NCBI GenBank assembly: GCA_014378105.1
Contig: JACMOI010000028.1
Coordinates: 1-39,890 of the forward strand
Direction of reading: 5' to 3'
DNA: 39,890 nucleotides
Origin: Pseudopedobacter sp.
GTDB lineage: Bacteria > Bacteroidota > Bacteroidia > Sphingobacteriales > Sphingobacteriaceae
The notes below the pieces were generated by a model. It saw only the letters and a program-made list of their open reading frames with translations, was not told where the DNA came from and did not search any database. A program made the translations under genes and the position numbers. Positions 1-39,890 of this stretch are shown one piece after another; within the stretch, counting starts at the first letter, position 1; every line of letters starts with the position of its first letter.

Positions 1-1604
1 ATGGCAGGGATTTGAATATTTGTTCTACTAGAACTTTCACCACTCATCTCCGAACTTTCACCTAAAGCCGCTACAACTACATCCGCATTTTTGGCAGCAT
101 TAACTGCTTCTTTAATGATTACTTCTTCTGGTCGGTTATCTCTTACCATATCACGTCCAAACATGGTTGCTCTTTTTTGATATGCAGCATCTTCTAACAA
201 ATTAGAACCAACCGCATAAATAATCTTGGCTTTATTTCCTACGGCGTCTTCCAAACCTTGCTTTACAGAAATCGCTTTACTTAAATCTGTTGAAACGGCC
301 CAAGTCCCTGGCATATTCACTTTGCTATCTGCCAATGGACCAATCAGGGCAATGGTTCCTGATTTTTTAATCGGTAGTAGATTGTTATCGTTCTTCAGCA
401 ACACAAAACTTTTAGCAGCGGCATCACGAGCAACTTTAAGATTTTCTAAAGTGAAGATTTTTGTTTTTGCTCTTTCATCATTACAATATTTGTAAGGATC
501 ATCAAACAAGCCGAGTTTATATTTAGCTTCCAATACATAACGGCAAGCGCTGTTGATTTCTTCAATAGATACCTTACCCTCGTCTAATGATTTTTTTAAG
601 GTGGTTAAAAACCCTTCACCAACCATATCCATATCTACACCCGCCTTTAATGCCAGTGTTGATACCTGCTGTAGATCTCCCAAACCATGAGCGGTCATTT
701 CATTAATTCCAGTATAATCCGTCACTACGAGACCTTTAAACCCCCATTGATTTCTCAATAAATCTGTCACTAACCACTTATTGGCTGTTGCTGGAGTTCC
801 ATTGATATCGTTAAAAGAAGTCATAATACTTCCAGCACCTGCATCCACCGCAGCCTTGTATGGAGGTAAATATTCGTTGTACATTTTGTTCAAACTCATA
901 TCGGTAGAGTTGTAATCTCTTCCGGCTTCCGCAGCACCATACAAAGCGAAATGCTTTACACAAGCCATTATGGTGTTCATTTTTGATAAGTCGTCTCCCT
1001 GATAACCTTGAACCATGGCTTTTGCAATTGCTGATCCCAAAAATGGATCTTCTCCATTACCTTCAGAAAAACGACCCCAACGTGGGTCACGGGAAATATC
1101 CACCATTGGCGAGAAAGTCCAATTTATCCCATCGGCAGAAGCTTCCTCAGCAGCAATTTGTGCAGAATGCTTAATCAAATCCATGTCCCAAGTTGCCGAC
1201 AATCCTAAAGGGATAGGAAAAGCAGTTTTATACCCGTGAATCACATCCATCCCAAAAATTAAAGGAATTTTTAAACGAGTATTGTTGACAGCCAACTCTT
1301 GTGCAGTACGAATTTTTTGGGGAGTACTTAAACTAAAGAAACCTCCAACTTGGCCAGCTTTAACTTTCTTTTCGATATCTGAATTTCCGGTGGAACCTGT
1401 AATCGCCTCTCCACCTGTTAATAAATTCAGCTGCCCAATTTTCTCTTCTACTGTCATTTTAGACATTAAATTCGAAATAAAGCCATCCATTTTAGAAGAT
1501 GATGCAGCTATATTTGTAGTGCTTTTAACCACTGGCTTTTGTTGCGCACAAGCTGTTACCGCTGTAAATGCACCTATTGCGAGTATATATTTGAGTGATC
1601 TCAT
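1..1604 (-). CDS. bglX: GH3 beta-glucosidase (BglX-like), lipoprotein, 3' end outside window
   Basis: Reading the minus strand from the ATG at 1604-1602 gives an open frame to the window edge: 534 codons, with the C-terminal part (GH3 C-domain remainder and usual fibronectin-III-like tail) missing only because the window ends. The protein opens with a lipobox, VTAC with Cys19, so it is probably a lipoprotein. It then shows the GH3 N-domain in order: MTVEEKIGQL, a DPRWGR motif, a KHF motif in MACVKHFALYG, and the nucleophile motif VVTDY with Asp296 (codon 719-717). GH3 enzymes of this type release glucose from the non-reducing end of beta-linked oligoglucosides by a retaining mechanism. It starts 6 bp after the SGNH gene stop, so it looks like the last visible gene of the glucan operon. 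In a GH144 locus its likely substrate is 1,2-beta-oligoglucan such as sophorose; that is inferred from context, because GH3 linkage specificity cannot be read from these motifs. Confidence 0.93.
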   Translation of the reverse strand, partial: MRSLKYILAIGAFTAVTACAQQKPVVKSTTNIAASSSKMDGFISNLMSKMTVEEKIGQLNLLTGGEAITGSTGNSDIEKKVKAGQVGGFFSLSTPQKIRTAQELAVNNTRLKIPLIFGMDVIHGYKTAFPIPLGLSATWDMDLIKHSAQIAAEEASADGINWTFSPMVDISRDPRWGRFSEGNGEDPFLGSAIAKAMVQGYQGDDLSKMNTIMACVKHFALYGAAEAGRDYNSTDMSLNKMYNEYLPPYKAAVDAGAGSIMTSFNDINGTPATANKWLVTDLLRNQWGFKGLVVTDYTGINEMTAHGLGDLQQVSTLALKAGVDMDMVGEGFLTTLKKSLDEGKVSIEEINSACRYVLEAKYKLGLFDDPYKYCNDERAKTKIFTLENLKVARDAAAKSFVLLKNDNNLLPIKKSGTIALIGPLADSKVNMPGTWAVSTDLSKAISVKQGLEDAVGNKAKIIYAVGSNLLEDAAYQKRATMFGRDMVRDNRPEEVIIKEAVNAAKNADVVVAALGESSEMSGESSSRTNIQIPA

Positions 1605-1610
1605 GATTGA

Positions 1611-2270
1611 TTATTTTGTTTTAATTAGATAAGGAGTGATGGCTTTTATCCAGATATCGTATCCTTTTTGGTTCATATGTAAATTATCATCTAGGAAAAT
1701 ATCATCCATAGGTCTCCCATTATCTTTGAGCATTAATGGATAAACATTGATGAAACTAGTATTGTCTTGCGCCGATAAAAATGTTTTGATGAGCTCATTG
1801 GCATAAACCATTTCGGGCATCATTTTTTCTCGACTGATGCTTGGCTTTATGGCTATAAAACTAATTGAAACTTGAGGTGTTTTTTTGCGAATTAATTCGA
1901 AAAGTATTTTAAATCTATCAAAAGTAACTTCTGGACTAGCTCCTTCAGCAATATCATTTTCGCCACTATAAACAACTATTTGTCTGGGTTGATAGGGAAA
2001 AATAATATCGTCAGCGTAATAAATGGCATTTGCTAAGGTAGAACCCCCAAAACCTCGGTTAATGGCTCCGTAACTTTTATAAACCTTTTCTAGGTCTGTC
2101 CATTTTCTTAAGGATGAACTGCCAATAAAAAGTATCCCATCTTTTGGTGGCATTTTTAAACTATCCGCCTTTTTAAATGCTTCGATTTCGTTATAAAAAG
2201 GTGCTTTCTGTTGAGCAAATGCTCCTAAAGAAATCAAAAAACCAATCAGTATTAAACTTATTTTTTTCAT
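1611..2270 (-). CDS. SGNH/GDSL-family hydrolase, secreted
   Basis: 219 aa with a cleavable signal peptide (MKKISLILIG...GAFAQ, about residues 1-20). The SGNH blocks are visible in order: block I IGSSSLRKW (nucleophile probably Ser52, with the family Asp replaced by Ser as in many bacterial members), block II NRGFGGS (about residues 71-77), block III SGEND with Asn105, and block V DNLHMN with Asp195 and His198. The family includes carbohydrate esterases and lysophospholipases. Inside a glycan operon, removal of acyl or other ester groups from the polysaccharide is the natural reading, but the substrate is not shown by the sequence. The start codon directly follows the stop of the broken GH43-like gene at 2271-2273, and 6 bp separate its own stop from the GH3 start, so it is almost certainly co-transcribed with them. 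Confidence 0.88.
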   Translation of the reverse strand: MKKISLILIGFLISLGAFAQQKAPFYNEIEAFKKADSLKMPPKDGILFIGSSSLRKWTDLEKVYKSYGAINRGFGGSTLANAIYYADDIIFPYQPRQIVVYSGENDIAEGASPEVTFDRFKILFELIRKKTPQVSISFIAIKPSISREKMMPEMVYANELIKTFLSAQDNTSFINVYPLMLKDNGRPMDDIFLDDNLHMNQKGYDIWIKAITPYLIKTK

Positions 2271-2605
2271 TTATTCTGCTTTTTGAGGTTTTAATGATTT
2301 GGAGATACCGCTTTCATTGAATGCTTCGATACTAAAATAATAAATTTGATCATCATTCAAACTTTTTAAATCCAGATGAATGCCAGTAACCAAATGAATG
2401 GATAGTGATATTCGCCACGGAATTCTACCACTGTAGGGTCAGCTCCGGAGCGGTACGAGATATTCTTATCAAAATTATAAATCATGTTAGTTTAATCCAG
2501 ACTAATAGGATTGCAATAGGTTTGCATTTGAGCTTCCTGAGCCTCTACACATCTCAGATAGCTACAAAAAAACAGTCCTACAACAATGTATTTCAACCAC
2601 TTCAT
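2271..2605 (-). pseudogene. Remnant of a GH43-like glycosidase gene (internal deletion plus nonsense codon)
   Basis: Reading from the ATG at 2605-2603 gives a signal-peptide-like start (MKWLKYIVVGLFFCSY) and then CNPISLD, followed at once by a TAA stop at 2494-2492. The same frame continues as MIYNFDKNISYRSGADPTVV and then EFRGEYHY, which resembles the beginning of Bacteroidota GH43-type proteins (a CNP..LDY.YMIYN pattern; the stop sits where Tyr would be expected). At about 2400 the frame changes, and a different frame reads TGIHLDLKSLNDDQIYYFS and then IEAFNESGIS, which looks like the end of a C-terminal beta-sandwich and stops at 2273-2271. The catalytic middle is therefore gone and both ends survive. 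It lies 3 bp after the GH144 gene and abuts the SGNH start, exactly where an intact operon gene would sit. The family assignment is from recalled patterns, not a search. Confidence 0.72.
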
Positions 2606-2608
2606 GTT

Positions 2609-3946
2609 TTAATTTTTCAAATATGGACTTTGAAAATCAAGTTTCTTTAATCCTGCCTGCACATCTTCATCATTCATAAATAATTTCCACAGCAAACCAC
2701 TGCGGTAATTTTCAATCATCACCACTTCCGGTCCTTGGTCAATCCCTAAATATCTTGGGGTGTACCAATTAGCAGTTTCACTAAATGCATCATAAAAACC
2801 ATATTTTCCCCAAACCTGAGCTTTCATATCTAAATACCAATGTCTTATGGCTACCATAGATTCTTTAGGTGTATATACGATAGATGAAATAGCCGCCGTT
2901 GGAGCGATTACACCTATATCTCTGTCCTTTTGTGGCGCATGGCCAGCATATCCATTGATGGAATAACTTGATGTTAATCCCCAGGAGTTTTTTGCATATC
3001 CTTTATAATTTAAAGGATTATCCACACACCATTGATAGTTAATCAAAGCTTGATTTTTGGTCTCTATTCCATAATCGCCATAAGCATCTTTTAATCCTTT
3101 TGGATCTAGACCTAAAAATGAATAATGCGACCAGAATAAAGGTCCACCATGAGGGGCATCTCCTTGATGAAAGAATTGAAGTGGAATGTTATCATAACTT
3201 CTCGGCGATTTGATTTTTCCATTCATTGCCCAACCTTCCTCGTACACTTGTTTATTAATCCCATGGGTTGGAGAAGCGGCTGCAGTAACATACATGATTA
3301 AACATTCGTTGAAACCATGAACAGGGAAATTCATTTTCCATTGATTGTTAGGACTCCAATGCCAATATAAAACATTCTTTCCATTTCTGTACCAATCGTA
3401 ATCTATGCCTTTCCAAAGTTCGTCTGCCAATGTAGATAATTCTTTTTCTTTTGAATTCCCATTTTTAAAATACTGCTTCACACAAATGAGGCCTTGTGCA
3501 ACAAAAGAGGTTTCTACTAAATCGCCTCCATCGTCAAATTTGGAAAAAGGTTTTACTTTACCTGTTTCGCCATACATCCAATGTGGCCATGCGCCGTGGA
3601 AACGTTCTGCATTTTTAAGGAAGGTTAAGATTTTAGTTAAGCGCTTAACTCCATCATTTCTAGATACAAAATTTCTATCGATACCAGAGATAATTCCCAT
3701 AATACCAAAACCAGTTGCACCTGTAGCTACAATATTTGTTTCATAGTCAGGCTGATCTAAGTGGATTCTTTCTCTAGCGGCACCTGAATTCTTTTCGGCT
3801 CCATCCCAGAAATATTGAAAAGTATGGTATTGAACGGTTTCAAGTAATTGATGATCTGTCAGCTTTTCTGAAGAAGCAACTTTTTTATGAGTAGTTCCAC
3901 AAGAGACTATTAACATGACAACTAATATAAATAGTGAGTTTTTCAA
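2609..3946 (-). CDS. GH144-type (Glycoamylase domain) glucanase lipoprotein, second copy
   Basis: 445 aa. Lipobox MLIVSC with Cys16 predicts a lipidated, cell-envelope protein. The rest is one (alpha/alpha)-barrel Glycoamylase-type domain (PF10091), seen in QYHTFQYFWDGA, a Gly-rich stretch ATGATGFGIMGI, HGAWPHW, GGDLVETSF (Asp142, Glu145) and IDQGPEVVMIENYRSGLLW near the C-terminus. The founding GH144 enzyme, from Chitinophaga pinensis, is an endo-beta-1,2-glucanase; many family members carry an older 'glucoamylase family' label. The conserved acidic residues around 142-145 are probable active-site residues by analogy. It follows its paralogue after 7 bp and lacks that paralogue's N-terminal Ig-like domain, so the pair may divide the work, for example a surface enzyme and a second one of different reach. 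GH144 membership, not just PF10091, needs a sequence search. Confidence 0.87.
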   Translation of the reverse strand: MKNSLFILVVMLIVSCGTTHKKVASSEKLTDHQLLETVQYHTFQYFWDGAEKNSGAARERIHLDQPDYETNIVATGATGFGIMGIISGIDRNFVSRNDGVKRLTKILTFLKNAERFHGAWPHWMYGETGKVKPFSKFDDGGDLVETSFVAQGLICVKQYFKNGNSKEKELSTLADELWKGIDYDWYRNGKNVLYWHWSPNNQWKMNFPVHGFNECLIMYVTAAASPTHGINKQVYEEGWAMNGKIKSPRSYDNIPLQFFHQGDAPHGGPLFWSHYSFLGLDPKGLKDAYGDYGIETKNQALINYQWCVDNPLNYKGYAKNSWGLTSSYSINGYAGHAPQKDRDIGVIAPTAAISSIVYTPKESMVAIRHWYLDMKAQVWGKYGFYDAFSETANWYTPRYLGIDQGPEVVMIENYRSGLLWKLFMNDEDVQAGLKKLDFQSPYLKN

Positions 3947-3953
3947 TGTTAAA

Positions 3954-5618
3954 TTAAATTTTAGGGCTCTGAAAGCCGAGTTTAGTAAGACCTGCTTTGA
4001 CTTCGGGACATGACATAAATAAGTCCCAGATCAATCCGGTTCTGTAATTTTCAATCATCACAATTTGAGGACCTTGATCTATCGCTAGATAAGAACTGGC
4101 AAACCATGGATCGTTTAAAGAAAAAGCATCTTTAAAACCATAATCCCCCCAAACCTTATCACCTAATTTATAATAGAAAAAACGAATAGCTTTTAATGAT
4201 TCTTCGGGCGTGTAAGGAATAGAGGAAACTGCTGCTGTTGGGGCAATATATCCTTTATCATTATTGGGTGAACTGGCTATATATCCTCCGTTGATATCGC
4301 TAGCTGTTAAACCCCAGCAATCGGCAGAATATCCCGCAAAATTTAGGGGATTGGCTACACAATAGTTGTAGTTAATTTTAGAATGAGCTTTGGCTTGGAT
4401 TTCATAATTCGCATAAGCATCTGTTAAACCATTTGGGTTAATAGCCATAAGCGAATAGTGTTCGAAAAACAAAGGACCACCGTTTGCAGAACCTAAAGGC
4501 AAAGTGACCCCATAATAAGTGTTGCCATTTTTCATACTTCCATTTGCTGCCCAACCCATTTCATAAACTGATTTAGGAATGGTATGAGTAGTTGATGAAG
4601 CGGCTAAAACATAAACCATTAATGCTTCATTCCATCCTTTTACTTGGAGGTTGATATCCCAATTGTAATCCGAACTCCAATGCCAATATAATTTCTCTTC
4701 ACCACCTTTCCGGAACCAATCCCATTCCACATTACTGTACAGTTGATTGATGTCATTTCTCAGGGCTAATTCTGCAGCATCATTTCCATTAAAATATTGG
4801 CGAGCCACCAAAAGTCCTTCTATCAGGAAAGAAGTTTCTACTAAATCGGCGCCATTATCTTTGGCACTGAAAGGTTGTACTTTACCCGTATTTCCATTGA
4901 TCCAATGTGGAAATGCGCCATGAAATTTATCTGTTCCTTTTAAGAAAGAAGTGATTTTTTGTAATCGAGCTAAACCCTCTGATTTTGTAATAAAGTTTCT
5001 ATTTATTCCTACGATGATGCTCATGATACCAAAGCCAGAGCCACCTGTAGTAACAATATCTCCAGAGGTATTTCTTTCACGAGCCAAACCTGAATTTGGA
5101 TATGCAAAATCCCAGAAATATTTAAAGGTTTGTTTCTGAATCAGCGTAAGCAATTCATCATCAGAAATACGAGAGAATTTATCTTTTCCATCTAAACCTG
5201 TTTGTAGGTTAATTATTAATGGGTTGATTACTTTTCCACCACTTTGTGTTTCTAAACTAGCAGGAATTGTAAGCTGATAATTAGTAAATGATAAGAGATC
5301 AACTTTTGGTGTGATTTCAAGTGATTTACCGTCGCTTGATAAAGTTGCATTCGTATTTACAATTGCCCCATCGCTTGCTTTCCAGCTGATTTGGTTTAAA
5401 GATGTGGTATTTAATGGCTCAGTAGTGTTGATTTTTATTAAAGGAGAACCACTTAAATTTTTATAAGTCAAAGTTCCGTTGTAAGTACCATTTACGGTAA
5501 ACGATAAACTTGCATTTTTAGCTATTTCTTCTTTGTTAGTTTTCTTGCATCCGGTTACAGTAAACAAAATTACTAAAGCAGATAAAACAGATTTACGTAT
5601 AACGGAGATAGATAGCAT
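3954..5618 (-). CDS. Ig-like domain plus GH144-type (Glycoamylase domain) glucanase lipoprotein, first copy
   Basis: 554 aa. Lipobox VTGC with Cys24, followed by KK. Residues about 35-140 form a beta-rich Ig-like module (LSFTVNGTYNGTLTY... and ...YQLTIPASLET), probably a spacer or carbohydrate-binding module that lifts the enzyme off the membrane. Residues about 152-554 are the Glycoamylase/GH144 barrel: QKQTFKYFWDFA, TTGGSGFGIMSI, HGAFPHW, GADLVETSF (Asp258, Glu261) and AIDQGPQIVMIENYRTGLIW. The predicted role is endo-cleavage of beta-1,2-glucan at the cell surface. It is the first enzyme gene after susC-susD-lamG and is set off from lamG by 59 bp holding a strong hairpin, while it is only 7 bp from the second GH144 copy. 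The two catalytic domains align throughout and clearly arose by duplication. Confidence 0.88.
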   Translation of the reverse strand: MLSISVIRKSVLSALVILFTVTGCKKTNKEEIAKNASLSFTVNGTYNGTLTYKNLSGSPLIKINTTEPLNTTSLNQISWKASDGAIVNTNATLSSDGKSLEITPKVDLLSFTNYQLTIPASLETQSGGKVINPLIINLQTGLDGKDKFSRISDDELLTLIQKQTFKYFWDFAYPNSGLARERNTSGDIVTTGGSGFGIMSIIVGINRNFITKSEGLARLQKITSFLKGTDKFHGAFPHWINGNTGKVQPFSAKDNGADLVETSFLIEGLLVARQYFNGNDAAELALRNDINQLYSNVEWDWFRKGGEEKLYWHWSSDYNWDINLQVKGWNEALMVYVLAASSTTHTIPKSVYEMGWAANGSMKNGNTYYGVTLPLGSANGGPLFFEHYSLMAINPNGLTDAYANYEIQAKAHSKINYNYCVANPLNFAGYSADCWGLTASDINGGYIASSPNNDKGYIAPTAAVSSIPYTPEESLKAIRFFYYKLGDKVWGDYGFKDAFSLNDPWFASSYLAIDQGPQIVMIENYRTGLIWDLFMSCPEVKAGLTKLGFQSPKI

Positions 5619-5631
5619 GAAAACGAAATAA

Positions 5632-5669
5632 TTAAAGTATTGGACCTAAAATAAGATCCAATACTTTAA
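5632..5669 (-). promoter_or_regulatory. Intercistronic hairpin between lamG-type gene and glucanase genes
   Basis: A perfect 13-bp inverted repeat: TTAAAGTATTGGA at 5632-5644 and TCCAATACTTTAA at 5657-5669, with a 12-nt loop. It fills most of the 59-bp gap between the LamG lipoprotein stop and the GH144 start. In the transcribed (minus) strand it is followed by TTATTTCGTTTTC, which is not a clean U-tract. A partial terminator or an mRNA-protecting hairpin is therefore more likely than a full stop. Either would allow the SusCD-LamG part of the message to be more abundant than the enzyme part. Confidence 0.75.
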
Positions 5670-5677
5670 GATTAAAC

Positions 5678-6577
5678 TTATTTACCGACTAGACCTAAGT
5701 TGAATAGCGATTTAATAATAGCATCAGGAATGAGCTTGTTGTACACTCTTACTTCATCCACAGAACCAGTCATCGCAACAAAACTAGTGTCAGTATTGAC
5801 TGATTTGCCTGGTATCACATTATAGTTTCCACCAATAATAACTTCACTTGGCTGATAGGATTTAAAAAGATTATCTCCTGTTCCTCTATTGGCATAATTA
5901 CCCACTTTCACCCCATCAGCCCAGATATTAAAAACACCTGAAGTTGAATCGTAGGTAACTACCATATGCGTCCATTTAGCTGGTCCAATTTTTGGAGATA
6001 AATTAACGGCACCATAATTATTGATGTTATCCTGTCTACCTCCACCTGCGGTAGCGAAGTATGGGTGTATTTGAATATAATCAGTATTAGAAGCTGGATT
6101 TGCATTTGTTTCTAAAATAAAATCTAGATTACCATTCAACATTCCAGGTCTTGCGATCTGAAAAATCTCGGTTTTTTTTGACCCATTATTCAAAATCTGG
6201 ACCCACATACTCACCGTAAAACTTTTTAAAGAATCTGTTTTAAAAGCTCCAAATTGTTTGGCATAATAGAGAAAACCTGCATTGAATTTAACTGCTTTGC
6301 CTCTTACTCCACCGTCAACAATTGAATTGTTTAGGGTAGTTGTTGGTACTGTACCTGTTTTTTGCTCTTTCACATCGGTATCAAAACTCCAATAAGCCAC
6401 CAAGTTTTTAGGATAAACTTCTTCTGAACTTTTGAAACCATCTATCGTACCTGCATAATCTGCTGCACTTACTGATGGCAAGTTATTTGGATTTCCATCC
6501 TTCTTACAAGATGATAAGATAACAGCCAATAAAGCTCCTATCATCAGGATATTGATATTTAAAATATTTCTTTTCAT
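5678..6577 (-). CDS. LamG/concanavalin A-like domain lipoprotein, probable glycan-binding protein
   Basis: 299 aa. The signal peptide ends in LSSC with Cys24 and then KKDG. Residues about 60-290 read as a LamG-like jelly-roll (LVAYWSFDTD, VRGKAVKF, FTVSMWV, WTHMVVTYDS, FNIWADGVKVG, GSVDEVRVYN), matching the Laminin_G_3 pattern. No glycosidase catalytic motif is evident, so it is best seen as a binding protein or surface glycan-binding component occupying the SusE/F-like position after SusD. It starts 10 bp after the susD stop, the same spacing as susC to susD, so the three should be co-transcribed. Ligand specificity cannot be told from sequence; the neighbouring GH144 genes suggest a beta-1,2-glucan. 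Confidence 0.85.
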   Translation of the reverse strand: MKRNILNINILMIGALLAVILSSCKKDGNPNNLPSVSAADYAGTIDGFKSSEEVYPKNLVAYWSFDTDVKEQKTGTVPTTTLNNSIVDGGVRGKAVKFNAGFLYYAKQFGAFKTDSLKSFTVSMWVQILNNGSKKTEIFQIARPGMLNGNLDFILETNANPASNTDYIQIHPYFATAGGGRQDNINNYGAVNLSPKIGPAKWTHMVVTYDSTSGVFNIWADGVKVGNYANRGTGDNLFKSYQPSEVIIGGNYNVIPGKSVNTDTSFVAMTGSVDEVRVYNKLIPDAIIKSLFNLGLVGK

Positions 6578-6587
6578 GATTTTAGAA

Positions 6588-8123
6588 TTAATAACCAGAA
6601 TTTTGTGTTAATACTCCTTTACTTAAATCTATCTGAGCTTGAGGTATTGGGAGTAGGTTGTCTCTACTGGCATTAAAGTTTGTTTTACCTGCAGATGATA
6701 AGGCATTCTGAGCATCTCCCCATCGCACTAAATCGAAAAACCGATCATATTCCATTGCTAACTCTACTCTTCTTTCTCTTTTAATGGCATCTCTTAACGT
6801 TACTTGATTTGTAGTAGTAACATTTGGTAAAAGTGTTGAATTGCCATTTCTAGCTCTTGCTCTTACACTATTTAAGGCTGATAAAGCCAAGGTAGTGTTT
6901 GCTGTTCCTCCCAATTCATTGGCCGCTTCTGAATACATCAATACCACATCAGCATAACGAAGAATACGTAAATTCATCCACCAACCAGAATTGTCCCCAT
7001 ATTTAGATCTAAAAGCTTGACTTACATAAACCTTATGATTATAAATTGGATTATTCCAAGTGGTAGCTGTATTTTCACCATAAACAGTTTTATATGTTGT
7101 AGTTGCTGTGCTTCTTCTTAAAAAGGTACGAGCCAATCTTGGATCGCCGGTTTCATAGGCAGATTCTAAATTGCTGTTTGGCACATTAAATCCAAATCCT
7201 AAGTTCCAAATACCGCCATCTCTTACCCCTTGAAATTGAGTGGTTTGAACACCATTCACAGTTTGTTCTGATGCGGATGCGGTTGCCTGTACTTCGAAAA
7301 CAGATTCTCTACTATTTTCGCCAGTTTCTCCAAAAATTTTATCGTAAGGAGTAGACAAATCATATTGACCATTTGTCATTACTGAATTTGCAGCATCCAT
7401 AGCCGGACCCCATTTTTTTTGAGTCAAATAAACTTTAGCTAATAATCCATTGGCAGCTCCACTGGTGGCTCTTCCAACAAATTTAGCATCCCAGCTTGCC
7501 GGCAAATTAGCCCCTGCAAATTTTAAATCATTTTCTATAAATGCATAAATTTGAGCCGGAGTGCTTTGCGCAACATTTAATTCATCTGGTTTCAAAACAC
7601 GATCAATTAAAGGAATTTTACCGAAAAATCTGACCATATTAAAATAAGCATAGGCTCTTAAAAATTTAGCCTCTGCTTCGGATTGTGTTTTTTGAACATC
7701 AGTTGCCACAATAGCTTTGTTATTTGCAATTTGATCTAATGCTACATTACACTTGGTGATGAATGAATAATAACCTGTCCACATGCCATTTACTATTCCA
7801 TTGCTAGGTAGCACTGGGAAATCGTCCATACTAATCGCATTTGATCCCCCATCTGAAGGAGTGCTTCCTTTATCGGCATCATCGCTTCTGATGCTGGTTG
7901 CTAAAATAAATCCAAACACGTGTACATCATATGCCCGCAAATCCTTATAAGCTCCAAATAAATAAGTATCATAAGGACCTGATCCACCTGGATAAGGGTA
8001 ATCCTCTGTATTGTATTCCCCCTGTCTTTGTGTATTTAAAAGCTTTTTACAGCCCGAAGAAATGGTGAGGAGCACTGCTAAAATTAAGCCTGTTCCTACT
8101 ATTTTTTGATTAAATATTTTCAT
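6588..8123 (-). CDS. susD: SusD/RagB-family nutrient-binding outer-membrane lipoprotein
   Basis: 511 aa. Lipobox ISSGC with Cys25, then KKLL. Typical SusD sequence runs throughout: EAKFLRAYAYFNMVRFFGKIP around residues 150-175 (the TPR core), YAFIENDL, GAANGLLAKVYL, LRYADVVLMYSEAANEL, and RDAIKRERRVELAMEYDRFF followed by DLVRWG, with the usual LLPIPQ ending. SusD proteins form the lid on the SusC barrel and bind the glycan at the cell surface. It is encoded 10 bp after susC and 10 bp before the LamG protein. The symbol marks family, not substrate: this is not a starch system by context. Confidence 0.96.
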   Translation of the reverse strand: MKIFNQKIVGTGLILAVLLTISSGCKKLLNTQRQGEYNTEDYPYPGGSGPYDTYLFGAYKDLRAYDVHVFGFILATSIRSDDADKGSTPSDGGSNAISMDDFPVLPSNGIVNGMWTGYYSFITKCNVALDQIANNKAIVATDVQKTQSEAEAKFLRAYAYFNMVRFFGKIPLIDRVLKPDELNVAQSTPAQIYAFIENDLKFAGANLPASWDAKFVGRATSGAANGLLAKVYLTQKKWGPAMDAANSVMTNGQYDLSTPYDKIFGETGENSRESVFEVQATASASEQTVNGVQTTQFQGVRDGGIWNLGFGFNVPNSNLESAYETGDPRLARTFLRRSTATTTYKTVYGENTATTWNNPIYNHKVYVSQAFRSKYGDNSGWWMNLRILRYADVVLMYSEAANELGGTANTTLALSALNSVRARARNGNSTLLPNVTTTNQVTLRDAIKRERRVELAMEYDRFFDLVRWGDAQNALSSAGKTNFNASRDNLLPIPQAQIDLSKGVLTQNSGY

Positions 8124-8133
8124 CTTTTTTGAA

Positions 8134-11100
8134 TTAAAAAGTTAAGTTTAGACCAAATGTATATATAGCGGGTACTGGATAAGTTCCATTATCGGCACCC
8201 CCTCCTAAAATACTTCCAATTTGACTTTCCGCACTGTATCCTGTTACTTTCGACCAAGTCTTTAAATTTTGACCACTCACGTAAACTCTTAATTTTTTCA
8301 CGCCAATTTTACTCATCATATTCTGACCAAATGTGTACCCTAATTGAAGGTTCCTGATGCGGAAGTAATCTCCAGGCTCTAAGAAATAAGTGCTAAACTG
8401 ATAATTATTACCTCTTGCACTATTTAAAATAGGTTCTATATTGGTTGACCCTGGGGTTGTCCAAGCATTTAGTCTATTGCTTTCATAATTAAGAATCGCA
8501 AAATTTGAAGCTCTACGCTGGGTATAAATTTTATTACCAGCTACTCCTTGGCCTTGAGCGATAAAATCTAAACCTTTATAACCAAACGATAAGTTTAATC
8601 CGTAACTATAAGGAGGAAATGGAGTTCCTAAATAGGTTCTATCTAGTGGAGAAATAATTCCGTCTCCGTTAATATCTTCAAATTTAATATCTCCTGCAGC
8701 TGAATTTGAAAAAGCAGCACTGTTGGCCACATCAGCTGCCGTTTGATAAATACCTATCTGGCGATAGCCATAAAAGTAACCTACTGATTGTCCAGACTCG
8801 GTTAAGTTAACCCCGCCATTTCCAATAATCTGGAAGTTGGAATTATTACCGATTGAATTAACTATGTTTTTATTGTAACCGAAATTTGCGCTAATTCCAT
8901 AGGTAAAATTTTGGGCAATTTTATCATCCCAACCAGCACTTAATTCAACTCCTTTATTGGTTAATTTACCTAGGTTTGTGAAATAAAGGTCCTGTGTTCC
9001 TGGTAAAACAAAACTGGTTAAAATCCCGTCTGTTGTTTTATTATAAAGCGTAGCTTCAAAGCTTAATTTATAATTCAAAGCTTTTAATTCTAAACCTAAG
9101 TCTTCACCTTGTACAATTTCGAAACGTAAGTTGGGATCTGGAATGTAAGCGTTACTTACCGCCGTGTAAACATTGTCTCCAAAAACCGCATTATCGCCGC
9201 CAGCTAATGTTTGTTGATACAGATTTGAGCCTACACCATTTGAGTTACCTAATCTACCCCAAGCTGCTCTTAACTTAAAAAAGTCGATGTTTTTAATGTT
9301 ATTCTTAAAGAAGTTCTCTTCACTAGCAACCCAACCTAAGCCTACACTTCCAAAAGTCCCCCATCTATTAGCAGGAGCAAATTTTGAACTAGCGTCTCTT
9401 CTGATAGTCGCATTTAGAAGATACTTGTTTGAATAGGCATAACTTACTCTTGCAAATACGCCCACGTTAGATTCTTCAAATCCACCACCATTATTACTTG
9501 ATGGATTACTTGCATTTATAACTCCTAGGTACCACAAATTAGGATCATTGGGTACATTTAAAGTCGTATCTCTTCTTGAACCGCCAACACTTGTACTAGA
9601 CGAAAAAACAGAAGTAAAACCTAACAAAGCATTTACCCTATGTTTTTGGTTAAACTCTTTATCATAACTTAAGGTATGATCTTGTTGATATTTTCTAGAT
9701 TCGAATGTGTTTTGATTGATACTTGTTCTAACCGTGTTATCAAAAAAAGTGGTAGTTGGATTAGTTCCTTCTCCCAAATTCACTACCGTAAAAGGCAGTG
9801 GAGAATAAGCTCTTGAGTTATTAAATCCTAAATCGGTATAAACAGTAGATTTTAAGGTAAAGTCTTTTAGAAATTTAATTTCAGCAAAAAGATTACCATT
9901 AAATCTATAACCTCTATTAATTGCAGTATTGCTATTTCTATCCAAATTATAGGCTAAGTTACCTACTTGCGCTCTTTGAAAAGAAGGCATGGTATAATAC
10001 AATCCGTTTGGATCCTTTATCGGCACAATTGGTGCGGCCCATAAAGCATTTGTGATAGAAGCCACCGTTGGCTCAGCTCTAAAATGGTAACCCATCAATT
10101 GGCCACCTACCTTAATGTTTTTATTAATCTTGATTTCTTCGTTTAACCTAGCAATAAACTTTTTGTAATTTCCATTTCTTACTACACCATCCTGATCGTT
10201 ATAGCCGATATTTAATACTGTTGAACTTTTTTCATTATTATTAGAAATACTCAACGAATTCGTATTGATTGCGGCATCACGCAATAAAACATCTTGCCAA
10301 TTGGTATTGGCGGTATAATTGGTATAATCAAATGGTGCAGCATTTAAATTTGCTAATTGAGCTGTATAAAGTTTTTTAAATCCTGTTGCATCAACCAAAT
10401 CAATTCTATCCGTTACGTGTTGTACCCCAATAGTACTTTGAAAATTAATGGTGGTTTTGCCGATCGCAGCTTTTTTAGTGGTAATAGCAATTACACCGTT
10501 GGCACCACGCAAACCATAAATAGCGGTTGACGAAGCATCTCTTAATAAATCAATACTTTCAATATCTCCAGGATTTAAATAATCAATATTATCCTGCAGA
10601 ATACCATCCACCACATAAAGAGGATTTGCGCTATTTGTACTCGAAATACCTCTAATTCTTACGGTAGGTGCTGATCCTGGACTTCCAGAATTCACAATAG
10701 TTAAACCTGCAACTTTACCCTGCAAAGCCGAAACAGGATTTGTTGTCACTAATTTTTCAATCTCTTCTCCTTTCACTCCAGTAATTGATCCAGTAACGTC
10801 AATTTTCTTTTGAGTACCATATCCCACAACTACCACTTCTGATAAAAATTGATTAGAATTTGATAATTTAACGTCCAATCTTATTTGTCCGCTAACTAAA
10901 ACTTCTTTGGTGACAAAGCCAATGTAAGTAAATACCAAAGTCCCATTGGAGGGAGCATTGATAGAGTAGTTGCCATCCACATCCGTTTGTGTGGCAATTG
11001 TGGAACCTTTAACGGTTACGCTTACTCCAATTAGTGTTTCTCCACTTTTTACATCAGTAACTTTACCCGCTACTTTAATATTCTGAGCAAACACATAATT

Positions 11101-11145
11101 AATAGAGAAAAGACATAGTAGTACTAGTAAAACTTTTCGTTTCAT
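8134..11145 (-). CDS. susC: SusC/RagA-family TonB-dependent outer-membrane transporter
   Basis: 1003 aa. Signal peptide about residues 1-21 (ending NYVFAQ). Residues about 25-105 form the carboxypeptidase-D-like domain (VAGKVTDVKSGETLIGVSV), followed by the SusC signature VVVGYGTQKKIDVTGSI, the plug domain (VSALQGKVAGLTIVNSGSPG, RIRGISSTNSANPLYVVDG, DIESIDLLRDASSTAIYGLR) and a long beta-barrel ending in a C-terminal Phe. It imports oligosaccharides across the outer membrane using TonB energy. It is the first gene of the operon, with a 253-bp upstream gap behind the regulator gene. I do not see a confident TAnnTTTG box in that gap, so the promoter may be weak and activator-dependent; that is inference. 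Confidence 0.97.
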   Translation of the reverse strand: MKRKVLLVLLCLFSINYVFAQNIKVAGKVTDVKSGETLIGVSVTVKGSTIATQTDVDGNYSINAPSNGTLVFTYIGFVTKEVLVSGQIRLDVKLSNSNQFLSEVVVVGYGTQKKIDVTGSITGVKGEEIEKLVTTNPVSALQGKVAGLTIVNSGSPGSAPTVRIRGISSTNSANPLYVVDGILQDNIDYLNPGDIESIDLLRDASSTAIYGLRGANGVIAITTKKAAIGKTTINFQSTIGVQHVTDRIDLVDATGFKKLYTAQLANLNAAPFDYTNYTANTNWQDVLLRDAAINTNSLSISNNNEKSSTVLNIGYNDQDGVVRNGNYKKFIARLNEEIKINKNIKVGGQLMGYHFRAEPTVASITNALWAAPIVPIKDPNGLYYTMPSFQRAQVGNLAYNLDRNSNTAINRGYRFNGNLFAEIKFLKDFTLKSTVYTDLGFNNSRAYSPLPFTVVNLGEGTNPTTTFFDNTVRTSINQNTFESRKYQQDHTLSYDKEFNQKHRVNALLGFTSVFSSSTSVGGSRRDTTLNVPNDPNLWYLGVINASNPSSNNGGGFEESNVGVFARVSYAYSNKYLLNATIRRDASSKFAPANRWGTFGSVGLGWVASEENFFKNNIKNIDFFKLRAAWGRLGNSNGVGSNLYQQTLAGGDNAVFGDNVYTAVSNAYIPDPNLRFEIVQGEDLGLELKALNYKLSFEATLYNKTTDGILTSFVLPGTQDLYFTNLGKLTNKGVELSAGWDDKIAQNFTYGISANFGYNKNIVNSIGNNSNFQIIGNGGVNLTESGQSVGYFYGYRQIGIYQTAADVANSAAFSNSAAGDIKFEDINGDGIISPLDRTYLGTPFPPYSYGLNLSFGYKGLDFIAQGQGVAGNKIYTQRRASNFAILNYESNRLNAWTTPGSTNIEPILNSARGNNYQFSTYFLEPGDYFRIRNLQLGYTFGQNMMSKIGVKKLRVYVSGQNLKTWSKVTGYSAESQIGSILGGGADNGTYPVPAIYTFGLNLTF

Positions 11146-11223
11146 AATTTGGTCTTAAATTTTTAATTGGTAGTATAAAGTTGAATGATTTTTACACTTT
11201 TACCAAAAAAAACACCTCAACAT

Positions 11224-11397
11224 CACTACATCACCTTACAATTAGCAGAACAACAAGGAGGTTAAAAAACTTTATTTTGAGCTCTAAAATTAAGTTTAGA
11301 TATTTCAGCAAGTGTTTTTAATACTACATCAAATTAGTTTAGATTAGAACAATAAATTCAGACTATATTTTACACTATGAGAGGTAATGATGTAGTG
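11224..11397. repeat. Three copies of a 9-mer in the susC upstream region, candidate operators
   Basis: ACTACATCA occurs on the plus strand at 11225-11233 and 11323-11331, and on the minus strand at 11396-11388. The outer two copies share one more base (CACTACATCA), making a long-range inverted repeat. The copies lie about 80, 178 and 243 bp upstream of the susC start codon, the last one just beyond the regulator's stop codon. Three matches to one 9-mer in about 170 bp is more than expected for random AT-rich DNA. Binding sites for the LuxR-type regulator encoded next door are the obvious idea but are unproven. Confidence 0.5.
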
Positions 11398-11398
11398 C

Positions 11399-14284
11399 CT
11401 AAAGTTCGATTAAAAACTCATTTAAGTTTTTATCATGAGGAAGATCCAATTTTTTTCTTAATCTGTAACGTCGTATTTCAACACCTCTTACACTTATATT
11501 CAACAAAGAGGCCATTTCTTTACTACTCATATTCATTCGCAAGTAGGCACATAGTTTTAAATCATTTGGTACCAAATCAGGATGTCCAATTTTTAACTTT
11601 TTGAAAAAATTTTCATGAGTCTCGTTAAAGCTAGTTTCAAATAAATTCCAATCTCTTTCATCATTCATCCCTTCATCAATAATCTTATTCAATTTTTTCA
11701 ATTGTTCTAACGATAAAGTTTTCCCTTGAACATCTTTCAACTGCGCTATTTCGCTTTTTATATTTTGTAGCAGCTCGTTTTTATAAACAATATTCATTGC
11801 TGAATTTGCCACTTCCCTACTTTTACTTTCTACTTCTGTTTGAAGCTTTTCGTTCTTCAATTTTATCAGTTTTTGTTCGTTATTAAAAGACTCTTGCTTT
11901 AAATGCTCATCTCGTTCCTGCTGTAGTTTTAATGCCAACTCCTGTTGATGTCTTTTTAGGTTTTTGAAGTAAAAAGTACGGAGATAGTATAGCGATACGA
12001 TGAAAAGGATGGTGTAAATTATCCAAGCCCAAACAGTAAAATAAAAAGGTGGCTCTATGGTAAACTGAAAGCTCGAGATGTCAGAAATTGTCCCATCATT
12101 TACTAATGCCCTAACTTTAAAATTATAGTCTCCATAAGGAAGGTTCGTAAAATCTTTTTGCGCTAGATAAGACCCAGCAGACCAATTCTTAGAGTAGCCG
12201 TCTAGAAAATATTGATACTTAATTTTACCCTGTCTATAATAAGGTAAGCTGTAATTAATCCGAATACTGTTTTGAGCATATTTTATATTGACATCTCTAC
12301 TTAAAGATCCACTCTCGGTAATCACGAAGTTGTTAGCAGCAATATTCTCTATTCTACCAATAAATACTTTTGGTAATTTTTTACTAACTTTTATGGTATT
12401 GTCTTTATTAAAAATAACAAAACCATCATCCACACTAATCAAAAATAAATTATTGTTAATTTTCGAGATGTTCTCATAATCTTGAACCATTCTACCGTTT
12501 AACACACTAAACAAACTGGAGTCTATTGTAATTTTACCAGGTTGGATAAAATTAGCTAATGCAACCTTCCCATGATCAATAAACCAGTATCTTTTATCAT
12601 CAGCCTGAATTAATTTATTGGAAGAAACGAAGGTCCCTAATTTGCTATTTAGCTGCTGGTATTTTGTAAAGCGATCACTTATTTCATCATAATTATAAAA
12701 GCCCGAATCGGAAGTGAAAACAATTTTCCCATCAAGGTTAAAGATGTTTGTGCTATAGGTGGTTGCTAGACCCGATTTTTCATCATATATCTTACTTGAT
12801 TTTACCGATTTTAAGTCGTTACTTAAATTCAATTTAAAAATCCCCTTATAAGGATGGCTCACCCAAATATTCCCTTTATTATCTTGTTCTACGTACCTAC
12901 TAGGCTCTCTAAATCCTTCAACCTTATGAGAAAAAGTATACACGCCATTTACTCTAGTATAAACCACTAAACCCGTATAAGTTCCTTGAATTAGCTTATC
13001 AGGATGCATATTCATCCTTTTAATTGTCCATCCCCCACTGATGGTGGAAATCTTTTGAATAATTCCTTCTTTCACTAAATAAGTGCCATTATTATGTCCA
13101 CAAATTAAGTTGCCATCATAAACCGATAAATCCCAAACCTGACCTTGAGAATTTGGTATAAATTTAAAATTGAACGACTGCCTTTTTGCCCGCTCCACAT
13201 CCCAATCACTATAATATAAACCTTGGTTTGTACCTATATAGATTTTATTTTTAAAAATGATGCTAGAGTAAACTGTTCCAAAAGCTCCATTTTTATCAAA
13301 ATAAAAGTAAAGCGGGGAGTTCAATTCCACTCTGTCGATTCCATTATCTAAACCTGTCCATAAATTTTGACTATTATCTGTAAAAAGACTCAACACCGTA
13401 TTATTCTGCAAGCCACTTAATTTGTCAATGTGCTGAATTATATCTCCTTGCTCATCCAAGATTACGACCCCGTTTAAAATGGTCCCGTAGGCATAATATT
13501 TATCAAATATTTTAGTCCCATTATTTAGCTGATATCGCTTCAAAAAATCATTCGCTTCGGAATTCCATCGGGTGAATTTAATCCCGTCATATAGAAATAA
13601 ACCATTTTTTGCAGTCCCAATTAAATAAGAATGATCGCCATAAGGCAAAATTGATAAAACCCCAATTACTCCAGCTTTGGCGCTTTCATCAATAAACTCA
13701 AGTTTATTACCTTTCAGTTCATAGAGTCCTTTCCCAGAGCCTTCCACAAAAAAGCGCTTACCCACTTTAAACAAAAACAGAAAAGACTCGCTCCCTTCGA
13801 CTATATCTATGGTATTATTTTTATAAATAAAAATATTGGCGAAGCTTTGAAATATGACCCTATCGCCATCTATATATATTTTCCAAATTTCGTTGTTCAG
13901 CTTAGTCTGATCTTTAACCAGAGCAGTTAAAGAATGGTAGCGAAGAATGGCCTTACTATCGTAAGACCAATAACCAAATTCGCCATAACCACCAGTATAT
14001 ATTTTCCCTTTTTTATCAGCCGCGACTGACCTTACGATTAAATGATGAGGAATCTGATGTGTTTGCCAGAATTTACCATCGAAAGAAAGTAATCCTTCAG
14101 AATTTCCGAAGTAAAAAATCCCATACTCATCCTGAGTAATTGCCCAGTTTTGATTACCCGCCTGATAAGTTGATTTTACATAATTCTCTACATAAGGCAC
14201 TCCAATATTTTGGATATTCTGCCCTTGAGCATCAAAATAAATAAATAGGATGCTAAGTGATGCAAAAAAAAACTTGAACCTCAT
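11399..14284 (-). CDS. Membrane-spanning LuxR-type sensor/regulator with beta-propeller and Y_Y_Y domains
   Basis: 961 aa. Signal peptide (about 1-21, ending DAQGQ). Residues about 25-665 are repeated short beta-strand units of the two-component-regulator propeller type (for example NTVLSLFTDNSQNLWTGLDN). Residues about 670-740 match the triple-tyrosine domain (IKYQYFLDGYSKNWSAG, NLPYGDYNFKVRA). One membrane helix follows at about 745-767, then a coiled coil at about 775-850, then a GerE/LuxR-type helix-turn-helix at about 900-961 (SSKEMASLLNISVRGVEIRR). There is no histidine kinase, ATPase or receiver domain. The protein is therefore built to sense in the periplasm and bind DNA from the membrane as one chain, as SusR-type regulators do. 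Its place directly upstream of susC, same strand, suggests that it controls this locus in response to oligosaccharides. The ligand is unknown. Confidence 0.9.
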   Translation of the reverse strand: MRFKFFFASLSILFIYFDAQGQNIQNIGVPYVENYVKSTYQAGNQNWAITQDEYGIFYFGNSEGLLSFDGKFWQTHQIPHHLIVRSVAADKKGKIYTGGYGEFGYWSYDSKAILRYHSLTALVKDQTKLNNEIWKIYIDGDRVIFQSFANIFIYKNNTIDIVEGSESFLFLFKVGKRFFVEGSGKGLYELKGNKLEFIDESAKAGVIGVLSILPYGDHSYLIGTAKNGLFLYDGIKFTRWNSEANDFLKRYQLNNGTKIFDKYYAYGTILNGVVILDEQGDIIQHIDKLSGLQNNTVLSLFTDNSQNLWTGLDNGIDRVELNSPLYFYFDKNGAFGTVYSSIIFKNKIYIGTNQGLYYSDWDVERAKRQSFNFKFIPNSQGQVWDLSVYDGNLICGHNNGTYLVKEGIIQKISTISGGWTIKRMNMHPDKLIQGTYTGLVVYTRVNGVYTFSHKVEGFREPSRYVEQDNKGNIWVSHPYKGIFKLNLSNDLKSVKSSKIYDEKSGLATTYSTNIFNLDGKIVFTSDSGFYNYDEISDRFTKYQQLNSKLGTFVSSNKLIQADDKRYWFIDHGKVALANFIQPGKITIDSSLFSVLNGRMVQDYENISKINNNLFLISVDDGFVIFNKDNTIKVSKKLPKVFIGRIENIAANNFVITESGSLSRDVNIKYAQNSIRINYSLPYYRQGKIKYQYFLDGYSKNWSAGSYLAQKDFTNLPYGDYNFKVRALVNDGTISDISSFQFTIEPPFYFTVWAWIIYTILFIVSLYYLRTFYFKNLKRHQQELALKLQQERDEHLKQESFNNEQKLIKLKNEKLQTEVESKSREVANSAMNIVYKNELLQNIKSEIAQLKDVQGKTLSLEQLKKLNKIIDEGMNDERDWNLFETSFNETHENFFKKLKIGHPDLVPNDLKLCAYLRMNMSSKEMASLLNISVRGVEIRRYRLRKKLDLPHDKNLNEFLIEL

Positions 14285-14376
14285 TGATGACTAATCATAA
14301 AAAACTGAAACAGCGTAATTTAATTTTTGATTTGCAAACTGGTATGACTCTAAGTTAAATTAAATTTTAATAATCT

Positions 14377-15051
14377 TTAAAGTGTTGGTTTTAATACTTT
14401 CCATACATTTTCAGCCAGTACCTTAGCTCCTTCCTTATTGGGATGGATACCATCATTCTGATTCAATTTTGGCACACCTCCTACACCGTCTAATAAAAAT
14501 GGGACAAAAAGCATATGGTTCTTTTTCGCTAAATCGTTAAATAATTCTTTGAAATCACTGGTATATCTATCGCCCATATTCGGTGGCATTTGCATCCCCT
14601 CCATCACTAATTTAGCATCTGGATACTTAGCTTTTACCTTATCAATAATAGCCTGTAAGTTAGAAGTAGTTTCTTTTACAGAGATCCCTCTTAAACCATC
14701 ATTTGCCCCCAATTCTAATATAAAAATATTAACAGGTTGTTTTAAAATCCAATCGATACGGCTTAAACCACCAGCGGAAGTTTCTCCGCTTAAGCCTCCA
14801 TTAATGACATGATAAGGCAAATTCAAAGAATCAATTTTATTTTGGATGAGTGCAGGGTAAGCTTGAGAGGCATCCTCCAATCCATAACCAGCGGTGAGAC
14901 TTGTTCCAAAAAATAGAATGTTCTCTTTAGCAGTTTGTGGCTGATTAAATGAACTATCGGCTTGTTGCTGCTGTTTAGCTTGCTTATTGTTGTTACCACA
15001 AGCGGCCATAAACAGTGAAATGATTAAAAGTACTGATGAAATACGTAACAT
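14377..15051 (-). CDS. TesA-like arylesterase/lysophospholipase (SGNH hydrolase), lipoprotein
   Basis: 224 aa. Lipobox FMAAC with Cys18, followed by a Gln-rich linker. SGNH blocks: FFGTSLTAGYGLE (Ser51), NGGLSGETSAGG, LELGANDGLRG (Asn117) and DGIHPNKEG (Asp200, His203). This closely follows the E. coli TesA (thioesterase I/protease I/lysophospholipase L1) pattern. As in E. coli, it is divergently encoded next to a ybbA-ybbP-like ABC pair, which supports the assignment. In this organism the enzyme looks membrane-anchored in the envelope rather than soluble periplasmic. The physiological substrate in Bacteroidota is not established by the sequence. Confidence 0.9.
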   Translation of the reverse strand: MLRISSVLLIISLFMAACGNNNKQAKQQQQADSSFNQPQTAKENILFFGTSLTAGYGLEDASQAYPALIQNKIDSLNLPYHVINGGLSGETSAGGLSRIDWILKQPVNIFILELGANDGLRGISVKETTSNLQAIIDKVKAKYPDAKLVMEGMQMPPNMGDRYTSDFKELFNDLAKKNHMLFVPFLLDGVGGVPKLNQNDGIHPNKEGAKVLAENVWKVLKPTL

Positions 15052-15159
15052 ATAGGTGTAAAAATAAATCTAAAATGAATTTAAACTGTTAGAACGATAA
15101 ATTTAACAGATATTTTATAGTTAAGTTTAATCAATAGGTATTTAATCTAAATATACACG

Positions 15160-15864
15160 ATGCAAGATCAGGCTATTCTTGAAATAAAAAACGTTGGTAA
15201 AATCTATAAAAGTGCAGGAAAATCTTTAGCAGTTTTAAAGGATATAAATTTTTCGGTAAACAAAGGCTCTTCTATTGCCATTACTGGGCCATCAGGAAGT
15301 GGTAAAACCACTTTATTAGGTTTATGTGCTGGTTTAGATAAAGCAAGTTCAGGCGAGGTCATCTTGAACAACATCCATCTCAATCACTTAAGCGAAGATG
15401 AATTGGCCGCAACCAGAAATCAAAATATAGGTTTTATTTTCCAGAATTTTCAGTTAATGCCCACTTTAACTGCCTTAGAAAATGTAATGGTGCCTATGGA
15501 GTTGAGAGGCGAAAAAAACGTTAAAAGTGCCGCTCTGGAATTGCTAGATAAAGTAGGTTTATCCGATCGTTCTCACCATTACCCCATACAACTTTCTGGT
15601 GGCGAGCAGCAACGGGTTTCTTTAGCCAGAGCATTTTCTAATCGTCCGGCTATTTTGTTTGCCGATGAACCTACCGGCAATTTGGATGGAGAGACCAGCA
15701 TCAAAATTGAAAAACTGCTGTTCGATTTAAACACTGAAGCTGGTACCACACTGGTCATCGTCACTCATGATTTGGAATTAGCATCTAGAACTAACCGAAT
15801 TATTAAACTAAAGAGCGGCGAATTAATTAGTGATGAATCAGTTGCCCATACTCAACCAGTCTAG
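15160..15864 (+). CDS. ybbA: ABC transporter ATP-binding protein, YbbA/LolD-like
   Basis: 234 aa, normal for this subfamily. Walker A GPSGSGKT at residues 43-50, Q-loop FIFQNFQLMP, signature LSGGEQQR at 145-152, Walker B ILFADE at 165-170 with PTGNLD, and H-loop His203 in VTHD. It belongs to the MacB/LolD/YbbA group whose permeases are FtsX-like. It is followed 17 bp later by such a permease and is divergent from the TesA-like gene, the same arrangement as E. coli tesA/ybbA-ybbP. It should power a mechanotransmission or extraction step on envelope substrates rather than classical import; the cargo is unknown. Confidence 0.93.
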   Translation: MQDQAILEIKNVGKIYKSAGKSLAVLKDINFSVNKGSSIAITGPSGSGKTTLLGLCAGLDKASSGEVILNNIHLNHLSEDELAATRNQNIGFIFQNFQLMPTLTALENVMVPMELRGEKNVKSAALELLDKVGLSDRSHHYPIQLSGGEQQRVSLARAFSNRPAILFADEPTGNLDGETSIKIEKLLFDLNTEAGTTLVIVTHDLELASRTNRIIKLKSGELISDESVAHTQPV

Positions 15865-15881
15865 TCTCTAAATAGCTACAA

Positions 15882-18473
15882 ATGCCCAATCAAAATAAAG
15901 GAGTCAGTTTCAATTGGATTTTAAAAATGGCTTGGCGAGATAGTCGCAAAAACAGGTCTCGCTTATTGCTGTTTATTTCTTCCATAGTTTTAGGAATAGC
16001 TGCTTTAGTAGCCGTTTATTCTTTTAGGGATAATCTGGAAAAAGACATTGATAACCAGGCAAAATCTCTAGCCGGAGCGGATTTAATTCTGGATAGCCGC
16101 AATGCACCCGAAAAGGAAATGCAAACCCTGCTTGATACTTTGGGCGAGGAGCGAAGTACCGAAAGAAGCTTTGCTTCTATGATTTATTTTATAAAAAATC
16201 AAGGTAGCCGTTTGGTCCAGGTTAGGGCTTTGGAAGGTAAATATCCATATTACGGAACATTAGAAACCAAGCCTTTAAATGCAGGTAAAGATTTTCAAAA
16301 TGGCAGAACGGCTTTGGTTGATAAAACCCTAATGCTGCAGTACGAAGCAAATGTTGGAGACTCCATAAAAATAGGTGCACTTAATTTTAAAATTGAAGGT
16401 GCATTAATAGAAGCGCCGGGGCAAACTGGCATTACTTCTTCTATTGCTCCAGTAGTTTACATTCCCTTAAAGTATCTTAAAGAAACAGGTCTTACTAAAA
16501 TTGGTAGTCGAATTCAGTATAAATATTATTACAAGTTTAGCCGAACTTCAATAGTTGACCAACTCGTTAAAAAGATAGAGCCTCAGCTAAAAAAAGCTGA
16601 TTACGACTACGAAACAATCGCTTCAACCAAAGAAAACACAGGACGCTCTTTTAGAGATTTAAGTCGTTTTTTAGCCTTAGCGGGATTCATTGCTTTGTTG
16701 CTGGGTTGTATTGGCGTAGGAAGCGCCATTAATGTTTATATAAAAGAGAAATTAAGCGCTATCGCTACATTGCGTTGTTTGGGTGTAAAAGCAAAAGATG
16801 CTTTTCTGATATTTTTAGTGCAGATTTTCTTTTTAGGATTGATTGGCGCAATCTTAGGAACAGCTCTGGGAACTGCCGTTCAATTTATACTTCCGGCAGT
16901 CCTTAAAGATTTTTTACCCGTTGCAATAACTATTCAGCTTTCATGCCCTGCAATTTTACAGGGGATAAGTTTAGGAGTCATTATCTCCGTATTATTTGCC
17001 TTGCCTTCGTTGTTAAGCGTTCGCAAGATATCCCCATTAAATGCTTTAAGAGCCTCTTACGAAGCACCTGAAAATGGGGTTGATCCTTTGAAATGGTTGG
17101 TTTACGGATTGATTGTTTTGTTTGTTTTCGGATTTACTTATTTGCAAATGAACCGCTGGACACAAGCCATAGCTTTTACCGGAAGTATTGTAATCGCTTT
17201 CCTGTTGCTTTTTGCGATTTCTAGATTATTAATGTGGCTAGTCAGAAAATCAATTCCCAGTTCCATGGGTTATTTATGGCGACAAGGTTTTGCCAATCTT
17301 TATCGGCCACAGAATCAAACCTTGATGCTAACCGTGTCTATCGGCTTATCCACTGCTTTCATCGGTACTTTATTTTTTATTCAAGGTATTTTAATTAAAA
17401 GCGTGACCTTATCATCTGGTAAAAACCAACCTAATATGGTTTTATTTGATATCCAAAGTAACCAAGAAGCAGCCGTTGCAAAGCTCACTAAAGATTATCA
17501 TTTACAAGTTATGGCGCAAGTTCCTGTGGTTACTGTAAGGATAGCATCCATTAATGGTAAATCTGCAGAAGATTTGGCTAAAGCCGATAGTTTATTGAAT
17601 GCAAAAAATGGAGACAAAGAAAAAATAGAAACCAAAGGACCTTCTCAAAGCGCTTTTCGGAATGAATTAAGAGTGACTTTTCAGGATACTTTAACATCCG
17701 CGGAAAAAATTACCGAAGGTAAATGGGAAGGAAAGGTGGCTAAACCTAACGACCCTGTTTATGTTTCTATTGAAGAAAATTATGCAGCAAGATTAGGAGT
17801 TAAAATTGGAGATAAAATCACCTTTGATGTTCAAGGATTACCAATTTCTACAGTTGTGGGGAGTTTTAGAGCTGTTAATTGGAATAGAATGCAAACTAAT
17901 TTTAGGATAGTTTTCCCAACTGGAGTGTTAGAAGAAGCGCCACAGTTTCATGTGTTGATGACGCATGTGCCCAACCAACAAGTTTCTGCAAAATATCAGG
18001 GAGCCGTAGTACGCACTTTCCCAAATGTTTCCATGATTGATTTAGGCTTAATCTTAAAAGTATTAGATCAGCTACTTTCAAAAATTGGATTTGTGATCCG
18101 TTTTATGGCAGCATTTAGCATGGCAACAGGTTGGATCGTTTTAATTGCATCCGTTCTTACCAGTAAAAATCAACGACTAAAAGAAAGTATACTTTTAAGA
18201 ACGCTTGGAGCAAGTAGAAAACAAATTCTTACCATTAATGCCTTTGAGTATCTATTTCTAGGTGCCATTGCTAGTGGGACAGGTTTAATTTTGGCTTTAG
18301 CAGGAAGTTGGGCATTGGCGCAATTTAGCTTCGAAAGTACTTTTTCACCAACTATTTTACCAATTGTATTACTATTTGTCATCATCACCCTATTGGTAAC
18401 CGCTACAGGAGTTTTTAGTAGTCGAAAAGTACTGAACAGACCACCACTAGAAATTTTGAGGGAAGAAACTTAG
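15882..18473 (+). CDS. ybbP: FtsX-like ABC transporter permease, YbbP-like
   Basis: 863 aa. The N-terminus MAWRDSRKNRSRLLLFISS is the usual start of YbbP-type permeases. One helix near residues 28-45 is followed by a large periplasmic domain and a first FtsX core at about 265-385 (IALLLGCIGVGSAINVYIKE, YIKEKLSAIATLRCLGVKA). Central helices lie at about 405-450, a second periplasmic domain follows, and a C-terminal FtsX core lies at about 735-860 (LKESILLRTLGASRKQIL, ending RPPLEILREE). The double-core length of 860 or so residues is typical for YbbP. It pairs with the ATPase just upstream. Its end lies 12 bp from the convergent trhO stop, with no obvious terminator between. Confidence 0.92.
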   Translation: MPNQNKGVSFNWILKMAWRDSRKNRSRLLLFISSIVLGIAALVAVYSFRDNLEKDIDNQAKSLAGADLILDSRNAPEKEMQTLLDTLGEERSTERSFASMIYFIKNQGSRLVQVRALEGKYPYYGTLETKPLNAGKDFQNGRTALVDKTLMLQYEANVGDSIKIGALNFKIEGALIEAPGQTGITSSIAPVVYIPLKYLKETGLTKIGSRIQYKYYYKFSRTSIVDQLVKKIEPQLKKADYDYETIASTKENTGRSFRDLSRFLALAGFIALLLGCIGVGSAINVYIKEKLSAIATLRCLGVKAKDAFLIFLVQIFFLGLIGAILGTALGTAVQFILPAVLKDFLPVAITIQLSCPAILQGISLGVIISVLFALPSLLSVRKISPLNALRASYEAPENGVDPLKWLVYGLIVLFVFGFTYLQMNRWTQAIAFTGSIVIAFLLLFAISRLLMWLVRKSIPSSMGYLWRQGFANLYRPQNQTLMLTVSIGLSTAFIGTLFFIQGILIKSVTLSSGKNQPNMVLFDIQSNQEAAVAKLTKDYHLQVMAQVPVVTVRIASINGKSAEDLAKADSLLNAKNGDKEKIETKGPSQSAFRNELRVTFQDTLTSAEKITEGKWEGKVAKPNDPVYVSIEENYAARLGVKIGDKITFDVQGLPISTVVGSFRAVNWNRMQTNFRIVFPTGVLEEAPQFHVLMTHVPNQQVSAKYQGAVVRTFPNVSMIDLGLILKVLDQLLSKIGFVIRFMAAFSMATGWIVLIASVLTSKNQRLKESILLRTLGASRKQILTINAFEYLFLGAIASGTGLILALAGSWALAQFSFESTFSPTILPIVLLFVIITLLVTATGVFSSRKVLNRPPLEILREET

Positions 18474-18485
18474 GGAATGGAAGAG

Positions 18486-19418
18486 CTACTTCACCGCAAC
18501 AGGCTGTGGAACCTTCACATAATATCCCGTTCCATCATAAGGTCGCTTTCGAGGATGCTCTTGACAAGCCACAGAACATGCGCCGTCTAGTGCTTCACCA
18601 CATTCATCACACTGGTTAAAATGCACATTACATTTTGGATTGGCACAGTTGATCATTTTAGTTGTTGTTTTGCCACAATTCCCACAAACAGAAATCACTT
18701 TCGGATTCACCTTATTCACATCCACCGATAAACGGTTATCAAAAACATAACATTTCCCTTCAAAATCTTTTCCGTCTGCTTCTTTACCGTATTTGATGAT
18801 GCCCCCATGTAATTGGTAAACATCTTTAAAACCCTCTTTTAACAATAATGCAGATGCTTTTTCACACTTAATTCCACCTGTACAATAAGTCAGCACTTTT
18901 TTATCCTTGTACTGTGCCAACTCATTAATCATAGCCGGGAAATCCCTGAAATTCTCAATATCCAACGTCACGGCATTTTTAAATTTGCCCATGCGGTGCT
19001 CATAATTAGAGCGGACATCTAAAATCACCACATCTTCTTGGTCAATCATTTCTGCAAATTCCTTTGGTTCCAAATGTTTCCCGGTTTCTTTAGTAGGGTC
19101 TATATAAGAAGGATCCTTTAAGCCGGAATAAACAATCTCTGTTTTATAACGGCAGTGAATTTTTATAAAAGACGGCTTATCTACCTCATCAATTTTAAAC
19201 TCGGTAGCATTAAAACGACCATCCGCATAAATATAATTCATATAGGCTTTACAAGCTTCTGGCGTACCCGAAACTGTACCGTTTAAACCTTCATCCGCAA
19301 CAATAATACGGCCGGTTAACCTTATAGATTTACAAAATTTTAAGTGATCTGCAGCGTATTGCTCCCCATCCTGGATGTGGCTATAGCAATAATAAAGAAG
19401 TGTCTGATATGCTTTCAT
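18486..19418 (-). CDS. trhO: tRNA uridine(34) hydroxylase, rhodanese-related TrhO (YceA)
   Basis: 310 aa. An N-terminal UPF0176 acylphosphatase-like domain (IIVADEGLNGTVSGT, residues about 38-52) is followed by a rhodanese domain at about 120-215 (VVILDVRSNYEHRMGKF) with the active-site loop LTYCTGGIKCEKA, catalytic Cys179. A Cys-rich tail at about 243-290 (CGNCGK, CANPKC, CDECGE, CSVAC) probably binds zinc. TrhO makes 5-hydroxyuridine at position 34 of tRNAs independently of prephenate, by an oxygen-dependent route. It is a single gene with its own promoter-like box upstream. Identification is firm at family level. Confidence 0.94.
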   Translation of the reverse strand: MKAYQTLLYYCYSHIQDGEQYAADHLKFCKSIRLTGRIIVADEGLNGTVSGTPEACKAYMNYIYADGRFNATEFKIDEVDKPSFIKIHCRYKTEIVYSGLKDPSYIDPTKETGKHLEPKEFAEMIDQEDVVILDVRSNYEHRMGKFKNAVTLDIENFRDFPAMINELAQYKDKKVLTYCTGGIKCEKASALLLKEGFKDVYQLHGGIIKYGKEADGKDFEGKCYVFDNRLSVDVNKVNPKVISVCGNCGKTTTKMINCANPKCNVHFNQCDECGEALDGACSVACQEHPRKRPYDGTGYYVKVPQPVAVK

Positions 19419-19457
19419 TGTTCATTAATACTGCTGTAAACAGTGTGAAATGAACTG

Positions 19458-19465
19458 CAAAGATA
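19458..19465 (-). promoter_or_regulatory. Bacteroidota-type -7 box for trhO
   Basis: On the minus strand this reads TATCTTTG, a match to the TAnnTTTG -7 consensus, followed by CA as is common. It lies 39 bp upstream of the trhO ATG. No convincing TTTG -33 box was found at the usual distance. Confidence 0.55.
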
Positions 19466-19523
19466 TAAAATTTTAAGATTTTGAAAAGTAAGGTTTAGTG
19501 CTTTGTGGGTTTGGGTAGTCTGG

Positions 19524-19541
19524 TCCCGATAGCTATCGGGA
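19524..19541. repeat. 18-bp perfect palindrome, probable interspersed repeat
   Basis: TCCCGATAGCTATCGGGA reads the same on both strands. It is followed by TCTATCGCTTCGCTGAGGAC, not by a U-tract, so it is not a clear terminator. The core resembles a palindrome common between genes in Bacteroidota genomes, from memory. No second copy of the full 18-mer was noticed in this window; the kbl terminator at 33179-33206 shares the TCCCGA/TCGGGA ends. Confidence 0.6.
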
Positions 19542-19751
19542 TCTATCGCTTCGCTGAGGACTTTTCATTGCAATCCAGTTTATTTAAGTTGGGTCTTTGC
19601 GGCTATTAATGTTTAGTTCTGTGAAGACACAGACTGAGGAGCAAAAGGAGACCTTATTCGAAAAGAAAATATCTCTCTTGCAACCTTTTGAGGTAATTTA
19701 CCATCTTAATTAAAATATCGATCCAAATTTTAGTCAAAAACCTCCTCAAAC

Positions 19752-20198
19752 ATGGCTCAAACAAATACTGAAAAGCAGTTTCAAAATTTCGAAGTAAATA
19801 TCAAGATCAAATTAGCGGCTTTATGGGCATCCGTTACCTTTTGCTACTTATATGGTGATTATTTTGAGTTATATATTCCCCAAAAAACCGCTAGTTTAGT
19901 TAGTGGAAATCATCTTTTAAATAGTCCTGAAAAATTATTTTTTGCAGCTTTCTTATTAGCAATACCAGCAATAATGGTATTTCTGTCAGTTTTATTAAAT
20001 CCGAAAATGAATAGAATTTTAAACTTGATTATAGGATCTTTCTTTACGCTAATCATGGTTTTAATTGGAATAACCTCTTTTGAAACTTGGCGAGCTTTTT
20101 ATGTGTTTTACGCTTTCTTAGAATCTATCATTACCATCCTCATAGTTTGGACTGCTTTAAAATGGCCTCTTCAATCAGAAAACACAATACTCAAATAA
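19752..20198 (+). CDS. Small four-helix membrane protein, DUF6326-like
   Basis: 148 aa with a polar start and four hydrophobic helices: about 20-40 (LAALWASVTFCYLYGDYFEL), 62-84 (LFFAAFLLAIPAIMVFLSV), 90-112 (LNLIIGSFFTLIMVLIG) and 118-138 (FYVFYAFLESIITILIVW). The GDYFELYIP motif after the first helix recalls DUF6326 proteins; that is from memory. No function is known. The next gene begins 5 bp after its stop, so the two are likely co-transcribed. It is the first gene of a plus-strand run of short genes reaching about 21918. Confidence 0.75.
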   Translation: MAQTNTEKQFQNFEVNIKIKLAALWASVTFCYLYGDYFELYIPQKTASLVSGNHLLNSPEKLFFAAFLLAIPAIMVFLSVLLNPKMNRILNLIIGSFFTLIMVLIGITSFETWRAFYVFYAFLESIITILIVWTALKWPLQSENTILK

Positions 20199-20203
20199 TA
20201 GAT

Positions 20204-20902
20204 ATGGAAAAATCTTTCTCCAATAAAATCACCGCAAGATTTGCCGGGTTTATATATTTAATCGTAGTACTAACTGGGATTTTTAGTTTAATGTATGTTC
20301 CCAATAAATTGATTGTTGATGACAATGCATCCTTAACATTTCAAAATATTAGTCACTCCGAATCACTTTTTCGATATGGAATTGTAGCGGGATTAATTTG
20401 CTACACTGCCTTTCTTTTTTTGCCGCTGGTTTTGTATAACTTATTAAGTTCGGTAAATCAAAACTTTGCTAAGCTGATGGTTATTTTGGCAGTGATTAGC
20501 GTACCTATGTACTTTATCAATGCTCAAAATCAATTTACTGTTCTTTCACTAGTGAATGGTTCTCAGTTTTTAAAAGGTTTTTCCTTTGAGCAAACGCAAG
20601 CTATGGCGCTATTTTATCTAAATCAGTATGACAATGGAATGCGGGTAATTCATATATTTTCGGGCCTGTGGTTATTCCCTTTTGGTTATTTAGTTTATCA
20701 CTCTAATCTTTTGCCAAAAATATTCGGAGTGCTTTTAATGCTAGGTTGCTTTGGTTACCTTATTAATTTTTTTGGGAGCACTTTATTTACGAATTATAGT
20801 AGCTCAGGTATTGGATTTTATATTAGCTTGCCAGCAAGTTTAGGCGAAATCGGTATTTGTTTATGGCTGTTGATGGTGGGTTGCAGGCAGAATAAACAAT
20901 AA
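20204..20902 (+). CDS. DUF4386-family membrane protein
   Basis: 232 aa from the ATG at 20204. Upstream in-frame ATGs exist back to 20087, but they would overlap the preceding gene by over 100 bp and add a non-hydrophobic leader. MEKSFSNKITARFAGFIYLIVVLTG is the usual beginning of DUF4386 proteins. About six membrane helices follow, with the family's NLLSSVNQNFAKLMVILAVIS region and a GLWLFPFGYLVYHSNLLPK motif near residues 160-180. Function is unknown. It lies 5 bp after the DUF6326-like gene, and pairing of two small membrane proteins hints at a shared role, which is inference only. Confidence 0.85.
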   Translation: MEKSFSNKITARFAGFIYLIVVLTGIFSLMYVPNKLIVDDNASLTFQNISHSESLFRYGIVAGLICYTAFLFLPLVLYNLLSSVNQNFAKLMVILAVISVPMYFINAQNQFTVLSLVNGSQFLKGFSFEQTQAMALFYLNQYDNGMRVIHIFSGLWLFPFGYLVYHSNLLPKIFGVLLMLGCFGYLINFFGSTLFTNYSSSGIGFYISLPASLGEIGICLWLLMVGCRQNKQ

Positions 20903-20933
20903 AAATTTAATCTTAAATCATATTTTAACAATA

Positions 20934-21161
20934 ATGAACAAATCCATCTGCCAAAAAATAATTGACGTCTACAATCACAAAATAGCTATTAAAGGTGAAA
21001 ATGTAGGTTTATCTTTTTATGCTTTTTTTGCCAATAAAAATGATGATCCAAAGCTATTAATGGAAGTAGCCGAATGGTGGATTAGCAAGCACCAATTAGA
21101 TCATTTTGAAAAAGCTATTAAAATAAAAGAAATGGTCATTACGGAAATGGATAAAGCTTAA
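20934..21161 (+). CDS. 75-aa conserved hypothetical protein (DUF6500-like)
   Basis: Soluble, 75 aa, rich in Lys and Glu. It contains KGENVGLSFYAFFANKNDD and a Trp-rich WWISKH motif, and is probably all-helical. I recall a DUF6500 family with the same GENVG.SFYAFFAN pattern, so it is probably a real conserved gene and not chance, but its function is unknown. It lies 31 bp after the DUF4386 gene and 18 bp before the cupin gene on the same strand. Confidence 0.75.
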   Translation: MNKSICQKIIDVYNHKIAIKGENVGLSFYAFFANKNDDPKLLMEVAEWWISKHQLDHFEKAIKIKEMVITEMDKA

Positions 21162-21179
21162 ACCAAAAATAATCATCAC

Positions 21180-21521
21180 ATGGAAAAAATTCCATTTCAA
21201 ACCATTGACTGGTCAGCTATAGAGAAAGTGGCGTATAAAGGAGAGAAAGGAAATTCTTTTTGGCAAACCATTCAGATTGGAGGTTTACGTATCCGCATTG
21301 TTGAATATTCTACAAATTACCTCGCCGACCATTGGTGTAAAAAAGGACACCTCATTTATTGTTTAGACGGTGAATTTGAAAGCGAACTTGAAAATGCTGA
21401 GACTGTAAAACTGACTAAAGGAATGTCTTATATCGTTTCGGATAACGAGAGTTCACACCGTTCTACCTCTATCAATGGAACAAAACTATTGATCATTGAT
21501 GGAGATTTTTTGAATTTATAA
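21180..21521 (+). CDS. DHCW-motif cupin-fold protein
   Basis: 113 aa, a single beta-barrel cupin domain. The ADHWCKKGHLIYCLDGEFE segment (Asp50, His51, Cys53, His57) carries the first cupin motif and agrees with the 'DHCW motif cupin fold' group; the second motif lies around VSDNESSHRS. Cupins of this size are often metal-binding, with enzyme or sensing roles; none can be assigned here. Short spacing to both neighbours suggests a shared transcript with 20934-21918. Confidence 0.8.
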   Translation: MEKIPFQTIDWSAIEKVAYKGEKGNSFWQTIQIGGLRIRIVEYSTNYLADHWCKKGHLIYCLDGEFESELENAETVKLTKGMSYIVSDNESSHRSTSINGTKLLIIDGDFLNL

Positions 21522-21555
21522 ATTCATCCAACAAAAAAACCTAAATTTATCCTTT

Positions 21556-21918
21556 ATGAGATCTCAAATCAAATCCCTTCGTCCGTTTATTGGCGCCAAA
21601 AACTTTGAAGAATCCCGAAATTTTTATCAGGATTTGGGTTTCCAAGAAACTGTTTTGAGTGCAAATATGTCGGTTTTCAAACTAGGAGATGTAGCATTTT
21701 ACCTTCAAAATGCTTATGTAAAAGATTGGGTGGATAACTCCATGGTTTTTTTAGAAGTAGCAGATTTGGATACATATTTGAATCAACTAATAACTTTAGA
21801 TTTGAGCACAAAATACAAAAGCATTAAAATTACCCCAACCAAAAATTACGATTGGGGGAAAGAATGTTTCCTTCATGACCCTTCTGGAATTCTTTGGCAT
21901 ATAGGCGAGTTTATCTAA
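21556..21918 (+). CDS. VOC-superfamily (glyoxalase/bleomycin resistance-like) protein
   Basis: 120 aa, with one pair of beta-alpha-beta-beta-beta units: FIGAKNFEESRNFYQDLGF at residues about 12-30, a central SVFKLGDVAFYLQ strand set, and a C-terminal ECFLHDPSGILWHIGEF, where the DPSG..WHIGE pattern is typical of VOC proteins. Members bind metals or small molecules and include glyoxalases, dioxygenases and resistance proteins. The substrate cannot be read from sequence. It is the last gene of the 19752-21918 run. Confidence 0.85.
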   Translation: MRSQIKSLRPFIGAKNFEESRNFYQDLGFQETVLSANMSVFKLGDVAFYLQNAYVKDWVDNSMVFLEVADLDTYLNQLITLDLSTKYKSIKITPTKNYDWGKECFLHDPSGILWHIGEFI

Positions 21919-22022
21919 ATGCAAAAAGACTTCAATAAATACAAAATAAATATTGCTTATAACTGTTTAATATAAAAACAAAAAATACCTCAGCAGGGTT
22001 AGATAAACAAACCTTTTTAATC

Positions 22023-22247
22023 ATGAAAACTAATTTCTTAAAACTAAGCTTCTTATTTGCCTCTATCGGATTATTGATAACATCTTGCACCTCAGATCCA
22101 AATTCAGGACTTTTTGCAGATACAAGTACAAAAAGTCCTTCACCCTATGCTTCCACTCAGGCTGCCATTTACACTACTCCAAATAGTTATTCCTTAAAAG
22201 ACACCTTAGCTAAATACAATACTCCCGTACAAGACAGTACTAAGTAA
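22023..22247 (+). CDS. Small lipoprotein, function unknown
   Basis: 74 aa. The signal peptide MKTNFLKLSFLFASIGLLIT is followed by SC with Cys22, fitting a lipobox (LITSC). The mature part is about 53 residues, Ser/Thr/Pro-rich with no predicted fold, as in many small Bacteroidota lipoproteins. It stands alone, with 104 bp before and 68 bp after it. No family was recognised. Confidence 0.65.
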   Translation: MKTNFLKLSFLFASIGLLITSCTSDPNSGLFADTSTKSPSPYASTQAAIYTTPNSYSLKDTLAKYNTPVQDSTK

Positions 22248-22315
22248 TACTTAAATTACAACCTAACTTCCAGCCAATCTTTTTTATTTTCTACTTTTAT
22301 TAAAAAAATAGAGAT

Positions 22316-22849
22316 ATGAAAAAGATTGGCTTATTGCTTTCGCTGCTTTGTTTATTGGTTTTATATTCTAAAGCACAAACGATAAATCCTGTAATTAAAG
22401 ATTACGGAAAAGTATTCGAAATTCCTTTTGCGGTCGAAAATCCTGATCCAAAAATCAACTATAAAATTGCTATAGAAGTTGGCGAAAAAATGGCGAGCGA
22501 TAGCACTGTCGATCAACAATTGGATATCATAGCCAGACTTTATAATTCTTTAATTTACGGAGGAGTCCCCCAAGATCATGTTCATATTGCAGTGGTTATT
22601 TATCATACTGCCACTTGGATTACATTAGATGATTTTGCATTTAACAAAAAGTTTGGAAAAGACAATCCAAATACAAAAGCCATAGCCGAAATGGCTGACG
22701 CTGGTATAGATTTTTTTCTATGCGGACAATCGGTAATGGCTGCTAAAATTGATCATGATCATATTAACCCTAGAATTAAAGTGGTTTTATCTCGTCTCAC
22801 TAAAATGAGTACATTAGAGATGCAGGGTTATATCAATTTCCAACTTTAA
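22316..22849 (+). CDS. Secreted DsrE-family-like protein
   Basis: 177 aa. Signal peptide about residues 1-20 (ending YSKAQ). The mature protein reads as a DsrE/DsrF-like Rossmann-type fold: YKIAIEVGEKMA, LYNSLIYGGVPQDHVHIAVVI and ...GIDFFLCGQSVMA, with a single conserved Cys136 in the usual place for this family. Cytoplasmic DsrE-type proteins handle sulfur; the exported versions in Bacteroidota have no settled function. It is followed 6 bp later by a secreted amidohydrolase, so the two are probably one operon. Confidence 0.82.
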   Translation: MKKIGLLLSLLCLLVLYSKAQTINPVIKDYGKVFEIPFAVENPDPKINYKIAIEVGEKMASDSTVDQQLDIIARLYNSLIYGGVPQDHVHIAVVIYHTATWITLDDFAFNKKFGKDNPNTKAIAEMADAGIDFFLCGQSVMAAKIDHDHINPRIKVVLSRLTKMSTLEMQGYINFQL

Positions 22850-22855
22850 CCTGAT

Positions 22856-24259
22856 ATGAAAAAAAAAATCGCTACTCTTTTATTACTTGTTTTGGCTTTA
22901 ACCGCTTGGAAAAATCCAGTAGCAAAAAAATATGATGTCCTCATTACCCATGCCAATATTGTAAATGTAATTACAGGAAAAATACAACCTAATCAGTTTA
23001 TTGCTATAGCTAAAGGTATTATTCAGCAAACTGGCAATATGTCTACTTCCAAATCTATAACGGCTTTAAAAATAATAAATGTTCAAAATAAATATGTGAT
23101 GCCCGGTCTTTGGGATAATCATGTTCACTTTAGAGGGGGTGAAGATTTAGCGCAGGAAAATAAAAATTTCCTGCCTTTATACTTAGCTTATGGGGTTACT
23201 ACGGTAAGAGATTGTGGTGGCGACATTACCAATCACTTATTACAATGGCGAAAAGAAATTACTGATGGCACCTTGGCAGGACCAACTATTTTTACCTCAG
23301 GACCAAAATTAGATGGCGACAAACCTGCTTGGGCAGGCTCTATATCTGTTCTAAATCAAAAAGATGTAATTAAAGCTTTAGACTCTTTACAATCTATCCC
23401 GGCTGATTTTGTGAAGATTTATGACGGCAGCATAACTGCCGAAGCTTATTATGCCATTTTAAAGGAAGCTGCAAAAAGAGGAATGAAAACAACCGGACAT
23501 ATGCCTCTAACTGCAAATATTTTAGATGCTGCAAATTTTGGCTTAAACGGATCTGAACATTTATATTATGTTTTAAAATCTTGCTCGCCCAAAGCTGATA
23601 GCTTAAGCAAGCTAAATATGGGTTATGGGATGATGAGCGAAATTGCCGAAAGTTATGATCCAGCTTTGGCCGAAAAGGTCTACAAGCAATTAGCGAAGAA
23701 ACGATTTTTCGTAACCCCAACACTTTATATTGGGCAAATTTTGGCCCATGTGGCAACTGATGACCACAGTCAAGATCAATTATTACCCTATATTGGAAAA
23801 GGGATTAAAGCGACTTATGCAGGCAGAGTAGCGAGTGCCAAAAGAGCTGCAAAAAGTGCAGCAGGTGATTTTCACAATAAAACGGAAGAGGTTTTTGGTA
23901 AAATGGTAAAACCGATGTATGATGCTGGAATAAATATTTTAGCCGGTTCTGATTGTGGTGCTTTTAACTCATACACTTATCCTGGTGAAGCGATTCATGG
24001 TGAATTAAAAAGATTAGTAAAAGCTGGCCTTACACCCGCCGAAGCATTAAAAACTTCATTTATTAATGGTCCTAAATTTTTCGATAAATCTGCCATTTAC
24101 GGTAGCATAGCCAAAGGGAAAATAGCAGATCTTTTAATTTTGGATGCCAATCCACTGGTGAAGATTGAAAATATAGATCAGGTGAATACCGTAATTGCTA
24201 AAGGAAAAGTTTATCCAAAAAACAAATTAGATAAGATGTTAGCCGCTGTGAAAAATTAG
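22856..24259 (+). CDS. Amidohydrolase-family protein (imidazolonepropionase/prolidase-like), exported
   Basis: 467 aa. The N-terminus MKKKIATLLLLVLALTAW is signal-like. The amidohydrolase barrel has VMPGLWDNHVHF with the metal pair His89/His91, FVKIYDG with Lys187 as the probable bridging lysine, His215 in TTGHMP, His235 in GSEHLY, and Asp366 in AGSDCGAF. It ends with the usual composite beta-sandwich (GSIAKGKIADLLILDANPL). This is the exported group related to Xaa-Pro and Xaa-Arg dipeptidases. Together with the M42-type peptidase that follows 54 bp later, this suggests extracytoplasmic peptide breakdown. Exact substrate unknown. Confidence 0.9.
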   Translation: MKKKIATLLLLVLALTAWKNPVAKKYDVLITHANIVNVITGKIQPNQFIAIAKGIIQQTGNMSTSKSITALKIINVQNKYVMPGLWDNHVHFRGGEDLAQENKNFLPLYLAYGVTTVRDCGGDITNHLLQWRKEITDGTLAGPTIFTSGPKLDGDKPAWAGSISVLNQKDVIKALDSLQSIPADFVKIYDGSITAEAYYAILKEAAKRGMKTTGHMPLTANILDAANFGLNGSEHLYYVLKSCSPKADSLSKLNMGYGMMSEIAESYDPALAEKVYKQLAKKRFFVTPTLYIGQILAHVATDDHSQDQLLPYIGKGIKATYAGRVASAKRAAKSAAGDFHNKTEEVFGKMVKPMYDAGINILAGSDCGAFNSYTYPGEAIHGELKRLVKAGLTPAEALKTSFINGPKFFDKSAIYGSIAKGKIADLLILDANPLVKIENIDQVNTVIAKGKVYPKNKLDKMLAAVKN

Positions 24260-24313
24260 TTTTTTAATTAAATGAGAACTTCCCTTTAAAATATCCAAAA
24301 CCATACTTTAAAA

Positions 24314-26449
24314 ATGCGCAAAATTATCCTCAGCCTTGTACTCACTACTTTTTCTACCTTAACATTTGCACAATATAACACGCAACAAATGTTATCTGTT
24401 GTGCAGTCTTTTTCTAAAACTAGTGCTGTCACTGGAAGAGAGCAAGAGGCTGCGCTTTTTTTAAAATCTTTATTTGCAGATGGCACTTTTAAAGAGGACC
24501 GGCTTGGTAACTTGGTGCTCACGTTGGGGAGTGGGGCTCCAAAAAGATTATTTACAGTCCCGCTTGATGAACCTGGTTATGTAATCAGTAACATAACCGA
24601 TGAGGGTTATCTCCGTATTACACCTATTGGTTATGGACAAATTGGAACCATGTATGCGCAGTTTTTGCAGGGAAATGAAATCAAAATTAATACGGATAAT
24701 GGTCCAGTTTATGGGGTTGACATTGTCCCGTCATCTCACTTCGAGGGCTTAAGAGCACAACCAGAAAGTACTAAACCTGTCCACCAATGGCAGGATGCTT
24801 TTGTGGATGTTGGCGTTAATTCCCCTGAAGGCGTAAAACACAAAGGCATCCATTTATTAGATCCTTTAACTGCTCATAAAAAACCAACTATCATTGCTCA
24901 AAAATATCTGAGTGCTCCTGCTGCAAAGTCAAAATCAGCAGTTATCGCTTTGGCAACAGTGGCTAAAACTCTGATGGAAAATAAATTTAAGGGTACAGTA
25001 GTAATTTCTTTTACCACTTTAGAACTGATCAATGGGAAAGGATTAGATGATGTGGTGAATCAATATGGTCCGTTTGATGAAGTGGTGAGATTTAACCGCT
25101 TTTTAGATGGAAACCTGAAAGATAAAGAAGAGATTTTAGTAAGCCAGAAATTACCATTTACCAATATCTCACAAACAATAACTAAAGCCACTATTCCTTT
25201 TAGGGCCTATGATAAGCCAGCTCAAGTATGGAAAAATGCTAAAGTTTATGAAGTGGGTTTAGCGTCGAATTATACACATTCACCAGTTGAAATGGTGAGT
25301 GCCTCAGGGATTGAAACATTGATAAAAACCTGGTTAAATGATGTGGAAGTAAAAGACTGGAAATTAGCTGCTTTGCCAAATCCATCAATACAAGAGCCTA
25401 TTAATAATTATACCACTTTTAAACAGGAAGATGCTTTAGTAGCCAATTTAGTTTCTAAATATGGGGTAAGTGGTTCAGAAAAACCGGTACGAGAATTTAT
25501 TTTATCTCAGTTGCCATCATGGGCAAAACCTAGCGTAGATGCTAAAGGGAATATCATACTGACGTTTGGTAAAGGGAAACAACACATTGCCTTTGTTGCC
25601 CATATGGATGAAGTAGGTTTTGTTGTGGATAGCATTAGAAATGACGGAAAAATCATATTAAAACAATTAGGTGGCTTTTTCAATTCAGTTTGGGAAGGTC
25701 ATGCTGCTATTATTCATAATGGGAATATAGAAATTCCAGCCATATTTGAACCTAGAACAGATTATCTTACTTCAAAAAAACGCTCGGATAGGAAAAATAG
25801 TCCCATAGTATTTGCTGGGTATAATTCTAAAGAAGAAGCATTAGCCGCTGGTATCAAAGTGGGTGAAAGTACGGTGACCATGCCGAAGGAAATGATCAGA
25901 CTAAGTGAAAACAGAGCTACTGCAAGAGGCTTCGATGATCGCGTAGGTTGTGCCAGCTTATTAATGGCATTACAAAATATTGATCCTGAAAAGCTTCCTT
26001 TCACAGTGACTTTTGTGTGGTCTGTTGAAGAAGAGACTGGTTTAACAGGTTCTACTTTTGCAGCTGAATCGCTAAAATATTTACAGATGGTTTATCCAAT
26101 TGATACTTATGTCTCTTCTGATGACCCTATAGACCCCAGAATTTATGCTTATTGTCCGCTAGGTTCTGGAGCAGTAATTCGGGTTTTAGAAAGTGTAAAC
26201 ATCGTAAGGAAAAAAGATTTGTATTATCTACAAAATTTAGCTTCTAAAAACAGTATCAAAACACAATACGGGATGACAGCCGGAGGTACAGATGGACAAG
26301 GATTCTTGAAATATGATATTCCGTCGACACCTTTATCATGGCCAGGTAGATACTCGCATTCCCCAATTGAAGTCATGGATTTTAGAGATATGGATAATCT
26401 AGTTAAACTTATCAAAACTTTGATGATGGATAGCCATAAAGTCTATTGA
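24314..26449 (+). CDS. Fused double M42-family metallopeptidase with degenerate N-terminal half
   Basis: 711 aa with a signal peptide (ending TLTFAQ, about residue 20). Two M42-type domains lie in tandem, about 22-345 and 368-705. The C-terminal one has the di-metal aminopeptidase residues: His430 and Asp432 in AHMDEVGF, Asp541 in RGFDDRVG, Glu572-Glu573 in SVEEETGL, Asp603 in SSDDP and His682 in YSHSPIE. In the N-terminal one the first His is Pro83 (VPLDEPGY), the RGFDDR segment is missing, and the second Glu is Leu238 (LELING); only Asp85, Glu237 and His322 (YTHSPVE) remain. The N-half is therefore probably inactive and structural. M42 peptidases are usually single-domain, around 350 aa, and form large tetrahedral complexes. 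Confidence 0.87.
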   Translation: MRKIILSLVLTTFSTLTFAQYNTQQMLSVVQSFSKTSAVTGREQEAALFLKSLFADGTFKEDRLGNLVLTLGSGAPKRLFTVPLDEPGYVISNITDEGYLRITPIGYGQIGTMYAQFLQGNEIKINTDNGPVYGVDIVPSSHFEGLRAQPESTKPVHQWQDAFVDVGVNSPEGVKHKGIHLLDPLTAHKKPTIIAQKYLSAPAAKSKSAVIALATVAKTLMENKFKGTVVISFTTLELINGKGLDDVVNQYGPFDEVVRFNRFLDGNLKDKEEILVSQKLPFTNISQTITKATIPFRAYDKPAQVWKNAKVYEVGLASNYTHSPVEMVSASGIETLIKTWLNDVEVKDWKLAALPNPSIQEPINNYTTFKQEDALVANLVSKYGVSGSEKPVREFILSQLPSWAKPSVDAKGNIILTFGKGKQHIAFVAHMDEVGFVVDSIRNDGKIILKQLGGFFNSVWEGHAAIIHNGNIEIPAIFEPRTDYLTSKKRSDRKNSPIVFAGYNSKEEALAAGIKVGESTVTMPKEMIRLSENRATARGFDDRVGCASLLMALQNIDPEKLPFTVTFVWSVEEETGLTGSTFAAESLKYLQMVYPIDTYVSSDDPIDPRIYAYCPLGSGAVIRVLESVNIVRKKDLYYLQNLASKNSIKTQYGMTAGGTDGQGFLKYDIPSTPLSWPGRYSHSPIEVMDFRDMDNLVKLIKTLMMDSHKVY

Positions 26450-26561
26450 TATCTTTTTTAAAATACAATTAACTTTAGAGACAATTTTACTAACTAAATT
26501 TTAGATTAATTTATAAATAGTTGATATATTTAATAGATTTAACGACGTCTAATAATTTTAA

Positions 26562-27239
26562 ATGGAAAATCCTCTAGCTAAAAATCCTAAACTTCATTTA
26601 GCTATCATTAGCCTTTTAGGCTGGTTTGCGCTTGCAACTCAATTTTATATTAATCTTCAAAATAAAGATGTTTCATCTGCCGAAGTTGTAATTCGATATT
26701 TTAGTTTTTTTACGATTCTAACAAATTTGATTGTAGCAGTTTGCTGCACAAGTCTTTTATTTTCTAATAAAAGTAGGCTATCTACCTTTTTTTCAAAGAC
26801 AGGTAATTTTACCGCTATTACAGTCTACATTTTAATTGTTGGAATGATATATAACGTTATATTACGTTCAACTTGGCATCCAGAAGGTTTACAAAGAATA
26901 GTTGACGAACTTTTACATGTTGTAGTACCGTTATATTATTTAATCATTTGGGTTTTCTTTGTCCCGAAAGCAAAGCTCAAGATAAGAGGAGTGGCTTTAT
27001 GGCTAATTTACCCTTTGGTTTATTTTACGTTTATTTTGATTCGGGGCAACTTCTCAGGTTATTATCCTTATCCTTTTTTAAATGTGACTAAATTTGGCAT
27101 CAATCAGATTTTAATTAATGCTGTAGCAATTATGGCTGTGTTTATTTTGGTCTCGGTGATTTTAATAGCCATAGGTAATGCGCTTTATAAGAAAAATGAG
27201 GCTTTCTACAGATATTCTAAAATCCATAAGCAATCTTAA
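26562..27239 (+). CDS. Pr6Pr-family (FAR-17a/AIG1-like) membrane protein
   Basis: 225 aa with six hydrophobic helices. The start LHLAIISLLGWFALATQFYI, the RYFSFFTILTNLIVAVC segment, TVYILIVGMIYNVILR and LLHVVVPLYYLIIW (DELLH.VVP) match bacterial 'Pr6Pr family membrane protein' entries. Related eukaryotic FAR-17a/AIG1 proteins hydrolyse branched fatty-acid esters; the bacterial function is not known. Its 3' end overlaps the convergent DUF5686 gene by 23 bp, with no terminator visible between them. Confidence 0.85.
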   Translation: MENPLAKNPKLHLAIISLLGWFALATQFYINLQNKDVSSAEVVIRYFSFFTILTNLIVAVCCTSLLFSNKSRLSTFFSKTGNFTAITVYILIVGMIYNVILRSTWHPEGLQRIVDELLHVVVPLYYLIIWVFFVPKAKLKIRGVALWLIYPLVYFTFILIRGNFSGYYPYPFLNVTKFGINQILINAVAIMAVFILVSVILIAIGNALYKKNEAFYRYSKIHKQS

Positions 27240-29673
27240 AGCCCGAGTTTACTTGTTTGTTTCCTTCAAAAGCAAAGCCATAATATACTTTAATGCCAGT
27301 GTACGAAAGTCCAAAATATAACTCTTTGAAGTTTTTATAAGTTGGTGTACTTAGGTAATTTGCCCCAACTAATTCTTGCAGCTTTAGTTTTCTTAAAAGC
27401 GGAATTTTATTGGTGAAAAATCCAGAAAAATTATGTTCAGCATGCAATTCAAGATATTCGTTTGAAGTACTTTGCAAATAATAACTTAAAAATAAAAATT
27501 GATTTTGAGACGGCGTAAAGCTCAAAGCCTGATTACCTCTAAAGTGTTTAAAATCTGGATAAGAAATATTTTTTGAACTCAGGAATTTACCTGCTTCCAC
27601 ATTAAAACTAAAGTTTCCATAAAAGCCTAATTTGACATCAGATTTCCGAATCCCCAAACTCATAAAATCATAATTAGCATCAGATCCAAATAATCCTGGA
27701 ATAGCCTTTTCATAACGTAAATTTAAAACTGGCCATTTAGATGGTAGATAGTATTTACCAGTTGGATAGGTGACGTATTTATTGCTAAAATTATAGCTCA
27801 ACCCCATTCGAAGATTGAAATTTTGATAGATTGCAAATAATGGGATTTCAACATTTGGCGAAAACGGATTATTTGAAGTGAAAGCCCGATTATCATAATC
27901 TTTAAAAGTATAATTAGAACTGTTCTGCAACCATTTGTTCGATTGAAAAGACAGGCCAAAACTCCCATTCAAACCACCGCCAATAGCTGAAGAAATAGTG
28001 GCCTCACCAAATTTTTTCTGATAAAATTTAGAGAAATTCCTCTCGTAGAATAATGAGTTAATGGTATTTCCAAAAACACTTAAACTTCCTTTATCGTTAA
28101 TATCTACAACATCAGAACCTAAAGAAAAACTTACCGTTTGCTTTTTAAGAATTGGTAAAACTAGCTTGGTATTGGCACTAAACAATTTATTTGCAAAACC
28201 ATATCTCAATTTACCACTCCAAAATAAATTTCTATTATTTATAGTATCTACTATTTTATTGTAGCTAACTCCATAATTAACCACAAAACCTTCTACCGTA
28301 TTGTAAGACATGGCATTTAACATGCCATCAAAATGATAATATTCTTTCTTGTATCTATCTCTCGGATTATAGCCCCCAAATATTAATTTAAACGGTTTTA
28401 ATTTATTGTTAACATGGTCTAAACTATCTAAATAAGGTTTAGATTCACGTCTATGGGCGATGCTATCTTTTAATTGATAATTGGCAACTTCTTCCTGTGT
28501 AAGTGGGATTGGTCTAGCATTTTTCCAAAAAGTAGCGTCCTTTTTATTAACCTCTTTTGTAATTTTTAATACCTCCTTAAAATTAGTTTCACTCTGTGGA
28601 GGATTCAATTCGTAATTACTGTAAACACCAACCGCATAACCTCCAAACTTAAACATCAGAAACCCACCTTTAAATTCAAATTTTAATATGGAAGGCATCC
28701 AAACTTGTCGGCTAACCGGAATAAACTGTTGATTGATTTTTAGGCTATCTAAGATAGCAATATTAGATTCTTTGCTCATTAAAAAATCGGTCGCGTAAAT
28801 ACGCCAGCTATCTTCTATGATGTAAATATATCCACGATAAGCAGGATCATAATTTCTTTTGGGTAATAATTGAATTTTATTGATGAGTTCTCCGTTTTCG
28901 ACAGTACTTCCTATCAACTTGTAATCGTAATAAAACAAGGCATTATCGGCAATCGGAGATACGAAAGGTCTATTGCTAATGCCTTCCCAATCTTGATAAT
29001 TATCGTAAAAATTCACAATTAAGTCAGTAGCTCTATTAAAACTAAAAGACTGCTTTGAACCAGCCACTTTTGAAGAAATCATTTCTTCATGATAGTTATC
29101 TGGGGGCATAAAACTCAGCACAGATTGCGATTCTGACTGATAAATAATTCCGGTTCTATTAGAGTCAAGCCCTGATTCTTGCGCTGCTTTTTTTATATCT
29201 GTACCTAAAAATTTCTCAGGAGCTTTTAATAATTTCGTCACCCCTTTAATATAGACCTGACAGTTATATGCAGGTGTTTCTTTTAAATGAGCCCTTCTCT
29301 CTCGTATTGCTTTTCGGATAATGGCATAAGCTGGGTCTTCCCCCTTATTTGTGACTACCACATCTTTCAATATATAAGACTCTATTGGCAAAATTGCATC
29401 TAAAGTAGTATTGCTATTTACATCTGCTAATTTTATTAAAGATTTAAACCCAACAGCGCTAAAATTAATCTCATACTTCCCGCCCTTAACTTTCAGCGTA
29501 TATTGGCCATTTCCATTTGCAGAAGTACCGATACTCGTTCCTTTTATAAACACAGTTGCAAAAGGTACAGCTTGATTTTCCTCGTCTTTAACAGAACCAT
29601 TTATAACAAACGTTTGGGCGAAGCTGATGGTTGAGAAGAAAAAGAATATGATGCTTAGGTAGCTATTTTTCAT
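27217..29673 (-). CDS. DUF5686 outer-membrane protein with carboxypeptidase-like N-terminal domain
   Basis: 818 aa. Signal peptide about residues 1-19 (ending ISFAQ). Residues about 23-105 form a carboxypeptidase-D regulatory-like Ig domain (INGSVKDEENQAVPFATVFIKG, VGFKSLI). The DUF5686 region follows (AYAIIRKAIRERRAHLKETPAYNCQVYIKG). The C-terminal half is a beta-barrel ending in a terminal Phe (KIAYGF) with the IPLLRKLKLQELVGANYLS motif. The family is common in Bacteroidota outer membranes, and its role is unresolved. The neighbour at 29742-31868 is a paralogue lacking the N-terminal Ig domain, 68 bp upstream on the same strand. Confidence 0.88.
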   Translation of the reverse strand: MKNSYLSIIFFFFSTISFAQTFVINGSVKDEENQAVPFATVFIKGTSIGTSANGNGQYTLKVKGGKYEINFSAVGFKSLIKLADVNSNTTLDAILPIESYILKDVVVTNKGEDPAYAIIRKAIRERRAHLKETPAYNCQVYIKGVTKLLKAPEKFLGTDIKKAAQESGLDSNRTGIIYQSESQSVLSFMPPDNYHEEMISSKVAGSKQSFSFNRATDLIVNFYDNYQDWEGISNRPFVSPIADNALFYYDYKLIGSTVENGELINKIQLLPKRNYDPAYRGYIYIIEDSWRIYATDFLMSKESNIAILDSLKINQQFIPVSRQVWMPSILKFEFKGGFLMFKFGGYAVGVYSNYELNPPQSETNFKEVLKITKEVNKKDATFWKNARPIPLTQEEVANYQLKDSIAHRRESKPYLDSLDHVNNKLKPFKLIFGGYNPRDRYKKEYYHFDGMLNAMSYNTVEGFVVNYGVSYNKIVDTINNRNLFWSGKLRYGFANKLFSANTKLVLPILKKQTVSFSLGSDVVDINDKGSLSVFGNTINSLFYERNFSKFYQKKFGEATISSAIGGGLNGSFGLSFQSNKWLQNSSNYTFKDYDNRAFTSNNPFSPNVEIPLFAIYQNFNLRMGLSYNFSNKYVTYPTGKYYLPSKWPVLNLRYEKAIPGLFGSDANYDFMSLGIRKSDVKLGFYGNFSFNVEAGKFLSSKNISYPDFKHFRGNQALSFTPSQNQFLFLSYYLQSTSNEYLELHAEHNFSGFFTNKIPLLRKLKLQELVGANYLSTPTYKNFKELYFGLSYTGIKVYYGFAFEGNKQVNSGFKIAYGF

Positions 29674-29741
29674 GCAGATAAAGTTTCAACTAAGATAAAA
29701 ATTTGAATGAAACGTTACAGCTAACAGAATGTTAACTTTTG

Positions 29742-31868
29742 TTAAAAATCATATGACAGCTTAAATCCTTGATTTAGTTTGCCAAACGAGTCAAATGACA
29801 TGGCATAATCAATCCTGAACATGCGCTTTTTAAAGCCTCCGTAAACTTCAAAATAATTGCCTTTTTGCGGTTGGTACAAATAAGCTCCGCCTATTAACTC
29901 TTGTACTTTCAGATTCCTAATCAATGGTATTCGCGAAGTAAATTTCATGTTGAAATTATGTTCAAAATGTGCTTCAGCAAAATACTCATTGGTACTATAA
30001 GTGTAAAAATTCAAAAGATGGAAATTCTTTAAACCCGGATTAAAAACCAAAGCTAGGTTTCCAATAAAATGCTTCCACTCGGGAAAGTAAACATTTTTGG
30101 CCTGAAAAAATCTACCGGTACTTATTGAATATGAACCATATCCCCATAAGCCACAATCTAGCTTTTCCTGTTGTAATTCTATTTCTGCAAATTGATAATT
30201 CGAAGACGAATTAAATAATTTAGGGATGCCTTTGCGGTAATTCAAAATTAATCTAGGCCCTTTTGGTAAATAAAATATTTTCTCTCCGTTACGATTTTCA
30301 TAATCCTGATTAAAAGAATAAATCAATGAAGTATTCACAAATAAAGCTTGATGATCTGGAAAAAGCTTAGATTGTTGATCAGGGCTTAATGGATTATTAG
30401 AGCTAAAATTTCTCCATTTAATACCTCTAAAAGAATAATCAAATTGATTATCAACAGAAATATTACGTGATAACTCCACACCTACAGACCAGTATAACCC
30501 ATTTAAAATCTCTGTCCCAACACTTGAGCTTACATATTTTTTGCGATATAGTTTCATGAAGTTTTGCTCAAAAAGCAGGGTGTTAATGCTATTTTGAAGC
30601 GAGTTCAAACTTCCATTTGGGTTTAAATCCTGATAAGTACTCCCAAAACTAACATTCCATAAACCTCGCCTACTTGGATTAAATAATCTGGTTAAAGAAA
30701 TATCAGAGTTAAGCTCTTTATTATTAAAACCATATCTGATACGTGGATTTACCGACCAGTATTTGTTTGATTTACTATAGCGAATAAAATTTACCCCATA
30801 ATTTATCCCAAGTCCTTCAATCGTATTGTAGAAAAATGCAGGAACAATTGGATCAAAAATAATGGTCTGATGTCTTGGTTTGCTACTCCAAATTTTTTCG
30901 TCAAATAATAATGGAAAAAGCTTTGGCCTTTGAATTAAACGCTGTATTGAGTCTTTTTCAGAAGCTTGATGATGTTGATATTCATAACTCAACCTTTCTT
31001 GCAGAGTGAGTGGTACTGTTCTGTCTTTATTCGAAAAATTCGTAATGTTTTTTCTATCCTCGATTAAAACTTCATGCTTTTCGAAGGTCAAATTTTCAGG
31101 AATATTGTTTTCATAACCAGAGAAGTAGGCTTTTGCTTTTCCAGAAAATTTAAACTTTAGAAAGTTTCCTTTAAAGCCCACTTCCGAAAAAATCAATCTA
31201 TTTGTGTTATCAAACTTTTGCTTAATATTTAGCGAGTCAATAAAATCAATTCCTTGCTTCCCATTAAGTTTAAAATCAAACTGTTTCAGTTGATAACTCA
31301 TCGTATCCAAAACAAACGTTCCTCTAAATAAAGGTCCGTAACGATGCTTTGGAATGATTCGAATTAAAGCATCGTCATTTTTAATTCCTTGCAGTTCAAA
31401 ATCATAATATTTTTGTGCGTTCCTCCCAAATGGCGAGATAAAATATTTATCACTAATCGATTCAATTTTTATCAGTTGATTACTAAAATTGATATATAAT
31501 TTCTTTGCGGCATCGAAATCATAAGAAGGATATTTTCCAAAAGTCTGATCCCTATTAATTTGCTCTTTAAACCCTCTTTTATCATCAAAATAAAATTTAG
31601 ACCCTACCTCGGAAAGCCACAGCAATTCTCCATTCCTAAGTCTAATATAGTCCTTGGTATTTTTCCCAAGAAATTTATCTGGTTTATGATTAAGGATAAG
31701 ATCATTTTTCACGTATCCATCTACAGAAAAAGAATTTTGATTTCTTTTCTGTACAATTCTAATGCTATCTATTAATTTTTTTTGATTAATAATGCTGCTA
31801 TCTAAGATTTGAGCAAACCCCTCAACCATCAACAAAATCAAACAAAACAACAATAAAACTCTTTTCAT
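29742..31868 (-). CDS. DUF5686 outer-membrane protein, short form
   Basis: 708 aa. Signal peptide about residues 1-19 (VEGFAQ). It lacks the carboxypeptidase-like domain and the R-K-A-I-R-E-R-R segment of its neighbour but aligns with it from the central region on: SWRIYATDF and MSYQLKQFDF-type strands, YNTIEGLGINYGVNF, FEQNFMKLYRKKY, WKHFIGNLALVFNP and IPLIRNLKVQELIGGAYL, ending KLSYDF with a terminal Phe. This fits an outer-membrane beta-barrel. Arrangement and similarity indicate a tandem duplication with loss or replacement of the N-terminal part in one copy. Function unknown. Confidence 0.82.
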   Translation of the reverse strand: MKRVLLLFCLILLMVEGFAQILDSSIINQKKLIDSIRIVQKRNQNSFSVDGYVKNDLILNHKPDKFLGKNTKDYIRLRNGELLWLSEVGSKFYFDDKRGFKEQINRDQTFGKYPSYDFDAAKKLYINFSNQLIKIESISDKYFISPFGRNAQKYYDFELQGIKNDDALIRIIPKHRYGPLFRGTFVLDTMSYQLKQFDFKLNGKQGIDFIDSLNIKQKFDNTNRLIFSEVGFKGNFLKFKFSGKAKAYFSGYENNIPENLTFEKHEVLIEDRKNITNFSNKDRTVPLTLQERLSYEYQHHQASEKDSIQRLIQRPKLFPLLFDEKIWSSKPRHQTIIFDPIVPAFFYNTIEGLGINYGVNFIRYSKSNKYWSVNPRIRYGFNNKELNSDISLTRLFNPSRRGLWNVSFGSTYQDLNPNGSLNSLQNSINTLLFEQNFMKLYRKKYVSSSVGTEILNGLYWSVGVELSRNISVDNQFDYSFRGIKWRNFSSNNPLSPDQQSKLFPDHQALFVNTSLIYSFNQDYENRNGEKIFYLPKGPRLILNYRKGIPKLFNSSSNYQFAEIELQQEKLDCGLWGYGSYSISTGRFFQAKNVYFPEWKHFIGNLALVFNPGLKNFHLLNFYTYSTNEYFAEAHFEHNFNMKFTSRIPLIRNLKVQELIGGAYLYQPQKGNYFEVYGGFKKRMFRIDYAMSFDSFGKLNQGFKLSYDF

Positions 31869-31955
31869 TTAATATCAAATAGCAAAAGCTATGCAGCTTT
31901 TTATTTTGCACCCAAAAATGATTCCTTATTTTAGCGTTTATTAAACCAAATTATT

Positions 31956-33146
31956 ATGTACCAAACATTAAAACCTGTTCTTGAAAAAGAACTTGAAGAT
32001 ATTAAATCTGCCGGACTGTATAAAAAAGAAAGAATAATTGTTACTCCGCAAGGTGCAGATATTAAAGTGAATGATGGTAAAGAAGTAATAAATTTTTGTG
32101 CCAACAATTATTTAGGTCTTTCCTCACATCCAAAGGTAATTGAGGCAGCAAAAGCTGCGATTGATTCGCATGGTTACGGAATGTCTTCGGTACGTTTTAT
32201 TTGCGGAACACAAGACATTCATAAAGAGCTAGAAAAAAAACTTTCCAAGTTTTTAGGAACAGAAGACACCATCTTATATGCAGCTGCTTTTGATGCAAAT
32301 GGTGGGGTTTTTGAGCCTTTATTTAATGCGGAGGATGCTATTATATCTGATGAATTGAATCATGCTTCTATTATCGACGGAGTGCGTTTATGTAAAGCAC
32401 AACGCTACCGATATAAGCATGATGACATGGCTGATTTAGAAAAACAATTGCAAGAGACTCAAAACCTTCGCCATAGAATTGTGGTAACGGACGGTGCCTT
32501 TTCTATGGATGGAACCATTGCGCAGTTAGATAAAATTTGTGATTTAGCCGACAAATACAATGCTTTGGTGATGATTGATGAATGCCATTGTAGTGGTTTT
32601 ATGGGTAAGACTGGTCGAGGAACTCACGAACATCATCATGTGATGGGTCGGGTGGATATCATTACTGGAACTTTGGGTAAGGCTTTAGGTGGTGCATCAG
32701 GTGGTTTTACTGCTGGACCAAAAGAGGTGGTTGATATTTTGCGTCAGCGCTCAAGACCCTATCTATTTTCGAATACTTTAGCACCAAGCATTGTTGGGGC
32801 AAGTATTGCTGTTTTAGATATGCTTACTGAAACCACTGAATTACGTGATAAATTAGAAAGTAATACAAAATATTTCCGTGAAAAAATGACGGAGGCTGGT
32901 TTTGATATCAAGACTGGAATTCATCCTATTGTTCCAGTAATGTTGTATGATGCGCAGCTTTCTCAAGATTTTGCAGCAAGAATGTTAGAAGAAGGAATTT
33001 ATGTTATTGGATTTTACTATCCTGTAGTACCACAAGGTAAGGCAAGAATCCGTGTTCAAATGTCTGCAGCGCATGATCAACATCATTTAGACAAGGCTAT
33101 TTCAGCTTTTATTAAAGTTGGAAAAGAATTGGGAGTGATTAAATAA
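31956..33146 (+). CDS. kbl: Glycine C-acetyltransferase (2-amino-3-ketobutyrate CoA ligase)
   Basis: 396 aa, the usual Kbl length. It is an alpha-oxoamine synthase fold-type I PLP enzyme: [15 protein letters not shown] near residue 50, [44 protein letters not shown], and the PLP lysine Lys242 in [14 protein letters not shown]. It converts 2-amino-3-ketobutyrate and CoA to glycine and acetyl-CoA in threonine breakdown. No threonine dehydrogenase gene lies beside it here. It ends at a strong terminator, so it is transcribed separately from pheS. Some Bacteroidota homologues act as serine palmitoyltransferase-like enzymes, but this sequence follows Kbl closely. Confidence 0.93.
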
Positions 33147-33178
33147 TTGTAAATTATTCATCACATTTTAAATAAGAT

Positions 33179-33209
33179 AAAAAGTCCCGAATTATCGGGA
33201 CTTTTTTTT
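33179..33209 (+). terminator. Rho-independent terminator after kbl
   Basis: A perfect 12-bp stem: AAAAAGTCCCGA at 33179-33190 and TCGGGACTTTTT at 33195-33206, with a 4-nt ATTA loop and T residues continuing to 33209. It starts 32 bp after the kbl stop. The A-rich left arm would also allow some function in the opposite direction. Confidence 0.93.
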
Positions 33210-33211
33210 GT

Positions 33212-33219
33212 TAAATTTG
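33212..33219 (+). promoter_or_regulatory. Promoter -7 box for pheS, directly after the terminator
   Basis: TAAATTTG matches TAnnTTTG, followed by CA. It begins 3 bp after the terminator T-tract and ends 6 bp before the pheS ATG at 33226, so transcription would start at or very near the ATG. Any -33 contact would fall inside the terminator stem; no TTTG is seen there. Confidence 0.5.
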
Positions 33220-33225
33220 CATCTT

Positions 33226-34281
33226 ATGCAGTCTAAAATCAGTCAACATACTAGCGAAATCGAAACTTTTGAACCCAAATCGGCAGAAGAGTTAGAGACC
33301 TATCGCATCAAGTTTTTAGGAACAAAAGGAATTATCAAAGATTTGTTTGATGAATTTAAAGCTGTGTCTCCAGATGAGAAACGCATTTTAGGTAAGGTGT
33401 TGAATCAGTTTAAACAATTAGCTGAAGCTAAATTCAATGACAATAAAGACAAATTCATAGGCAAAAGTATAAGTAAAGAAGCTGGTGAAGATTTAACACT
33501 TCCGGGCGAAGGCTTTGAAATTGGCGGTCGTCATCCACTTTCTTTGGTGAGAAAGGAAATCGTAGAAATTTTTAAACGCCTTGGTTTCGTTGTAGCTGAA
33601 GGTCCTGAAATTGAAGACGATTGGCATAACTTCTCGGCTTTAAATTTCCCTGAGGAGCATCCAGCAAGAGATATGCAAGATACTTTCTTCGTGGCACCAA
33701 TTTCTGGCGAAAACGTAAATACCGAAAAGAAAGGCGAATATGCCTTAAGAACGCATACTTCTTCTGTTCAGGTTCGTCTGATGGAAGCTGGAAAACCTCC
33801 TTTTAGAGCTTTAATGCCAGGCCGTGTCTATCGAAACGAAGCGATCTCAGCCAGAGCGCATTGTTTCTTCCATCAGGTGGAAGGTCTATATGTTGATGAA
33901 AACGTTTCATTTGCTGATTTAAAGCAGACCTTATATTATTTCGTTCAAGAGCTTTATGGCGAAGGAACAAAGGTTCGTTTCCGTCCCTCTTATTTCCCTT
34001 TTACTGAGCCATCTGCAGAGATGGATATTTCATGTACGATTTGCGGTGGAAGTGGTTGCCAAATGTGTAAGCAAAGTGGTTGGGTAGAAATTTTAGGTTG
34101 CGGAATGATTGATCCAAACGTTTTGGATAATGTGAATATTGATTCTAAAAAATATACTGGATTTGCATTTGGAATGGGCATCGAACGTATTACCAATCTG
34201 AAATATCAGATAAAAGATTTGCGTTTATTCTCTGAAAATGATGTGCGCTTTTTAAAGCAATTTCAAACTGAGGTCATTTAA
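33226..34281 (+). CDS. pheS: Phenylalanine--tRNA ligase alpha subunit
   Basis: 351 aa from the ATG at 33226. A TTG at 33208 is in frame but lies in the terminator T-tract and is rejected. An N-terminal coiled-coil region (about 1-90) is followed by the class II catalytic core: the LPGEGFEIGGRHPL motif, motif 2 around PGRVYRNEAISARAHCFFHQ and VEGLYVDE, a Cys-rich CTICGGSGCQMCKQSGW loop usual in many PheS proteins, and motif 3 GFAFGMGIERI. With PheT, which is not in this window, it charges tRNA-Phe. The following lipoprotein gene begins 1 bp after its stop, so they are likely co-transcribed. Confidence 0.97.
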   Translation: MQSKISQHTSEIETFEPKSAEELETYRIKFLGTKGIIKDLFDEFKAVSPDEKRILGKVLNQFKQLAEAKFNDNKDKFIGKSISKEAGEDLTLPGEGFEIGGRHPLSLVRKEIVEIFKRLGFVVAEGPEIEDDWHNFSALNFPEEHPARDMQDTFFVAPISGENVNTEKKGEYALRTHTSSVQVRLMEAGKPPFRALMPGRVYRNEAISARAHCFFHQVEGLYVDENVSFADLKQTLYYFVQELYGEGTKVRFRPSYFPFTEPSAEMDISCTICGGSGCQMCKQSGWVEILGCGMIDPNVLDNVNIDSKKYTGFAFGMGIERITNLKYQIKDLRLFSENDVRFLKQFQTEVI

Positions 34282-34282
34282 A

Positions 34283-34702
34283 ATGAGAAAATTATTTATA
34301 GGCTTATTCATCATTGCAAATATAAGTTTGCTGTCTTGCACAAAAGAAGGCAATTATATTCCTGATGTTGCTGTAAATTTTAATGTCCCCATAAACGATC
34401 CAAGGATGAGCAGGCTGCAAAGTCCGGGTGGCGCAGTGGCAATTAGTGGCTACGGCGTATCTGGATTAATACTTTACCGCAAATCAGACGGTGAAATAGT
34501 AGCTTATGATCGTTGTAGTAGTGTAAACCCGCAAAGTAAATGTGCTGTTAATTTAGACGATCCCACAATTACCGCCACAGACCCATGCAGCGGCGCTATA
34601 TTTTTATTGAATGATGGCTCACCAGCCAAAGCACCAGCAACAAAACCATTAAGAAAGTATCTGGTGACTGTAACCAGTTCTCAAATCTCTGTAATCAATT
34701 AA
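34283..34702 (+). CDS. Rieske-fold-like lipoprotein lacking cluster ligands
   Basis: 139 aa. Lipobox SLLSC with Cys19. The remainder resembles the small Rieske beta-sandwich: AYDRCSSVNPQSKC where Rieske proteins have C-x-H, DPCSGAIFLLNDGSPAKAP where they have C-x-x-H-G-S-x-F...G-x-x-x-x-G-P-A, and PLRKYLVTVTSSQI for the usual 'PL..Y.V...' ending. No histidine is present at either ligand site; the Cys pattern could form disulfides instead. It is therefore predicted to keep the fold but not bind [2Fe-2S]. It lies between pheS (1-bp gap) and a TetR gene (1-bp gap). Fold assignment is by pattern only. Confidence 0.65.
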   Translation: MRKLFIGLFIIANISLLSCTKEGNYIPDVAVNFNVPINDPRMSRLQSPGGAVAISGYGVSGLILYRKSDGEIVAYDRCSSVNPQSKCAVNLDDPTITATDPCSGAIFLLNDGSPAKAPATKPLRKYLVTVTSSQISVIN

Positions 34703-34703
34703 A

Positions 34704-35279
34704 ATGGAAGTAGATAAAATCAAAGAAAGTATCAAGAAAGCAGCGCAGGATCTCTTCCGTAAATATGGTTACCATAAAACCAGCGTAAACGAGATTGCTA
34801 AAAAAGCAAAAATTGCAAAAGCAACCATCTATAAATACTTCGAAAGTAAAGAGCTGGTTTTACATGCTATTTTAATGGATTATTTAAAAGTGAGTTTAAA
34901 TGAAGTCATCCATAAGTACAGTAAAAATATCAGCAAAGAAGAACATCTTAAGACACTTATTTTAAAAGTTAGTAAGCTTTCTTATACCGTTTGTAATGAG
35001 TTTATTGGTTGGGATTTTATTCGAGAATCTACTAATGCACAAGAGTTTTTAAAAGATCTTTCTGATGAATTAGAAAATCTACTTTATGCCGAGTTTATGA
35101 GTATTGAAGAACTAAATGATGACGAAACTTATCCCGAAAGGTTAAGATTTTTAATCAAAGCCAGCAAAAGCATCATCTTCTCTTTCGCATTTACCTCAGT
35201 TTCTGATGCCGATGTGAGAAAGAATTTTGTATCATTCCAAAAAGAGATTTTACCTTATTTGGTGAAGGCGGCATTGTAA
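34704..35279 (+). CDS. TetR/AcrR-family transcriptional regulator
   Basis: 191 aa. The N-terminal helix-turn-helix spans about residues 8-55: AAQDLFRKYGYHKTSVNEIA and KKAKIAKATIYKYFESKELV, a textbook TetR DNA-binding domain. The C-terminal helical ligand-binding domain is not assignable to a ligand. It starts 1 bp after the lipoprotein stop, so it is likely read from the pheS transcript. No efflux or membrane target gene lies beside it; its targets are unknown. Confidence 0.9.
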   Translation: MEVDKIKESIKKAAQDLFRKYGYHKTSVNEIAKKAKIAKATIYKYFESKELVLHAILMDYLKVSLNEVIHKYSKNISKEEHLKTLILKVSKLSYTVCNEFIGWDFIRESTNAQEFLKDLSDELENLLYAEFMSIEELNDDETYPERLRFLIKASKSIIFSFAFTSVSDADVRKNFVSFQKEILPYLVKAAL

Positions 35280-35349
35280 AGAATAATTCATTTTTACAAA
35301 TCTCAAACAACAAAATCCTTAATATTCTCTTTCTCCTGAGCATAATATT

Positions 35350-35357
35350 TAAATTTG
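35350..35357 (+). promoter_or_regulatory. Promoter -7 box for cysE
   Basis: TAAATTTG, matching TAnnTTTG, ends 9 bp before the cysE ATG at 35367. If used, the transcript would have almost no leader. No clear TTTG was found at the -33 position. Confidence 0.45.
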
Positions 35358-35366
35358 CTCCAGAAA

Positions 35367-36182
35367 ATGAATAAAGAGTTCATACAAACACTATATAAAA
35401 GGCAAAAAAGAGCACAAGCGCTACCGCCTAACCAAGCCATTGCAGATTGGGCTTTCCAATTAATAGGTTTACTTTTCCCCGAGTTAGCTGATCGCATTTT
35501 TAATGATGAAGAAGAAATTGAAGTTGAATTTAAAAAACTACAGCAATCTTTAAATCATTTATTAGATGCAACACAAGCTTGTAACGATTGCAATAACGAT
35601 ATCATCGCTAAAAAATTTAGCGCTCAAATTATTTCACTTTACGAAACGTTAAAAACAGATATTATCGCTTTAAATAGCGGCGACCCAGCTGCCAATAACG
35701 AGTTTGAAGTGATTAGAACTTATCCTGGATTTTGGGCCATCGCATTTTATAGGATTGCACATGAGCTTTTGAAATTACAAACCCCTTTAATTCCAAGGAT
35801 ATTAACCGAATATGCCCACTCTAAAACTGGAATAGACATCCACCCAGGAGCAACAATAGGCGAATATTTGTGTATCGACCATGGAACTGGGATTGTAATA
35901 GGCGAAACAGCAATCATCGGGAAAAATGTAAAGCTTTATCAAGGAGTCACTTTGGGTGCATTAAGCGTGAGCAAAAATTTGGCGGGTACAAAAAGACATC
36001 CAACAGTGAAAAATGGTGTAGTCATTTATAGTAATGCCACCATCTTAGGCGGCGAAACCATCATTGGCGCTAACAGTGTAATTGGCGGTAACGTTTGGCT
36101 AACTAAAAGTGTTCCTGCAAATTCCACCGTATACCATACTCCATCCATCCGAGTTATAGAAAATTCTAACTTTCCATCTTAA
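35367..36182 (+). CDS. cysE: Serine O-acetyltransferase (EpsC-type)
   Basis: 271 aa from the ATG at 35367; a TTG four codons earlier is inside the promoter box. A helical N-domain (about 1-120) precedes a left-handed beta-helix of hexapeptide repeats: GIDIHPGATIGEYLCIDHGTG, VIGETAIIGKNVKLYQGVTL, GAL...GTKRHPTVKNGVVIY and ILGGETIIGANSVIGGNVWL. The DIHPGATIG and HPT motifs are diagnostic of serine acetyltransferases. It makes O-acetylserine from serine and acetyl-CoA, the substrate of the cysteine synthase encoded next. Stop and start overlap in TAATG, so translation is likely coupled. Confidence 0.94.
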   Translation: MNKEFIQTLYKRQKRAQALPPNQAIADWAFQLIGLLFPELADRIFNDEEEIEVEFKKLQQSLNHLLDATQACNDCNNDIIAKKFSAQIISLYETLKTDIIALNSGDPAANNEFEVIRTYPGFWAIAFYRIAHELLKLQTPLIPRILTEYAHSKTGIDIHPGATIGEYLCIDHGTGIVIGETAIIGKNVKLYQGVTLGALSVSKNLAGTKRHPTVKNGVVIYSNATILGGETIIGANSVIGGNVWLTKSVPANSTVYHTPSIRVIENSNFPS

Positions 36183-37054
36183 TGGCAACAATCATAGATT
36201 TAGTCGGAAATACACCGCTTGCTGAATTACAGCATTTAAACACCAATCCAAACGTGAAGGTCTACGCCAAACTGGAAGGCAATAATCCGGGTGGAAGTGT
36301 AAAAGACAGGGCTGCTTTAAATATGATTAAAAGCGCAGTAGAGCGTGGCGATATTAAATCAGGGATGAAATTAATTGAAGCTACCAGCGGAAATACTGGA
36401 ATTGCTTTAGCAATGATTGCCCGTTTGTTTAGCTTAGAGATTGAATTGATTTTACCTGCAAATTCTACCAGAGAGCGCACACAAACCATGGAAGCTTTTG
36501 GCGCAAAAGTAATTTTGTTAGATGGTATTGAAAAATGCCGAGATTATGCCGATGAAAAAGGTGCAACCGACGAATATTTTCAATTAGACCAGTTTGCTAA
36601 CGCCGATAATTACTTAGCACATTATAAAACCACTGGACCAGAAATCTGGAGAGATACTGATCAAAAAGTCACGCATTTTGTAAGTTCTATGGGGACCACA
36701 GGAACCATTATGGGAACTTCTATGTTTTTAAAAGAACAAAACCCGGCCATTCAAATTGTGGGTTGCCAACCGACAGAAGGATCTTCTATCCCAGGAATAC
36801 GTCGCTGGCCCAAAGCCTATTTACCAAAAATATTTGATGCGTCACGAGTTGACCGAGTGATAGATATATCCGAAGAAAATGCTACTATTATGGCAAGAAA
36901 ACTAGCCAAAACTGAAGGAATCTTTGCAGGAATGAGCAGCGGTGGCGCTTGCCATGTAGCTTTACAATTAGCCGAAGAACTAGGAGAAGGTGTAATCGTT
37001 TTTATTGCTTGCGATAGAGGCGATCGGTATTTAAGTGGTGATTTATTCGCGTGA
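36182..37054 (+). CDS. cysM: Cysteine synthase (CysM/CysK type)
   Basis: 290 aa, fold-type II PLP enzyme. The PLP lysine is Lys41 in NPGGSVKDRAA, the substrate loop is EATSGNTGIALA, the phosphate-binding glycine loop is SSMGTTGTIMGTS, and a conserved SSIPGIRRWP motif follows. It joins O-acetylserine and sulfide (or thiosulfate, if truly CysM) to give cysteine. Length below 300 aa and the region around IRRWPKAYLP favour the CysM group over CysK. It overlaps cysE by one base, giving a two-gene cysteine operon. Confidence 0.92.
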   Translation: MATIIDLVGNTPLAELQHLNTNPNVKVYAKLEGNNPGGSVKDRAALNMIKSAVERGDIKSGMKLIEATSGNTGIALAMIARLFSLEIELILPANSTRERTQTMEAFGAKVILLDGIEKCRDYADEKGATDEYFQLDQFANADNYLAHYKTTGPEIWRDTDQKVTHFVSSMGTTGTIMGTSMFLKEQNPAIQIVGCQPTEGSSIPGIRRWPKAYLPKIFDASRVDRVIDISEENATIMARKLAKTEGIFAGMSSGGACHVALQLAEELGEGVIVFIACDRGDRYLSGDLFA

Positions 37055-37199
37055 TTATAATATTAATCCTTGTAATCCCGAATAAGTAGAGTCTGCTTTA
37101 GGAGCTCCGATTTAATAAAGCATTGTCAGCTCCAATAGAACTTACTCAAATTTTTCTATTCTTCATATACGTCCTACTCTATATTAACAAATTGTTAAA

Positions 37200-37229
37200 T
37201 TTTATACCGATTTGGTTTTCGGTATAAAA
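37200..37229. repeat. 11-bp perfect inverted repeat around a promoter -33 box
   Basis: TTTTATACCGA at 37200-37210 and TCGGTATAAAA at 37219-37229 are exact reverse complements, separated by an 8-nt loop TTTGGTTT. The loop's first four bases are the -33 box of the promoter below. This is the layout of an operator for a dimeric repressor or activator, and could also form a hairpin. Confidence 0.8.
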
Positions 37230-37242
37230 GTTGCTAATTTTG
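37211..37242 (+). promoter_or_regulatory. Near-consensus Bacteroidota promoter
   Basis: -33 box TTTG at 37211-37214 and -7 box TAATTTTG at 37235-37242 (TAnnTTTG) with a 20-bp spacer, the preferred arrangement for the Bacteroidota primary sigma factor. The -7 box ends 6 bp before the ATG of a 43-codon ORF. It is the best promoter in the window. Confidence 0.75.
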
Positions 37243-37248
37243 GCTTTA

Positions 37249-37380
37249 ATGAAAACAATAAATCATAATTCCATGAGTCCAGAGATACGTGATTTCTCTT
37301 ATATGATTGATGAGCAATTTGAAATAGTTGATAATCCTAACAAAGGCTTTTGGGCATTTATCTTCAGCTTTTTCAATTGA
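37249..37380 (+). CDS. 43-aa small protein, unrecognised
   Basis: ATG at 37249, TGA at 37378-37380. The protein begins MKTINHNSMSPEIRDFSYMI, has an acidic middle (DEQFEIVDNPNK) and ends in a strongly hydrophobic, Phe-rich tail (GFWAFIFSFFN). Net charge and the tail suggest a peptide that touches a membrane or a partner protein. Its support is the near-ideal promoter 6 bp upstream, with no other gene for that promoter to serve before rlmD, which has its own box. It is too short for routine gene calling. It resembles nothing I know. It could still be a regulatory leader or chance ORF. Confidence 0.55.
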   Translation: MKTINHNSMSPEIRDFSYMIDEQFEIVDNPNKGFWAFIFSFFN

Positions 37381-37503
37381 ATTAGGCTCCTTCTTAATCT
37401 AAACAGTTTATTCTTAAACTGAATAAAGCTGTTTTGTCTAAAAACTTCCATTAAAACCTATCCTACTAATTACTTTAAACTTTTTACCGTCAACTTTAAA
37501 GTC

Positions 37504-37511
37504 TAAATTTG
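37504..37511 (+). promoter_or_regulatory. Promoter -7 box for rlmD
   Basis: TAAATTTG, matching TAnnTTTG, ends 22 bp before the TTG start at 37534. No clear TTTG -33 box was found. Confidence 0.45.
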
Positions 37512-37533
37512 TAACCTTATTGATTTTGATATT

Positions 37534-38931
37534 TTGAGAGAGCAAAAGATTTTATCCGCGTTGAGCGTATTTGATATTGCCGAAGAAGGCAAAGGTGTGG
37601 CAAGAGCCGAGGATTTAGTGGTGTTTATAGAAAAAGCCATTCCTGGAGATGTGGTAGATGCTGCCGTTTACAAAAAGAAAAAGAAATTTGCAGAAGCAAG
37701 GATTGAAACCTTAATCACTCCTTCTGTAGATAGAGTTATTCCATTTTGTGAACATTTTGGTATTTGCGGCGGCTGTAAATGGCAACACATGAATTATGCT
37801 GCTCAATTAAAATACAAGGAAAAATCGGTTTTAGATGCTTTGCAAAGATTAGCAGGATTAGAAACAGCTCATGCAGAGCCTATTTTACCCACTGCCCATG
37901 ATAAATATTACCGCAACAAATTAGAATATACATTTTCAAATAAACGCTGGCTAACAGATTTAGACGGAGAAATTACCGATGAGAAAGATAGGCTAGCTTT
38001 GGGTTTTCATGTTCCTTTACGTTTTGATAAAATTTTAGAAATCAATCATTGTTATTTACAAGCAGATCCATCAAACGACTTAAGAAACTCGATTTCTGCT
38101 TTTGCCAAAGAAAATGATATTTCATTTTACGATTTAAGATCGCATGAAGGTGCTTTAAGAAATTTGGTCATTAGAAGTTCTTCTACTGGAGAATTAATGG
38201 TGATTGTAATTTTTGCTTATCCAGAAGAAGGTCAGGTAGCGTTGATGATGGAATTTGTGAAAGCAAAATTCCCACAAATCACTTCGCTTTTATACATCAT
38301 CAATCAAAAGAAAAACGATACATTTTCTGATCAGGAAGTTTTGCTTTACAGTGGCCGTGAATTCATTTATGAAGAAATGGAGGGTTTAAAATTCCGTATC
38401 GGACCCAAATCTTTCTATCAAACCAATTCTTTACAGGCTTACGAATTGTATAAAATTACGCGTGATTTCGCTGATTTAAAAGGTGATGAATTGGTTTATG
38501 ATTTATATACCGGAACTGGAACTATTGCAAACTTCATTGCAAAAAAAGCAAAGAAAGTTGTAGGCGTAGAATATGTTCCAGATGCCATTGAAGACGCAAA
38601 AATCAATTCAAAAGTTAATGGGATTGACAATACCGTTTTCTACGCTGGCGATATGAAAGATGTTTTAAACAATGATTTCATCAATCAAAATGGAAAACCT
38701 GATGTGGTGATTACCGACCCACCTCGAGCTGGAATGCACCCAGACGTGGTCGAGCGTGTAATGGAAATAGGAGCCGAAAAGATTGTTTATGTAAGTTGTA
38801 ATGCAGCCACTCAAGCCCGCGATTTAATCCGTTTGAAAGAGAAGTACGAGTTGGTTCGCATCAAACCTGTGGACATGTTTCCACATACGCAACATGTAGA
38901 AAATGTGGTTTTATTAAAATTGAAGAAATGA
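37534..38931 (+). CDS. rlmD: 23S rRNA (uracil-C5)-methyltransferase, RlmD/RumA family
   Basis: 465 aa, starting at TTG (37534). The frame is open back only to 37507 and has no ATG or GTG, so TTG is the best start. An N-terminal TRAM domain (about 5-62) is followed by Fe-S ligands Cys72, Cys78 and Cys81 (FCEHFGICGGCKWQH) and probably Cys173. SAM motif I is DLYTGTGTIANFIA, then DPPRAGMHPDVV, the catalytic Cys422 in VSCNAATQARDL, and the general base Glu456 in QHVEN. It methylates a uracil of 23S rRNA at C5. RlmC, RlmD and RlmCD types are hard to separate by motif, so the exact U is uncertain. It overlaps the next gene by ATGA. Confidence 0.92.
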   Translation: MREQKILSALSVFDIAEEGKGVARAEDLVVFIEKAIPGDVVDAAVYKKKKKFAEARIETLITPSVDRVIPFCEHFGICGGCKWQHMNYAAQLKYKEKSVLDALQRLAGLETAHAEPILPTAHDKYYRNKLEYTFSNKRWLTDLDGEITDEKDRLALGFHVPLRFDKILEINHCYLQADPSNDLRNSISAFAKENDISFYDLRSHEGALRNLVIRSSSTGELMVIVIFAYPEEGQVALMMEFVKAKFPQITSLLYIINQKKNDTFSDQEVLLYSGREFIYEEMEGLKFRIGPKSFYQTNSLQAYELYKITRDFADLKGDELVYDLYTGTGTIANFIAKKAKKVVGVEYVPDAIEDAKINSKVNGIDNTVFYAGDMKDVLNNDFINQNGKPDVVITDPPRAGMHPDVVERVMEIGAEKIVYVSCNAATQARDLIRLKEKYELVRIKPVDMFPHTQHVENVVLLKLKK

Positions 38932-39317
38932 ATCCTGAAGAATTATTAGGACAAAATGATGGGCAACAGGCACCACAAGAAAGTCCGCTTATTAGCTTAA
39001 AGAAAGATTTAGAGTTTTATAAAGACACTATTAAGGAAGTAGCAGTAGAAATCATGGTAGAAGGATTATCTGCTTATCCTATTTTTATTGCACATCAACA
39101 TGAGATTACCTTGGGCGAGATCATTTTAGACCATAAAGAGTTGGGTACGAGCTGGACCATTCAAGCTTCAACACTTGAAGAATTTCAAGAAAAAGGCATT
39201 ATTCAATCCAATAAAAAAGATGCTTTTCTGCAGAGCTATAAACCAGCGGATGACTTTATGTGCGTATTTGTAGTAGTTCCAGAAGGAGCGAATTTTGTGT
39301 ATTTTCCATATCAATAA
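38928..39317 (+). CDS. 129-aa conserved hypothetical protein coupled to rlmD
   Basis: Soluble, acidic, no signal or membrane helix. A helical N-terminus (SLKKDLEFYKDTIKEVAVEI) is followed by a mixed alpha/beta body with GLSAYPIFIAHQHEITLGE, LGTSWTIQASTLEEFQEKGI and a C-terminal CVFVVVPEGANFVYFPY. The start overlaps the rlmD stop in ATGA, so translation is probably coupled. I do not recognise a named domain. The strand pattern of the C-terminal half could be a small enzyme-like or binding fold; no function is offered. Confidence 0.8.
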   Translation: MNPEELLGQNDGQQAPQESPLISLKKDLEFYKDTIKEVAVEIMVEGLSAYPIFIAHQHEITLGEIILDHKELGTSWTIQASTLEEFQEKGIIQSNKKDAFLQSYKPADDFMCVFVVVPEGANFVYFPYQ

Positions 39318-39323
39318 AATGAT

Positions 39324-39405
39324 TTGGACGTTCGGGCGGGCTTTTCCACTCATCCTACTCAAAGCATTAATCCTAGGCCGGTATACGCTACAATCCCTAA
39401 CGCAA
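39324..39405. repeat. Possible interspersed repeat, GC-richer than flanks
   Basis: The 92-bp gap after the 129-aa gene contains GACGTTCGGGCGGGCTTTTC at its left and CAATCCCTAACGC at its right. From memory, Sphingobacteriaceae and Flavobacteriaceae genomes carry many intergenic elements with very similar ends and variable middles. No second copy is seen in this window, so the call rests on recall and composition. Confidence 0.4.
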
Positions 39406-39409
39406 AACT

Positions 39410-39586
39410 ATGCTTCTACAAACCGAAAGACTACAATTAAGAGAATTCACCTTAAACGACGGTGACTTTTTAATTGCGCTCTTAAACTCAGAAGCTTGGT
39501 TGAGGTTTATTGGAGAGCGACATGTAAAAACTATTCCACAAGCTTTAATTTATTTAAAAGAACGTATCGTCAAAAGCTGGAGTTAG
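39410..39586 (+). pseudogene. GNAT N-acetyltransferase gene, 5' part only, cut by an IS
   Basis: ATG at 39410. The first 56 or so codons read MLLQTERLQLREFTLNDGDF...LRFIGERHVKTIPQALIYLK, the usual start of RimJ/RimL-type GNAT acetyltransferases (about 165-180 aa when whole). At 39578 the sequence passes into the end of an IS3-family element, and the frame stops at TAG 39584-39586 after 58 codons. The acetyl-CoA-binding motif A region is therefore absent, and the gene is inactive as it stands. The rest may lie beyond the right end of the element, outside the window. Confidence 0.8.
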
Positions 39587-39645
39587 TACATTTGACTAGA
39601 GGGATTTGGTTGTCAGATTTAAACAGAAACTTTAAATTTGACTAT

Positions 39646-39890
39646 ATGAACAAACGCATGTTTGATGATTCCTTTAAAAAAATGGCCATAGATTTATCTA
39701 ACAGCAGAGGATCGGTAAAAGAGGTTGCAGAAGAGCTGGGTATCAACCACAGCCTATTGAGTAAATGGCGGCAACGAGGGTCAGAATCAAAACAGATTCC
39801 TGCTGTTTTGAGCGAAGACCAGAAAATGATTAAAAAGCTACAGAAAGAGCTGAAAGAGGCACAATTGGAGCGTGACATCTTAAAAAAGGC
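39646..39890 (+). CDS. IS3-family transposase OrfA, 3' end outside window
   Basis: 81 codons visible from the ATG at 39646. A helix-turn-helix of the HTH_Tnp_1 type lies at about 7-47 (FKKMAIDLSNSRGSVKEVAE, ELGINHSLLSKWRQRG), followed by a leucine-zipper-like coiled coil (LSEDQKMIKKLQKELKEAQL) and ERDILKKA, the normal run-up to the OrfA/OrfB junction in this family. OrfA binds the IS ends. A -1 frameshift onto orfB yields the OrfAB transposase; the heptamer for that is at 39882-39888. Confidence 0.92.
   Translation, partial: MNKRMFDDSFKKMAIDLSNSRGSVKEVAEELGINHSLLSKWRQRGSESKQIPAVLSEDQKMIKKLQKELKEAQLERDILKK
39882..39888 (+). promoter_or_regulatory. Probable -1 ribosomal frameshift heptamer in the IS
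   Basis: A_AAA_AAG in the correct phase relative to orfA: codons TTA-AAA-AAG with the heptamer starting at the last base of TTA. This is the classic slippery sequence of IS3-family elements. The usual downstream stimulatory structure lies outside the window. Confidence 0.7.

Follow-up and report, generated by a model that had tools for sequence, protein, structure and literature searches.

The window, by which we mean the whole 39,890-base stretch of DNA analysed here, carries an operator-like inverted repeat on the forward strand at 37200-37229, in which two perfectly complementary 11-bp arms (TTTTATACCGA, 37200-37210, and TCGGTATAAAA, 37219-37229) enclose an 8-nt loop (TTTGGTTT, 37211-37218). 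Within the repeat lies a 24-bp core, TATACCGATTTGGTTTTCGGTATA (37203-37226), for which the family consensus is TATACCRWTTTGGTTTTYGGTATA. A -33 element, TTTG (37211-37214), opens the loop, the -7 element TAATTTTG (37235-37242) follows at a distance of 20 bp, and an ATG at 37249 starts six bases past the latter box. The available parts of PMC6847099 and PMC7366714 give TTTG and TAnnTTTG as the promoter elements of the Bacteroidetes primary sigma factor (sigma-ABfr), and the 20-bp spacing in the window falls within the 19-21 bp of such promoters. Repeat, spacer and both boxes lie exactly where a sequence-only reading of this DNA had placed them. By itself the 11-bp repeat is not special by chance; the window contains four places with perfect 11-bp repeats (loops of 3-12 nt). 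The promoter pattern TTTG-N18-20-TAnnTTTG, scanned on both strands, has a single match in the window, and the 24-bp core with up to three mismatches occurs once against 0.01 expected from shuffles. Downstream on the same strand, and outside this unit, lies rlmD (37534-38931), encoding the 23S rRNA m5U1939 methyltransferase (TIGR00479, 344 bits, above the cut-off), with a separate -7 box, TAAATTTG (37504-37511), that begins 30 nt before its called start. Upstream, at 34704-35279, is a gene for a TetR-family protein, which in the usual arrangement has pheS on one side and the unit on the other; the protein is 81-99% identical in the 17 other genus genomes, where the arrangement is pheS, a 139-aa ORF and then TetR. 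Towards the contig end there is a short frame (39410-39586) that looks acetyltransferase-like by eye and has no Pfam match. After it comes an HTH_Tnp_1 transposase frame, cut off by the end of the contig at 39890; this is perhaps an insertion element.

The frame from 37249 to 37380 is open and would specify 43 residues ending in FWAFIFSFFN, which is the small protein that had been proposed from the sequence alone. Comparison with relatives, however, points to a shorter product. With the 43 residues as query, 14 of the 18 genus genomes were matched, the window's own included, and alignments to the others did not start until query residues 3-9; the ATG corresponding to 37273 is common to every relative read (13, 50 and 20 in three sets), whereas an earlier in-frame ATG past the last stop occurs in only 12 of 75 units, the window being one of them. 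According to the available part of PMC6847099, transcription starts 4-5 nt after the -7 box, and leaders in Flavobacterium johnsoniae average 33 nt; a start at 37273 would have a leader of about 25 nt and one at 37249 would be nearly leaderless. Because relatives align from the later ATG, and because of this difference in leader length, we assign the start to 37273 and reject 37249, so that the gene (37273-37380, forward strand, stop included) would encode a microprotein of 35 residues and the in-frame extension at 37249-37272, unaligned in relatives, would be non-coding leader RNA.

The coding nature of this frame is strongly supported by comparative data, its protein product being predicted. 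Over 75 distinct units (L119-L121, from the same genomes as L083, L085 and L071, and L247, identical to L080, are not counted), median dN/dS is 0.098 among 70 pairs with at least 75% DNA identity, 0.11 over 21 disjoint pairs and at most 0.70 (L051/L065), indicating purifying selection on the amino acids across species. Differences fall on codon positions 1, 2 and 3 in the numbers 234, 160 and 626, an excess at the third position. An earlier set, which still contained three duplicate genomes, gave 0.06 in frame (46 pairs), and shifting the frame raised this to 0.76 (35 usable pairs) and 1.70 (33 usable pairs). Homologues retain core and frame jointly, rather than keeping the promoter and losing the frame. 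A chance ORF is rejected by the profile matches, dN/dS and codon-position pattern alike, and the unlisted frame of the sequence-only reading is almost certainly a real regulated gene, albeit with a different start.

A profile that included Pedobacter members matched family genomes from 12 of 25 genera, 235 of 399 in all and 229 of the 380 good ones, and left 164 unmatched; an earlier profile had matched 216 of the 399, and an order-level draw gave 222 of 400. Seven of the 235 list two matches. Ten hits in that set, from genus g21, have E values of 0.0016-0.0096 and may be chance. The named matches belong to Pedobacter, Pseudopedobacter, Mucilaginibacter, Pelobium, Daejeonella, Hufsiella and several MAGs, with one more in a record labelled Flavihumibacter soli; Mucilaginibacter and Daejeonella are members of the Sphingobacteriaceae. 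A class-wide search matched 13 of 395 genomes. Twelve belong to the same family; the remaining match, in G429, falls within a 613-codon frame, and we judged it to be chance. As anticipated, the protein matches no known family above the cut-offs of Pfam and NCBIfam (window protein and up to five relatives), although L030 gave one sub-threshold NCBIfam match and two weak Pfam matches, and membership of a known family was rejected. Among PDB chains no relative of the microprotein was found. The window protein, as the only query, matched nothing from phages or plasmids, and an origin there was likewise rejected. The literature searched held nothing relevant on this small protein or on stretches of the core; the family may already be present in large small-protein catalogues as an unnamed cluster.

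The 24-bp core accompanies the gene in nearly all of the 75 units compared. Its best match to the consensus scores at least 19/24 in 73 of the 75 units (15 in L059 and L250), and it lies 31-46 nt before the ATG in 74, both properties holding together in 72; reversed sequences score 14-19 (19 in five of 75) and shuffles mostly 13-16. Mean pairwise identity reaches 0.82 in the core; the 30 bases upstream of it have 0.35, the stretch that follows it 0.44 and the first 60 coding bases 0.65. A column table of 74 of the 75 units gives the core 33.6 bits of information. The operator-like repeat over the -33 box, as the sequence-only reading saw it, is thus widely conserved across the family. In uncontrolled counts, a loose TAnn box (at least two of the four TTTG bases) lies 19-21 bp past the -33 box in 55 of 75 units and 16-22 bp past it in 72. 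The core has the two inverted, related and conserved half-sites of a dimer-bound operator, but the symmetry is only partly kept, since six of the eight arm pairs are complementary in only 33-60 of the 74 aligned units, the other two being so in 72 and 73. An asymmetric reader is possible on these alignments, since neither of the two arm pairs tested shows covariation (p = 1.0 each) and some relatives (L046, L069, L082) have a changed 3' arm. Conservation of the centre, GGTTTT, equals that of the arms, something that two half-sites would not demand. In Mucilaginibacter units (for example L071 and L073) the -7 box itself lies within a second inverted repeat, TTACTATG-TTTG-CATAGTAA, a feature that those units of the window's genus that were read do not show. 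The exception in spacing, L089, has a core of 23/24 lying 125 nt from the ATG, as if about 90 nt had been inserted.

In a 34-row alignment of the protein M1, E4, F8, S9, I12, D13 and F16 are invariant and E14 and F34 almost invariant; the wider set also has I in place of F8 and V in place of I12. AlphaFold2 predicts two helices both for the window protein (residues 3-20 and 24-34; 34 sequences, pLDDT 74.5) and for a Mucilaginibacter member (3-16 and 23-34; 31 sequences, pLDDT 78.7), with a pTM of 0.30-0.33 in both runs that leaves helix packing open. The second helix is a short hydrophobic one with amphipathic character (mean moment 0.44, z 1.9 over 67 proteins), a character less evident in the first (z 0.95). 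In 69 of the 75 units the protein carries a negative net charge, which argues against direct DNA binding by the microprotein.

These properties bear on several other accounts of the gene. A small membrane-active toxin in the style of type I toxin-antitoxin systems would suit the length, the Phe-rich hydrophobic end and the strong promoter, but it is very unlikely given the negative charge, a hydrophobic stretch of about 11 residues, a single match per genome in 228 of 235 genomes and the lack of phage or plasmid matches to the window protein; a search of Rfam for an antisense RNA found none. The suggestion of a membrane-acting peptide in the sequence-only reading likewise stays unproven, as the C-terminal segment is a predicted short amphipathic helix and falls short of the roughly 18 or more hydrophobic residues of a single transmembrane span. 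SulA and SidA are SOS-induced cell-division inhibitors, and a small protein behind a strong operator might be another of that type; yet this is extremely improbable, since the Sphingobacteriaceae SOS box described in the available part of PMC8565304, CTAA-N5-TTAG, is absent from the 160 nt upstream in all 75 units. The proposed role as a stress-response factor is equally unproven, the ilv sites described below pointing to metabolism instead. A non-coding DNA or RNA feature with the ORF as a by-product would account for a core more conserved than the ORF, but it is already refuted by the coding signal in the compared sequences (dN/dS and codon-position pattern); moreover, Rfam has no match at the unit and the core lies upstream of the -7 box.

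The position of the gene raises another alternative. Erm leader peptides precede another 23S rRNA methyltransferase and control it by attenuation or stalling, and the ORF might be a cis-acting leader peptide acting on rlmD in the same way. Indeed, 40 of 50 named loci, and 19 of 20 additional ones from seven genera, have rlmD on the same strand downstream of the unit. Nevertheless, a TAHHTTTG box is found near the called rlmD start (from 110 nt before to 45 nt after) in 41 of 41 loci, at most 30 nt upstream in 36, in agreement with the earlier remark that rlmD has a box of its own, and the distance from ORF start to rlmD start ranges from 153 to 857 nt. In nine of 49 evaluable named loci (the fiftieth, L089, ends near a contig edge) the unit, its core and frame intact, is not next to rlmD: L057, L058 and L081 have it beside a formyltransferase/ACT gene (Pfam on L057 only), L055, L060, L067, L087 and L093 have it following one FadL-type and one GDSL-type gene (Pfam on L055 only), and L069 has it elsewhere. 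The four pairs available among relocated units give dN/dS of 0.09-0.18, and the remaining further locus, L256, has no rlmD on its entire 4,096-base contig. The unit is thus not always in cis before rlmD on one transcript as a leader would be, and because relocated units keep core and reading frame, control of rlmD by such a leader is very improbable and, from the loci compared, already largely refuted. Since rlmD has its box in 41 of 41 loci and units relocate intact, the unit is very probably, on this comparative evidence, a transcription unit of its own.

What else the core might serve was also examined. A wide regulon of near-identical sites was rejected by control comparisons: the 18-bp centre with up to three mismatches was no commoner than its reversed control in 18 genus genomes, and exact ATACC-N12-GGTAT was not clearly enriched in 14 genomes (6 against 2 in the window's own, 15 against 19 in G066). 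The 24-bp core with up to three mismatches had 38 matches in the genus (control 3), comprising 14 units, 16 instances of one stretch read against the acetolactate synthase small-subunit gene (verified as coding in L108 and L117) and eight others. Four of the eight precede the start codon of a ketoacyl-ACP synthase III-like gene by 11-12 nt (L258-L261, from the window's own genome, G003, G016 and G017), each with three mismatches; the best NCBIfam match of this gene is 209.8 bits, below the cut-off of 249. One precedes ilvE (G010), one lies 22 nt before a 433-codon frame and two are inside coding frames. In a reciprocal test of 13 places, hand-picked from the core matches among sites not yet explained, seven (L160, L161, L163-L166 and L171, the last being the same record as L089) have the microprotein gene, including two genomes that the first profile had missed (L163, L164). 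Three Mucilaginibacter places (L159, L162, L167) carry the core, exact or with one or two mismatches, before a Methyltransf_24 gene, preceded in L159 by a SnoaL-like gene with msrB and msrA upstream (Pfam); two (L168, L169) lie before ilvD and one (L170) is inside a coding frame. L160 and L161, from one genome (G825), are near-identical copies of the unit with core and frame intact in both.

The sites before ilv genes were pursued with a matrix built from 43 distinct unit cores only, with no ilv site used. For the window's genus 13 genomes were fetched by distance from ilvN, a site being known beforehand only in G010, and in all 13 the best matrix site lies 326-382 nt before ilvE. Scores there are 7.1-23.0 bits, at least 15.9 in 12 loci, as against at most 8.0 elsewhere in the stretch, 10.3 in reversed sequences and 13.4 in six random sequences per locus; in 12 of the 13, which are related loci and not 13 independent events, the site at this orthologous control region exceeds every control run for its locus. 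The two weakest cases come from genomes without the microprotein: L278 scores 7.1 bits, below its own reversed control of 10.3, and L277 15.9, with one random sequence reaching 13.4. In Mucilaginibacter ilvD was located in seven of eight stretches, all seven having ATACC-N12-GGTAT-like arms (six exact, L237 with one mismatch); L230, L231 and L235 among them, like L168 and L169 from the reciprocal test, had been fetched with the site already known, L233, L234, L236 and L237 had not. A nine-stretch alignment places the Mucilaginibacter site in a conserved island about 210-285 nt before the ilvD start. A first search upstream of ilvD in the window's genus (seven loci located of 12 fetched) found no site because ilvE precedes ilvD there. 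No conserved ORF was seen on the strand opposite ilvD, and the literature searched on Mucilaginibacter, ilvD and a regulon held nothing relevant. In L267-L279 (window's genus) and in L230, L231, L233-L237, L168 and L169 (Mucilaginibacter) a conserved control island lies between atpC and the ilv operon. It contains a core-like site, which a second ATACC often overlaps, and some loci add a TATG...CATA box; at a greater distance, the strand opposite ilvE carries a conserved stretch resembling TTCTKCCTRAAA. Part of this island resembles a promoter pointing away from ilv.

The sequences make it probable that one regulator is common to the microprotein unit and the ilv operon. The likeness may instead be coincidental, a different factor with similar ATACC/GGTAT arms acting at ilv while the operator of the microprotein is private, and this we regard as a less probable but serious alternative: the ilv sites differ from the unit cores in the centre, the 164 family genomes without the microprotein are in keeping with it, and generic half-site pairs are not clearly enriched genome-wide. 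Against coincidence, the best site is at the same place in 13 of 13 loci and above all controls run in 12, the 3'-arm variant GGTTCA occurs at both kinds of site, and a second box, TATG-N3-5-CATA, is found near or after the core in 20 of 75 units and in four of 13 ilv loci (on the strand opposite ilvE) compared with 17 of 5,200 random windows. As to what binds, TetR proteins bind palindromes, and the conserved TetR-family protein of the window could be a candidate, being encoded no more than about 6 kb upstream of the unit in 35 of the 50 named loci, ending 68-94 nt before the microprotein gene in L053, L059, L070 and L080, and present in all 18 genus genomes, including four without the microprotein, two of which were checked and have the ilvE site (15.9 and a weak 7.1 bits). 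However, no site within three mismatches precedes its own operon in the window, position is the sole link, and any conserved regulator would fit equally; this assignment is unlikely.

Our best overall explanation, to which we give a probability of roughly 0.6, is that a dimeric regulator, common to this unit and the ilv operon, sits on DNA spanning the -33 box and governs a trans-acting two-helix microprotein. The unit would be a single-gene one, consisting of promoter, operator and 35-codon gene; the comparisons show that the gene is coding, begins at 37273 and travels with the promoter core, and that ilv has a related site upstream. One dimeric DNA-binding protein would recognise ATACC...GGTAT half-sites at the microprotein gene and at ilv; at the former it would cover the -33 box and block RNA polymerase until its signal changes. 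Repression fits best with an operator over the -33 box, and we lean slightly towards it over activation. The short mRNA would then yield a protein of two short helices, the first (E4, F8, S9, I12, D13, E14, F16) a likely docking face and the second, short, aromatic and amphipathic, perhaps binding the same partner or a membrane surface. The microprotein probably binds another protein and would act in trans, either inhibiting or serving as an adaptor, in a way linked to that same metabolic signal. Rather more tentatively, an undescribed regulator in the Sphingobacteriaceae, governing the synthesis of branched-chain amino acids, could have the core as its operator, with the microprotein as its most conserved output besides ilv, feeding back on the regulator or on a pathway enzyme, and the ketoacyl-ACP synthase III-like gene of the window's own genome as a possible third target; if it is one, branched-chain amino acids would be linked to branched fatty acids. 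A gene in more than half of the family genomes searched is invisible to the Pfam and NCBIfam libraries used, and its control element is more conserved than its product. The ilv-related site, together with so conserved an element, points to a regulator, not yet described, of central metabolism in a large environmental family, and hints that the microprotein itself works in metabolism, around branched-chain amino acids. The 24-bp core is a ready bait for that regulator, which makes the question directly testable.

In comparison with known systems, the promoter of the unit resembles sigma-ABfr promoters in its -33 TTTG, its -7 TAATTTTG, their 20-bp spacing and a transcription start predicted 4-5 nt past the -7 box (about 37247); unlike F. 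johnsoniae genome-wide, where the -33 element is weak according to the available part of PMC6847099, its -33 box lies inside a strongly conserved 24-bp core. A palindrome within the promoter is also a feature of Bacteroidetes LexA/SOS operators, those of Sphingobacteriaceae included, in the part of PMC8565304 available, but the core has a motif other than CTAA-N5-TTAG, and the available part of PMC12915131 offers no motif to compare with it. With Erm-type leaders the unit shares a short ORF ahead of a 23S rRNA methyltransferase gene in most loci read; it differs from them in that rlmD has its own box and in that the unit relocates without rlmD and stays conserved. Regulated bacterial microproteins of the SidA, MgtS and AcrZ class have their own regulated promoter and likely a single partner. 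The present protein departs from them in having no Pfam, NCBIfam or PDB match, in being mostly acidic and in its two short helices in place of one transmembrane helix, but it is like them in having fewer than 50 residues, a regulated promoter of its own, a size that annotation easily misses and, probably, one partner.
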